A stretch of 64,000 nucleotides of DNA from an uncultured Gammaproteobacteria bacterium. GTDB taxonomy: Bacteria; Pseudomonadota; Gammaproteobacteria; Steroidobacterales; UBA11654. The notes beneath the pieces are model-generated. The model searched no databases, was not told the DNA's origin, and saw only the letters and a list, made by a program, of their open reading frames with translations. Location: NCBI GenBank assembly GCA_937801655.1, contig CALMWC010000012.1:1-64000 (forward strand), read 5' to 3'. Positions 1-64,000 of the stretch are shown here, piece after piece (the stretch's first letter is position 1; each line of letters begins with the position of its first letter). Position numbers and translations under genes: made by a program.

Positions 1-17
1 CTGATTAAGAATAACCA

Positions 18-689
18 TTGGCTATTATGCCCAACCCTTCATACCTTATTATAAAAGTTAAACCAGAGACTATAAAAAATGTAGATGAATATTTTAAATC
101 TATAATTGAAATAGCATCTTTAAATGGAGCAGAGTTATTAGGGCATGTTAAATCGACAAATGTAGTGGTATTTGAAATTGGAAGCATTCCATCTTCAACT
201 TTGATTTTAAAATGGAAAGAATCAAGTGAAGTTGTCAATAAATTTTGGAATTCTAAAATACATCAAAGTATTTTTAATAAATTATCATTAGATTTTAGAG
301 AAAATCTTACGTCATTTATAGCTCAAGGCCTTCCTGATGAGGGTTTGATAAATGAACCAATTCCAACTATTGCCTCTTATGATGCAGCTACAATTGAAAA
401 TAATGTAAGTTTAATTATAGAAGGTACAGTCTCTAAGCCTAAAGTTATAGAAGAGTATCGAGAAATACTATTTGAAATCATGATAGAGCAAAAAAGCTAC
501 TATGTTGTTTTAACTTCATCTGAAGGTATTGATGTATTGCATGGAAAATGGAGCGAGGATATATTTGCAATCTCAAGATGGAAGTCCATGAAAAGCATAC
601 ATGAATTTTGGTATGGAGAAAGGTATCAAAATACTGCAATACCGATAAGAATTGGAGCTGGTAAATTTAGTGTAATAGGCTTTAGATAA
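18..689 (+). CDS. DUF1330/dimeric alpha-beta barrel-like protein with two similar domains
   Basis: ORF 223 aa; two repeats of a YLIIKVKPETIKNVDEYFK... / VSLIIEGTVSKPKVIEEYRE... type, each ending with a K-W/HxFW motif; the true start may be ATG at 27. Confidence 0.6.
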   Translation: MAIMPNPSYLIIKVKPETIKNVDEYFKSIIEIASLNGAELLGHVKSTNVVVFEIGSIPSSTLILKWKESSEVVNKFWNSKIHQSIFNKLSLDFRENLTSFIAQGLPDEGLINEPIPTIASYDAATIENNVSLIIEGTVSKPKVIEEYREILFEIMIEQKSYYVVLTSSEGIDVLHGKWSEDIFAISRWKSMKSIHEFWYGERYQNTAIPIRIGAGKFSVIGFR

Positions 690-765
690 ACTCACATTTT
701 TTCTATTCAGTAAAAAATATATAAGCTTTTGCTATGATTAAATAATCTATTAAGAAAGGAATCCT

Positions 766-948
766 ATGAAATTTGACAAAATAATATTAAGTGAACAATT
801 CCATGAGTGGTATCACGAAGGTCTTACTAAAGAAGAAGTAGCAGTTAAGTCATCTCAAATGTATGAAGAATACTCTCAGTGGAAAGATAAACGCCAACAA
901 GCCTTTGCTGATAGTTTTAAAAAACTAGGTGATACTGATGAAAACTAA
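766..948 (+). CDS. small hypothetical protein (60 aa)
   Basis: ORF preceded by AAGGAA SD; its stop overlaps the ATG at 938 of the next gene. Confidence 0.55.
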   Translation: MKFDKIILSEQFHEWYHEGLTKEEVAVKSSQMYEEYSQWKDKRQQAFADSFKKLGDTDEN

Positions 949-2274
949 ATTACTGCTTGATTTTATTTATTATTTTTATTTCAGTGGATCTGTCTATTGC
1001 GGCTGAAGATCCTATCCCTGGACCTCGTAATTGTTTTTGGTCAAGAGGACCAGCGAGTGCCGATCCATATCTCAATCTAGCTTATCCCGATGCAAATGTT
1101 TTCTATTGGGCTGCTGTTTTTACAATACCCAATGACGCAGAATTAACCATTGAAGGAAACTATCCTCATTCTAGGTATATGTCTTTCATTAGTTATGATG
1201 AAAAAGGCAGGCCCATTGAGTCATTAGCAGACTATCTAATCAATTCTGAATCTGTTAATCCATTTATATCAGGAAATAAGAGATATGAGAATGAAAGAGA
1301 TTATAAAGTAACAGTTTTGAATGAGGTACCTAAGGAGAAAAGAAAAGTTGGTGAGATAGATAAGCATTGATAGTGAGAATAAACTCCATGCACCCAGTTA
1401 TGGAAATGGACAGCAAGCAATTGTGTATAGGATCTATCTGCCTGATAGTGAGAAAGAACCTGATGGTGGGGTACAACTCCCAACTCCTGTGTTGACACTG
1501 TCTAATGGCAATCAGTTTCGTGGAGACTCAGCATGCGATTTATTAAACTCCAGCCAACAATTAACCGTCTCTTTAGGAGCTCTTGGCATTCCACCAGGAC
1601 AATATAGGAAACTTATTACACAAAAAAATAAGCCTGAGACATGGCCAGCTTACAATCCACCCAAATGGTTTATCCAACTGGATCGGCAAAGTCTTATAGG
1701 TATGTATACGGGCGAAATTGATCCTAATGCACCAAGAAGTGAGGGAGGTTTTTACCCAAACCCAGACAATCATTACATACGAACCATAATCAACAGAAAG
1801 CATGGAAAAGTACTAATTATAAGAGGTAAAGCTCCTGTTGTGCCAAAAACTATTGAAGGCAATGAGTTAATGACATCTGGAGAGCTTCGTTATTGGTCTG
1901 TTTGTTCCAACCAAAGCTTCGTTAATACTCGGGTTAATGATTGTCTCTATGATGAGGAAATCCCATTAGCCTCAGATGGAACATATACTATTGCTGTGAG
2001 TAGAGAAGAAGATAGACCTAGAAATGCAATAAAAGAGTGTGGTTTTGGATGGTTGCCTATGGCTAAAGATGGCGATGGCATGTTTGATGAGGACGTCACT
2101 ATTGTCCAATTTCGACATATGCTTGCAGAGAAAAGTTTTAAACATTCAATACAAAGTGTGTTATTGCAAAAAGAGTTGGAAAATACTATGGGTGACTACA
2201 TGCCAAAATCTAGGTACCTAATGACAAATCAAGTTGAAATTATATTTCCTTGTTTGTTAAGTAACAATGAGTAA
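938..2274 (+). pseudogene. conserved exported protein, interrupted by two apparent +1 frameshifts
   Basis: ATG at 938 (MKTKLLL) is in frame 2, 957-1370 in frame 0, 1423-2274 in frame 1; joined product reads MKTKLLLILFIIFISVDLSIAAEDPIPGPRNCFW...SENKLHAPSYGNGQQAIVYRIYLPD... Confidence 0.65.
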
Positions 2275-3070
2275 AAAGAACTATTCTAATGGCCTTTATG
2301 GTCAACTTCATTATCGACAATCTTTACCCAATATTGACACCAATGAATCATTGTTTTGTTTTCATATGAGTCCTTATTCGAGTGTCGTCTATGAGAATTT
2401 TTTATCAGAAACAGCAACAATAAATAAAAGTGTAGTTGCGATAGATACACCTGGATTTGGTAATTCTGATCCAACATTACAACCACCAACAATAGAAGAT
2501 TATGCCGATGCAATGATTCACTTTGCAGAAGACTTGAAAATAAAATCATTAAATATAATGGGTTATCATACCGGATCTAAGATTGCCTTGGAGGTTGCCA
2601 ATAAAAAACCAGAACTCATCAATAAAGTTATCCTTATATCGGCTCCGATATTCAATCAAGAAGAAGTAAATGACTTTAAATCACATTACTTAAATAAGGA
2701 TAAAATTCTAAAATCAGACGGTAGCCACCTTCAAGATGCTTGGAATGAAGTCCTTCATTGGAGTATGAAAGGCAGAAGTATTGAGCATATTTCAGAAACA
2801 TTCCATGCAAGATTAATAAATCCTAAAATATCTTGGTGGGGTCATAACGCTGCTTTTAATTATAATTCTGCTGAAGCAATTTCAAAAATTGATTCACCAA
2901 TGCTGATACTCAATCCTGGTGATGATCTCTATGAGTTAACACCCAGAGCTCAGAAATATTTACAACATCCTCAATCGAGAATTATGGATCTGAAAGATTG
3001 GAGTCATGGATTCTTAGATGTAAAAACTAGTGAAGCAGCATCAATTATTTTTCAATTTCTAGATAATTGA
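2267..3070 (+). CDS. alpha/beta hydrolase
   Basis: 267 aa; IDTPGFGNSDP, MGYHTGSKIALEVA nucleophile-elbow region, terminal WSHGFLD catalytic His region. Confidence 0.8.
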   Translation: MSKKNYSNGLYGQLHYRQSLPNIDTNESLFCFHMSPYSSVVYENFLSETATINKSVVAIDTPGFGNSDPTLQPPTIEDYADAMIHFAEDLKIKSLNIMGYHTGSKIALEVANKKPELINKVILISAPIFNQEEVNDFKSHYLNKDKILKSDGSHLQDAWNEVLHWSMKGRSIEHISETFHARLINPKISWWGHNAAFNYNSAEAISKIDSPMLILNPGDDLYELTPRAQKYLQHPQSRIMDLKDWSHGFLDVKTSEAASIIFQFLDN

Positions 3071-3100
3071 TTACACTGTATAGTTAATAAAGAGGTCATA

Positions 3101-3493
3101 ATGAAAAATTCAATGATAGACACAGTACTTTTAACTCTAATAGGCTTGGAGTATGTGGGATTTGGTTTGATCGGATTAGTCAATCCAAATGCAGCAGCAG
3201 GCTTGGTGGGATTTACACTCAATGAATTAATCTCACTGAGTGAAATAAGAGCAAATTATAGTTTCTTTGTTCTATTGGGTTTTATGTCCTTAATATCACT
3301 ATATAAGAAGCCATGGCAAAAAATTACTTACCTGATAGTGGCTTTGCTTTGTGGCAGTTATGTTTTTGGTCGAATAGTCAGCATTGCACTAGATGGTACT
3401 CCAGATACTCGAACACTCTGGATGGTATTTGCAGTTGATTTAATTGTTTTTATTCTATCTTTTTGCAGGTATAAAGATTTGAGTAGAGCTTAA
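3101..3493 (+). CDS. DUF4345-like small membrane protein
   Basis: 130 aa, 4 hydrophobic segments, SEIRANY and GRIVSIALDGTPD motifs. Confidence 0.6.
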   Translation: MKNSMIDTVLLTLIGLEYVGFGLIGLVNPNAAAGLVGFTLNELISLSEIRANYSFFVLLGFMSLISLYKKPWQKITYLIVALLCGSYVFGRIVSIALDGTPDTRTLWMVFAVDLIVFILSFCRYKDLSRA

Positions 3494-3662
3494 GTATTTT
3501 CTTAGGATTCTATCCTTGGGCTCATTGTTGTAACGCTAGTAATATAACAATCCAATTCATGTTCATCATTAAACGTAATTAGTATGGTTTGAGCTTTATA
3601 ATGCATAGTTTTATTATCACTGATGGTTTAATCAATGAGATTCTATTAGACTTATTACCAAG

Positions 3663-4499
3663 ATGAAAATTCAAGATAAAAATATTGTTGTCACCGGTGC
3701 TGCAAGTGGCATTGGCAAGGCATTAGCTAAGTCATTTTCAAATCACAATGCAAACTCTATCGTGTTAGTTGATATTGATGAAAATGCTCTTAAAGCAAGT
3801 GCTAGTGAAGTTAATGGGTTAGCAATTGTTGGTGATATCTCCAATGAAGAATCGATTGTAGAAATTATAAATAAAAGTAATGATCACATGAATTCAATAG
3901 ACATATTTTGCTCAAATGCAGGCATTGGTGGAGCACCAGGTTTAATTAATACCACTGAGGATGACTGGCAAAAAATATGGCAAGTTAATGTTATGTCACA
4001 TATTTATGCGGCTAAGCATCTTATTCCACAAATGATTAAACAAGGAGAAGGGTATTTAGTTAATACTGCATCCGCTGCCGGTTTATTGACACAAATTGGT
4101 TCAGCTGGATATTCTGTTACAAAATCTGCAGCTATAAGTTTTGCAGAATGGTTAAAAATCACCTATGGCGAAAGAGGCATTGGTGTTTCATGTTTGTGTC
4201 CTCAAGGTGTTAGCACCAGTATGGTTAATGATGCGCCTCAGGTGATCAAAGACATTGTCAGCATTGACGGTATATTAGAGCCTGAAGTTGTGGCAGAAGA
4301 TGTGATCCATGCAATTGAAAACGATGAATTCTTAATAACACCTCATAAACAAGTCATGAAGTATATTCAAATGAAATCGTCTCAGCCTGATGTCTGGATT
4401 TCTGCAATGCAATCTCTTCAGGAACAATTTATTGAGGGCATTAGGGCTGCTGCTCCAGATGACTATAAACTAACTCAAGAAGAAACGACTAAAGATTAA
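3663..4499 (+). CDS. short-chain dehydrogenase/reductase
   Basis: VTGAASGIGKAL Rossmann motif, NAGIGG, SxxxYSVTK catalytic motif. Confidence 0.9.
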   Translation: MKIQDKNIVVTGAASGIGKALAKSFSNHNANSIVLVDIDENALKASASEVNGLAIVGDISNEESIVEIINKSNDHMNSIDIFCSNAGIGGAPGLINTTEDDWQKIWQVNVMSHIYAAKHLIPQMIKQGEGYLVNTASAAGLLTQIGSAGYSVTKSAAISFAEWLKITYGERGIGVSCLCPQGVSTSMVNDAPQVIKDIVSIDGILEPEVVAEDVIHAIENDEFLITPHKQVMKYIQMKSSQPDVWISAMQSLQEQFIEGIRAAAPDDYKLTQEETTKD

Positions 4500-5623
4500 C
4501 TTCTTAAAGTATCTAAAACTCTTGGTAAGGCATCAATGTAACGTTGTATATCTTCTACTTTCCCCATACTTACTCTAGACCAATGACTAAAATTACCATA
4601 TTGACCTTGAATCAAAATACCATGTTTTTTCATTTGATCACGAAATTCGTTTGCATTCAGATCACCAATATTTACAAAAACAAAGTTCGTTTGAGAGGGT
4701 AGTATACTGAGCCCATTCAAAGCAGCTGCTTCATTAACCATCTCTCTCGTTTCAATGATCTTTGATTTAGAATAATTAAGAAACTCTTGATCATTGTAGC
4801 TAGAAATTGCTCCTGCTAATCCGGTTAATGATATTGAAAAATGTCCGGTGCCATTCTTTATAATTGACTGAATCGTCTCTGGTTGTGAAATAATATATCC
4901 AATTCTTTGTCCTGCAAGACCATATATTTTCGAAAAGGTTCTTGAAACTGCAACGTTGTAACCCTTTTTCACCAAGTTGATCATTGTATTCTGATCTGGA
5001 TTGTTGGTAATTTCATTATAAGCTTCATCAACAATGACCAAGGTAGTTTTAGACATTCTAATAACGCTTTCGATTAAAGCCTTAGAATTTAAGATAGTTC
5101 CAGTAGGATTGTTTGGATTGACAATTGAAACAGCAGAAACACCTTTTTTAGCTTTCAATTCTAGCTCATCTAGATTTATTTCTAAATTGATTCCATTGGG
5201 CTGTCTTATAACCTTTCCTCCAGAGGCTTCAGCTGAAAGCAAATGTGTATCCCAGCCTAACTCCATACCCAGTATGGGATTAGTCCTTGCCATAATCTGC
5301 GATAAGTTACTCAGTACTTGAGTGGAGCCAGAACTGATTGCTATTTGATTTGTCTCAATATCATGTTTCTCAGCAATCATTGATTTTAGAATTCCAATCA
5401 GATGATCCGGGTAGTAGGCTCCTTCATAGGTCGATTCAATCATTGAACTGATTGCTTTTTTACTCGGTCCATATGGGTTTTCATTCCAGTGCAATCGGGC
5501 TATACCATCTGCAGCACCATAGAATGTATTAGCCAGTGATCGATTGGGAATAACATTAGTTGCTGCTACTAGAGACAGCAATGATGTTGAGTTGGTAATG
5601 AACTTTCTTCTTGAATAATGCAT
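4496..5623 (-). CDS. PLP-dependent aminotransferase (histidinol-phosphate aminotransferase-like) with Tat signal peptide
   Basis: N-terminal SRRKFITNSTSLLSLVAATNVIP; HWNENPYGPS, NPNNPTGT, VDEAY, SRTFSKIYGLAGQRIGY motifs. Confidence 0.85.
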   Translation of the reverse strand: MHYSRRKFITNSTSLLSLVAATNVIPNRSLANTFYGAADGIARLHWNENPYGPSKKAISSMIESTYEGAYYPDHLIGILKSMIAEKHDIETNQIAISSGSTQVLSNLSQIMARTNPILGMELGWDTHLLSAEASGGKVIRQPNGINLEINLDELELKAKKGVSAVSIVNPNNPTGTILNSKALIESVIRMSKTTLVIVDEAYNEITNNPDQNTMINLVKKGYNVAVSRTFSKIYGLAGQRIGYIISQPETIQSIIKNGTGHFSISLTGLAGAISSYNDQEFLNYSKSKIIETREMVNEAAALNGLSILPSQTNFVFVNIGDLNANEFRDQMKKHGILIQGQYGNFSHWSRVSMGKVEDIQRYIDALPRVLDTLRS

Positions 5624-5719
5624 TTATATATTCTAACCAGATTGCCCATTAATCGTTATTAATATTTTGCAATAAAAATCTGATAGTATTTATTAATATT
5701 TATTTAATAAGGAAGTATT

Positions 5720-6337
5720 ATGAAAATTAAGCTATTTTTGACATCACTAATCCTCTTTTCATTTTCTACTGTCTATAGCATCGAGGCTGACGTCTGGGAA
5801 TATAAAGTTAAACCGGGACATATGAATGAAGCAGTCGAACTTTTCGAAGAAGCCATTAAGTTATCTAGAGCGGCTGGAAGAAATACAACAATACTGCAAC
5901 AAAATTTTGGTAAGGATGGTGAATTTAAATTTCACTGGGTTGATTTTCATGACTCATTGGAAGCAAGGGCAAAAGATAAGGCCTATGATTCAGCTGATTT
6001 TTCTGACTTTATTACTCGTTTTTATGCATCAGGCACAGTATCAACAGTCAGATCTTATACAATGACCTTGATTGATGATCAATTGTGTAATAATGCAGGA
6101 GTTGTTGAAGTCTATGTCTGGAAACCCAATTCAGGGATGTTTTCTAACGTTATAGAAGAATTCAAAGCAAGCAGTGATTTTTTTGAGAAACATGGCTGGG
6201 AAGTCGATCTTTGGCAAGAAAATATCGGTGGTAGAGATAATCTTCAATTTGTCATGTGTTCTAAAACACCCGAAGATCAGGCCAAGTCATTTGCTTCATT
6301 AAATAATGATGAAGGACTGGCTCTTAGAGCAACCTAA
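5720..6337 (+). CDS. secreted protein with two dimeric alpha-beta barrel/NIPSNAP-like repeats
   Basis: signal peptide MKIKLFLTSLILFSFSTVYS; EADVWEYKVKPGHMNEAVELFEEA and VVEVYVWKPNSGMFSNVIEEFK repeats. Confidence 0.5.
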   Translation: MKIKLFLTSLILFSFSTVYSIEADVWEYKVKPGHMNEAVELFEEAIKLSRAAGRNTTILQQNFGKDGEFKFHWVDFHDSLEARAKDKAYDSADFSDFITRFYASGTVSTVRSYTMTLIDDQLCNNAGVVEVYVWKPNSGMFSNVIEEFKASSDFFEKHGWEVDLWQENIGGRDNLQFVMCSKTPEDQAKSFASLNNDEGLALRAT

Positions 6338-6437
6338 TGCCCCTTTATGGGATTCGTCCAGTGATAACAGTAAACTCATTCGAAGTTTTCAGTTGGAGCC
6401 TATTATTGTTGATTAATACCCTGTAATACCAAACATT

Positions 6438-6464
6438 AAGTACCCTTAATAATCAAGGGTACTT
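6438..6464 (+). terminator. perfect 10-bp stem hairpin AAGTACCCTT-N7-AAGGGTACTT followed by TTAT
   Basis: direct inverted-repeat reading. Confidence 0.55.
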
Positions 6465-6471
6465 TTATAGT

Positions 6472-6750
6472 ATGAAAAAAATGCATGGCACTGCCTTTCA
6501 AACTGACGTTTGGAATCAAATTAAAAAAATACCAAAAGGAGAAACTATGTCTTATAAAGACATAGCCATTGCCATTGGCAAACCTAAAGCATCTAGAGCT
6601 GTGGCTAATGCTTGTGGAAAAAATCCAAATCCAATAATTGTTCCATGTCATAGAGTGATAGCCTCAGATGGATCAATAGGAGGATACACAGGAAGCGGTG
6701 GTATAAAAACAAAAAGACAGCTGCTGAAAAAAGAGGGAGTCTTAATATGA
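6472..6750 (+). CDS. MGMT-family (O6-alkylguanine-DNA alkyltransferase) DNA-binding/active-site domain protein
   Basis: FQTDVWNQIKKIPKGETMSYKDIA, IIVPCHRVIASDGSIGGYTGG-like motif with active Cys (PCHR). Confidence 0.85.
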   Translation: MKKMHGTAFQTDVWNQIKKIPKGETMSYKDIAIAIGKPKASRAVANACGKNPNPIIVPCHRVIASDGSIGGYTGSGGIKTKRQLLKKEGVLI

Positions 6751-6793
6751 ATAGCTTAAGTAAGAATAATTTTAAGTAATATTTATTATTTAT

Positions 6794-6822
6794 ATTGGTA
6801 ATATTATCGTAAAAAAATTACC
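6794..6822. promoter_or_regulatory. candidate operator: ATTGGTAATATTATCGTAAAAAAATTACC
   Basis: dyad GGTAAT...ATTACC; 26/29 identical to 12623-12651; about 30 bp upstream of the SDR start. Confidence 0.6.
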
Positions 6823-6851
6823 ATATAGACTAACTATGAAGGAGCAAACTA

Positions 6852-7730
6852 ATGCAAGATTTTGAAGGAAAGACAGCAGTTATAACTGGAGCAGCCAGTG
6901 GTATAGGTTATGCTTTAGCTGAACGTTTTGCTCAAGAAAAAATGAACATTGTACTTGCTGATATAGAGCAAGATGCCTTAGATAGTGCTGTAAAAAAGAT
7001 ATCAGATCTTGGCGTAGATGCCACTGGTTTAAAGGTTGATGTTATGGATAAAGATGCTGTCAGTTATCTTGCTGAACAAGCTATTAAAGACTTCGGTAAT
7101 ATTCACATCCTTTGTAATAATGCTGGAGTGGCTAGTACTGTTACAGGAGATGGAATATGGGATCTTGATGCAAGCGACTGGGAATGGGTTTTAGGTGTTA
7201 ATTTTTATGGAACTTTGTATGGGATCGAATCCTTTGTGCCTCATATGATTAAACACAAAGAAGAAGGGCATATTCTTAATACCATTTCTTTGGCAGGTAT
7301 TTTACCAGGGGAAGCTATATATGGAGTAAGTAAACATGCTGCTCTTGCATTGAGTGAATCACTCTGGCAGGGTTTAAAAAAAGCTAAAAGTAAAATTGGA
7401 GCTTCAGTTTTATGCCCAGGTTTTGTAGCTACAAACATCATCGAGTCGGATCGGAATCGACCAGATCACTTACCAGCTAAAAATAAAGCTAATTTCATGT
7501 TAAAGAAATTGGCTGCTACAGTTCTAAAAAGAGGTAAAGAGCCAAACGAAATAGCAGACGTTACATTAGATGCGATTCGAGAAAATAAATTCTATATTCT
7601 TCCACACACTAATTACGATGACATGATTAAAGAAAGGTACAGCCGAATTCTCGCAAGAACTGAACCCCAAGAAGCAGATATGCAAGAAGTGCTGTTGGGA
7701 ACATTAATGAGCAATAAAGGCGAGTGGTAG
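6852..7730 (+). CDS. short-chain dehydrogenase/reductase
   Basis: VITGAASGIGYALA, NNAGVAS, YGVSKHAAL. Confidence 0.9.
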   Translation: MQDFEGKTAVITGAASGIGYALAERFAQEKMNIVLADIEQDALDSAVKKISDLGVDATGLKVDVMDKDAVSYLAEQAIKDFGNIHILCNNAGVASTVTGDGIWDLDASDWEWVLGVNFYGTLYGIESFVPHMIKHKEEGHILNTISLAGILPGEAIYGVSKHAALALSESLWQGLKKAKSKIGASVLCPGFVATNIIESDRNRPDHLPAKNKANFMLKKLAATVLKRGKEPNEIADVTLDAIRENKFYILPHTNYDDMIKERYSRILARTEPQEADMQEVLLGTLMSNKGEW

Positions 7731-7745
7731 TAGGGTTTAGCCAAT

Positions 7746-8858
7746 ATGAAAGTACTAAAGACAATTGGTTATGGTATTTTTTCAGTCTTTGGGATCATCG
7801 TATTATTATTGTTGACTCTCTATCTCACGCAAACCTCAGATTATGAGGTGAATTTAATTACTGACTGCCAATCCGATTCTCAGATTAACGTCTATTGTGA
7901 ATTTAGCAACCCTGAAGATATTGTCGTTCTCCCCGATAATCGACACTTATTAATATCTGAATTTGGAGCTATTGTTCCCCTTAGCCCAGAAAATATACCT
8001 GGTCAAATCTCATTGTTTGATACAGATACAATGAAAAAAAAGTCAATCAAGCTAACTCTCGGTGAAAACATATGGGGCGATAACAATTGTCAACGTGATG
8101 ATCTATTGTTCTCTCCACATGGAATTGATCTTAATCAAAGATCAGATGGTCGTTACCAGCTTGCGGTTATCAATCATATGCCTGAAGAGACCATTGAAAT
8201 GTTTGAGTTACTTAATATGGGTGATTCTTGGATGCTTCAATGGAGAGGGTGTGTGAATGCTCCTGAAACAGGCTATTTTAATGATGTGGCTCTCAGAAAT
8301 GATGGAAGCTTCTTTTCGACGCACATGTATGATAGAGGGGTATCTTACTTGAGTTTAGCCTATATCTCTTATAGCAAGACAGATACTGGTTTTGTTTATC
8401 AATGGAATGCAAATGATGGTTTTACCAGAGTGTTAAACTCTGAAGGTTCCTTTCCCAATGGGATCTCAATCTCAGATGATGAGACAAACTTATTTATTAA
8501 TTATGTTTTTAATCATAGAACCACAAAATTAAATCTATCAAACCTTACTATAGAAGCAGAACACTTTAGTAAAGGCACGCCAGATAATTCATCTATTGAT
8601 GGGGAGTTTATTTGGGTAGCGGTACAAGATAATACCGCTACAGACTTATTGATTCATTGTGATGAGACAGTGGTCCAATGCTCATTACCATTTACGATCT
8701 ATAAATTAAGACAAGAAGATTTATCTGAAGTTGAGGCATTCTCATTCAAGCAAACACAAATAGGTTCGGTTACAGTAGGAGTACCACATAAAGAAAAAGT
8801 GTGGTTAGGTACTTTTATGGGCAATCGAATTGCATCCTTTAACCTAAATCAAGAGTAG
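7746..8858 (+). CDS. membrane-anchored six-bladed beta-propeller (paraoxonase/SMP-30/arylesterase-like) protein
   Basis: N-terminal TM; NPEDIVVLPD, SPHGIDLN, FNDVALRNDG, FPNGISISDDET motifs. Confidence 0.65.
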   Translation: MKVLKTIGYGIFSVFGIIVLLLLTLYLTQTSDYEVNLITDCQSDSQINVYCEFSNPEDIVVLPDNRHLLISEFGAIVPLSPENIPGQISLFDTDTMKKKSIKLTLGENIWGDNNCQRDDLLFSPHGIDLNQRSDGRYQLAVINHMPEETIEMFELLNMGDSWMLQWRGCVNAPETGYFNDVALRNDGSFFSTHMYDRGVSYLSLAYISYSKTDTGFVYQWNANDGFTRVLNSEGSFPNGISISDDETNLFINYVFNHRTTKLNLSNLTIEAEHFSKGTPDNSSIDGEFIWVAVQDNTATDLLIHCDETVVQCSLPFTIYKLRQEDLSEVEAFSFKQTQIGSVTVGVPHKEKVWLGTFMGNRIASFNLNQE

Positions 8859-8863
8859 TAAAA

Positions 8864-9865
8864 ATGAAAGCGTATTTATGTAGAGAGTTTGGCCCCATTG
8901 ATTCACATAAAGTTGAGGAAATTGACAATCCAATTCCAGTAGATCATGAAGTTCTTATAAATGTTCATGCGGCCGGAGTTGCGTTTCCTGATGTTTTAGT
9001 TGTTCAGGGTTTGTATCAGATTAAACCTGATTTCCCTTTTTCCCCTGGAGGTGAATTTGCAGGTGTAGTTCACTCAATAGGTAATAAAGTAAAACTGTGG
9101 AATGTTGGTGATCGAGTAATTGGCTTTAAAGGTAGCGGGGGCTTTTCAGAGCAAGCGATATGTAATGAATACAATATTATGCCTCTCCCTGAATCAATGG
9201 ATTATGTGTCGGGTTCTATTTTTCCTCTAAATTATGGAACCTCCATTCATGCTTTTAAACAACGAGCTGAACTGCAAGCCAAAGAAACAGTTCTAATTAT
9301 GGGAGCAGCAGGCGGACTAGGTATAACAGCTATTCATGTAGCAAAAGCACTAGGTGCAACAGTTATAGCTGCTGCTTCATCTCAAGAGAAGCTAAGCTTA
9401 TGTAAAGCTCAAGGAGCAGATGAATTAATATTATATTCAAGAGACAACATGGACAAGGAGTCTCAAAAAGGGTTTTCTGATCAAATTAAAGCATTAACAA
9501 ACAAACAAGGTGTTGATGTCGTTTTTGACCCAGTAGGTGGTGCTTATTCCGAACCAGCCTTGAGAGCAATGGCTTGGAAAGGAAGATATCTAGTCATTGG
9601 ATTTACTTCTAGTATACCGTCAATACCCTTAAACTTAGCCTTATTAAAAGGTTGTCAGATCGTAGGTGTCTTTTGGGGTAATTTTTGCGTAAAAGAACCA
9701 TTAGTTAATACAGCAAATTTTAAAGATTTATTTGATATGTTTGAAGAAGGAAAAATAAAACCTTTTGTTGTTAAGACATACCCTTTGGAAAAAACCGGAT
9801 ACGCGATTCAATTATTAGCAAAACGTGAGGCAATTGGAAAAATCGCTATCAAGATTCGCGATTAA
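8864..9865 (+). CDS. NADPH:quinone oxidoreductase-like MDR family protein
   Basis: MKAYLCREFGP, PGGEFAGVV, VLIMGAAGGLGITAIHVAKALGATVIAAASS. Confidence 0.85.
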   Translation: MKAYLCREFGPIDSHKVEEIDNPIPVDHEVLINVHAAGVAFPDVLVVQGLYQIKPDFPFSPGGEFAGVVHSIGNKVKLWNVGDRVIGFKGSGGFSEQAICNEYNIMPLPESMDYVSGSIFPLNYGTSIHAFKQRAELQAKETVLIMGAAGGLGITAIHVAKALGATVIAAASSQEKLSLCKAQGADELILYSRDNMDKESQKGFSDQIKALTNKQGVDVVFDPVGGAYSEPALRAMAWKGRYLVIGFTSSIPSIPLNLALLKGCQIVGVFWGNFCVKEPLVNTANFKDLFDMFEEGKIKPFVVKTYPLEKTGYAIQLLAKREAIGKIAIKIRD

Positions 9866-11128
9866 ATGAATTCAACTAAGAGTTATTCTATATTGGGGTT
9901 TCTAACTGTATTAAATATCCTCAATTTTATTGATCGACAATTATTAACAAGTTTTTCTAATTTTATAGTCCCGGAACTCGAGCTTACGAATACCCAATAC
10001 GGGATTTTATCAGGCCTGGCTTTCATTGTTTTTTATTCTGTTATGGGAATAATCATGGGGACCTTAGCAGACCGAGTTAATAGACCAAAGTTTATAGCTA
10101 TTGGTGTGGCTCTATGGAGCTTATTAACAGCCGCTTCTGGTATGGCAAAAAACTTCTGGATGCTTTTTTTTCCAAGAATATTCATTGGCGTAGGGGAATC
10201 TATTTTAACGCCAACATCTTTATCCTACTTGTCTGAACACTTTCATAGGAAGAATTTGGGATTTGTGGCTGGTTTTTATTATCTCGCAGTACCTTTTGGC
10301 GTAACACTTTCTTTTTACATAGCTGGTTTTCTTGGCCCTTTATGGGGTTGGAGAAACTGTTTTTATGCCTTGGGACTTTTGGGTCTGGTATTAGCTGCTT
10401 TAATGCTTTTATTTAAAGAAACCCCTAAAAGAAAAAAGGCAATAAAAAATCTGTCCATTCGGGATGTACTAACTAAAGAAACATTTATAGAGTCACTTCA
10501 TGAATTAAGAAAAACCATTAGAGGAAGTTATGCATTGAGAATGACAATTTATGGAGGTATAGCTGCTAATTTTATTCTCGGCGCTCTCGTTTTTGATCAA
10601 CTCTGGTTGGTCAATGATAAAGGCTTTGATAGAGCTGAGATTCTTATAACCAGTGGAACAATAGGCTTACCTGCTGGTATTTTAGGTATTCTATTTGGCG
10701 GTATAGGCAGTGATTACTACACTAAAGTTACAGGCAAAGGCAGACAAATGTTTCTGTTTTGGTGTCTACTAATCCTTACTCCATTTATTCTCTTTTTTCG
10801 ATTAACAGACGATACAGGGACGATTTTCTTTTCATTATTGTTTCTTGGTTTCTTCCAGTGGGGATGTTTGTATGGGCCAATTAAATCATCAATCCTAGAA
10901 CTTTCACCTGAAAAAAATAAAGCCCTAGTCTTTGCTTATTATTTATTTTTGACGAATTTAATTGGCATTGGTTTATCTACAACCACTGCCGGGATTATGA
11001 TTGATTTCTTAATTGCAAATAATATTGAAAAGCCTTACTCCATTACATTGCTAACTTTCCAATTACTTTCAGCAATTTGTCTGCCAGCATTCTATGTGGC
11101 TGGAAAGAACTATAAACCCATTGATTAG
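9866..11128 (+). CDS. MFS transporter (spinster-like)
   Basis: 420 aa polytopic; NFIDRQLL, GTLADRVNRPKFIAIG, GVGESILTPTSLSYL. Confidence 0.85.
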   Translation: MNSTKSYSILGFLTVLNILNFIDRQLLTSFSNFIVPELELTNTQYGILSGLAFIVFYSVMGIIMGTLADRVNRPKFIAIGVALWSLLTAASGMAKNFWMLFFPRIFIGVGESILTPTSLSYLSEHFHRKNLGFVAGFYYLAVPFGVTLSFYIAGFLGPLWGWRNCFYALGLLGLVLAALMLLFKETPKRKKAIKNLSIRDVLTKETFIESLHELRKTIRGSYALRMTIYGGIAANFILGALVFDQLWLVNDKGFDRAEILITSGTIGLPAGILGILFGGIGSDYYTKVTGKGRQMFLFWCLLILTPFILFFRLTDDTGTIFFSLLFLGFFQWGCLYGPIKSSILELSPEKNKALVFAYYLFLTNLIGIGLSTTTAGIMIDFLIANNIEKPYSITLLTFQLLSAICLPAFYVAGKNYKPID

Positions 11129-11140
11129 TATTTGTATAAC

Positions 11141-12595
11141 CTAAAAAAACTTTAAATCTTTGTCTTTTATTTTTCCATAACGCAAAGCAAGCAAATCGGA
11201 TAGATACTGTTGTGTATTGGTCCATGGTGCTCTCGCTCCTTGCTTTGGAAACTTATGCTTAGCTCTATCAACATAACCAGAAGTAAAGTCCAGCCAAACT
11301 CCCTTTTCTTCAACTGTTTCATCTGTAATTGGCACGCAATAATCAAAGCCTTTTTTATCAATATAGTTAATCAGTCTACAAGCGTATTCTGCAGTAAGAT
11401 CTGCTTTCAATGTCCACGAAGCATTGGTATAGCCAAACGTTACGATCATATTAGGAACATCGGCTATCATCATACTTTTGTAGAACATTTTAGAAGAGAT
11501 ATCCAAATCATTTCCATCTACAATTATCTTCATATCTCCAGCAACTTCCATATTCAATCCTGTTGCAGTGATAATAATATCTGCATCTAGCTGTTTACCG
11601 GATTTAAGCGTAATACCACTTTCTGTGAATCGATCTATATGATCCGTCACAACAGTTGCTTTATCATCATTGATGGCATTAAAAAAATCTCCACCAGGAA
11701 CCAAACAGATCCTCTGATCCCATGGGTTGTATGGCGGAGTAAAATGCTTATTGATATCATAATTTGGTTTCAGTTTATTTTTAACCTCCGAGATCAACCA
11801 AGCTTTTACTTTTTGAGGACGGGCCCTTGCATAATTAAAAAAATACCATTGACTGATCACAATATTTTTCCAGCGAACAACAATGTAGGCAAGCCAATCG
11901 GTGGTATATTTTCTTAAGAAGTTACCAACAGGGTCTTCTTCAGGTCCGATTATGTAATAAGTAGGGGACCTTTGTAGCATTGTAATATGGTCTGTGTCAT
12001 CAGCCATACTTGGAATAATGGTTACCGCAGTTGCACCACTGCCAATAACCACAACCTTTTTACCCTGGTAATCTAAATTACTTGGCCATTGTTGTGGATG
12101 AATAACCTCACCTTTATAATCTTCTTCTCCAGGAAAAACAGGTTTATACCCTTGATCATAATTATAATAGCCACCACAAAATACTAAAAAATCACAAGTG
12201 AGATCATCTTTAGGGTGATCATTATTATTATTGATTGACAATGACCACTGCTTATTTTCTTTTGACCATGAAACAGAATCCACCATCCGATTGAATCTAA
12301 TATTTTGATCAATATTATTTTCCCCAACAATCTCTTTAAGATATTCAAGTATGGAAGGACCATCCGCAACAATTTTTCTACCTACCCATGGTTTAAACCT
12401 ATAACCCATTGTGCACATGTCTGAATCTGACCTAACACCTGGATACTGAAAAAGATCCCAAGTACCTCCAATTGAGTCGCGTCCTTCGAGAATAAGAAAA
12501 CTTTTATCAGGACAGCTTTTTTGTAGGTTATAAGCAGCAGCTATACCAGAGATACCGGCACCTATGATAATGACATCAGTATGCTTATTTTCCAT
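11141..12595 (-). CDS. flavin-containing monooxygenase / Baeyer-Villiger-type monooxygenase
   Basis: IIGAGISGIAAAYNL, ILEGRDSIGGTWDLFQYPGVRSDSDM, VVIGSGATAVTIIPSM, ATGLN. Confidence 0.88.
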   Translation of the reverse strand: MENKHTDVIIIGAGISGIAAAYNLQKSCPDKSFLILEGRDSIGGTWDLFQYPGVRSDSDMCTMGYRFKPWVGRKIVADGPSILEYLKEIVGENNIDQNIRFNRMVDSVSWSKENKQWSLSINNNNDHPKDDLTCDFLVFCGGYYNYDQGYKPVFPGEEDYKGEVIHPQQWPSNLDYQGKKVVVIGSGATAVTIIPSMADDTDHITMLQRSPTYYIIGPEEDPVGNFLRKYTTDWLAYIVVRWKNIVISQWYFFNYARARPQKVKAWLISEVKNKLKPNYDINKHFTPPYNPWDQRICLVPGGDFFNAINDDKATVVTDHIDRFTESGITLKSGKQLDADIIITATGLNMEVAGDMKIIVDGNDLDISSKMFYKSMMIADVPNMIVTFGYTNASWTLKADLTAEYACRLINYIDKKGFDYCVPITDETVEEKGVWLDFTSGYVDRAKHKFPKQGARAPWTNTQQYLSDLLALRYGKIKDKDLKFF

Positions 12596-12622
12596 ATAAA
12601 CACTTATTAGATTAATAAAATA

Positions 12623-12651
12623 ATTGGTAATATTATAGTATAAATATTACC
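12623..12651. promoter_or_regulatory. candidate operator: ATTGGTAATATTATAGTATAAATATTACC
   Basis: perfect dyad GGTAATATT-N8-AATATTACC; near-copy of 6794-6822; 28 bp upstream of the monooxygenase start. Confidence 0.6.
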
Positions 12652-12743
12652 GGTAATTAAAGTTTTAAAATTTATTTATGAACGGCTAATAAGACTGTAA
12701 TATGTCTGAATCCTTTTAAAAATAATTATTTCAAATTCTATTT

Positions 12744-14324
12744 ATGAGTTACCTAGTATTAGCAAGAAAATGGAGACCAAAGTTCTTCTCTGAAGTATCC
12801 GGACAGGATCATGTAGTTAAACCACTCCAGAATTCTCTCAATAAGGATAAAGTCCATCATGCTTTTTTGTTCACAGGTACAAGAGGAGTAGGTAAAACAA
12901 CGATTGCAAGACTACTAGCGAAAGCATTAAATTGTGAAAAAGGAGTCTCATCTGAGCCCTGTGGTGAATGTCAACCGTGTACATCCATAGATGATGGAAA
13001 CTTTATAGATCTGATTGAGGTGGATGCAGCCTCTCAAAGAGGGATTGATGATACCAGAGAGCTATTAGAGAATAGCCAGTATACGCCTTCAACAGGGAGG
13101 TATAAGGTTTACTTAATAGATGAGGTACATCAGTTAACTAAAGAAGCCTTTAATGCACTTCTTAAGACTCTTGAAGAGCCGCCTCCACATATGAAATTTC
13201 TTTTGGCAACCACAGAAAGTGAGAAAATTCCGATTACTGTTTTATCCAGATGCTTAAAATTCAACCTTAAAAAAATATCTGAAGATACAATTCAACAAAG
13301 AATGATAGATATATGTAAAAAAGAGAAAATTAAATACGAAGACAATGCCTTGGCTTTAATCAGCCAAGCCTCTGATGGAAGCATGAGGGATGGTTTGAGT
13401 CTTCTAGATCAAGCATTAGCATATGGTGATTATAATCTCACCACCGAACAGATAGAAAATATGCTTGGAACAATAGATATTAATTACTCAATAAATCTAT
13501 TAGTCGCAATTTTTAATCAAGACAAAGAGCAACTTCATGAAGCGCTTAAAGAAGTGGATGAACTCTATCCAGACTATTCATCAATCTTAAACTCGATTGC
13601 TTCTTTGTTACAAGAAATTGCTTTCAAGCAAGTGACTGATAAAACTGACAAGACAGATAATCTAGACATCATTGAGTCAATAGCAATGAATCAAGACCCT
13701 GACTTAATTCAATTGCTGTATCAAATAGCAATTACATCAAAAAGGGACATGGAGATTGCACCAAGCATAAAAGAAGGTTTTAGAATGTCCATTCTTCGTA
13801 TGTTTTCATTTTCCATAAACGAAGAATCGGTTTCCAGTAATATTTTAGAAAAAAAAACAGTAAAAATACAAAAAGTTGAGAATAGTAAAGAATCTCTGCC
13901 TGAAGATAATATTCATCATCCAAGTGAAACTGCACCTAAAAAATCTTTAAATGTGATGAATAGCAAGACTTGGCCCAATCGAGTCAATGAAATGAAAATT
14001 AATGGAACTGTTAAACAGTTGGCATCTCATTGCAGTCTGGAAAGTATTAAGGATCAGAATCTCCTGCTAACAATTGATACAATGCATGAACATCATTTAT
14101 CAATGAATAGAGTCAATGCTTTAAAAGATTATTTAATATCCAATTATGATTCTATTGCAAGTGTGGATATAGAGCTCAGAACGAATGATGGCACTACATT
14201 AGCTAAAAAAAGAAGTGAGGCTAATGAAGAACAAAAGATTATGAACCAGTCCCGATTAAAAACAGATCCAAATCTTCAACAATATATGGAACTCTTTGAT
14301 GCAAAAATAGATGATGAATCATGA
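12744..14324 (+). CDS. dnaX: DNA polymerase III subunit tau/gamma
   Basis: MSYLVLARKWRPKFFSEVSGQDHV, GTRGVGKTTIARLLAKALNCE, zinc motif CGECQPC, followed by recR. Confidence 0.97.
   Translation: MSYLVLARKWRPKFFSEVSGQDHVVKPLQNSLNKDKVHHAFLFTGTRGVGKTTIARLLAKALNCEKGVSSEPCGECQPCTSIDDGNFIDLIEVDAASQRGIDDTRELLENSQYTPSTGRYKVYLIDEVHQLTKEAFNALLKTLEEPPPHMKFLLATTESEKIPITVLSRCLKFNLKKISEDTIQQRMIDICKKEKIKYEDNALALISQASDGSMRDGLSLLDQALAYGDYNLTTEQIENMLGTIDINYSINLLVAIFNQDKEQLHEALKEVDELYPDYSSILNSIASLLQEIAFKQVTDKTDKTDNLDIIESIAMNQDPDLIQLLYQIAITSKRDMEIAPSIKEGFRMSILRMFSFSINEESVSSNILEKKTVKIQKVENSKESLPEDNIHHPSETAPKKSLNVMNSKTWPNRVNEMKINGTVKQLASHCSLESIKDQNLLLTIDTMHEHHLSMNRVNALKDYLISNYDSIASVDIELRTNDGTTLAKKRSEANEEQKIMNQSRLKTDPNLQQYMELFDAKIDDES
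13849..13879 (+). other. dnaX: A9 slippage site in dnaX (13849-13857), -1 frame stop TGA at 13877-13879
   Basis: GAA AAA AAA ACA; -1 frame AAC AGT AAA AAT ACA AAA AGT TGA; +1 frame CAG TAA. Confidence 0.6.
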
Positions 14325-14923
14325 AAAAATTTAGTCCAATACTTCAGGACCTAATCGATGCATTTAAGCAATTACCCGGCATAGGAATAAAAAGTGCCCA
14401 AAGAATCGTCTTTTACTTATTGAAAAACAACGATGACAAAGCTCAATTTATAACGGATACTCTTACAAAATCTCTAGAATCTATTAAAGAATGCTCTAAA
14501 TGCAGAATGTATACAGATTCTGATGTTTGTGAAATATGCTTGGATGAAAAAAGGAATAGTAAAATCATTTGCATAATAGAATCACCAGCTGACTTATTGG
14601 CTATCGAGAATACTCAACAATATAATGGTAAATACTTTGTATTAATGGGTCATTTATCTCCCATTGATGGTATTGGCCCAGACGAGTTAAAAATTAATGA
14701 TTTGGAAAAACTAATTATTAGTAATTCTATAGAAGAAATCATATTAGCGAGCAGTCCTACTGTTGAAGGTGAAGCCACTGCAAATTATATAGCCACAATT
14801 GCTGAGAATAAAAATATTAAAGCTACTCGAATTGCCTATGGTGTTCCTGTAGGCGGTGAGCTTGAGTATGTGGATGCTAATACACTAATACAAGCCATTA
14901 ATAATAGAAATATTATGGATTAG
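14321..14923 (+). CDS. recR: recombination protein RecR
   Basis: FKQLPGIGIKSAQRIVFYLL, Cys4 region, Toprim; overlaps dnaX stop. Confidence 0.96.
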   Translation: MKKFSPILQDLIDAFKQLPGIGIKSAQRIVFYLLKNNDDKAQFITDTLTKSLESIKECSKCRMYTDSDVCEICLDEKRNSKIICIIESPADLLAIENTQQYNGKYFVLMGHLSPIDGIGPDELKINDLEKLIISNSIEEIILASSPTVEGEATANYIATIAENKNIKATRIAYGVPVGGELEYVDANTLIQAINNRNIMD

Positions 14924-15806
14924 AAGTTTTTTTATAATCCACTACAAGTTTTTTATAGTTTTCATATCTAGAAGTTTCAATCTCATTTTTACTTACATGA
15001 TCTTTTACAGAGCAGAACGGTTCAGAGATATGAATACAATCTCGGTATTTACAGTTTCCTAAATGCATTTTTATCTCTTTGAAACCAAGTTGAATATCTT
15101 GTGAGTTTTCTATTGCAGGATGTAAATTTTCAACTCCTGGTGTATCGATTAAATAGCTCTTTGAATTTATCTGATACAAGCTAGTAGTGGAAGTAGTGTG
15201 TCTACCCTTATTAGTTTTAGATGATAATGCTTTAGTTTTTAGTTTTTGATTGTTTAAAAGCATATTGGTAATTGTTGATTTCCCAACACCAGATTGTCCT
15301 ACTAGAAAGGATGTTTGACTCATTAATTGATCATTTAATGCATCGAAATTATTATTGGTCTTAGCTGACATATTAATCAACTTATATCCAAGTTTTTGAT
15401 ACTTTAATATTCGGTTGTCTTCTAGATGACTCAGATCATTTTTATTGTATATAATCGATGCTTGATTCTTCATCAGTTCACTAACCAATAATAATTTATC
15501 AAGCAATAGAAAATTAGGCTCAGGCTCAGGTGCAATAACTATCAATAATTGAGTCACATTAGCAGCCACGATTTGTTTTTTTCCTAACTTATCGAAACGT
15601 TCTACAACATTAATTCTTTTTTTTGGTTTATCAATCAGAGTTAGCTCATCAAGTATTTCATTGGTTTCGATGCAATCCCCAACATAAAGTTTTGTTTTGG
15701 AATTCTTCAGCATAAATTTATGGGTTTGATTATCAGAGTCGATTAATAGACCATGATTGCCATAAATATTAGCAATTCTGGATACTGATTGATTAGATTC
15801 TTTCAT
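14913..15806 (-). CDS. rsgA: ribosome small subunit GTPase RsgA
   Basis: FLVGQSGVGKSTITNMLL, DTPGVENL, CKYRDCIHISEPFC. Confidence 0.95.
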   Translation of the reverse strand: MKESNQSVSRIANIYGNHGLLIDSDNQTHKFMLKNSKTKLYVGDCIETNEILDELTLIDKPKKRINVVERFDKLGKKQIVAANVTQLLIVIAPEPEPNFLLLDKLLLVSELMKNQASIIYNKNDLSHLEDNRILKYQKLGYKLINMSAKTNNNFDALNDQLMSQTSFLVGQSGVGKSTITNMLLNNQKLKTKALSSKTNKGRHTTSTTSLYQINSKSYLIDTPGVENLHPAIENSQDIQLGFKEIKMHLGNCKYRDCIHISEPFCSVKDHVSKNEIETSRYENYKKLVVDYKKTSNP

Positions 15807-15854
15807 AATTAAACTTTTATGATTATACCCTTAATACTCTGTTAGAATCGTTTT

Positions 15855-16403
15855 ATGTCTGCAGATTCAAAAAGACTTATTTGGTTAGATTTAGAGATGA
15901 CCGGCCTTGATACTTTCAATGATACTATTATTGAAATAGCAACCGTTGTCACTGATGGTAATCTTGGCGTAATTGCTGAAGGCCCTAGTCTTGCTATCCA
16001 TCAAGAAGATTCAATACTCAATGCTATGGATGATTGGAATAAAAAACAACATTCACAATCTGGACTATTGGAAAGAGTGAGAAAATCAAATCTAACGATT
16101 ACTGATGCTGAAAATATGACACTTAATTTTTTAAAAAAAATTACTAATAAAGAAGAATCACCCATGTGTGGCAACACCATTTGTCAGGATAGGAGATTCT
16201 TGGCAAGACTGATGCCAGAATTGGAAGCACACTTCAATTATAGAAACCTGGATGTTACTTCTTTAAAAATTATCTCACAACTATGGAATCCAGAAGTTGC
16301 AAGATCTCATAGTAAAAACTCAAATCATCTCGCAATGGATGACGTATATGACTCCATATATGAGTTAAAACACTATAAGAATTATTTGATTAAAGAAGAG
16401 TAG
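15855..16403 (+). CDS. orn: oligoribonuclease
   Basis: RLIWLDLEMTGLD, CGNTICQDRRFL, RNLDVTSLKII. Confidence 0.97.
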   Translation: MSADSKRLIWLDLEMTGLDTFNDTIIEIATVVTDGNLGVIAEGPSLAIHQEDSILNAMDDWNKKQHSQSGLLERVRKSNLTITDAENMTLNFLKKITNKEESPMCGNTICQDRRFLARLMPELEAHFNYRNLDVTSLKIISQLWNPEVARSHSKNSNHLAMDDVYDSIYELKHYKNYLIKEE

Positions 16404-16407
16404 GCGA

Positions 16408-16782
16408 TCACCCAGCAAAAAATAGTGCAATCACACAAACCAGACCTATCATATAAGCAATAGATCTTAGATTACCCTTTTCTTGAATATAAAATACTCC
16501 ATGGAGCACTCTAGCTAAAACAAAGGTTACAGCTAAAAGATTAACTATAAACTGATCATGACCGAGTAGATGAGCAATAATTACTGCGGCAACAAAAGGA
16601 GGAAATGTCTCGTAGCAGTTTTGTTCAGCACAGTAAGCATTTTTTGCTTTCCCGGATAACTGATTGAGATGATCTCTTGGTGATTCATTGTTGTATTTCA
16701 AAGCCGAATTCTTTTTAGAAACGCCAGCCCAGTAAATTGGAATAAGCATGCAAATTAGTATGCAAAGGTATGCTAAAGTCAT
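16408..16782 (-). CDS. MAPEG family membrane protein
   Basis: 124 aa, NCYETFPPFVAAV, RVLHGVFYI motifs. Confidence 0.8.
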   Translation of the reverse strand: MTLAYLCILICMLIPIYWAGVSKKNSALKYNNESPRDHLNQLSGKAKNAYCAEQNCYETFPPFVAAVIIAHLLGHDQFIVNLLAVTFVLARVLHGVFYIQEKGNLRSIAYMIGLVCVIALFFAG

Positions 16783-16851
16783 AACGATCTCCTTATGTGA
16801 TATTTTTATTTATTTAGTATTATTATTATGTAATATTTATCTTTAAATATT

Positions 16852-17346
16852 ATGATTATTAAAGTAAAAAAAACTCATTCTAAAAACAATCTAAACTCTA
16901 TTAGTAGGGCTGAAGATCTGTATTTACTTTATGAGAATAATTACAAGCTATTTGAAAAAAAAATATTGGCATCTTTGAAGGATATAAAGATAAAAGAAGC
17001 TGACGCTAATAATCAAATAGAATTACTTTTTTCTGACTTAGAATTGCCACCCATAAAAGTTACCATCAAGTCTGTATCAAGATATACACTCGATTGCTCT
17101 ATGCATTATGATCAAAGGTCATACAATCATTCCTCTATTAAAACTTTTCCTTTCAAAATAAATTTTAGAGTATTCAAAGATGCTAATATTATCGAAGCTC
17201 AAACGGTTGATGATAATAATAAGAACTCTTCTATAAATACTATTAATCAATCTGCTAACAAAACAGACATTAACATCATGGATCAAAAACTGGCAATAAA
17301 CTCTTTTTTACATAAATGGTTAACCATGATAGAAGATCATTATTGA
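16852..17346 (+). CDS. DUF1249 (YqiB-like) protein
   Basis: YENNYKLFEKKI, SRYTLDCSM, C-terminal DQKLAINSFLHKWL resembles YqiB. Confidence 0.65.
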   Translation: MIIKVKKTHSKNNLNSISRAEDLYLLYENNYKLFEKKILASLKDIKIKEADANNQIELLFSDLELPPIKVTIKSVSRYTLDCSMHYDQRSYNHSSIKTFPFKINFRVFKDANIIEAQTVDDNNKNSSINTINQSANKTDINIMDQKLAINSFLHKWLTMIEDHY

Positions 17347-17352
17347 TAACCA

Positions 17353-18738
17353 ATGCATACTTCAAACCCTTTAAAAAACATAACATTTAGCAGGCTTTTT
17401 ACCGCACAAATAATAGCTCTTATTGGTACTGGCCTTTCTACAATCGGACTATCTCTTTTGGCTTATGATATGGCAGGAAGCAATGCAGGTGCAGTTCTTG
17501 GGATAGCCTTGGCATGCAAAATGATAGCTTATATATTCTTTTCACCCATCATAGGTGGTTTGGTTCATAGATTCGCTAGAAAACAATTTATGATTGTTAT
17601 GGATGTCTCTAGAGCTTCAATTGTTTTATTTATGCCATTCGTAAATGAAATATGGCATATCTACCTTTTAATATTTTTGCTAAATTTATTTTCAGCTGGA
17701 TTTAAGCCGGTTTTTCAGGCAGTTATTCCAGATATTCTTAATGATGATAAGCAGTATGGAACAGCCTTAGCTTATTCAAGGTTAGCCTATGATTTAGAGG
17801 TATTACTAAGTCCAACTCTTGCAGGGATAGCGTTATTATATTTCTCATATTCGAGCCTGTTTATTTTAAACTCTTTTGCGTTTATTGTTTCAGCTTTAAT
17901 CATTATTATAACTTTGGTTCCAAAAGCAAAGCCAGTTGAAAGAACAGGGAATATATGGAATGAAATAACTTATGGTGTCATTTCATACTTTAAGACACCC
18001 AGATTGAGATCAATATTAGTTTTATACATTGGAATTGCCAGTGCAAGTTCTATGATCATTGTTAATACCGTTATCTATGTGAAAGATTATCTGGGAGCAT
18101 TTGATAATAGTACAGTTGCTATATTTTTTGCATTATCGGGTTCGGGATCCATGATTGCTGCTTTTATCTATCCGAAAATATCAACTAGATTTCAAGACAA
18201 AATAGTGATCCAAACTGGAATATTCATAATTGCATTAAGTTTGGCTTTTATGTCATTAGAGCCATCATTAATACCCGCCTTAATTTGTTGGTTTTTTACT
18301 GGAATGGGGTTGTCATTTTCACAAATTCCAATAGGTAAGATCGTGAATATGTCTTCTAATCCGAAAGACAGGACAGCCTACTTTTCAGCTCAATTTGCTT
18401 TATCACATATCTGTTGGTTTTTTGGATATTTAGCAGCAGGACAATTGGCATTAATATTTGGATTTAGTTTTACTGCAGCTTTCCTAGCATCTATTATTGC
18501 CATCTGTCTGATTTACAGTATTTTATTTTGGCCTATTGAAGAATCCGCTATTCTTAAACATGAACATAGAGAATTAATACATGCTCACTCTCATTTGCAT
18601 CAGGATGAACATCATAAGCATGATCATCAATTAAAGAGCAGTAATGAAAATCACGAACATGAGCATAAGCATGACTCAGTTACTCATGAACATCCATTTT
18701 ATATTGATATTCATCATCAGAATTGGCCAAAAGGATAA
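17353..18738 (+). CDS. MFS transporter with His-rich C-terminal tail
   Basis: polytopic MFS; C-terminal KHEHRELIHAHSHLHQDEHHKHDHQ...HEHEHKHDSVTHEH. Confidence 0.85.
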   Translation: MHTSNPLKNITFSRLFTAQIIALIGTGLSTIGLSLLAYDMAGSNAGAVLGIALACKMIAYIFFSPIIGGLVHRFARKQFMIVMDVSRASIVLFMPFVNEIWHIYLLIFLLNLFSAGFKPVFQAVIPDILNDDKQYGTALAYSRLAYDLEVLLSPTLAGIALLYFSYSSLFILNSFAFIVSALIIIITLVPKAKPVERTGNIWNEITYGVISYFKTPRLRSILVLYIGIASASSMIIVNTVIYVKDYLGAFDNSTVAIFFALSGSGSMIAAFIYPKISTRFQDKIVIQTGIFIIALSLAFMSLEPSLIPALICWFFTGMGLSFSQIPIGKIVNMSSNPKDRTAYFSAQFALSHICWFFGYLAAGQLALIFGFSFTAAFLASIIAICLIYSILFWPIEESAILKHEHRELIHAHSHLHQDEHHKHDHQLKSSNENHEHEHKHDSVTHEHPFYIDIHHQNWPKG

Positions 18739-18748
18739 ACAACCTCTA

Positions 18749-20836
18749 TTAGTTAGATATTTCAACATAAAGATTATCTTTATCAGTTGATGCAGGCGGT
18801 TTTAGATAATTAATATAATCAACTACCATATGATATATCTCATTAAGTATTGTTTGGTTTCTGAAGTCATCAAACGAATCTTCTTCAAACCCTAAGACCT
18901 TGAGTCTATTAGATCTTCTATCTTTATTATCGTTAAGAATTTGCTCTCTTGAAGCAGTTCTTGTTTCGATATTAAGGGATACAATAGAATCTTCTCTTTG
19001 CTCAAAAGAACGCTTGATATCTTCTTTTAGATAATCAAATGGTAGATTATTATTTGATCGAGATTTAAAATTATTTTCAATAAAATATATCGGTTCTTTC
19101 AATGACTTGTTGGTATTAAATTTCAACGATGGAATCCTATCCCATGGCAATGCATTTATTTTTGTTTCTTCGCCTATTAAGTTTTCATCAATAAAAGATG
19201 GTAAGACTATATCCGGTATTACACCCTTATTTTGAGTGCCTGCTCCTGTTACGCGGTAGTATTTAGCTACTGTTAAGGTGAGCTGTCCAAAACCTTTTTT
19301 TGAGGTAAAGCGAGAGTATCTATCAAGTGGATATAAGCTTTGAACACTGCCTTTTCCATATGTTTTTTGACCGATGATAATTCCCCTTGAATAATCCTGA
19401 ATTGCACCAGCGAATATTTCAGAAGCTGATGCACTGAAACGATCAATCAATACTACCATTGGACCATCGTAAATAGATCCTGGAATAGGGTCATTGATAA
19501 CATCTATCTTCTCATTTGTGTCCTTTAATTGTACCAATGGTCCTTCGTTAATGAATAAACCAGTTAAAGAAGCAGCTTCATCCAATAAACCGCCAGAATT
19601 TCCTCTCAAATCAATTGTTATCGCATCAATACCAATTTCCACTAAGTTTTCTACGATTTTCTCAACATCAAGTGTCGTGCTTCTGTAATCTTTGTCACCA
19701 CGCCTTCTAGCTGTAAAGTCTTGATAAAAGCTAGGAACTTTTATTACTCCAATAGAATATGAACCTTGAGCATTATTGATTGTTTCTATATAACTTGATG
19801 CAGCTTGTTGCTCTAATTCAACTTCATCTCGTTCCAAGGTTAATAAGTATGGATTACTATCAGGATTTGATCCTGTGGGCAGTATTTGAAGTGTTACATT
19901 GGTATTCTTTGGACCTCTGATGAGTTTTACAACTTCATCAAGCTCCCAACCTATAACATCAATCATATCATTACTCTCATTGTCTAAAACGCCTATGATC
20001 TTATCCAAAGGCTTTAATTCACCATTTTTAAAAGCAGGGCTACCAGGAATAATGCCCTGAATTTGAACATACTCATCACTCAATTCCAGCCTTGCACCTA
20101 TTCCTTGATATGATAATGTTGTCTGGATTTCATATTCTTCTGCTCGATTTGGATTCAGATAATTCGAATGTGGATCTAGAAAATGCACATAGGAGTTTAA
20201 AAAAATATCAATGACATCATTGCTATCATAGTTATTAATTCGGTTGAGAAACTTTAGGTAACGTTTGTTTAGTGTCTTCTTAGCTGTGTTTATTTCTTGA
20301 CCAGCTAATAAAATAGACAACAAGTCATTTTTTGATTTTTTTGCCCAATATGTGTCCAAAATTGCATCATCTTTCTGCCATTGTGTATTTTCTCTCCTGA
20401 AATCATATTCCTCATTAGCTATAAAACTGGTGGTTGAGTTTATAGTATTCATAGAGTATTCAATTCGCTGCTGCACTCTGAGTCTGTATATTCTGAAAAT
20501 ATCAAATACTGGTTCAAGATTTCCATTTTTTAAAGCATCATCAATTTTGTAACGATATCTTTGAAAATAATTAATATCGGATTGAGTAAAATACATTTTT
20601 TGTGAATCCAGTGTATTTAAGTAGTTTTTAAGAATTAAATGGGACGATTCGTTGGTGATTTTCTTTTTTGAAAAGTGTCCCTGCTCAGATATTGCTGTAA
20701 CTAATTTTAATAAATGACTCTGTTCAGGGTTACTCTTTAATAAAGAAGGAACATGATTGGCTGAATCATCAGATAAAGTGATCGGAGTAAAGATCACCAA
20801 TGAGAGCAGAATTATTGTTTTATAACGATTTAACAT
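18749..20836 (-). CDS. prc: carboxy-terminal (tail-specific) protease
   Basis: 695 aa; LDSQKMYFTQSDI, PDZ YQGIGARLE, VLIDRFSASASEIFAGAIQDY catalytic Ser, GKGSVQ catalytic Lys. Confidence 0.95.
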   Translation of the reverse strand: MLNRYKTIILLSLVIFTPITLSDDSANHVPSLLKSNPEQSHLLKLVTAISEQGHFSKKKITNESSHLILKNYLNTLDSQKMYFTQSDINYFQRYRYKIDDALKNGNLEPVFDIFRIYRLRVQQRIEYSMNTINSTTSFIANEEYDFRRENTQWQKDDAILDTYWAKKSKNDLLSILLAGQEINTAKKTLNKRYLKFLNRINNYDSNDVIDIFLNSYVHFLDPHSNYLNPNRAEEYEIQTTLSYQGIGARLELSDEYVQIQGIIPGSPAFKNGELKPLDKIIGVLDNESNDMIDVIGWELDEVVKLIRGPKNTNVTLQILPTGSNPDSNPYLLTLERDEVELEQQAASSYIETINNAQGSYSIGVIKVPSFYQDFTARRRGDKDYRSTTLDVEKIVENLVEIGIDAITIDLRGNSGGLLDEAASLTGLFINEGPLVQLKDTNEKIDVINDPIPGSIYDGPMVVLIDRFSASASEIFAGAIQDYSRGIIIGQKTYGKGSVQSLYPLDRYSRFTSKKGFGQLTLTVAKYYRVTGAGTQNKGVIPDIVLPSFIDENLIGEETKINALPWDRIPSLKFNTNKSLKEPIYFIENNFKSRSNNNLPFDYLKEDIKRSFEQREDSIVSLNIETRTASREQILNDNKDRRSNRLKVLGFEEDSFDDFRNQTILNEIYHMVVDYINYLKPPASTDKDNLYVEISN

Positions 20837-20899
20837 TCAGATAGAAGCACATATATTGGAGTTATCATTTATTTTGAACATTCTCTATTGTTTTTTTAC

Positions 20900-21550
20900 T
20901 TAGCTAAAGAAACCAAGTATTTGATTGGATAAACCCTCACAAGCATTGGATTGTGTTCTTGCGAGAATAGGTATGGGTATAACAATAGCTGGAATTACTG
21001 ATGTCCCTGTAACACTAGCTGATACATTTCCTATAACTGTCGCTTCATTCAAATCCCAAACTGAAGCAGAATATGATGAAGTATCATCCCACCAAGCAAA
21101 ACCAAAGCAACCTCCACCTCCAGGTCCAGCTGCACAAGATAATGCTCCAGAACTTGAATTAGTGGTTGTTTCTCCTGTGATATTAATAATGTATTTGATT
21201 TTTAGTTTTTCCAGCTTATTTTTGATAATCTCTCTTTTGAAAAACTTGGGTAATTGCTCTGCATTTTGAGGTGCAGTACTAGGTTCAAACCAAGGATAAA
21301 AATCATTTTTAAATTGATTTGTCGGTATTAGATTGAATTTATTTTGTTTTCTTTTTAGATTTTTATTTAAGCAATCCATAAAATCAATCTCAGTTTTATT
21401 ACCCGTATGGTAGCTATCAGAGAGAACCACAATAGACTGGCCCTCAATTAACTGAAAAGGTAAATTGACTTCCTCATCAACTCTTGTGGTAGAACAAGAT
21501 GTAATTAGAGTCATTAGCAATAATGACGACAGTAAAATATTTCTATGCAT
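20900..21550 (-). CDS. putative lipoprotein with GPGGGGCFGFAWW motif
   Basis: lipobox LITSC; 216 aa. Confidence 0.6.
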   Translation of the reverse strand: MHRNILLSSLLLMTLITSCSTTRVDEEVNLPFQLIEGQSIVVLSDSYHTGNKTEIDFMDCLNKNLKRKQNKFNLIPTNQFKNDFYPWFEPSTAPQNAEQLPKFFKREIIKNKLEKLKIKYIINITGETTTNSSSGALSCAAGPGGGGCFGFAWWDDTSSYSASVWDLNEATVIGNVSASVTGTSVIPAIVIPIPILARTQSNACEGLSNQILGFFS

Positions 21551-22150
21551 TATTCTATTACGCTAATTATTGACTCCATCTCTTCTTCCATCTTAATTGT
21601 AAAATTTGCTCCGGTATCTCGTAATGCTAAATCAATTGCATTAATCAATGCCTGATTTTGATTCAATGATGCGGTTTCTTGTTCACCATACCCTGTAATA
21701 TCCCAACTTTTAGAATATTCACGTTCAGGATTTGTTAACAAAATATTGTATTTTAACCAGACTGAATATTTATCATTTGATGCTAAGGATGGTGTCAAAA
21801 ATTCAAACTTATCTAATTTAATATTTATGACAATATAGTTATTATCATTTAATGGTTCGCTACTAGTTTCCATCTGGATTGGATCATTAAAGAAACCATT
21901 CAATATTTTATCAAACAGCTTTTTATGTGAATCATTGAATTCTATCATCCATGGTGATTCATTTTTTTCAATATTAGTACTCTTGAATACGATAGTTAAT
22001 AATGTTTTCATCATAGTTCACTAAAACTCTAATATTATCCACTTGATTAACTAAGGGTGAAGGTATATTGGTATTGACTATAAGTGACTGAGAACAGCCA
22101 TAAATAACAACAACTAATAAGAAAGAAACTATACGATTGAATGCGTTCAT
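21550..22150 (-). pseudogene. putative lipoprotein split by one apparent +1 frameshift
   Basis: upstream frame MNAFNRIVSFLLVVVIYGCSQ...NYDENIINYRIQE, downstream frame TNIEKNESPWMIEFNDSHKKLF...; join near 21975-21995. Confidence 0.6.
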
Positions 22151-22160
22151 CATTAATATT

Positions 22161-23157
22161 TTATACATCCTCTGCAGGAACTTCTTCGGCATATGCTTCC
22201 CATGTGCCTTTGGGTATTGTATTGCCCCAGCCGGATTGAACTTCTAATATTTCAGGGTGATCTTTTTCAACTCTTTTTAAGACTTCTCGAGGAATGTCAT
22301 CAAGAGGTACCTGTAATTTGATAGCTGTGCATTCTTCCAAATAAACAGCCATCAATATGAGTCTGCCCCATTTTCATCCAAGGCCACCAGGGAGACGTTC
22401 TCATAAAACCAGCATGAAATGGAGAAGAGGGCACAGATTTATCATTCATTTTATCTATCGGTGTGTAGAAACTAAAATGTTCCGAGGGGTTAATGATAGA
22501 AGTAGTATGTGCCTTGGGCCATTTTTCTTTTGTTACCGGGTTAGTGTATTCATGTGAATACTCCCATGAAAGTAGGTATTGATCTCCTAGTTGTTTCCAA
22601 GGAAGAATAAAAGGTGATGAGGAATTCTCTGTTAATGCTTCAGCCTCATTCATTAGTGTTGGTTGATCTAGGTTTATATTTCCCATTGCAAAAGTAGGCA
22701 TCTCGGCAGTTAAATGTCCTCTCATCTTTTTATTAATAAATGGAAATACATCTACAATTTCATCGGTCCAAGGATTCTTCCAATGGTCAATTATTTTACC
22801 TGTATCCAGAGCAGTAAAATAACCACCTTCTGTTCCTCTTATATTAATGGTTTTATCGTTATTAATTTTTGATTGCATACTACCAAAACCGGTATATCCA
22901 AATAGAGGAATAAGTCTATTTGTTCCTATTCTAGCAAATTGAACTCCTTCATAACCTCCATAGGTTGGCTTATCATCATAACTGCCCCAAAGCTTTCCAA
23001 AAGCATACAAGTTATCGTAAGGATCATTAAAATCTAATAAATGATTAGCCATTAAATCTAATTGTTTAGAGGATGCTAATGAAGCAGCAACAATGGATGT
23101 AGTATTTTTGAAAAATTTTCTTCTAGACGTTATGGATGTAAAAGAAGAGGTAAACAT
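22161..23157 (-). pseudogene. DUF1838-family Tat-exported protein with C-terminal +1 frameshift
   Basis: SRRKFF Tat motif; frame 1 ends FGRMHSYQITGTS*, frame 2 continues KLQVPLDDIPREVLKRVEKDHPE...GTWEAYAEEVP. Confidence 0.7.
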
Positions 23158-23161
23158 ATTA

Positions 23162-23770
23162 TCATTCTATGAAATCTTCATTAAAATCATCAATTTCTTC
23201 TTGCTCTGTATCGGTTTCAGCATTTGGCCATATTTTAGTAAACTTAGTGCCTTCCATACTCATGCCTGCAATTATACCTTTATGACCAAAAACAAAGCCA
23301 ACAATCGGATCTTGACTTTCAATAGTATCAATTGATCCACCGATTCCCATAGATAAAAAAGCAATAGAACCATCAACACCAACTTCCCATCCAGAACTGT
23401 ATAAAAAATCATCCATGGCTTGGTCATCAAAAAATAAAATAATCATATCTTTGGAACCCACGCCAACTTGCAAACCTAAAGACGTGGTAAAAGCTCTAAA
23501 ATATTGAACCTTAACATCGTCAACAATTAAGGCTCCTTCACCATATTCCATTCCTAGAATTACACCGGCCTTAATCATTTTTGGAATTACCAATATTCCT
23601 CTAGCACCATCTAAGTATGAGTCACTGCCTTGAATTTCTTCTGAAAATCTTTCCATTGCACTCTCAATAGCTGCATCTATCTCAAGAGTACTCTTGGAAA
23701 AAGAGCTAATGGGGTGCATCAAAGAAAAAAATATTATTAATGTAAAAAACTTTCTGAAAAAATTATTCAT
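23162..23770 (-). CDS. SYLF/Ysc84-domain lipid-binding protein
   Basis: GARGILVIPKMIKAGVILGMEYGEGAL, signal peptide. Confidence 0.75.
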   Translation of the reverse strand: MNNFFRKFFTLIIFFSLMHPISSFSKSTLEIDAAIESAMERFSEEIQGSDSYLDGARGILVIPKMIKAGVILGMEYGEGALIVDDVKVQYFRAFTTSLGLQVGVGSKDMIILFFDDQAMDDFLYSSGWEVGVDGSIAFLSMGIGGSIDTIESQDPIVGFVFGHKGIIAGMSMEGTKFTKIWPNAETDTEQEEIDDFNEDFIE

Positions 23771-23884
23771 GCATATATCCTTTGGTGAAGCTGTATGTTA
23801 ACTTTTTCTAATCTTTTACTCAACGCTTCACTTAGAATTAAGCTTTTAATCTTATGGCTAGATGAATCTAGTTAATTTTGTTTC

Positions 23885-24237
23885 TGGAGGCGGCGGGAAT
23901 CGAACCCGCGTCCGCTAACCATCCATAATATGATCTACATGTTTATCCCGTTCTTCTTTTTATTTAATTTAATAAGGCCGAAAGGAAGGCAATTATTAAA
24001 CGATTTCCCGACTTATATTTAATGATTATTTGCAAGAAAAAGAACAATCACGATCTTGGATAATTGTCATTAATAAATCCCTCCAAGTGAAAAGTTATTA
24101 ATGCCAGCCGGATTTAAGCGGCTAGTGCGTAGTTGTCGTTATTTGCAACTAAGTTTTATCAGATTGATTAACGAGGATTCTGATACCTCGACATGCACAT
24201 AAAAATTCAGTATCAACGTCGAAACCTTGTCGCCCCC
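23885..24237 (-). ncRNA. ssrA: transfer-messenger RNA (tmRNA); tag peptide (A)ANNDNYALAA
   Basis: 5' GGGGGCGACAAGGTTTCGACG; tag ORF GCA AAT AAC GAC AAC TAC GCA CTA GCC GCT TAA; T-arm GCGGGTTCGATTCCCGC; 3' CGCCTCCA; near smpB. Confidence 0.95.
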
Positions 24238-24299
24238 TTTATTATTAATGAATATAATTATCTCAAGAACTATGAGAATTTAAAAGTTCTGTTACATTT

Positions 24300-25325
24300 T
24301 TATTTCATAATTGATTTTTCTATCCAGGTTTTAAATTTCTGATGAGTCAGTAAACCTTTGGAATTAAAGGTGTAAGCAAGTCCATTAAGATCTTTCTCTA
24401 TATTCTTCTGTATGCCTTTACCAGACATAAGGTTGGAGACGATGAGAACTTTTTTTCCTTGCTTGGATGATTCGTCAATAAACTTTCTAATTTTGAGGAC
24501 ATTAGATTCTCTTATACTTTTTCCTGCATCATCTTGAAGTGTAAAAGATTTAACTATGGAATATTCAGAATTATCAGAGATATATTGAGCTATATTGTCC
24601 ATGATTCTTAATTCTTTTATATTATCTGATTCGCTAACAGGCCCATGTGCAATAATTAAGACCACTTCTTCTTCCTGCTTATTACTGATTTCATTGGCAT
24701 ATTCTAGAATTATTTCTTTAGCCATTTGATCATCACTTATAGGTTCTATAAATTTAAAGAGTTCTGAATCTAAAACATTTACATCCGCATAAGAGTAGTT
24801 GTCTTCAATATTGAATACATACTTCCATTGTCTAACGAGAGTATTAAATGGGGTGCTACTAATTGGCACAATAAATATTGTTTCTACTCCTTGATTTTTG
24901 AAACTTTTGACTGAGCATTCGATATGTCTAGAAGTCATCATACTCATACCCATTGATAGTATGATTTCATAATCAGCATTAAAATCTAACAAACTATTGA
25001 AAAGATCTAAATCTCCATCAGGCCCATAACCATGAGCCAAAATGAGCAATCCTTGATTAGAGGATTGTCCATTTTTTACAGGCCAATAGTAATTTGGACC
25101 CATCAATTGCATCATATTGCGAAGTTGTTCATTATCGAGCATGGATAAACTAGGAAGATTTAATTTAATTTGCTTATACTTTTCATCCATATCCATGGCA
25201 TCCATCATCAAGGGGTACTCTTTTCCTAATGAATCTGTATCTGTCTTACAAGACTCTTCAGCAACTATTGGTGCAATAAATAAAAGCAATAAAGATAAGA
25301 AACTGATTAAAGATTTTGTATTCAT
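24300..25325 (-). CDS. exported CbiX/chelatase-fold-like protein
   Basis: signal peptide; two AHG motifs (LLILAHGYGPDGD, VVLIIAHGPVSESD). Confidence 0.5.
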   Translation of the reverse strand: MNTKSLISFLSLLLLFIAPIVAEESCKTDTDSLGKEYPLMMDAMDMDEKYKQIKLNLPSLSMLDNEQLRNMMQLMGPNYYWPVKNGQSSNQGLLILAHGYGPDGDLDLFNSLLDFNADYEIILSMGMSMMTSRHIECSVKSFKNQGVETIFIVPISSTPFNTLVRQWKYVFNIEDNYSYADVNVLDSELFKFIEPISDDQMAKEIILEYANEISNKQEEEVVLIIAHGPVSESDNIKELRIMDNIAQYISDNSEYSIVKSFTLQDDAGKSIRESNVLKIRKFIDESSKQGKKVLIVSNLMSGKGIQKNIEKDLNGLAYTFNSKGLLTHQKFKTWIEKSIMK

Positions 25326-25780
25326 CTATTGTATTTTTGCTTACTTAATCTTTCTTTGTCAAGCTTCCAATCACGCTCCTTAATGAGAGCTCTTTTATCT
25401 TGTTTTTTTCTACCTTTAGCTAAACCAATTTGAATTTTTACATTACCACTTTTCCAATATAAAGACAGTGGTATCAATGTGTAGCCTTTTTGTTGAATAA
25501 AATTAATAATTTTAGTTATTTCTTTTCTATTAAGTAATAACTTTCTTGTTCTTGTGACTTCATCTTCGTCTTTGATATTTGCATTTGCTAATGGAGAGAA
25601 GTGTGCCCCAATAAGATAAACTTCTTTTTTTCTTAGAATGGCATAACTTTCTTTAATATTTCCTCTATTGGCTCTCAAGCTTTTAACCTCCCACCCTTTG
25701 AGTACAATTCCTGCTTCAATCTTTTCTTCTATAAAAAAATCAAATAAAGCTTTTTTATTATCTGTAATTGTAGTTGCCAT
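25322..25780 (-). CDS. smpB: SsrA-binding protein
   Basis: NKKALFDFFIEEKIEAGIVLKGWEVKSLRANRGNIKESY, GLAKGRKKQDKR. Confidence 0.97.
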   Translation of the reverse strand: MATTITDNKKALFDFFIEEKIEAGIVLKGWEVKSLRANRGNIKESYAILRKKEVYLIGAHFSPLANANIKDEDEVTRTRKLLLNRKEITKIINFIQQKGYTLIPLSLYWKSGNVKIQIGLAKGRKKQDKRALIKERDWKLDKERLSKQKYNR

Positions 25781-25854
25781 TATGTTTATTTTAATTATCC
25801 TTAAGCTACTGTTAATCTTCTAATTATATCCATTATTAATAAAGGAATAATAAA

Positions 25855-27219
25855 ATCTCTAATATTCAAAGAAAATCTCTTCATGGCCATTGGTCTTCTA
25901 GGCTCATGTTTATATTGGCGGTTAGTGGTTCCGCTATTGGCTTAGGAAATATCTGGAAGTTTCCGTATATTACAGGTGTAAACGGTGGAGGTGCATTTGT
26001 AATAATTTATCTTATATGCATCTTCTCAATTGGATTACCCATCATGATTTCAGAAATTATGATTGGCAGAAAAGGCAGAAGAAACCCCATTACCTCAATG
26101 GAAATCCTAGGTAAAGAGGAAACGGGTAATGGTGTTTGGAAAATTGTCGGTTTTATTGGATTAATGGCTGGATTCTTAATCTTATCATTTTACAGTGTAA
26201 TTGCGGGTTGGACATTCCATTATTTTCTCTTAACACTTCAAGGATTATTCATTGAAACATCTGCTATAGAAGTGAAAACTGTCTTTAATCAATTGACTCA
26301 ATCCATACCCAAGCAATTACTATATCATTCATTTTTTATGATTCTTACAGTTTCTATTATTTCAAAAGGGGTACGAAATGGCCTTGAGAAAGCAGTCTAT
26401 TTCATGATGCCTGCTTTATTAATTATAATGTGTGTATTGCTCTATTATTCAATTACTCAAGGTAATTTCTCAGAAGGAGTATCTTTTTTATTCAAGCCTG
26501 ATTTTTCGATAATAACAGCTTCAACTATACTGGTAGCAATGGGCCATGCTTTTTTTACATTGAGTTTAGGCATGGGCTGTGTCGTCATGTATGGAGCATA
26601 TCTCGAAGAACATGAGTCAATTTTTAAAACCTCTATAATTATTGTTCTATGCGATACTTTTATAGCTTTGTTTGCAGGTTTGATCATATTTCCTATTGTA
26701 TTTGCCAACAATTTAGATCCTGGAGCTGGACCAGGTTTAATTTTTCAAACTCTACCTTTAGCATTTGGTCAGATAAATGGAGGAATTTTATTTGGCGCTT
26801 TATTTTTTGCTTTAATCTCATTTGCTGCCTTAACCTCTGCAATAAGCCTATTAGAGCCTTCAGTTGTTTGGCTAATTGAAAAAAGACAAATAAGACGATC
26901 TACTGCTGCCATTTTAATGGGACTATTAATTTGGTCTATGGGCATATTTACGATTTTATCGTTTAATAATCTCTCCTCTTTTGTATTCTGGAAAGGAACA
27001 ATATTTGATAATATTGACTTCTTAGCTAGCAATATCTTATTACCAATAAGTGGATTACTCTTCACTGTTTTTGCTAGCTGGTTCATGAGTCATAAATCAT
27101 CTAAAAGAGAACTATCAGATACAACTGTATTTGAGTACAATCTTTGGCGTTTTCTAGCCAGATATATAGCGCCATTAGCTGTCATTATAATATTAGTTAA
27201 TTTTATTGGTATTTTTTAG
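25855..27219 (+). CDS. SNF family sodium-dependent transporter, apparent ATC start
   Basis: GSAIGLGNIWKFPYITGVNGGGAF; conserved SLHGHWSSRLMF lies upstream of the first in-frame ATG (25906). Confidence 0.8.
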   Translation: MSNIQRKSLHGHWSSRLMFILAVSGSAIGLGNIWKFPYITGVNGGGAFVIIYLICIFSIGLPIMISEIMIGRKGRRNPITSMEILGKEETGNGVWKIVGFIGLMAGFLILSFYSVIAGWTFHYFLLTLQGLFIETSAIEVKTVFNQLTQSIPKQLLYHSFFMILTVSIISKGVRNGLEKAVYFMMPALLIIMCVLLYYSITQGNFSEGVSFLFKPDFSIITASTILVAMGHAFFTLSLGMGCVVMYGAYLEEHESIFKTSIIIVLCDTFIALFAGLIIFPIVFANNLDPGAGPGLIFQTLPLAFGQINGGILFGALFFALISFAALTSAISLLEPSVVWLIEKRQIRRSTAAILMGLLIWSMGIFTILSFNNLSSFVFWKGTIFDNIDFLASNILLPISGLLFTVFASWFMSHKSSKRELSDTTVFEYNLWRFLARYIAPLAVIIILVNFIGIF

Positions 27220-27222
27220 GTT

Positions 27223-27657
27223 TTGGAATATTTTGAAAAGATAATTCAGATTGAGCAACCAGTTGATAATATCTACAGTATTATTGCAAATATAAATAAT
27301 TATCCTGATTTTTTACCTTTTTGTGATTCATCCACTATTTTATCAACAACCGAAGATGTAATAACAGCAAAAATAGATTTCAACTTCTATAGTCACAAAG
27401 TTTCAATCACCACTGAGAATAAAAATATTAAAAATGAGAGTATTGAAATGAGATTAATGGATGGACCATTCAATTCTTTTAATGCACTTTGGCTGTTTAG
27501 CAAAAATTCATCACATTCAACGAATATTAAATATTCAATGGAATATCAAGCATCAAATCCTATCACTGCAATTCTTATAAAAAAAAATATGAATCTTTTT
27601 ATTGATCTTTTTATTAAAGCTTTTAAAAAACAGATTAAAAAGAAAGAAGTCAGCTAG
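27223..27657 (+). CDS. ratA: RatA/START-like ubiquinone-associated protein
   Basis: VDNIYSIIANINNYPDFLPFCDSSTIL; TTG start; divergent to bamE. Confidence 0.85.
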   Translation: MEYFEKIIQIEQPVDNIYSIIANINNYPDFLPFCDSSTILSTTEDVITAKIDFNFYSHKVSITTENKNIKNESIEMRLMDGPFNSFNALWLFSKNSSHSTNIKYSMEYQASNPITAILIKKNMNLFIDLFIKAFKKQIKKKEVS

Positions 27658-27986
27658 TTGTTAGTCAGAACATCCTTTTCTATTGATGTAACTATTCCAT
27701 CCATAAAATTCACTATTAACCAATAACGCTGACTATCTTCGGTATCATCAGCATTCATTCGAGGCTGATATAGATAAATATAATCCCATCGTTCAGACTC
27801 ATAAGGGGTCCCCAAGACTGGTCCGCCAAGTAAATATCTAATCTGGCTTTTTGTCATTCCAATCTCAATACGATCAAGATTTTCTAAATTTAATAGATTT
27901 CCTTGTTGTAGATTTGGTCTATAAACACAAGAGACATTTAAAATGACTACAATCAATAACAGCAATGTTTTCATATTCTGACACAT
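27654..27986 (-). CDS. bamE: outer membrane assembly lipoprotein BamE
   Basis: lipobox VSC; LDRIEIGMTKSQIRYLLGGPVLGTPYESERWDYIY. Confidence 0.92.
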   Translation of the reverse strand: MCQNMKTLLLLIVVILNVSCVYRPNLQQGNLLNLENLDRIEIGMTKSQIRYLLGGPVLGTPYESERWDYIYLYQPRMNADDTEDSQRYWLIVNFMDGIVTSIEKDVLTNN

Positions 27987-27993
27987 CCTTTAT

Positions 27994-28881
27994 TTAATTC
28001 TTTTTTTTATTAGATCCCCATAATAACTTAGATCTTAGCACATCAAAATAATCATAATCTTCTGGATGAATAAGCTTTATCGGTTTTCTTATAGTATTAA
28101 TTACAATAGTCTCTCCTTGCTTAATCTCGTAATTAGAATCTCCATCCAATGCAATTTCTGCAATTTCACCAGTATTCAATATTGGTTCTATTAAAATTTC
28201 TGAATGAGAAGGTATAACCATGGGTCTATCATTAAGAGAATGAGGGCAAATAGGGACTAATATTAATGCTTCGACATCGGGTTTCAGTATTGGTCCACCA
28301 CAACTTAAGGAATACGCTGTCGATCCTGTAGGAGTAGAGACAATAAAACCATCTCCTTCATGTTGATTAATGTAGTTACCATCTATAGAAGTAGTAACTT
28401 TCATCATACGACCAGTTTCTTTTCTCCTTATAGCTACATCATTGAGGGCGATACCTATAGAATCCTGAGTACCGTTTTTATTGATTATGGTTTCAATAAG
28501 TAACCTGTCTTCAGTTATAAATTTACCAGATATAAAGTCATTTATAGTTTTATTTGCATCTGAGGGATTGATATCAGTTAAAAAACCTAGTCTGCCTTTA
28601 TTAATACCAGTGACTGGAATTTGATGTATATGTGAAAGTTTAGCAGACTTAAGCATTGTTCCATCTCCACCTATAGAAATTATTAGGTCGCATTGATGTA
28701 TTTCTGATTCATTGATGACTTTCACCTGATCAATTGCAGTAATATTATTAGATAAAGATGAATCAAATATTTTAATAGATATTTTATGACTGAAATTTTT
28801 TTGAAGAATACTTTTTAAGCTATCAACTGAATTTTTATCGCTTGTATTGAGCACGAAAAGAATATTTTTAAAACTTATCAT
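27994..28881 (-). CDS. nadK: NAD kinase
   Basis: ISIGGDGTMLKSAK, TPTGSTAYSLSCGGPI. Confidence 0.96.
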   Translation of the reverse strand: MISFKNILFVLNTSDKNSVDSLKSILQKNFSHKISIKIFDSSLSNNITAIDQVKVINESEIHQCDLIISIGGDGTMLKSAKLSHIHQIPVTGINKGRLGFLTDINPSDANKTINDFISGKFITEDRLLIETIINKNGTQDSIGIALNDVAIRRKETGRMMKVTTSIDGNYINQHEGDGFIVSTPTGSTAYSLSCGGPILKPDVEALILVPICPHSLNDRPMVIPSHSEILIEPILNTGEIAEIALDGDSNYEIKQGETIVINTIRKPIKLIHPEDYDYFDVLRSKLLWGSNKKKN

Positions 28882-28961
28882 TGATATTGTTCTTGACTAG
28901 TTATTATTAATTGGAAATGATAACAAATTATTATGATCTAAGTTTAGGACTATTATTTTGT

Positions 28962-30005
28962 ATGGAAAGTCGAGATAACAAATTACCATCAGGAAGAGCT
29001 AAAGACATCTTATCAGTCATTATTAATAAGTATATAGCTGAAGGAATACCAATTGGGTCTAAAAACCTATCCTTGTCTGATCAAATAGATTTAAGTCCGG
29101 CATCAATTAGAAATGTTATGTCAGATCTAGAAAACTTAGGCTTTATAACTGCTCCTCATACTTCAGCTGGCAGAGTACCAACATCCAAAGGCTATCGTTT
29201 CTTTATAGATAGTTTACTTCAACTCCAACCAGTAAATGATAAGGAAGTTGAATCGATTAAACAAAAAGTAATCAATAAAGATTCAAACAGCAGAGAGTTA
29301 GCTAAAAATATATCATCTACTTTATCTGCAATTACTCAGTTAGCGGGTATTGTTACAGTACCTAAACAAGATGTATCCCGATTAAAGGAGCTAGATTTTA
29401 TACCTTTATCGGAGAATAGAATATTAGCTATTTTAGTCATAAATGACTCAGAAGTTGAAAATAGAGTCTTGCAAATGAAAAGAGAGTACAGTCGCGATGA
29501 ATTGAGACTCACTTCTAATTATATTAATCAAAACTACATAGGTAGAAGCTTCCATTACATTAAAAATGATTTACTAAGTCAGCTAAAAAGAACAAAAGAA
29601 TTGGCTAATACTTTAATGAATGACATAGTAAATATTGCTGAAGAAGTTTCAGAAGATAATAATTCAGATGAATACATTCTCAGTGGTGAGAATAGGCTTC
29701 TAGACTTTGATGAACTATCCGATATAAAAGAACTCAAATCTTTATTTGATGCTTTTAATGAAAAACAAGAAATACTTCACCTTTTAGATAAAAGTATGTC
29801 TTCAAGTAACATACAAATCTTTATTGGAGAAGAATCTGGTTATAAAATGTTTAATAATTGCAGCTTGATAACTTCTCCATATACAACTGAGGATGGTGCT
29901 ATAGGGGTTCTAGGTGTTATTGGGCCAACTCGAATTGCCTACCAAAAAGTAATACCTATAGTCGATATTACTGCAAAAATATTAAGTCAATCATTGAAAA
30001 TATAA
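28962..30005 (+). CDS. hrcA: heat-inducible transcription repressor HrcA
   Basis: LSPASIRNVMSDLENLGFITAPHTSAGRVPTSKGYRFFID. Confidence 0.95.
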   Translation: MESRDNKLPSGRAKDILSVIINKYIAEGIPIGSKNLSLSDQIDLSPASIRNVMSDLENLGFITAPHTSAGRVPTSKGYRFFIDSLLQLQPVNDKEVESIKQKVINKDSNSRELAKNISSTLSAITQLAGIVTVPKQDVSRLKELDFIPLSENRILAILVINDSEVENRVLQMKREYSRDELRLTSNYINQNYIGRSFHYIKNDLLSQLKRTKELANTLMNDIVNIAEEVSEDNNSDEYILSGENRLLDFDELSDIKELKSLFDAFNEKQEILHLLDKSMSSSNIQIFIGEESGYKMFNNCSLITSPYTTEDGAIGVLGVIGPTRIAYQKVIPIVDITAKILSQSLKI

Positions 30006-30038
30006 AATTCAACCTTATACAGTATATGAGGAAATATT

Positions 30039-30614
30039 ATGAATGAAGAAATTAAAGAAGAGATTTTTAATAAAGATGATGAGCTCATTGATCCAATAAC
30101 AGATCAAAATAATGAAGAAATCATTGATGAATCATTAGAACAGACAACTGATCCCTTACTCTTAGCTCAAAAAGAAGCTAAAGAAAATTGGGATAAAGTA
30201 CTAAGATTGCAAGCTGAAATTGAAAATCTTAGAAAACGTACTTTCAAAGATATTGAAAATGCAAGCAGAGGCTCTATAGAAAGAGTGATACAAGAAATTC
30301 TTCCTGTTTTAGATAGTTTTGAGTTAGGTGTAAAGGTTGACACATCAACAAAAGAAGGTGTAGAAACATTCATAGAAGGACAAACTTCAACATTTAAACT
30401 ACTAAAGAGTGTTTTAGAAAAACTTTCAATAGAGACAATCGATCCAAAAGACATGCAATATGATCCATCCTTTCATGAAGTTATAATGATGGTGGAAGAC
30501 AAGAATGTAAAACCAGGATACATTACTGAAGTTATTCAAAAAGGCTATAGGCTACAGCAACGTTTACTGCGACCAGCAAGAGTTATAGTCAGTTCTGATG
30601 TTAAAAAAAAGTAA
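30039..30614 (+). CDS. grpE: nucleotide exchange factor GrpE
   Basis: RLQAEIENLRKRT, VLPVLDSFE, YDPSFHEVIMMV. Confidence 0.95.
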   Translation: MNEEIKEEIFNKDDELIDPITDQNNEEIIDESLEQTTDPLLLAQKEAKENWDKVLRLQAEIENLRKRTFKDIENASRGSIERVIQEILPVLDSFELGVKVDTSTKEGVETFIEGQTSTFKLLKSVLEKLSIETIDPKDMQYDPSFHEVIMMVEDKNVKPGYITEVIQKGYRLQQRLLRPARVIVSSDVKKK

Positions 30615-30623
30615 TAGCTTAAC

Positions 30624-30649
30624 CTTGAAAAAATTCTACTCGTTCATAT
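30624..30649 (+). promoter_or_regulatory. candidate sigma-32-type promoter for dnaK (CTTGAAA-N11-GTTCATAT)
   Basis: exact CTTGAAA -35; -10 half-match to CCCCATNT at heat-shock spacing. Confidence 0.45.
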
Positions 30650-30683
30650 AAAGAGATTAACTAATATTTTTTTGGAGTTAATT

Positions 30684-32654
30684 ATGTCTAGAGTTATAGG
30701 TATAGATTTAGGAACAACAAATTCATGTGTTGCCATTATGGATGGTGACCAAGCAAAAGTAATTGAAAACAGTGAAGGCGATAGAACAACACCTTCTATA
30801 GTTGCATACACCAATGAAGATGATAGATCTTTAGTAGGGCAATCAGCAAAAAGACAAGCAGTTAGCAATCCAGAAAACACATTATTTGCTATCAAACGGC
30901 TTATTGGTCGAAAATTTGATGACAACTTAGTAAAAAAAGATATGGATAAAATTCCATATAAAATTATAAAAGCTAAAAATGGAGATGCTTGGGTTACTGC
31001 TAATAACAAAGAATTATCACCACCAGCAATCTCAGCAGAGATTTTAAGAAAAATGAAGGAAACAGCAGAAAGCTATCTAGGAGAATCTATAACTGAAGCA
31101 GTAGTAACAGTTCCTGCATATTTTAATGACTCTCAAAGACAGGCGACTAAAGATGCAGGTAAAATTGCAGGATTGGATGTTAAAAGGATTATCAATGAAC
31201 CAACTGCAGCAGCCCTAGCTTATGGCCTCGATAAAAAAAGAGGCGATAGAAAAATAGCTGTGTATGATCTTGGTGGAGGAACGTTTGATGTTTCAATCAT
31301 AGAAATAGCTGATGTAGATGGAGAGAATCAGTTTGAAGTACTAGCAACGAATGGAGATACATTCCTGGGTGGTGAAGACTTTGATCGAAGAATTATGGAA
31401 CATTTATTATCAGAATTTACTAACCAAACAGGCATGGACATTAATAATGATGCTCAAGCAGTTCAACGATTGAAAGAAGCAGCTGAAAAAGCAAAAATTG
31501 AATTATCTAATCAAGCTCAAACAGATATTAACTTGCCATATTTAACTGCAGATTCATCGGGTCCAAAGCATTTAAATATGACTCTAACGAGAGCAAAGCT
31601 TGAATCTCTTGTTGAAGATCTAGTGGTTCAGACTATTGAGCCTTGTAAAACAGCCTTAAAAGATGCTGGATTGAAAGTCTCTGATATCAATGATGTTATT
31701 CTTGTTGGTGGCCAAACAAGAATGCCTAAAGTTCAAGATGAAGTGAAGTCATTCTTTGGCCAAGACCCAAGAAAAGATGTTAATCCTGATGAAGCAGTTG
31801 CTATTGGAGCTGGAATTCAAGGAGGAGTTCTTTCAGGTGATGTTAAAGACGTTTTACTTCTTGATGTAACTCCACTATCACTAGGAATTGAAACATTGGG
31901 TGGTGTTACAACAAAACTGATTGAAAAGAACACTACCATCCCAACAAAAGCAGATCAGGTTTTCTCCACAGCTGAGGATAATCAAACTGCAGTAACGATC
32001 CATGTATTGCAAGGAGAAAGAGAAAGAGCTCAAGACAATAAGTCACTGGGTAGATTTGATCTAACTGACATTCCAGCTAAACCGAGAGGATTACCTCAAA
32101 TTGAAGTTATTTTTGATATTGATGCCAATGGAATCATTAATGTTTCTGCTAAAGATAAAGAAACAGGAAAAGAACAAAAAATTGTCATACAAGCATCTAG
32201 TGGTCTTTCAGATGAAGAAATTGAGAAGATGATCTCAGAAGCTGAATCAAATGCTGAAGAAGATAAGATATTCAGGGAAACTGTTGATATTAAGAATCAA
32301 GGTGATCAACTAGTTCATGCAACTGAAAAAACACTGGAAGATTTAGGTGAAAAAGTTGAAGCTGAAGAAAGAGCTAACATTGAGTCTGCTATAGCTGAAT
32401 TAAAAGATGCACTGAAAGAACAGGATAAAGACATTATTGAAGCTAAAATAAAAACATTAAGTGAAGCATCTGTTGGCATGGCACAAAAAGCTTTTGAAGA
32501 AGCACAGTCTAAAGCCAATGATGACAATACAACCTCTGATGAAAAAAAAGCAGAAGACGTAGTTGATGCAGAATACGAAGAAGTAAAAGAAGAACAAAAG
32601 AAAAAGAAGAAGAGAAAAAAGAAGAGAAAGAAGAAGAAAAATAATTATAATTAA
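30684..32654 (+). CDS. dnaK: chaperone DnaK
   Basis: [17 protein letters not shown]; full-length Hsp70; unusual polybasic C-terminus. Confidence 0.98.
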
Positions 32655-32718
32655 TTCTACTTATTAAATTAATATAGGGCAGGTAATAACTTGCCCTATC
32701 TATATTTGGACCGTTTAA

Positions 32719-33855
32719 ATGAGCAAAACAGATTATTACAAGACTTTGGGAATTGAAAAAAACTCAAGTGAACCAGAGATAAAAAAAGCTTATCGAAAAA
32801 AGGCAATGAAATATCATCCAGATCGAAACCCAGATGATAAAAACTCTGAAAGTAAATTTAAAGAAGCCAAAGAAGCCTATGAGGTTTTATCAGATCCTCA
32901 AAAAAGAAACGCATACGATCAATTTGGCCATGCAGGTATTAATAGTCAAGGAGGTATGGGAGGGGGCTTTAATTCTGGTGACTCTTTTAATGACATTTTT
33001 GGAGACATGTTTGGAGATATATTTGGTGGAAGAAGAGGTGGCAATCAACAAAATCAATCCCAAAGAGGCTCAGATTTAAGATATGAACTTACTTTGGACC
33101 TAGAGCAAGCAGTATTTGGCGACAAAGTCAGTATTGATATACCATCACTTAGTACTTGCGAACCTTGCAAGGGAAGTGGTGCAAAACCAGGAACATCTCC
33201 AACAACATGTCAACAATGTGATGGCAGGGGAAATGTTAGAGTGCAACAAGGATTTTTTACACTTCAACAAACCTGCCCACAATGCAGAGGAGCTGGTCAA
33301 ACAATAAATGACCCTTGTCAAAGTTGTTCTGGGCAAGGAAGAATTCAAAAGCAAAGAACTATATCAATTAAAATACCAGCAGGTGTAGATCAAAATGACA
33401 GAGTCAGACTATCCAGTGAAGGAGAAGCAGGAATTAAAGGCGGCCCATCGGGTGACTTATTTGTAGATATAAATATCAGAGAGCATCAAATATTTCAAAG
33501 AGAAGGAAGTAATCTCTTCTGTGAAGTACCTACTAGATTTTCTACAGCTGTATTAGGGGGAGTCTTAAAGGTACCCACAATAGATGGTGCTGTAAACCTA
33601 ACAATTCCTGAAGAAACACAATCTGGTAAAGTATTTAGACTTAGAGGAAAAGGTATTAAATCTTATCGCGATAGAAGCATTGGTGACCTATACTGCACGG
33701 TTCAAATTGAAACACCAGTTAGTTTAAATAAAAAACAAAAAAAATTATTAGAAGAATTTGAACATTCACTTAACTCGAGTTCCAAAGAGCATCGCCCTAA
33801 TAGACATGATTGGAAAGCTAGTGTAAAAAGTTTTTTTGATAATCTAGGTATTTAG
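32719..33855 (+). CDS. dnaJ: chaperone DnaJ
   Basis: J domain with HPD, G/F region, four CxxCxGxG zinc motifs. Confidence 0.98.
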
Positions 33856-34042
33856 TTAGAAAACCAGAAGCAGACTCTTTACTAATTACATACCTAATGC
33901 ACCTCTGAATATTATTCCTGCAATCTTTCTTGCTATTATTCTTTTTTATCTTGCTGATCTACCTTTTTGAACCCATATAAATTAAAGAGTGACATCATCC
34001 TAATTTATCTCTAAGATATTACGGGTTCCAACCATTTTTTCA

Positions 34043-34075
34043 GGAAGAACCTTTTTAAAGGCTCTTCCTTTTTTT
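34043..34075 (+). terminator. intrinsic terminator/possible attenuator in carA leader
   Basis: GGAAGA-A-CCTT...AAGG-C-TCTTCC followed by T7; ends 20 nt before carA start. Confidence 0.7.
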
Positions 34076-34095
34076 AAATAAAGGGATATAAAAAA

Positions 34096-35193
34096 TTGAA
34101 AACAGCAGTTTTGGCACTTGAAGACGGTACCTTTTTCAAAGGAATTTCAATAGGTGCTATGGGTAATTCAACAGGAGAAGTTGTATTCAATACAGCCATG
34201 ACGGGGTATCAAGAGATCTTAACGGATCCTTCATACTACAAACAAATAGTCACTTTGACCTATCCACATATAGGTAATACAGGGACTAACAATGAAGACT
34301 ATGAAAGCAGAAAATCTTTTGCTGCTGGCCTAGTGATCAGAGAGGCTTCACTTTTATCCAGTAGTTGGAGAAATGAAACAGATTTTAGAGATTTTTTAAT
34401 AAATGAAAATATTGTTGCAATAGCAGACATAGACACAAGAAAATTAACAAATCATATTCGAAGAGTAGGTTCATTAGCAGGACACATTACAACTGATACA
34501 AACGATGTTGATCATGCAATAAGTAAAGCAAAATTATTTCCTGGACTCAATGGTATGGATTTAGCAAAAGAAGTATCTACAAAAATAAATTATGAGTTCG
34601 AATCTAAACAAGACAATCATACAAAAGATCATTTAACAATTGTTGCTTATGATTTTGGTATTAAAAAAAATATTATAAATATATTAAGTAAGTTTGGTTG
34701 CAAAATAATAATTGTCCCTGCACAGACAAAAACTGATGAAGTATTATCTATGAAACCAGATGGAATATTTTTATCCAACGGTCCTGGTGATCCTGAACCA
34801 TGTATTTATGCAATTGAATCCATCAAAGAATATCTCAATAAGAAAATACCCATATTTGGTATTTGTCTTGGACATCAGCTATTAGCTATTGCTAGTGGAG
34901 CTAAAACAGTAAAAATGAAATTCGGTCATCATGGTGCTAATCATCCCGTAAAAGATCTGTCAACTGGAAGTGTACTAATTACTAGTCAAAATCATGGTTT
35001 TACAGTTGATGAAATGACAATACCTTCGAATGTTAAAATTACACATAGATCTCTTTTTGATAACTCAGTTCAAGGAATAGAATTGAAGGATTCACCAGCT
35101 TATGGATTCCAAGGTCATCCTGAAGCAAGTCCAGGTCCACATGATGTTTCATATTTATTTGAAAAATTTATAAAGCTTATGAGTAATGCCTAA
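34096..35193 (+). CDS. carA: carbamoyl-phosphate synthase small subunit
   Basis: [34 protein letters not shown] start. Confidence 0.97.
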
Positions 35194-38100
35194 AAGAGAA
35201 GACATTGAAACAATTTTAATTATTGGTGCTGGACCAATAATTATAGGTCAAGCTTGCGAGTTTGATTATTCTGGTACACAAGCATGTAAGGCTCTTAAAG
35301 AAGAGGGTTATAAAGTAGTGCTGATAAATTCAAACCCAGCAACAATAATGACGGATCCAGATAGTGCAGATTCTATATATATCGAACCGATTAACTGGAG
35401 AACCGTTGAAAAAATTATTCAAAAAGAAAAGCCAGATGCACTATTGCCTACTATGGGCGGACAAACCGCATTAAATACAGCTTTAGATTTGGCGAGTAGA
35501 GGAATACTAAAACAATACAACGTTGAACTTATTGGTGCTTCAAAAGAAGCTATAGATAAAGCTGAAGATAGAGATCTTTTTAAAAAAGCTATGCAAGAAA
35601 TCAATATTGATGTAGCAAAATCAGGATTAGCAAACAACCTTAAAGAAGCTATATCCTTAGCCAATCATATTTCATATCCAATCATTATAAGGCCTTCTTT
35701 TACTATGGGAGGATCTGGTGGAGGAGTTGCTCATAATGAGAAAGAGCTCATTGAGATAGTGACTAGGGGATTGGAGCTCTCCCCTACAAGTGAGATTTTG
35801 ATTGAAGAATCATTGATTGGTTGGAAAGAATTTGAAATGGAAGTAGTCAGAGACAAAGATGATAATACAATAATAATATGCTCAATTGAGAATATAGATC
35901 CTATGGGTGTCCATACAGGAGATTCCATAACAGTAGCACCTGCTCAAACCCTAACAGATAAAGAGTATCAAGTAATGAGAGACTACTCCCTTAAGGTACT
36001 GCGTAAAATTGGTGTAGATACTGGTGGTTCAAATGTTCAATTTGCAATTAATCCTAAAGATGGAAGGATGATAATAATTGAAATGAACCCAAGGGTGTCT
36101 AGATCATCTGCACTAGCTTCAAAAGCTACAGGATTCCCAATTGCAAAAGTAGCAGCCAAGTTGGCTATAGGATATACACTGGATGAGTTGAGAAATGACA
36201 TCACGGGAGGAAAATCTCCAGCATCTTTTGAACCATCTATTGATTATGTGGTTACTAAAATTCCAAAATTTACTTTTGAAAAATTTCCGAATGCCAATCC
36301 AAGATTGACAACTCAAATGAAGTCAGTCGGTGAAGTTATGGCAATAGGTAGAAGTTTTCAAGAATCATTACAAAAAGCACTGAGGGGACTTGAGAGTGGC
36401 AACTATGGTTTTACTGAGATACCAAATATAACAAACATTGAAGAGAAAATTTCTACACCATCAGCAGAAAGAATATTATATTTAGGACAAGCTTTTAGAG
36501 AAGGTCTAAAATTAGAGAGAATCCATTACCTGACAAAGATCGATCCATGGTTTCTTTCATATATAGAAGAAATTATTACAATTGAAGAAACTATAAAAGG
36601 ATTACAACTAAATACACTTGATAAAGACTTCTTATATCAACTCAAAAGAAAAGGCTTCTCAGATATAAGATTAGCAGAGCTTTTATCTGTTTCAGAACAA
36701 GATATTTATAGTTATAGAGAAAAACTAAACATTAAACCAGTTTTCAAAAGAGTAGACACTTGTGCAGCAGAATTTGAAACAACAACGGCATATCTCTATT
36801 CAACTTATGAAGAAGAATGTGAATCATTCCCAACAAACAATAAGAAAATAATGATCCTCGGTGGAGGACCCAATCGAATTGGTCAAGGCATTGAATTTGA
36901 CTATTGTTGCGTCCATGCTGCTCTGGCTGTTAGTGCGTCTGGATTTGAGTCAATAATGGTTAATTGTAACCCCGAAACAGTATCAACTGATTATGATACA
37001 TCTGACAGACTATACTTTGAGCCATTAACATTTGAAGATGTAATGGCTATTGTGAATGTTGAAAAACCTAAAGGCATTATTGTTCAATTTGGTGGTCAAA
37101 CACCTCTTAATCTTGCTCGACAACTTCAAGAAGCGGGAGCTCCCATTATAGGCACATCACCAGAATCTATTGATATAGCTGAAGACAGAGAAAGATTTAA
37201 ACAGATCGTTACTGAGTTGGATTTATTACAACCTTACAATGAAGTAGCAAAAACTAAAGAAGAAGCCATTAAGAATGCAGTAAAAGTTAAATACCCCTTG
37301 GTAGTAAGACCATCATATGTATTAGGGGGAAGGGCAATGGATATAGTTTATAACGATAATGAACTGAATAAATACATGGAAAAAGCTATTGAAATCTCAA
37401 ATGATTCCCCAGTACTACTGGATCACTTTCTTGATAAAGCTATCGAAGTTGACATAGACGCTGTATCAGATGGTAAAGATGTATTAATTGGTGGAATTAT
37501 GGAGCATATTGAACAAGCAGGAGTTCATTCTGGAGATTCATCCTGTTCTATTCCACCAGTATCGCTATCGGATGAACTTCAAGACCAACTTATTGAACAA
37601 ATGATTGCATTCACAAAAAAACTTAATGTTATTGGATTGGTTAATGCACAATTTGCTGTGAGAAAAAATAAAATATTTATTCTTGAAGTGAATCCAAGAG
37701 CTTCTAGAACAGTTCCATTTGTTTCTAAAGCCACAGGGAATCAATTAGCAAAGATTGCAGCAAAAGCTATGATAGGCATACCTCTGAGTGAACAAGATGA
37801 GACTTTTTCACATACACCTGGTTTTTACTCTGTTAAAGGTCCCGTTTTCCCATTTAATAAATTCCCTGATACAGACCCGATTCTTGGACCAGAAATGAAA
37901 TCAACTGGTGAAGTAATGGGTACTGGTAAGAGTTTTGGTGAGGCTTATATAAAATCTCAATATGCTGCAGGTACCGAAATTCCCTCAAGTGGAAATGTCT
38001 TCATTTCAGTAAGAGCACCAGATAAAACAGAACAGTTAATTAAAGTTGCTGAACAACTACTTAAGAAAAATTACAATCTTATTGCTACCAAAGGAACTTG

Positions 38101-38389
38101 TGACTTCCTAATTAAAAATAATATTAAAAGTTCATTTATTAATAAAGTTCATGAAGGCAAGCCTCATATTGTTGATATGATAAAAAATAAAGAAATAAAT
38201 TTAATAATTAATACAACCGAAGGTAAACAATCCATTCAAGAGTCTTTTTCGATCAGAGCTGAAGCTGTAATTAAGAATGTAACTTATTACACAAGTCTTG
38301 AGGCTGCTATTGCAACTATCGATTCATTCGATTACTTTAATAACATTGATATAAATAAAATACAAAACTATAAATACAATAAGAACTAG
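35186..38389 (+). CDS. carB: carbamoyl-phosphate synthase large subunit
   Basis: 1067 aa, two ATP-grasp halves, [20 protein letters not shown]. Confidence 0.98.
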
Positions 38390-38390
38390 T

Positions 38391-38867
38391 ATGGAAAGAT
38401 TCGTAATGACCATAAATGGACAGTTGTCCTTAAGAGAAGAATTGAGAACACTCAAATCTGAAGATAGGCCGACCATCATAAAAGCTATCGCTACAGCAAG
38501 AGAATTTGGTGATCTTAAAGAGAATGCTGAATATCATGCTGCAAAGGAGAAACAAAGCTTCATTGAGGGGAGAATTAAAAATATAGAATCCAAACTATCA
38601 AATGCCCAAGTGATAGATGTAACTACTTTAAATATTACTGATAAAGTAGTTTTTGGAAGCACGGTCTGTCTTTTAAATCTGGATGACAAATCAAAAGTAA
38701 CTTATAAAATAGTTGGTGAAGATGAATCGAATATTGAAAAGGGACTTTTATCTTATAAAGCACCCTTAGCTAAAGCAATGATAGGTAAGAATATTAATGA
38801 CTTTATAGAATTCAATATGCAAGATTTTAAAAAGAATTTCGAAATTATAAAAATAGAATACACTTAA
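38391..38867 (+). CDS. greA: transcription elongation factor GreA
   Basis: [27 protein letters not shown]. Confidence 0.95.
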
Positions 38868-38873
38868 AATTCA

Positions 38874-39497
38874 ATGGCTAAAGATCATTGGCGACAAAAA
38901 CAGTCATTGGATAAATATTTCATAGAATCCAAGGCCAAAGGATTTAGATCAAGATCAGCATTCAAACTTAAAGAAATTGATCAAAAATTAAAATTATTCA
39001 CATCCAATATATCAATTCTAGATTTAGGCTCAACACCTGGTGGATGGAGTCAGTATATTGCAAAACAAAATCATAAGAAATTAAACATTATTGCAAATGA
39101 TATAAACGTTATGAATAAGATAAATGGCGTAGCCTTTTTTCAAGGAGATTTCACAGACAAAAGCATCCAAGAAACACTTATTAATATGAATAATAATAAA
39201 AAATTCAATATTATTTTATCTGACATTTCACCAAATAAAACTGGTAATAAAATTACGGATCAATATATTTTCTATGACTTAGTGTCAAATGTCCTTGAAT
39301 TTTCAAAAATTGCCCTTATAAATGAAGGTAAGATTGTCATGAAAGTATTTCATGGGCTGGGGTTTGAGGGTTTTACAAATGATTGTAGGAATATTTTTGA
39401 AACTGTTAAGTTCTTTAAACCGAAAGCTTGTAGAAGCGACAGCAAAGAAACTTACATGATAGCTCAAAACATTAGGTATAATTCAAAAAATGAATAA
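38874..39497 (+). CDS. rlmE: 23S rRNA 2'-O-methyltransferase RlmE (FtsJ)
   Basis: [36 protein letters not shown]. Confidence 0.95.
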
Positions 39498-41391
39498 CTT
39501 CTTCAAAAATGCAATGGTCTGGATAGTCTTAGGGATAGTGATGCTAACCTTCTTTCAGTCATTTTCTCCCAATGCAACCAGACAACAAACAATAGACTAT
39601 ACTTCTTTTTTAGAATTAGTGAGAACTGGGAGTGTCAGTGAGGTAATTTTTGAGAACGACGTAATTAAAGCAAAAAAACTCAATGGTGAAAATTTCCTTA
39701 CTTACAACCCTGAAACAGATAATACTGCTTTGATTGGTGAGCTCAATAAAAGTGGCGTCAGGATCAGTGCTACACCGCCCAAAAGTCAAAACCTTTTTAT
39801 TAGCTTATTGATTAACTCTTTTCCTGTAATTCTTCTTATTGCAGTATGGATTTATTTTATGAGACAAATGCAAGGTGGAGTAGGCGGTGGAAAAGGAGCA
39901 ATGTCTTTTGGTAAAAGTAAAGCTAGACTTCTTGGTGAAGATCAAATAAATGTAACCTTTGCAGATGTTGCAGGAATAGAAGAATCAAAAGAAGAAGTGG
40001 TTGAAGTAGTTGAGTTCCTAAAGGATCCAGGTAAATTCCAAAAATTAGGCGGTAAAATGCCAAAAGGTGTTTTAATGGTAGGATCTCCAGGCACAGGGAA
40101 AACTCTTTTAGCAAGAGCAATTGCTGGAGAAGCCAAAGTCCCATTCTTTACCATCTCTGGATCTGATTTTGTTGAAATGTTCGTAGGTGTGGGTGCTTCA
40201 AGAGTTAGAGATATGTTTCAAGAAGCTAAATCACATTCTCCTTGTATAATTTTTATAGATGAAATTGATGCCGTTGGTCGACAAAGAGGAGCGGGACTAG
40301 GAGGAGGTCATGACGAGAGAGAGCAAACGTTAAACCAATTGTTAGTTGAAATGGATGGTTTTGAAGACAACGCAGGTGTTATAGTAATCGCTGCAACAAA
40401 TAGACCTGATGTTTTAGATTCTGCTTTATTAAGACCGGGAAGATTTGATAGACAAGTAGTCGTGCCACTCCCTGATGTTAGAGGAAGAGAACAAATCTTA
40501 AAAGTCCATATGAGGAAAGTTCCTCTCGATAAAGATGTAAAACCTTCGATTATTGCAAGAGGCACTCCAGGTTTTTCTGGGGCTGATCTTGCTAATTTAG
40601 TTAATGAATCTGCTCTACTAGCTGCAAGAGCAAATAAAAAATATGTGAGTATGGAACATTTAGATAAAGCTAAAGACAAAATAATGATGGGTGCAGAAAG
40701 AAGATCTTTAGTTATGAGTGAGGATGAAAAGAAATTGACTGCATACCATGAAGCTGGTCATGCAATTGTGGGGTTAAGCTTGGATGGCCATGATCCTGTG
40801 TATAAAGTGACAATTGTTCCTAGAGGCAGAGCACTAGGAGTCACTATGTTTCTTCCAGAACAAGATAGGTATAGTATGAGCAAAAAAAGATTACTGGGAC
40901 AAATTACAAGTTTATTTGGAGGTAGGGTTGCTGAAGAGTTAATCTTTGGAAAAGATTCAGTAACTACAGGAGCGTCCAACGATATTGAAAGAGCAACAGA
41001 AATAGCAAGAAACATGGTTACAAAGTGGGGTTTATCAGAAAAACTAGGTCCATTGGCTTACAGTGAAGAAGAAGGAGAAGTATTCTTAGGAAGATCCGTA
41101 ACTCAAACAAAACAAGTATCAGATGTAACTGCAAAAACAATAGATGAAGAAATTAGAAACATAATTGATGACACTTATAAACAGGCTACAGTAATCCTAA
41201 AAAAGAATATCAAACGCCTACACAAAATGTCTGAAGCTCTTATGAAATTTGAAACAATTGGACAATTGCAAATAGAAGACATTATGAATGATAAGGAACC
41301 CAGACTGCCTGATGATTGGGAAAATAGTGATGAATCCAATGAAGATAATGATCAAACACCTAATCTTGGTGATCACGCCACTCAACACTAA
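39490..41391 (+). CDS. ftsH: ATP-dependent zinc metalloprotease FtsH
   Basis: AAA+ [23 protein letters not shown] zinc motif. Confidence 0.98.
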
Positions 41392-41419
41392 AATTACTTA
41401 TAATTATCAATAAGTAATT
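41392..41419. repeat. 10-bp perfect inverted repeat AATTACTTAT-N8-ATAAGTAATT
   Basis: direct reading; between ftsH and glmM. Confidence 0.6.
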
Positions 41420-41498
41420 ACCTAAACTAGATTAATTAGTCTTAATGGCTATAATGTAGTCCAATTTCACATAATAATAGGTCAATAGCTTTAAACAA

Positions 41499-42815
41499 AT
41501 GAAAGTATTTGGAACAGACGGAATTCGAGGAAAAGTTGGCGATCATCCAATGACTGTCTCTTTTACTTCTGCTTTTGCAAGTGCTATTTCTGCAGTACTT
41601 GCACCAACTGGTGGAAAAGTTGTTATTGGTAAAGACACAAGAAGATCAGGCTATATGTTTGAATCTTCATTGGAATCAGCGTTTGTTGCCTCAGGTTTAG
41701 ATGTTGTATTACTAGGCCCTCTTCCTTCTCCAGCTATTGCCATCTATACGAAACAAACAGATGCAAATTTTGGGATTATTATAACTGCTTCACACAATTC
41801 ATTTGAATACAACGGCATTAAAATAATCAATAGTAATGGTGAAAAAATTGATTCCCAGCTAGAAACTGAAATTGAAAAAAAACTACTAGATGAACCAATT
41901 ACAAAAACATCAGAAAAAATAGGAAAAGCATCTAGATCTGCAGATTCTAGAGACATGTATGAGTCTTTTCTAACAAATATATTTAATCATAAAAGAACAC
42001 TCACTGATATTAAAGTAGTACTGGATTGTTCTAATGGAGCAGCCTATAAAGTGGCTCCAAGTATTCTTTCTAAACTGGGTGCTGAAATTATTCCAATAGC
42101 CTGTTCTCCTAATGGATTTAATATCAATAAAAATTGTGGTTCAACAAATCCTGAAAACATAATGAACACTGTCAAAGCCTTAAATGCTGATTTAGGTATT
42201 GCTTTAGATGGAGATGCTGACAGAATTCTCCTTATAGACGAGCATGGTCAATGCCTAGATGGCGATCAAATACTCTACATGTTGGCAATGATTAATAAGG
42301 AGAAACCGAATTTCAACTCTAAAGTTGTTGGAACAATACTTACCAACTCAGGTCTTGAATCATCATTAAATGATCAAAATATACAGTTATATAGATCGGA
42401 TGTTGGCGACAAGAATGTTGTAGATATGATGAAAAAAACTGGATCAATTATTGGTGGTGAAACATCAGGTCACATTATTAATTCTGAATATTCACCCACT
42501 GGAGATGGCCTTCTAACTGCATTATTGATTCTAAAAGATATGGTAGAAAACAACAGAAAGACTGAAGATCTTCTGTCCGGATTATCTCTTCTGCATCAAT
42601 TCAATGAAAACATAAAGATTGAAGAAAAAAGTATTAGTCAATCATTGATTCATGAAGTGAATAATAAAGCTTCAGAGATGCTTGAACAAGGAAGAGTAAT
42701 CATTAGGATGTCTGGTACAGAACCTATTATAAGGGTTACAATAGAATCAAATAATCAAGATCACTTTAAGGATATATTTAATTACATTACAACAGAACTA
42801 AATTCCAATGGATAA
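41499..42815 (+). CDS. glmM: phosphoglucosamine mutase
   Basis: FGTDGIRGKVG, ITASHN, DGDADR, GETSGH. Confidence 0.97.
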   Translation: MKVFGTDGIRGKVGDHPMTVSFTSAFASAISAVLAPTGGKVVIGKDTRRSGYMFESSLESAFVASGLDVVLLGPLPSPAIAIYTKQTDANFGIIITASHNSFEYNGIKIINSNGEKIDSQLETEIEKKLLDEPITKTSEKIGKASRSADSRDMYESFLTNIFNHKRTLTDIKVVLDCSNGAAYKVAPSILSKLGAEIIPIACSPNGFNINKNCGSTNPENIMNTVKALNADLGIALDGDADRILLIDEHGQCLDGDQILYMLAMINKEKPNFNSKVVGTILTNSGLESSLNDQNIQLYRSDVGDKNVVDMMKKTGSIIGGETSGHIINSEYSPTGDGLLTALLILKDMVENNRKTEDLLSGLSLLHQFNENIKIEEKSISQSLIHEVNNKASEMLEQGRVIIRMSGTEPIIRVTIESNNQDHFKDIFNYITTELNSNG

Positions 42816-43572
42816 TATATATATTGTGGCAAATTGGAAGATGAATGGGGATAATATCTTCAATCGTGATTTACTTTCTTTGATAGAAAGAAACAGTATT
42901 GTTAGTGATTCTTCTCATATGATTGTTTGTCCTCCAATGCCTTATCTTCATCAAGTCAATAACCAAAAATCATCCTACATGATGCTTGGAGCTCAAGATA
43001 TTTCTCAATATGATAACGGTGCATATACAGGGGAGACTTCTGGAACAATGCTTGCAGATTTAAATATCGAATACGTCATAATTGGTCATTCTGAAAGAAG
43101 GGAACTATACAATGAAGACAATAGTGTTATCAAGGATAAGTTCTCTAAAGCTATAGAAAATAATATTAAACCTATATTGTGCATTGGTGAAACCATAGAA
43201 CATCGGAATAGTGGCCAAACATTTGATTATATCCATGCACAAATAGACGCTATTATTAGTAATAATAAATTAGATAATTTAAAAGACTTAATAATTGCGT
43301 ATGAACCTATTTGGGCTATTGGAACTGGTCAAACAGCAACTCCAGAAATTGCAGAAGAAGTGCATGCTTATATCAGAAATATACTATTAAATACTGATTC
43401 AAACTTAGCTGCTAATACACCCATACTTTATGGTGGGAGTGTTAATAGTGAAAATGCTGAAAAACTCTTTAGAATGGAAAATATAAATGGAGCTCTAATA
43501 GGCGGTGCTTCATTAAAAGCTGATGAGTTTTCAAAAATTTATAACATAGCAGGAGAACTAACAAATGAATAA
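42808..43572 (+). CDS. tpiA: triosephosphate isomerase
   Basis: VANWKMNG, IIGHSERRE, AYEPIWAIGTGQTAT, LIGGASL. Confidence 0.98.
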   Translation: MDNIYIVANWKMNGDNIFNRDLLSLIERNSIVSDSSHMIVCPPMPYLHQVNNQKSSYMMLGAQDISQYDNGAYTGETSGTMLADLNIEYVIIGHSERRELYNEDNSVIKDKFSKAIENNIKPILCIGETIEHRNSGQTFDYIHAQIDAIISNNKLDNLKDLIIAYEPIWAIGTGQTATPEIAEEVHAYIRNILLNTDSNLAANTPILYGGSVNSENAEKLFRMENINGALIGGASLKADEFSKIYNIAGELTNE

Positions 43573-43903
43573 TATTACTTCTATTTTACTAAGCTTTCAT
43601 GTGATAGTTGCAATCCTTATTGTGATATTGATTTTAATGCAAAAAGGAAAAGGGGCTGATATGGGATCAGCTTTTGGTGGAGGTTCATCAGGCAGTGTAT
43701 TTGGTTCTAAAGGATCAGCAAACTTCTTATCCAGAACTACAGCTGTACTTGCTACTCTTTTCTTTGCAACCAGTTTGACACTTGCATATTTTAATAAAGG
43801 GACAGTGGATAACACTAGTGTATTGGATCAAATTAATGATAGCACCATTATTATTGAAAGTGACGAACCATCACTTCTCAAATCACCTATAATTCCAGAC
43901 TAA
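43565..43903 (+). CDS. secG: preprotein translocase subunit SecG
   Basis: LILMQKGKGADMGSAFGGGSSGSVFGSKGSANFLSR. Confidence 0.96.
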   Translation: MNNITSILLSFHVIVAILIVILILMQKGKGADMGSAFGGGSSGSVFGSKGSANFLSRTTAVLATLFFATSLTLAYFNKGTVDNTSVLDQINDSTIIIESDEPSLLKSPIIPD

Positions 43904-43912
43904 ATATATTAA

Positions 43913-43998
43913 GCCGATGTGGTGGAATCTGGTAGACACGCTGTCTTGAGGGGGCAGTAGCGAAAGCTGTGCCGGTTCGAGTCCGGCCATCGGCACCA
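43913..43998 (+). tRNA. tRNA-Leu (anticodon GAG), CCA encoded
   Basis: GCCGATG acceptor, anticodon loop CTTGAGG, T-arm GCCGGTTCGAGTCCGGC, 3' CATCGGCACCA. Confidence 0.95.
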
Positions 43999-44201
43999 AC
44001 GTTTATTAATAGCAAGATTCAAGCCATATAATTATATTTTTATAGTTATAAACAGGATATCCACATATCTCTGATTTAATTGATCTTTTTTATTAGATTC
44101 TCAATGCTAAGTATTTGATTATATATATTTTCTTTTTATTAAAAGCTGATACAATACGATTGCTTTCGGGGGATTATTAATTAGGTTTTTTGTAGAAACA
44201 T

Positions 44202-44528
44202 ATGCTCGAGAATTACCTACCAGTATTAATATTTTTAGCAGTAGCCGCCACCTTAGGTCTTCTATTGCTAACACTCGGTTTTCTTCTTGGAAAAGGAGAA
44301 AAGTCCGATGCCAAACTGTCTCCTTATGAATGTGGCTTTGACGAGTTTGAAGATGCAAGAATTCCTTTTGATGTTAGATACTATCTTGTAGCTATACTTT
44401 TCATAATTTTTGATCTAGAAATTGCTTTTTTATTTCCATGGGCAATAGCTCTTAAATTTATTGGTCCTATTGGTCTCATCTCAATGATTGTCTTTCTTAT
44501 GTGTTTTAGTAATTGGATTTATCTATGA
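44202..44528 (+). CDS. nuoA: NADH-quinone oxidoreductase subunit A
   Basis: [40 protein letters not shown]. Confidence 0.96.
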
Positions 44529-44549
44529 ATGGAATAAAGGAGCACTAGA

Positions 44550-45047
44550 ATGGGATTAAATCAAGATAAAGACTTAATTGATGATCAAGGTCCAGGGTTT
44601 GTTGTCACATCTATTGATAAGCTTGTTAATTGGGCTAAATCTGGATCTGTCTGGCCAGTCACATTTGGATTAGCATGCTGTGCCATTGAAATGATGCATT
44701 CAGGTGCTTCACGATATGATACAGATAGATTTGGTGTTGTTTATCGACCCAGCCCAAGACAATCAGATGTCATGATAGTCGCTGGCACTCTTGTCAATAA
44801 AATGGCTCCAGCTCTTAGAAAAGTCTACGATCAGATGCCAGAACCTAAATGGGTCATTTCAATGGGATCCTGTGCAAATGGAGGTGGCTATTACCATCAT
44901 TCGTATTCTGTTGTGAGAGGATGTGATCAGATTATACCAGTGGATATTTATGTGCCAGGCTGCCCGCCTACAGCTGAAGCATTGATCAACGGCATCATAG
45001 AACTTAAAAATAAAATAAAGAAAGAAGAGTCCATAATTCGTGGATAA
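44550..45047 (+). CDS. nuoB: NADH-quinone oxidoreductase subunit B
   Basis: [40 protein letters not shown]. Confidence 0.98.
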
Positions 45048-45696
45048 TCAAACATTAATTAATTGCCTAAAAGATAAGCTTGTAGGCTTTGATATTCAAT
45101 ATTCTGAATCAAATGATTCCGTAACTATTGAAGTAAATAAAACCAACATTGTTGAGATTTGCAAAATACTAAAATCAGAATCATCACTTTTATTCAATAT
45201 GTTGATAGATGTTTGTGCCATTGATTATCTTGCCTATGGTGATGCTGATTGGAAAACATTAGATGCAACAAATACGGGTTTCTCACGAGCTGTTAAAAAA
45301 ACTATTATTCCTGACCCTGATGAACATTATGATGAAAAAAGATTTGGTATTTTTTATCAATTACTATCAATAGAAAATAACATAAGATTATCCATCTCTA
45401 CTTTTACTGGAAGTGATAACCCGCCAACCATTGATTCTGTTAATGGAATCTGGAACTCTGCTAATTGGTTTGAACGTGAAGCTTTCGATCTCATGGGCAT
45501 TCAATTTAAAGGTCATCCTGATCTTAGAAGAATACTCACAGATTATGGATTCATTGGTCACCCGTTTAGAAAGGATTTCCCAACGAATGGAAATCTAGAA
45601 GTTATTTATGATGAAGATCAAGAAAAAGTCATTTATAAACCCGTGTCTATAACCACACGACCCGGTGTTCCCAGAATAATACGAAAAGATAAATGA
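45040..45696 (+). CDS. nuoC: NADH-quinone oxidoreductase subunit C
   Basis: [39 protein letters not shown]. Confidence 0.97.
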
Positions 45697-46943
45697 CATC
45701 AAATAATTTAAAACTTAATTTTGGACCGCAACACCCAGCTGCACATGGAGTCATGCGTTTGGTCATGGAAATGGATGGTGAAGTCGTTGTTGGTTTAGAT
45801 CCACATATTGGATTGCTCCATAGGGGAACTGAAAAACTGGCTGAAATCAAACCATTTAATCACTCCATTGGTTACATGGATCGAATGGATTATGTTTCCA
45901 TGATGTGTTGTGAGCACCCATATATACTGGCCATAGAAAAACTTCTTGATGTCACTCCACCTTTAAGAGCTCAGTATATTAGAGTAATGTTTGATGAAAT
46001 AACACGAATACTAAATCATTTACTTTGGCTTGGTTGTCATGGTCTTGATATTGGAGCTATGGCTCTTTTTTTATATTGTTTTAGAGAACGTGAAGATCTT
46101 CTGGATTGCTATGAAGCTGTTTCAGGTGCAAGAATGCATGCTACTTATTATCGTCCAGGAGGAGTCTATAGAGATTTACCCGATTCTATGCCTAAATATA
46201 AAGCTAATAAGTATATCTCTGAAAAAAAGGTAAAAAAACTCAACTACAACAGGGATGGATCCTTGCTAGATTTTATTAAAGATTTCACTGATCGATTTCC
46301 AAGTCATGTGGATGAATATGAAACATTGCTTACAGACAATCGTATATGGAAACAACGAACTGTGGACATTGGAATCGTCACACCTGAGAGAGCCATACAA
46401 TTAGGATTCACAGGTGCAATGCTTCGTGGTTCAGGAATTGCATGGGATTTAAGAAGAAAACAACCTTATGAAGTTTATAACGAGCTTGACTTTAAAATAC
46501 CCGTTGGTGTTAACGGTGACTGTTACGATCGTTATTTGGTTAGAGTAGAGGAAATGAGACAATCAAATCTCATCATTCAACAGTGCATAAAATGGCTGGA
46601 GGATAATCCTGGTCCAGTTATGATCGATGACAATAAGTTAGCAACACCGAAAAGATCATCAATGAAGCATGATATGGAATCTTTAATTTATCACTTTAAG
46701 CTCTTCACAGAAGGCTATTCTGTACCAGAGGGAAATGTCTATACAGCGATAGAACATCCCAAAGGTGAATTCGGTGTTTTTTTAATGTCAGATGGAGCAA
46801 ACAAACCTTATCGTCTTAAGATTAGAGCACCAAGCTTCCCTCATCTTGCAGCAATAAGTGAAATGTCAAAAGGCCATATGTTGGCTGATGTGGTTTCAAT
46901 TATTGGAACTTTAGATGTGGTATTCGGTGAAATTGATAGATAA
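45693..46943 (+). CDS. nuoD: NADH-quinone oxidoreductase subunit D
   Basis: [34 protein letters not shown]. Confidence 0.98.
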
Positions 46944-46948
46944 ATGTT

Positions 46949-47446
46949 ATGGATAATTTACTGCCTAAAAATATTACTAATACCATTGATCATTGGATAC
47001 AAAAGTTCCCACAAGGTAAACAGAGATCTGCTATTATTGCCGCTCTTCATGCTGTGCAACACCATAATAATGGTTTCTTGACTAATGATCTATTGAATCA
47101 AGTAGCAGAATACATAAACATTCCTAAAATGAACGTCTATGAGGTGGCTACTTTCTATTCAATGTTTCAAACCCAACCAGTGGGCAAACATGAGATAGCA
47201 GTCTGTAATAATATTTCTTGCATGTTAAGGGGCTCCGATGAAATCATCTCTCATATTGAAAACAAACTAAACATTAGTCTTGGTGAATCAACATCGGATG
47301 ATAATATTTTCTTAAAAAAAGAAGAAGAATGCCTTGCAGCATGTACAGGGGCTCCGATGATGATGGTGGATCATGTCTATATAGAAAATCTGACAATTGA
47401 AAAAGTTGATGAAGTTTTAGAGCGTTTGAAAAAAAATAATGACTGA
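46949..47446 (+). CDS. nuoE: NADH-quinone oxidoreductase subunit E
   Basis: VYEVATFYSMF, CNNISCMLRG, ECLAACTGAPMM. Confidence 0.96.
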   Translation: MDNLLPKNITNTIDHWIQKFPQGKQRSAIIAALHAVQHHNNGFLTNDLLNQVAEYINIPKMNVYEVATFYSMFQTQPVGKHEIAVCNNISCMLRGSDEIISHIENKLNISLGESTSDDNIFLKKEEECLAACTGAPMMMVDHVYIENLTIEKVDEVLERLKKNND

Positions 47447-48725
47447 AATAAATAAAGTAATATTTTCAAATCATGAGGATGCAGCATCTGCATCAATTGA
47501 AAAATATATTAGTAGTGGTGGCTATAGTGCATGGAAGAAAATTATCCAATCATCCGATCAAACTAAAGCTAGAGAATACATCATCAATGAAGTTAAAGCT
47601 TCTGGTCTAAGAGGCAGAGGAGGAGCTGGATTCCCTACAGGAAAAAAATGGAGCTTTATGCCTAATTCAGGAAAACAACAATACATAGTTTGTAATTCTG
47701 ATGAGAGTGAACCAGGAACATGTCATGATAGAGAAATTTTACAGCGCAACCCACATGCACTTATAGAAGGCATGGCAATTGGGGGTTTTGCTATCAATGC
47801 TACAGTTGGTTATAACTATGTAAGAGGGGAATTCATCGGTGATTGTTACCCTCAGATAGAGAAGTCCTTAGAAGAAGCATATGAATACGGCCTTCTTGGA
47901 AAAAATATACTCAGTTCTAGTATTAACTTTGATTTATACAATTATCTTGGAGCAGGAGCCTACATATGTGGAGAAGAGACAGGCTTACTTGAATCTTTAG
48001 AAGGGAAACAAGGAAAACCAAGATTCAAACCACCATTCCCAGCAAATTATGGTCTCTATGGGGCACCTACAACAGTTAATAACACTCAAACTCTTGCAAC
48101 AATTCCTAAAATTATAGAAAAAGGTGCTGAATGGTACTCATCAATGGGTACTGAAAAATCTCCAGGAACAATAATATTTTCTGTGTCAGGACATATAAAC
48201 AAGCCAGGTAATTATGAGTTACCACTCGGTATATCCTTCAATGAATTGATGGATATTTCTGGTGGTATTATCGATGGCAAGAAACTCAAAGCTGTGATTC
48301 CTGGTGGATCTTCAACAAAAGTTCTCCCTGCAGATATTATCTCCAAATGCACTATGGACTATGAATCACTTGAAGAAGCTGGTTCAGCATTGGGTACTGG
48401 TGCCGTTGTTGTGATGGCTGAGGGTACTTGTATGGTTGAAATGCTCAAACGAATTTCTAGGTTTTATTATGCGGAGAGCTGTGGTCAGTGCACCCCTTGC
48501 AGAGAAGGAACTGGATGGCTTTACCGTATACTTTTACGAATCACTGAAGGACGTGGTCAAGAGACTGATATCAATCTACTAATCGATGTAGCCAATCGAA
48601 TTGAGGGCAATACTATATGTGCTTTTGGTGATGCATCCGCTTGGCCTGTTCAGAGTTTTCTACATCATTACTTTGAAGAATTTGAATTCATGATTAAAAA
48701 TAAAGGTAAATCTAAGGCAGCTTAG
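47439..48725 (+). CDS. nuoF: NADH-quinone oxidoreductase subunit F
   Basis: GLRGRGGAGFPTGKKWSFM, ESCGQCTPCREGTGW. Confidence 0.98.
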   Translation: MTEINKVIFSNHEDAASASIEKYISSGGYSAWKKIIQSSDQTKAREYIINEVKASGLRGRGGAGFPTGKKWSFMPNSGKQQYIVCNSDESEPGTCHDREILQRNPHALIEGMAIGGFAINATVGYNYVRGEFIGDCYPQIEKSLEEAYEYGLLGKNILSSSINFDLYNYLGAGAYICGEETGLLESLEGKQGKPRFKPPFPANYGLYGAPTTVNNTQTLATIPKIIEKGAEWYSSMGTEKSPGTIIFSVSGHINKPGNYELPLGISFNELMDISGGIIDGKKLKAVIPGGSSTKVLPADIISKCTMDYESLEEAGSALGTGAVVVMAEGTCMVEMLKRISRFYYAESCGQCTPCREGTGWLYRILLRITEGRGQETDINLLIDVANRIEGNTICAFGDASAWPVQSFLHHYFEEFEFMIKNKGKSKAA

Positions 48726-48727
48726 TT

Positions 48728-50887
48728 ATGACTGAAAAAAAAGTAAACATTACTATCGACGGTATAGAGCATTCAGTAGAACAAGATCAAATGCTAATTG
48801 AAGTTACTGATCAATTAGGTGTCTATATACCACGTTTTTGTTATCACAAGAAACTATCAATTGCTGCTAATTGTAGGATGTGTCTTGTTGAAGAAGAGCA
48901 TACTAAGAATGCAATACCAGCTTGTGCAACTCCTGTAAGCGAAGGAATGGTGATTAAAACTAAATCGAAAAACTCTCAAACAGCTCAACAAGCTACTATG
49001 GAATTTTTACTTATCAATCATCCTCTTGATTGCCCAATATGCGATCAGGGTGGTGAGTGTGAATTACAAGACCTGGCTTATCTTTATGGTAAGAACAGTT
49101 CAAGGTTTGATATTCAAAAACAAACCAAACCAAATGATAATCTTGGTCCATTAATTTCGACGGATATGTCACGATGCATAATGTGTACGAGATGTGTTCG
49201 CTTTGGAACTGAAGTTGCTGGCCTGCCTGAAATTGGAACCATGGGTAGAGGTGAATCCTCGACCATAAGCACCTTTGTTGAATCATCAATTGACCATGAA
49301 TTATCAGGCAATATCATAGACCTCTGTCCAGTAGGTGCACTCAACAATAAACCATATCGATACACGGATAGAACTTGGGAGTTGGATCAAATTGACAGCA
49401 TATCTCCTCATGATTGTGCCGGTAGCAACATCTATTTACATGTTAAAAATAATCTGATTAAGAGAGTAGTACCAAAAGTAAATGAAAGTATAAATGAAAC
49501 TTGGATCTCTGATCGCGACCGATTTGCTTTTGATGGTATCTACAGTGAAGACAGAGCTAATCATCCTCTTGTAAGAAAAAATAATGAACTGACTCATATT
49601 AGTCAGAATGAAGGAATCAGTATGCTCATAGATAAACTTCAAGCCATAAAAGATAAAAATAGCATTTCAGCCTTAATTTCTCCTGCATCTTCTTTTGAGG
49701 AGCAACTTTTATTTTCTCATCTTATGGCAGAGAATCAAGTCAGCAACATTGATCATCGTGTCAATCAAATTGATTTCTCTGGTGATGCTCTCGACCCATT
49801 GTTTCCATCACTGAATATTCCATTAAATGAAATAAAAGATATGGATTCAATACTTATAATTGGATCAACAATCCGAAAAGAAACTCCCATCATTGCTCAC
49901 TGGATTAAGAAAGCAGCAGATCGTAATTGTGAAATTAATATCATCAATCATTCACTTGATGAATATCATTTTCCTATAGAGAATTACCTACTCAGTGAAA
50001 CCTCACTTATTGCAGAGAATACAGGTCTTATAGTCAAAGCAGCATTGTCACTAATGAATAAAGAATTTCCTGACCACATACTAGAGCATCTGAGTAAACT
50101 TAAAGAACCATCCCCGGCACACATTAAGACCGCTAACTCATTGATAGGTAAAAAATCATTTGTGATATCAGGTTTGGTTGCTAGAAATAACAAATATTAT
50201 TCTCTAATTAGAAGTTATATTGACATTTTATCATCAATGACAGACTCCTCCAGTGGTGAAATTACATTCAGTGCTAACACTGCTGGGGCTTATATTAGTG
50301 GTTGTATTCCTCATCGCTCTTCGTTTGGTAGAACTAAAGATATAGGTTTGAATGCACTTCAAATATCAAATAATAATAATCAAATGCTTATTCTTTACAA
50401 TATAGAACCGGATGATTGCTTATTCAAAGATGAACTATGTAAGGCTATTGAGTCAGCTGAAACACTAGTGGTTTTTACGCCATTTATGAATGATTTTTTT
50501 AATGAGCATGCGGACATTGTAATCCCGATTAAAACTCCTTATGAAACCTGTGGAAGCTTTATTAATGCAACAGGAGTCTTGCAAAGTTTTAATCATGGTC
50601 TAGTGCAACAGAATTCTCTTCAATATAATCAAGACATTCTCTTTGATTCTCTAGATTATGCTAAGGCTGAACCATTGCCTTTTGAAGACATTATTAGCAA
50701 AACACAATTATTTATTGCTGAATCAAAAGCAAACATAAATCCTAATACTGAGTTGCCTTCGATTAATCCTATTGCAGATACCTTAGAGTGTTCGAATAAC
50801 TATAACCTTTACAATATTGATTCTATTGTTAGAAGATCTCAGCCTCTGCAATTGACCAAAGAATCTAAAATAGAACCAGAGTCATAG
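48728..50887 (+). CDS. nuoG: NADH-quinone oxidoreductase subunit G
   Basis: [46 protein letters not shown]. Confidence 0.97.
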
Positions 50888-50889
50888 AA

Positions 50890-51960
50890 ATGAAAGAATT
50901 GATTACATCATTGTTCAGTACTTTAACAGTGCAACAAGTAACGTTAGTCATCTCTATTATAAATATCGTTATTGTCACTGCATCATTAATTCTTTTTGTA
51001 GTTTTTATGGTCTATTTTGAACGAAAAATCATGGGCTATATGCATGCAAGAATCGGTCCAAATAGAGTGGGGCCTAAAGGCATCTTTCAGTCACTTGCTG
51101 ATACCATTAAATTATTGTTTAAAGAAATCATCATTCCTGCAAAAGCAGACCGATTTATGTTTTTACTTGCTCCCTTGCTATTGCTAATACCAGCTATAGC
51201 AGCGTGGGCTGTAGTCCCCATGAACCCAGAGTTTCTTATTGCGGATATCAATGCAGGACTACTATATCTGCTAGCTCTTACTTCGTTTGGTGTTTATGGA
51301 GTGATTCTTGCTGGTTGGGCCTCAAATTCAAAATATGCATTTCTAGGCTCTATGAGAGCAGCAGCTCAAATGGTTGCCTATGAGATAGCAATGGGATTTG
51401 CATTGGTGGGTGTTTTAATGGCGGGTGGCAGCTTGAAGCTAGGAGCAATTGTTGCTGCACAATCAGGAGGCATTCAGAACTGGTTCTTTATACCTCTTTT
51501 CCCATTATTCATTGTCTATTTCATATCAGGAGTTGCTGAAACAAATAGACATCCTTTTGATGTAGCAGAGGGTGAAGCTGAAATCGTTGCTGGTTTTCAT
51601 GTTGAGTATTCGGGTGCTGCTTTTGCTATTTTCTTTCTTGCTGAATACATCAATATGGCTTTGATATCCATACTCACTGCAATCTTTTTTCTGGGTGGTT
51701 GGGAAAGTGTATTTTCTAATATTTCAATATTAGAAAACAGCGTTTTTAGCTTTTTAACCCAACCCAGTATTTTTTGGTTGCTAATTAAAACATTATTCTT
51801 CTTATTTGTATTTGTTTGGCTCAGGGCAACTTTTCCTAGATACAGATACGATCAATTGATGACCTTAGGTTGGAAAGTCTTGATACCAATTACTATTCTA
51901 TGGATTGGTGTTGAATGCATTATGTTTGTGATGGAAGTCGGTCCATGGAGTTCTATATGA
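50890..51960 (+). CDS. nuoH: NADH-quinone oxidoreductase subunit H
   Basis: [55 protein letters not shown]. Confidence 0.98.
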
Positions 51961-52442
51961 ATATTAAGCACATAATCAAAACTCTCTCCATGATTGATTT
52001 AATCAAAGGATTTAACGTTACTTTGAAAGCACTCTTTAGAGAAAAAGTAACTATTCAATACCCAGAAGTTAAAACACCTTTATCCCCAAGATTCAGAGGA
52101 AAACTAGCACTCATGAGATATGACAATGGCGAAGAAAGATGCATTGCTTGCAAACTTTGTTCCGCAGTTTGTCCAGCTCAAGCAATCACAATTGAGTCTG
52201 AAGAAAGAAACGATGGGACCAGAAGAACTACAAAGTTTGAAATTGATGCGTTCAAATGTATTTATTGTGGTTTCTGTGAAGAAGCATGTCCTGTTGATTC
52301 TATCGTCGAGACTGACATCTTTGAGTATCACATGACAGAAAATCATCAGAGAATACAAACCAAAGAAATGTTGCTTGCTACTGGCGATGATTACAAGGAG
52401 CAAATAACTAAGAATAGGGCGAAGGATTCAAAGTATACATAA
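51957..52442 (+). CDS. nuoI: NADH-quinone oxidoreductase subunit I
   Basis: [35 protein letters not shown] at 51957 overlaps nuoH stop (ORF track starts at 51915). Confidence 0.96.
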
Positions 52443-53041
52443 TGCTAAATGAAATAATATTCTATACTTTTTCTTCTATTTTAATCTGTGCAGCATTGGG
52501 CGTTATTCTTTTTAGAAATCCAGTATATTCAGCAGTTTCATTAATACTAAGTTTTATTACCAGTGCTTTTCTTTGGTTTTTATTGGAATCTGAGTTCTTA
52601 GCTCTTATTTTGATATTAGTTTATGTGGGTGCCGTCATGGTATTGTTTTTGTTTGTCATCATGATGCTTAACATTAATGAACAAAAAGCAAACTCAAAAT
52701 TCAATACAATCGCACCAATAGCACTGTTAATTGGACTGGTCATACTAGCTGAAATGATTACTCTTATTTGGATGAAATCTACTCAATTCAAAGAAACAAT
52801 AACTATAATTGCTGCTCCATCTTCTGAAAATAATACTCTTGAACTTGGAAAGTTACTTTTCTCTGAATACATTTATCCTTTTGAGATTGCTGGTTTTATC
52901 CTTTTACTCGGTATTATCATTTCTATTTCATTGACGCTTAGGACAAAAAAAGGTAAAAAAACGCAAATTATTTCAAAACAAATTGATATTGATCCCAGTA
53001 AAAGAGTTCAATTAGTTGACTTAGAGAGAGGAAAAAATTAG
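52442..53041 (+). CDS. nuoJ: NADH-quinone oxidoreductase subunit J
   Basis: NPVYSAVSLILSF, LVYVGAVMVLFLFVIMMLN. Confidence 0.96.
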   Translation: MLNEIIFYTFSSILICAALGVILFRNPVYSAVSLILSFITSAFLWFLLESEFLALILILVYVGAVMVLFLFVIMMLNINEQKANSKFNTIAPIALLIGLVILAEMITLIWMKSTQFKETITIIAAPSSENNTLELGKLLFSEYIYPFEIAGFILLLGIIISISLTLRTKKGKKTQIISKQIDIDPSKRVQLVDLERGKN

Positions 53042-53347
53042 ATGATAACTCTGCAATCTTATCTAACACTCTCAGCTATTTTGTTTGCTATTGGAATTAT
53101 TGGAATCATCATTAATAGAAAAAATATCATCATTATCCTAATGTGCTCAGAACTAATATTATTGGCTGTCAATTTCAATTTTGTAGCTTTTTCTTATTTC
53201 AATCAAGATTATACAGGACAAATATTTGTGTTCTTTATCTTAACAGTAGCAGCTGCAGAAGCAGCAATAGGATTAGCAATTTTGGTTACACTTTATCGGA
53301 ACAATGGATCAATTGATGTTCAGAATTTAACTGCCTTAAAAGAATAA
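53042..53347 (+). CDS. nuoK: NADH-quinone oxidoreductase subunit K
   Basis: [33 protein letters not shown]. Confidence 0.97.
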
Positions 53348-53349
53348 AT

Positions 53350-55299
53350 ATGTATCAACTGAGTTTAATGGCTTTATTATCACCTCTATGCGGTGCTCTA
53401 TTAGCTGCTGTATTTGGCAAATCTCTAGGTAAATGGTTTACAAACTCTGTCACCATCCTTGGTGTCCTGATCTCATTGGGTGTATCAACTTTATTATTAA
53501 GTATTTTGATTGAGGACCCATCACAAGTTCTCAATCAATCTATTTACTCCTGGATGAAAATAGGTGAATTGGAGTTTCAATTAGGCTTCTTAATAGATAA
53601 CTTAACAGCCAGCATGATGTTTGTTGTTACTTTTGTCTCATTAATGGTTCATATTTACAGCATAGGCTACATGAAAGATGATCCGGGTTACCATAGATTT
53701 TTCTCCTACATCTCTTTATTTACTTTCTCTATGCTCTCTTTGTTGATGGCTAATAACTTTTTACAACTTTTCTTTGGTTGGGAAGCTGTGGGTGTTATGT
53801 CTTATCTCTTGATTGGTTTCTGGTATACCAAAGCATCGGCAATTAAAGCAAACTTTAAAGCTTTTATTATTAATAGAGTGGGAGACTTTAGTCTTTTATT
53901 GGGTATTGCATTACTGTTTGCTAATTTAGGTACACTCGATTACATCTCTATATTCAAATCAGCTGAATCTTTATCCAATACCTCTATTTCAATATCGAGT
54001 TCTTTAAATGTTTCAGTAATAACTCTATCTTGCATTCTTCTATTCGGTGGTGCGATGGGTAAATCAGCACAAATGCCATTGCATGTTTGGCTGCCAGATT
54101 CCATGGAAGGTCCCACACCTATATCTGCTTTGATACATGCAGCAACTATGGTAACAGCTGGTGTCTTTATGTTAGCGAGAATGTCGCCATTATATGAATT
54201 ATCCACCTCAGCTTTATCTTTTGTCTTGATCATAGGAGCAACGACAGCATTATTTACAGGTTTTCTTGGATTAGTTCAAAATGATATCAAGCGAGTAATC
54301 GCCTATTCAACATTGTCTCAGTTGGGGTATATGATAGTTGCTGCTGGAGTTTCTGCATACTCAGCAAGTCTCTTTCACCTAATGACTCATGCTTTCTTCA
54401 AAGCCTTATTATTCTTAGCAGCTGGTTCAGTCATAGTGGCCTTGCATCATCAACAAGACATTAGGAAGATGGGAGGATTATATCGTCATCTACCATTCAC
54501 CTATGCAACCAGTGTTATAGGAACACTTGCTTTAATTGGATTCCCCGGTTTTTCAGGTTTCTTTTCTAAAGACGCACTCATTGAAGCAGTTCATTTTTCT
54601 AATATATTTGGATCAGATTATGCATACTTTGCAGTTTTAGTCGGGGTATTTGTAACTGCATTGTACTCGTTCAGATTACTTTTTATTGTCTTCCATGGTG
54701 AGGATAAATTTAAAAATAATCCTGTGAAAGAACCATCAATTTCAATAGTGATACCGCTTATCTTATTAGCGATACCATCTGCATTAATTGCATGGCCAAC
54801 CATTGGACCCATGGTGTTTGGTGATTTTTTCACCAACTCAATAATGCAACCTTCTGCTTATGATTTATTTGGATTTCAGTTTACAAATCCTATAAATTTT
54901 TTATTTCATGCACTCAAAAGTCCTGTTGTTTATATAGCTGGTTTTGGCTTTATCACAGCATTTTACCTCTACATAATTAAACCTGACTTACCTCAAAAAA
55001 TATCAGAATTCTTGAGACCCATACACAATCTTTTGTTAGAGAGATATTATTTTGATTATCTGATTGAACAAGGTATAGGGCAATCTTTCAAAAAAATTGG
55101 TAATGTCTTTTGGACATTGGGTGATATTAGAATTATTGACGATACCTTGGTTAATGGGATTGGAAGAAACATTCATACCATTTCCTCAAAATTTAAAAAA
55201 ATTCAATCGGGGTATATCTATCACTATGCTTTTATGATGATTCTCTCTTTATCTCTATTCCTAGGCTGGGTCATCTTTATTACTATTGAGCCTTCATAA
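53350..55299 (+). CDS. nuoL: NADH-quinone oxidoreductase subunit L
   Basis: LFFGWEAVGVMSYLLIGFW, HVWLPDSMEGPTPISALIHAATMVTAGVFM. Confidence 0.98.
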   Translation: MYQLSLMALLSPLCGALLAAVFGKSLGKWFTNSVTILGVLISLGVSTLLLSILIEDPSQVLNQSIYSWMKIGELEFQLGFLIDNLTASMMFVVTFVSLMVHIYSIGYMKDDPGYHRFFSYISLFTFSMLSLLMANNFLQLFFGWEAVGVMSYLLIGFWYTKASAIKANFKAFIINRVGDFSLLLGIALLFANLGTLDYISIFKSAESLSNTSISISSSLNVSVITLSCILLFGGAMGKSAQMPLHVWLPDSMEGPTPISALIHAATMVTAGVFMLARMSPLYELSTSALSFVLIIGATTALFTGFLGLVQNDIKRVIAYSTLSQLGYMIVAAGVSAYSASLFHLMTHAFFKALLFLAAGSVIVALHHQQDIRKMGGLYRHLPFTYATSVIGTLALIGFPGFSGFFSKDALIEAVHFSNIFGSDYAYFAVLVGVFVTALYSFRLLFIVFHGEDKFKNNPVKEPSISIVIPLILLAIPSALIAWPTIGPMVFGDFFTNSIMQPSAYDLFGFQFTNPINFLFHALKSPVVYIAGFGFITAFYLYIIKPDLPQKISEFLRPIHNLLLERYYFDYLIEQGIGQSFKKIGNVFWTLGDIRIIDDTLVNGIGRNIHTISSKFKKIQSGYIYHYAFMMILSLSLFLGWVIFITIEPS

Positions 55300-56798
55300 T
55301 GTTACTGAATACAATCATTATACTTCCATTTATTGCCTCTTTATTAATTGGATTGCTTGGAAAAGATTACCTAAGACTCAACTACTTTATAGCGTTATCT
55401 TCATCAGTAATTTTATTTTTACTATCACTCTATCTTCTCTATCTTTTTGATCCTCTATCTAACGAATATCAATTCCAAACACAAATCAATTGGATTACTC
55501 AGTTTAATATTCAGTATTATATTGGTATTGATGGTATCTCTTTACCCTTAATACTCTTAACTACTTTTATAACGCCTTTAGTTATAATGACTTCCAATAC
55601 TTCTCAGAAAAAGAATTTACATCAATATTTAGCTGCTTTTCTCATTCTTGAGTCACTCATGATTGGTGTTTTTTCATCATTGGATGCTTTTCTCTTTTAC
55701 ATCTTCTGGGAGGCAATGCTAATACCAATGTTTATTATCATCGGTGTTTGGGGTGGTACAAATAGGATCTATGCCACAGTTAAATTCTTCTTATACACCT
55801 TTCTAGGATCCGTATTTATGTTACTGGCATTGATTTATTTGCACTTTAAAACTGGTAGCTATGCCATAAATGATTTTTATAATGCTGACTTATCATTGAA
55901 TGAACAAATTATTATATTTCTAGCATTTTTATTTGCCTTTGGAGTCAAGATCCCAATGTGGCCAGTGCATACATGGCTCCCCGATGCACATGTTGAAGCT
56001 CCAACCGGTGGCTCGGTGATTCTGGCTGCTATCCTATTAAAAATGGGTGGTTATGGATTTTTAAGATTTTCTCTACCCATTGCAACTGAAGGTGCTGTCT
56101 ACCTTTCAGGATTCATGATAGTACTATCCTTAATAGCAATCATCTATATTGGTATGGTTGCTATAGCTCAAAATGATATGAAGAAATTAATTGCTTACTC
56201 ATCCATTTCTCATATGGGTTTTGTGACTCTAGGGTGTTTTGTTTATTTATATTCCAGTAATGATAGCCTCAATCTAGAAACAACCAATCTTGCAATCAAT
56301 GGAGCAATGATTCAAATGATTTCACATGGGTTAATATCTGCTGCATTGTTCCTATGCATAGGTGTTATGTATGATCGATTACATACAAGAAAAATATCAG
56401 ACTATGGTGGTGTGATTACTGTTATGCCGAAATTTGGGGCATTAATGGTATTCTTTGCTCTATCAAATGCTGCCCTACCTGGGACATCGGGTTTCGTTGG
56501 TGAATTTATTATTATACTTGCTTCGTTTAAAATCAATGCTTGGATTGCAATGATGGCTGCGACAACATTAGTAATAGGAGCATTCTATACATTATGGATG
56601 TTAAAAAGAGTCATTTTTGGAACGGTGGTTAATGAAAAAATAAACAGTCTTAAAGAAATTACTTTTATAGAATCCTTGCCTTTATGCTTATTAGCAACAT
56701 CAATATTGGCTATAGGATTATGGCCAGGTCCTCTGTTTGATTTAATGTCTAATAGCATCAATGCATTGTCTGAATTTATATTATCCAAAGCATCATGA
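55299..56798 (+). CDS. nuoM: NADH-quinone oxidoreductase subunit M
   Basis: FYIFWEAMLIPMFIIIGVWGG, HTWLPDAHVEAPTGGSVILAAILLKMGGYG. Confidence 0.98.
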   Translation: MLLNTIIILPFIASLLIGLLGKDYLRLNYFIALSSSVILFLLSLYLLYLFDPLSNEYQFQTQINWITQFNIQYYIGIDGISLPLILLTTFITPLVIMTSNTSQKKNLHQYLAAFLILESLMIGVFSSLDAFLFYIFWEAMLIPMFIIIGVWGGTNRIYATVKFFLYTFLGSVFMLLALIYLHFKTGSYAINDFYNADLSLNEQIIIFLAFLFAFGVKIPMWPVHTWLPDAHVEAPTGGSVILAAILLKMGGYGFLRFSLPIATEGAVYLSGFMIVLSLIAIIYIGMVAIAQNDMKKLIAYSSISHMGFVTLGCFVYLYSSNDSLNLETTNLAINGAMIQMISHGLISAALFLCIGVMYDRLHTRKISDYGGVITVMPKFGALMVFFALSNAALPGTSGFVGEFIIILASFKINAWIAMMAATTLVIGAFYTLWMLKRVIFGTVVNEKINSLKEITFIESLPLCLLATSILAIGLWPGPLFDLMSNSINALSEFILSKAS

Positions 56799-58222
56799 AC
56801 ATTACTGAACTAAAATACTTAGCCCCTGAAATAATTATTGCATCTGGAATTTGTGTTCTGGTTTTAATTAAAAGTTTTCATCGTTTAAGATCAATAAATT
56901 TATTGTCAGTATTAATAGGGACTCTAACTCCATTAATAGCCCTATTATCAATGGTTTTTATTTTTAATAACCCATATGAAATAATCTTAAATGGCCAGGT
57001 GGTAATAGACACTCTAGGTTCTGGACTAAAGATTACCGCATATGGTCTCTGTGCATTGATTGTTTTAGCTACAAATATTAATCAAATTAATAATAAAAGT
57101 GAGTTAATACTAATCGAGCTCTTCGCTCTATTAGGAATCTCAATTCTTTGTTCAGCATCAAACCTATTAGTCATTTATCTTGGTCTTGAAACACTAGCAT
57201 TGTCTTTATATGGACTTGTTGCCTCAAACAGAAAGTCTGTTAAATCTTCTGAAGCAGCTATGAAATACTTCGTACTTGGGTCTATTGCATCTGGATTGTT
57301 TTTATATGGTATTTCATTAATTTATGGATTATATGGAAGCATTAATATTTTAGATTTTAACAATCTTTCAGTAGATACTTCTATAGAGCTTCAAATTGCT
57401 ATTGGTTTTATTATCTGTGGAATTGTTTTTAAGTTTGGAGCTTTTCCATTTCATAGTTGGGTTCCAGACTCATACCAAGGTTCCACTAACTCCGTTGCTC
57501 TTTTTATCTCAACGGTACCAAAAATCGGTGCCTTTGCTTTACTCTATAGATTATTAATAGATTCTTTTTACTCACTATCATCTTTATGGTCTTCGTTTTT
57601 GTTAGTAATTGGTATTGCATCGCTGATCTATGGAAATATAGTCGCATTGAGTCAAAACCAAATTAGAAGATTGTTAGGCTATTCAGCTATTGGACATATA
57701 GGATTTATTCTTATAGCCATTTCAGCTATCAATCAGACAGCCATTGAATCTTCTCTATTGTATTTACTTATATACGTAATCATGACACTAGCTACATTCA
57801 TAGCACTAGAGTTATTGTCATCAGAGAACAAATCAATTGATACTATAAATGATTTAAAAGGATTAAATAATAGCCATCCTTGGGTTGCTCTAATGTTGTT
57901 ATTTTGTATGTTTAGTATGATAGGTATACCACCATTCATAGGCTTCTATGCCAAGTGGATTGTTCTTTCCACACTCCTAAAGATGGATATGATCTACACA
58001 GCTATAATTGCAATTATAATAACTGTAATAGCAGCTTATTATTATTTAAGAATTGTCTGGTATATGTACTTTGAAAAATCGGATATACCACTAATGAAAG
58101 ACACATCTACTATAATTCAAAAATCACTATTTTTTACAATTGGTTCTTCATTATTATTATTAGGATTAATTCCAGAGACACTAATTTCCCTTATTGGTCG
58201 ATTATTTAATCAAATATATTGA
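56795..58222 (+). CDS. nuoN: NADH-quinone oxidoreductase subunit N
   Basis: YLGLETLALSLYGLVAS, FHSWVPDSYQGS, GYSAIGHIGFIL. Confidence 0.96.
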   Translation: MNITELKYLAPEIIIASGICVLVLIKSFHRLRSINLLSVLIGTLTPLIALLSMVFIFNNPYEIILNGQVVIDTLGSGLKITAYGLCALIVLATNINQINNKSELILIELFALLGISILCSASNLLVIYLGLETLALSLYGLVASNRKSVKSSEAAMKYFVLGSIASGLFLYGISLIYGLYGSINILDFNNLSVDTSIELQIAIGFIICGIVFKFGAFPFHSWVPDSYQGSTNSVALFISTVPKIGAFALLYRLLIDSFYSLSSLWSSFLLVIGIASLIYGNIVALSQNQIRRLLGYSAIGHIGFILIAISAINQTAIESSLLYLLIYVIMTLATFIALELLSSENKSIDTINDLKGLNNSHPWVALMLLFCMFSMIGIPPFIGFYAKWIVLSTLLKMDMIYTAIIAIIITVIAAYYYLRIVWYMYFEKSDIPLMKDTSTIIQKSLFFTIGSSLLLLGLIPETLISLIGRLFNQIY

Positions 58223-58261
58223 TAGATTAGACAAAAACCATTAGTATCATCTTCCAACAGA

Positions 58262-58338
58262 TGCGGGGTGGAGCAGTCTGGCAGCTCGTCGGGCTCATAA
58301 CCCGAAGGTCGCAGGTTCAAATCCTGCCCCCGCTACCA
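58262..58338 (+). tRNA. initiator tRNA-fMet (CAT), CCA encoded
   Basis: anticodon stem GGG-CTCATAA-CCC; acceptor TGCGGGG/CCCCGCT with 1:72 mismatch; upstream of rimP-nusA-infB. Confidence 0.95.
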
Positions 58339-58352
58339 AATTTTTGGTTAGG

Positions 58353-58371
58353 CCCCATCTGGGGTTTTTTT
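58353..58371 (+). terminator. CCCC-ATCT-GGGG-T7 hairpin between tRNA-fMet and rimP
   Basis: direct reading. Confidence 0.6.
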
Positions 58372-58384
58372 ATTTTTAGGTGTT

Positions 58385-58843
58385 ATGAATTATTTAGATA
58401 AGAGTTTAGAACAAGAATTATTCAATAGTGTTGAATCACTAGGGTATGAGTTGATGGATCTTGAATTTAGTCCAATGAAGAATGGACTTAAGATTACTGT
58501 TTTCATTGATCATGATGATGGAATAGATATTGATGATTGTGTTAATACAACCAAAGAAATTTCACCTATTTTTGAGGAAGACGACTCTGAGAAGAGTTAT
58601 ATAATAGAAGTCTCGTCTCCTGGTCTTGATAGAAAGCTTATCAATAAAGAACATTTTGATAAATTTATAGGAAAAACTATTAAAATTAAGTTAAAAACAA
58701 AATTACAAGATCGAAAGAATTTTAAAGGTCAGTTATTAAATAGAATTAAAAATATCATAACGATACAAGATCATGATAATAAAGAAATAGAAATTGATCT
58801 TAAACTAATTGATATATGTAGAATTGTTCCAGTATTTAAATAA
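58385..58843 (+). CDS. rimP: ribosome maturation factor RimP
   Basis: LGYELMDLEFSP, IIEVSSPGLDRKLI. Confidence 0.95.
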   Translation: MNYLDKSLEQELFNSVESLGYELMDLEFSPMKNGLKITVFIDHDDGIDIDDCVNTTKEISPIFEEDDSEKSYIIEVSSPGLDRKLINKEHFDKFIGKTIKIKLKTKLQDRKNFKGQLLNRIKNIITIQDHDNKEIEIDLKLIDICRIVPVFK

Positions 58844-58856
58844 AAGGTAAAAAAAG

Positions 58857-60377
58857 ATGGGTTTAGAAATAATTAGAGTGGTTGACGCAGTCTCAGAGAC
58901 TAAAGATATGGATAGAGAAATTATATTTGAAGCTATAGAAAATGCTCTTGAATCTGCTACTAAGAAAAAATACGATTATAACCTTGATGTTAAGGTGAAA
59001 ATTGACAGGTTAACTGGGGATTATGAGACCTACAGGAGGTGGATGGTTTTTGCAGATGAATCAAGAGACTTAGAGGATCCAGATATTGAATTGAGAATGA
59101 TCGATGCTATTGATATCAACAAAGACGCACAACCAGGAGAATATGTTGAAGAGGCAATTGAATCTGTAGATTTTGATAGAATTGGTGCACAAATTGCTAA
59201 ACAAGTTATAGTTCAAAAAGTTAGAGAAGCTGAAAAACAAAAAACAATAGAACAGTATAAAGATAAAGTAGGGGAAGTGATTAGTGGAGTAGTCAAACGA
59301 ATGGATAGAAATGGCTTCTATGTTGACATAGGTAACAATGCTGAAGCCTTTCTACCCAGAAAAGAAATGATACCTAAAGAGGCCTTGAGGCCACAAGACA
59401 GGATTAAATCTATTCTTAAAGCTATCAATGATGATTTAAAAGGGCCGCCATTATTATTATCTAGGGTCATGCCAGAATTCTTAATAGAATTGTTTAAAGT
59501 TGAAGTGCCTGAAATTACACAAAACCTTATAACGATAGAAGGTGCCTCGAGAGATCCTGGACTTCGAGCAAAAATAGCTGTCCATTCAGAAGACAAGAAA
59601 ATAGATGCTGTTGGTGCGTGTGTTGGAATGAGGGGATCTAGAGTTCAATCAGTATCAAATGAACTTAATGGAGAAAGAATAGATATCATCCTATGGTCCA
59701 ATAATAATGCTCAATTTGTCGTTAATGCAATGTCACCAGCTAATGTTGTATCTATCATAGTGGATGAAGAAAAAAATAGTATGGATATTGCGGTGGAAGA
59801 AGCAAAACTATCTCAGGCTATAGGTAGAGGCGGGCAAAATATAAGACTAGCGAGCGAACTAACTGGGTGGAAACTTAATGTCCTAAGTGAAACTGAAGCA
59901 TTAGAAAAGGATGATGAGGAAATAAAAGATAATGCTCAAATATTCGTAGAAAAATTATCTGTAGGAGAAGATGTTGCCACTTTATTAGCCCAAGAAGGAT
60001 TTTCTACTATTGATCAAGTTGCATATGTGCCTATCAATGAATTAGAAAAAATTGATGGTTTTGATGAAGCTCTAGTGAATGAATTAAGAGAAAGGGCTCA
60101 GGACCAACTTCTTGTTGAAGCAATTACAACTGAAGAAAACCTTGAAGAAAATGGTCCATCAGAAAATTTAATAGAATTAGAATCTGTAACTGAATCTATC
60201 GCTTATGCTTTAGCCAGAAATGGAATTAATGATAAAGATACTCTTGCTGAACAATCCATAGATGACTTAATAGACATTGATGAAATTGATGAAACACTTG
60301 CAGGAGAAATTATTTTAGAAGCTAGAAAAGAATGGTTTGAAAAAGGTGAGATAACAACTAACCAGCAAGAAGATTAA
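58857..60377 (+). CDS. nusA: transcription termination/antitermination factor NusA
   Basis: VGACVGMRGSRVQSVSNELNGERIDIILW, S1 and KH domains. Confidence 0.97.
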   Translation: MGLEIIRVVDAVSETKDMDREIIFEAIENALESATKKKYDYNLDVKVKIDRLTGDYETYRRWMVFADESRDLEDPDIELRMIDAIDINKDAQPGEYVEEAIESVDFDRIGAQIAKQVIVQKVREAEKQKTIEQYKDKVGEVISGVVKRMDRNGFYVDIGNNAEAFLPRKEMIPKEALRPQDRIKSILKAINDDLKGPPLLLSRVMPEFLIELFKVEVPEITQNLITIEGASRDPGLRAKIAVHSEDKKIDAVGACVGMRGSRVQSVSNELNGERIDIILWSNNNAQFVVNAMSPANVVSIIVDEEKNSMDIAVEEAKLSQAIGRGGQNIRLASELTGWKLNVLSETEALEKDDEEIKDNAQIFVEKLSVGEDVATLLAQEGFSTIDQVAYVPINELEKIDGFDEALVNELRERAQDQLLVEAITTEENLEENGPSENLIELESVTESIAYALARNGINDKDTLAEQSIDDLIDIDEIDETLAGEIILEARKEWFEKGEITTNQQED

Positions 60378-60395
60378 AATAAGGAATCAAATATA

Positions 60396-62834
60396 ATGTC
60401 AACAACAACTGTATCAAAATTATCACTAGCACTTAAAATATCAAGCGATAAGCTGATTAGCCAATTAAAAGATGCAGGCATTGAAGTAGACAATGAAGAT
60501 TCAGTTATTTCGAATGATCAAAAACTCCTTCTTTTAAATCATTTGAGAGGAAGTCATGGTACCTCTAAGATGACATCTTCTCCAAAAAAACTAACGGTAA
60601 ATAGGAGATCACAGAGTGAGCTTAAACTTTCTGGCGGATTTGGAACGACAAGAACTGTTAATGTGGAAGTCAGAAAAAAAAGAACTTATCTCAATAAAGA
60701 CTCATTATTGGAAGAAGCAAAAAAAGAAGCATTAGAGGAAGAAGCAAAATCAAAAGAATTAGAACAAGAAAGAATTGAGCAAGAAAAACTCAATGAAATA
60801 GAAAAAGAAAAAAAACAAACAAAAGAACAAGTAAATGAAGTTGCAGATAATCTTTTAGAAGAAAACAATCAAGAGCAGGTTATTCAAGAACCACAAAAAG
60901 ATAAATCTGCTAATAGTAAAAATAAGAAAAGGAAAAAAACAAAACAATTTGATAATGGTTCTTTTGCAATGAAAGAACTTCATGTTTCAGGTAAAGTTAA
61001 AAAAAGAAAAAAACGTCAGGTAAGACGTACGCTTAACGTTACCTCATTGGATCAGGGGCAAGGTTTTGAGAAACCAAGCACACCAGTAATCAAAGAAGTT
61101 AAAATTCCTAAATTCATATCACCACAGGAGATAGCTCAAAAACTCTCTATAAAAGTAGGTGAAGTAATCACAATAATGATGAAACAAGGAATTATGTCTA
61201 GTGGAAATGATCCTTTAGACCAAGATACTGCAATACTACTAGTTGAAGAAATGGGTCATAAAGCAATTATTATGGATGAAAGATCAGCAGAAGACTCATT
61301 ATTTGAATCACAGGTAAATACTAATGAATCATTTGAAAGACCACCTGTCGTTACAATTATGGGTCATGTTGATCATGGTAAAACTTCTCTTCTTGATTAT
61401 ATTAGAAAAACAAAAGTAACAGAATCAGAAGCAGGCGGGATAACTCAACATATTGGTGCATACTCTATAGAATATAATGATAAGACTATAACTTTTTTAG
61501 ACACACCTGGTCATGCAGCATTTACACAAATGAGAGCAAGAGGGGCCAATGTTACTGATATAGTAATTCTTGTTGTTGCGGCTGATGATGGAGTAAAGCC
61601 TCAAACTATTGAAGCAATAGAGCATGCAAAATTAGCAAAAGTTCCTTTAATTGTAGCAATAAATAAAATAGATAAACCAGGGATTGATTTAGAAAAAGTT
61701 AAATCAGAGCTCATTTCAAATGAAGTAATTCCAGAAGAACTAGGGGGTGATTATTTATTTGTGAATGTTTCAGCTATCAGTGGTGAAGGGGTTGATACTT
61801 TATTAGAAACAATTCTTTTGCAAACGGAAATACTAGATTTAAAGGCGCCAAACGAAGGTAGATCTATTGGAACAGTCATTGAATCGGGTGTTGAAAGTGG
61901 CAAAGGTGCTGTAGCAACAATTTTAATTCGAGAAGGGAAATTAAAAAAAGGTGATTTAATTATAGTTGGTGAAGAATCTGGTAAGGCTAGAATTCTTATT
62001 AATGAAGAAAATAAAGATTTAGAATTTGTTCTACCATCCATGCCGGTCAAAGTTTATGGACTCTCAGCAGCTCCTAACTCTGGTGATGAAATGAGAGTAA
62101 TAGATACTGAAAGACAAGCAAAAGATATTGCTATTCAAAGAAAACAAAATAACAGAACAAATACTTTAAATGAACAACAAGTCCTTAAAATGAAAAATTT
62201 TATGGAGAATCCAGATAGTGGTGAATTAAAATCTATACCTATCATGATTAAGGCAGATGTTCATGGAAGCTCAGAAGCTATTAAAGACTCTCTGATGAAA
62301 TTATCCACAGAAGAGATTCATATTGATATTGTTTCTTCTGGAGTTGGTGGGATTAATGAATCTGATATAAACCTTGCTGAAGCATCAAATGCATTCATTA
62401 TAGGCTTCAATGTAAGGGCAGATAATACGGCAAAGAAGTCCATTAAGAATTCATCAGTTGATATTAAGTATTACAGCATAATCTATGAAACTATAGATGA
62501 TATTTCAAATATGATTAAAGGCTTAGCTGCTCCTGTAATAAAGGAAGAAATTTGCGGTATAGCAGAAGTAAGAGATATTTTTGACTCACCAAAGATAGGC
62601 AAAATAGCTGGATGCTTAGTGCTTGAAGGCAGTGTCATTAAATCTAATCCTATTAGAGTTCTTAGAGATAATACTGTTATATTCGAAGGTGAATTAGAAT
62701 CACTAAGAAGATTCAAAGATGATGTAAAAGATGTAAAGTCTGGTACAGAATGTGGAATCGGTGTTAAAAACTATAATGATATTAAAGCGGGCGACCAAAT
62801 TGAATGCTTTAGAAATATCGAAGTTAAAGTATAA
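60396..62834 (+). CDS. infB: translation initiation factor IF-2
   Basis: VVTIMGHVDHGKTSLLDYIRKT, DTPGHAAFTQMRARGA. Confidence 0.98.
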   Translation: MSTTTVSKLSLALKISSDKLISQLKDAGIEVDNEDSVISNDQKLLLLNHLRGSHGTSKMTSSPKKLTVNRRSQSELKLSGGFGTTRTVNVEVRKKRTYLNKDSLLEEAKKEALEEEAKSKELEQERIEQEKLNEIEKEKKQTKEQVNEVADNLLEENNQEQVIQEPQKDKSANSKNKKRKKTKQFDNGSFAMKELHVSGKVKKRKKRQVRRTLNVTSLDQGQGFEKPSTPVIKEVKIPKFISPQEIAQKLSIKVGEVITIMMKQGIMSSGNDPLDQDTAILLVEEMGHKAIIMDERSAEDSLFESQVNTNESFERPPVVTIMGHVDHGKTSLLDYIRKTKVTESEAGGITQHIGAYSIEYNDKTITFLDTPGHAAFTQMRARGANVTDIVILVVAADDGVKPQTIEAIEHAKLAKVPLIVAINKIDKPGIDLEKVKSELISNEVIPEELGGDYLFVNVSAISGEGVDTLLETILLQTEILDLKAPNEGRSIGTVIESGVESGKGAVATILIREGKLKKGDLIIVGEESGKARILINEENKDLEFVLPSMPVKVYGLSAAPNSGDEMRVIDTERQAKDIAIQRKQNNRTNTLNEQQVLKMKNFMENPDSGELKSIPIMIKADVHGSSEAIKDSLMKLSTEEIHIDIVSSGVGGINESDINLAEASNAFIIGFNVRADNTAKKSIKNSSVDIKYYSIIYETIDDISNMIKGLAAPVIKEEICGIAEVRDIFDSPKIGKIAGCLVLEGSVIKSNPIRVLRDNTVIFEGELESLRRFKDDVKDVKSGTECGIGVKNYNDIKAGDQIECFRNIEVKV

Positions 62835-63194
62835 ATGCCTAATGACTTTTCAATTAATAAGCGGATTGAGGTAAAGATACATCGTATTATTAGTGAAGCA
62901 ATAAGTCTTAAAATAAAAGATAATAGACTTAAGAAAATTATCATCACTGAAGTTAATCTTAGTAGAGATCTAGGTTATGCAAAAATTTACTACACTTCTC
63001 TTGATCAAAACTATCAGAAAAAAGACAACAAAGATCTTTTAAACAAAGCATCTGGGTTTTTAAGAAAAGAAATTAGTAATAAACTATCAATAAAAAAAGT
63101 CCCACAACTTACCTTTATATTCGATACAAAAGAAGAAGAAGCTAATCATATAAATAAGTTAATAGATTCTGCAATTAAGAATGACAAGAAATAA
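62835..63194 (+). CDS. rbfA: 30S ribosome-binding factor RbfA
   Basis: RIEVKIHRIISEAIS..., LTFIFDTKEEEANHINKLID; between infB and truB. Confidence 0.93.
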   Translation: MPNDFSINKRIEVKIHRIISEAISLKIKDNRLKKIIITEVNLSRDLGYAKIYYTSLDQNYQKKDNKDLLNKASGFLRKEISNKLSIKKVPQLTFIFDTKEEEANHINKLIDSAIKNDKK

Positions 63195-63987
63195 TATAAA
63201 TGGGATATTTTTGTTTGATAAGCATTCAAAAATCACCTCCAATAGTGCATTACAAAAAGTAAAGAATATTTTTGGTGCTAATAAAGCAGGGCATTCAGGT
63301 ACTCTCGATCCATTGGCTACAGGACTTCTTCCTATATGTTTTGGCGAAGCAACAAAAGTTTCCTCTTATTTATTACATTCGTCTAAAACCTATGTTGTGA
63401 CAGCAAAACTAGGAGAGATAACAGATACAGGTGATTCCGAGGGAAGAACTATTGATACTAAAAGGATATCTAAATTGAGTCAGTCTGATTTTAAAAAACA
63501 TCTTGACTCATTTTTAGGTGAATCATTACAAAAACCTCCTATGTTTTCTGCTGTAAAGGTTAATGGTAAGCGACTCTATAAGTATGCACAAAAAGGAGAA
63601 ATCATTGAAAGAGATTCCAGAAAAATAAATATCTATGAAATAACATTAATTAACCTAACAGAAAAAAAGTTTGAGATTGAAGTGAAATGCAGCAAAGGAA
63701 CTTATATCAGGGTCTTAATTGAAGACATTGCAAAAAATACGGGTAATTATGCACATGTAACACGATTAAGGAGAACTAATATAGAACTTCTTGAAAATTA
63801 TCAAATGCATACCTTTATTCAAATATCTGATATGTCTAAAAATGAACTTCAGAATTGTATTCTTCCTTTGGATATAGTGTTTAAGAATATGCCTAAAATT
63901 AAAATTAATACAGACGAATCAACTAAATTTAATAACGGTCAAAACATTAAAATTGACAATGAGGAGCTAATATTGATGAAACAATAA
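63181..63987 (+). CDS. truB: tRNA pseudouridine(55) synthase TruB (short C-terminus)
   Basis: AGHSGTLDPLATGLLPICFGEATK, KGTYIRVLIEDIA. Confidence 0.95.
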   Translation: MTRNNINGIFLFDKHSKITSNSALQKVKNIFGANKAGHSGTLDPLATGLLPICFGEATKVSSYLLHSSKTYVVTAKLGEITDTGDSEGRTIDTKRISKLSQSDFKKHLDSFLGESLQKPPMFSAVKVNGKRLYKYAQKGEIIERDSRKINIYEITLINLTEKKFEIEVKCSKGTYIRVLIEDIAKNTGNYAHVTRLRRTNIELLENYQMHTFIQISDMSKNELQNCILPLDIVFKNMPKIKINTDESTKFNNGQNIKIDNEELILMKQ

Positions 63988-64000
63988 TAGTATATAATGA

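Follow-up and report, generated by a model that had tools for sequence, protein, structure and literature searches.

A TetR-type regulator encoded in an AtuA/carboxylase operon quite probably represses a scattered set of genes through one operator, the dyad GGTAAT-N14-ATTACC. According to our sequence comparisons, the genes under its control would include a five-gene oxidation module, which probably joined the set recently. The module lies in the window, the stretch of 64,000 nucleotides analyzed here (C12:1-64000), and the regulator gene lies on another contig, C5, of the same 1.40 Mb draft genome, which comprises 24 contigs and is 82% complete.

The oxidation module and its flanking dyads

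The module contains four genes on the forward strand and one on the reverse strand. They converge tail to tail, with 12 bp between the stop codons of the MFS transporter and the monooxygenase. The five genes, their strands, their layout and their domain assignments are as the earlier note on this DNA had described them. The features are listed below.

6797..6822, + strand: predicted operator dyad GGTAATATTATCGTAAAAAAATTACC, exact GGTAAT-N14-ATTACC, upstream of the SDR operon
6852..7730, + strand: SDR oxidoreductase, alcohol dehydrogenase type, 292 aa (PF00106, E 5.6e-42)
7746..8858, + strand: predicted paraoxonase-1-like six-bladed propeller lactonase with an N-terminal membrane anchor, 370 aa
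8864..9865, + strand: MDR oxidoreductase, quinone/enone reductase type, 333 aa (domain match)
9866..11128, + strand: MFS transporter, 420 aa (PF07690, E 2e-44)
11141..12595, - strand: candidate type I Baeyer-Villiger monooxygenase, 484 aa (motifs and solved relatives)
12626..12651, - strand: predicted operator dyad GGTAATATTTATACTATAATATTACC (as read on the - strand), preceding the monooxygenase
12632..12637, - strand: putative TATAAT -10 element inside the operator, facing the monooxygenase (read from sequence)
12652..12681, - strand: stretch resembling the carboxylase-operon promoter (22/30 match; 25/30 in the nearest species)

The SDR protein scores above the cut-off of NF004843, and its best solved relatives are SDRs, lignin C-alpha-dehydrogenases among them. 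The MDR protein matches TIGR02824 (PIG3 family) with E 7.9e-64, yet below the cut-off of that model, and its solved relatives are quinone oxidoreductases.

Two near-identical 29-mers had been reported at 6794-6822 and 12623-12651, and the sequences at these positions are indeed identical at 26/29 bases, with three mismatches. The 26-base core, searched with up to three mismatches, has these 2 copies and no others in the 64-kb window, where shuffles (n=100) give an expectation of 0. The gap between dyad and ATG is 29 bp for the SDR (ATG 6852) and 30 bp for the monooxygenase (ATG 12595), in agreement with the ~28-30 bp to the outward starts estimated before. The pattern formed by the dyads and the five oxidation genes is real and not a product of chance. 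At 3/26 bases the SDR dyad is unlike the other sites, and it holds no clear TATAAT. The monooxygenase dyad GGTAATATTTATACTATAATATTACC has the same sequence as the operator of the carboxylase operon on contig C5. The sequence data support the prediction that both module dyads are operators of one TetR-type repressor.

Dyads elsewhere in the genome

The earlier note had proposed co-regulation of the module and a genome-wide scan for the motif. The pattern it gave occurs at five sites genome-wide, and a reversed-pattern control at none. The exact form GGTAAT-N14-ATTACC is found six times in the genome, where ~0.16 would be expected from base composition. When one mismatch was allowed in the six-base arms, the genome-wide count showed no excess over the reversed control (13 vs 11), so exact sites alone were used. 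Besides the two at the module, these are as follows.

C5:59408: between a TIGR03084 protein plus an acyl-CoA dehydrogenase and the AtuA-type carboxylase operon
C8:11298: upstream of the electron-transfer-flavoprotein ubiquinone oxidoreductase (ETF-QO)
C11:1463: between an SDR and thiolase-fadB
C24:5163: upstream of two acyl-CoA dehydrogenases (two-gene operon)

All six exact dyads are thus located upstream of oxidation or acyl-CoA genes, and the predicted regulon is wider than the oxidation module. At the carboxylase (CarbB), monooxygenase, ACAD-E and ETF-QO sites, TATAAT is located in the spacer between the arms and faces the regulated gene. The ETF-QO spacer of the sister species reads TGCAAT instead. 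Since the -10 box lies inside the operator, the repressor is predicted to act by covering it, as described for KstR (PMC1995591).

Enzymes of the module

Type I Baeyer-Villiger monooxygenases are marked by two Rossmann motifs, GxGxx[GA], by the BVMO1 motif [GA]GxWx4[FY]P[GM]x3D, and by the BVMO2 motif FxGx3Hx3W[PD] (PMC9044951). The module monooxygenase contains both Rossmann motifs (GAGISG at position 12 and GSGATA at 185) and BVMO1 (GGTWDLFQYPGVRSD at 43). At BVMO2 it reads YKGEVIHPQQWP (position 160), with the F changed to Y; the motif is exact in the monooxygenases of 10/10 relatives. In addition, Baeyer-Villiger enzymes are among its best solved relatives. Within the FMO/BVMO call made earlier, the motifs back a Baeyer-Villiger assignment of this candidate.

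The propeller protein matches PON1 by profile (E 4.3e-10). Its structural model (pLDDT 84.7) leads to the same enzyme, as the best 10 PDB matches by Foldseek are all PON1, with E 3e-18 and a TM of 0.76. PON1 is characterized by the Ca1 ligands E53, N168, N224, D269 and N270 and by the H115/H134 dyad (PMC7766523). Residues E57, N179, N238, D280, N281, H125 and H144 of the propeller protein align with these ligands and with the His dyad, and all of them are invariant in 8 homologues. The paraoxonase-like profile, fold and catalytic residues strengthen what had been a guess that this protein is a lactonase.

The N-terminus of the propeller protein forms a 29-residue helix (residues 2-30), with lysines before it and at its opening, and several cysteines are invariant. 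The helix with its lysines, together with the invariant cysteines, suggests an anchored periplasmic domain. On this model, the protein is probably a membrane-anchored periplasmic lactonase. A lactonase that probably resides outside the cytoplasm fits poorly with an order in which a cytoplasmic monooxygenase acts first and the lactonase second. Its substrates could be lactones or esters that have not yet been taken up.

The carboxylase operon and its possible substrate

The C5 operon encodes, in this order, a carboxyltransferase, a biotin carboxylase, the TetR protein, AtuA, an enoyl-CoA hydratase and two acyl-CoA dehydrogenases. AtuA is recognized by PF07287 with E 8.9e-158, and the carboxylase pair belongs to the lineage of methylcrotonyl-CoA and geranyl-CoA carboxylases (MCC/GCC). 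The substrate pocket of this lineage is marked by one position, which is occupied by a blocking Phe191 in methylcrotonyl-CoA carboxylase and by Gly162 in geranyl-CoA carboxylase (PMC4673880). The carboxyltransferase has Ser at the aligned position, neither Gly nor Phe. We rejected geranyl-CoA carboxylase as a firm label, since the marker residue is Ser rather than Gly162.

The regulon may also be read as a system for leucine-type or ordinary branched fatty acid breakdown, with carboxylation of the methylcrotonyl-CoA type, in which the module, under the same signal, serves to detoxify or modify ketones and lactones unrelated to that breakdown. The carboxyltransferase scores 502 bits against methylcrotonyl-CoA carboxylase and 451 bits against geranyl-CoA carboxylase, a slight difference in favor of the former, and it is the sole member of the MCC/GCC lineage found in the draft genome. 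However, the Ser is a small residue where methylcrotonyl-CoA carboxylase has its pocket-blocking Phe, and AtuA is part of the operon. We regard the leucine-type reading as possible but rather unlikely. Our best guess is that the substrate is a branched, isoprenoid-like compound.

The AtuR operator AGCAAGCGCTTGG consists of two 13-bp inverted repeats (PMC9973270). When it was sought in 18 kb of the cluster, no match above chance was obtained.

The candidate repressor

The absence of a regulator gene from the window had been pointed out before, and no TetR gene is present in these 64 kb; the four TetR_N matches of the genome all lie on other contigs. A regulator gene carrying the same site, which the earlier note had proposed to look for, is found in the dyad-headed C5 operon. 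TetR is the third gene of this operon, and the dyad is 3.6 kb from it. Among the four TetR_N proteins of the genome, this one alone sits in a dyad-headed operon. It matches PF00440 (TetR_N) with 29.5 bits (cut-off 24). Its model has a TetR fold, and its best 50 Foldseek matches are all TetR-type regulators.

The C5-type TetR is present in 11/11 genomes of the family, and the exact dyad stands at the head of the TetR operon in 11/11 as well. A TetR profile run over 369 genomes sampled from the class found one further genome, which belongs to another family. In this twelfth genome the TetR is 48% identical, the operon order is the same and an exact dyad, GGTAATATAATATCATTAATATTACC, is at the head. 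All 11 aligned family TetRs share an invariant helix-turn-helix stretch, SLRTLYEIA.SK, and the twelfth has kept it. Because the dyad is kept at the head of its operon in 12/12 genomes, we infer that this TetR likely binds the dyad as a repressor.

It is improbable that another repressor, of the TetR family or of a different kind, binds all the dyads and that the C5 TetR is a mere neighbor. The genome does encode three more TetR_N proteins, and the dyad is placed at the operon head, not adjoining the TetR gene. However, no other TetR gene lies near a dyad, and the pairing of dyad and C5-type TetR recurs at the same place in two families. Among solved proteins, AibR and a putative fatty-acid regulator come nearest to the C5 TetR in sequence, and its fold neighbors include acyl-CoA-responsive FadR proteins. 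These relatives suggest that its effector may be a CoA thioester. Filing the protein as KstR or BetI was rejected for weak scores; the KstR model gives E 2e-4 and 20.9 bits, below the cut-off of 280.

The earlier note had proposed an unlinked repressor of TetR style. The TetR type agrees with our candidate, but the lack of linkage does not, as TetR and the module are 21-27 kb apart on one contig in five relatives. The right end of C5 and the left end of C12 are partly syntenic with this interval in the relatives. Given the linkage in the five relatives, TetR is probably linked to the module here too.

Conservation and origin of module control

In the relatives, the module is located between an MGMT gene and dnaX. 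The dyad is absent from the monooxygenase promoter in 8 relatives and from the SDR promoter in 7 relatives in which the respective promoter is readable. A search within 300 bp of the module starts, with up to three mismatches, gave only unconvincing partial matches in the other relatives. The nearest species, G006, is alone among the relatives in having a dyad at the monooxygenase; the assembly of G006 does not cover the SDR promoter. Conservation of the operators in relatives that keep the genes, which the earlier note had named as its own test, therefore failed, with the exception of the G006 monooxygenase site. Since gene-keeping relatives are without the dyads, co-control of the module appears to be lineage-specific, and the lineage of the window species and G006 would have acquired it recently.

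The absence of the module dyads from all relatives except the nearest could also mean that they are real sequence with no regulatory effect on the module, that is, lineage noise. This is very improbable, as two exact sites precede two outward genes at a suitable spacing and the sister species has kept the monooxygenase dyad despite a gene at 87% DNA identity. A recent gain of control may have involved copying. In G006, the 30 bp upstream of the monooxygenase operator match the carboxylase promoter at 25/30 positions, where 200,000 shuffles reach 23 at most. Because of this match, the monooxygenase promoter and its operator appear to have been copied from the carboxylase promoter. The ~55 bp shared by these two promoters, as if copied, might also evoke a mobile or repetitive element, a hardly credible reading that we rejected, as the copies occupy promoters in which TATAAT points toward the gene, little is shared elsewhere beyond 26 bp, and the carboxylase-promoter dyad is conserved across two families.

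The dyads of the acyl-CoA genes seem to differ in age. Those of ETF-QO and ACAD-E are found in the window species and G006 only. The thiolase/fadB dyad, exact in six genomes and with one mismatch in a seventh, is older than the other two. The MDR and MFS genes share 99-100% DNA identity with G006, and the adjoining monooxygenase and dnaX share 87-88%, with the break in identity at ~11,120-11,140. In addition, the SDR and lactonase genes are unusually close to those of G005 and G009. These identities indicate that the operon from SDR to MFS was exchanged between species as a block.

Discussion

We infer the binding, repression, effector, substrate and reaction order as follows. Bound as a dimer, TetR would cover the -10 box and thereby prevent transcription. 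A CoA thioester or a related pathway intermediate would release TetR and thereby turn on the whole set together, namely the carboxylase/AtuA/hydratase/acyl-CoA-dehydrogenase operon, thiolase-fadB, two more acyl-CoA dehydrogenases, the ETF-ubiquinone oxidoreductase and the module. The MFS carrier may import a branched, probably isoprenoid-like compound. The SDR, the MDR, the Baeyer-Villiger monooxygenase and the paraoxonase-type lactonase would carry out peripheral oxidation and ester or lactone opening, leading into acyl-CoA breakdown, and the ETF-ubiquinone oxidoreductase would take electrons from the acyl-CoA dehydrogenases.

A literature search found no description of a TetR/GGTAAT-N14-ATTACC regulon or of the five-gene set. 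We tentatively put forward an undescribed catabolic route. With the help of a Baeyer-Villiger monooxygenase and a bacterial lactonase that is paraoxonase-like and anchored, a branched acyl-CoA might be fed into an AtuA/carboxylase pathway. The route might have arisen recently, when the TetR regulon captured a horizontally exchanged operon and the neighboring monooxygenase through newly gained operators, of which one would stem from promoter copying.

The sequence observation thereby becomes a regulon that can be tested, for which a candidate regulator, a precisely defined operator and six promoters are at hand. Through this predicted regulon, acyl-CoA breakdown in reduced-genome gammaproteobacteria would be connected with a Baeyer-Villiger monooxygenase and a paraoxonase-like lactonase. 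The comparison with the sister species suggests regulon growth at an early stage, with an old regulator-operator pair and young module operators. The way in which a repressor gains control of catabolic genes thus becomes directly testable.

Several known systems share parts of this arrangement. Like PON1 (PMC7766523), the propeller protein is six-bladed and has calcium ligands, a His dyad and a hydrophobic N-terminus. Unlike PON1, it is bacterial, is encoded in a catabolic operon and has ~20% identity to the enzyme. In limonene/carveol degradation by Rhodococcus erythropolis DCL14 (reviewed in PMC4097962), an alcohol dehydrogenase, an enone reductase, a Baeyer-Villiger monooxygenase and a lactone hydrolase act in a comparable way and CoA-based breakdown follows, an analogy of roles alone; the lactonase here, in contrast, is paraoxonase-like and predicted to be anchored.

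The acyclic terpene utilization cluster of Pseudomonas with its regulator AtuR (PMC9973270, PMC4097962) resembles the C5 operon in TetR control (predicted here), AtuA and a two-subunit carboxylase, and also in the presence of an enoyl-CoA hydratase and acyl-CoA dehydrogenases. Unlike atuR, however, the TetR gene here is inside the operon and not divergent, and the operator is GGTAAT-N14-ATTACC, not the AGCAAGCGCTTGG pair. The carboxylase has Ser for Gly162, and the predicted regulon has extra targets. KstR is a TetR repressor of lipid and cholesterol catabolism in mycobacteria, the dimer of which binds 29-bp probes (PMC1995591). As in the KstR regulon, a TetR repressor would act here on a palindrome over the -10 box, from scattered sites before lipid-oxidation genes (PMC1995591). 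KstR differs in its operator, TnnAACnnGTTnnA, in the genes it controls and in its far larger regulon.

Comparison of the window's SDR-lactonase-MDR-MFS operon (6852-11128, + strand) with loci L061, L064 and L065 in other genomes shows an exchange of the operon as a block between species. The MDR and MFS genes are almost identical to those of another species, whereas identity elsewhere is ~88%, and it drops sharply at the MFS stop. The monooxygenase is separable from the operon, since in G010 (C83, locus L130; C48, locus L062), a genome of another genus, the lactonase-MDR-MFS genes adjoin dnaX and the monooxygenase lies on a separate contig. In relatives lacking the GGTAAT-N14-ATTACC dyad, the predicted operator, a different block of ~45 bp (AAGATATATTACAAYCTTCT...GTAACYATAGAAATG) directly precedes the monooxygenase start and is common to L064, L067, L063 and L069. 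This block is possibly another operator or a leader.

Also in the window, a class I/II aminotransferase (4496-5623) begins with a twin-arginine-like stretch, SRRKF, and therefore is perhaps exported.

The carboxylase-TetR-AtuA operon, which encodes the candidate repressor, also occurs outside the family. G475, a small-genome bacterium of the same class but a different family, carries it entire and in unchanged gene order (C1:762544-771633, L135). In the window's own draft genome, G000, a second carboxyltransferase gene match (C9:34981-36315, L105) contains an in-frame TAA, and is either a pseudogene or the product of an assembly error. Since the operon is present in G475, yet a close carboxyltransferase is absent from 185 other genomes sampled within the window's own order, its distribution suggests transfer.
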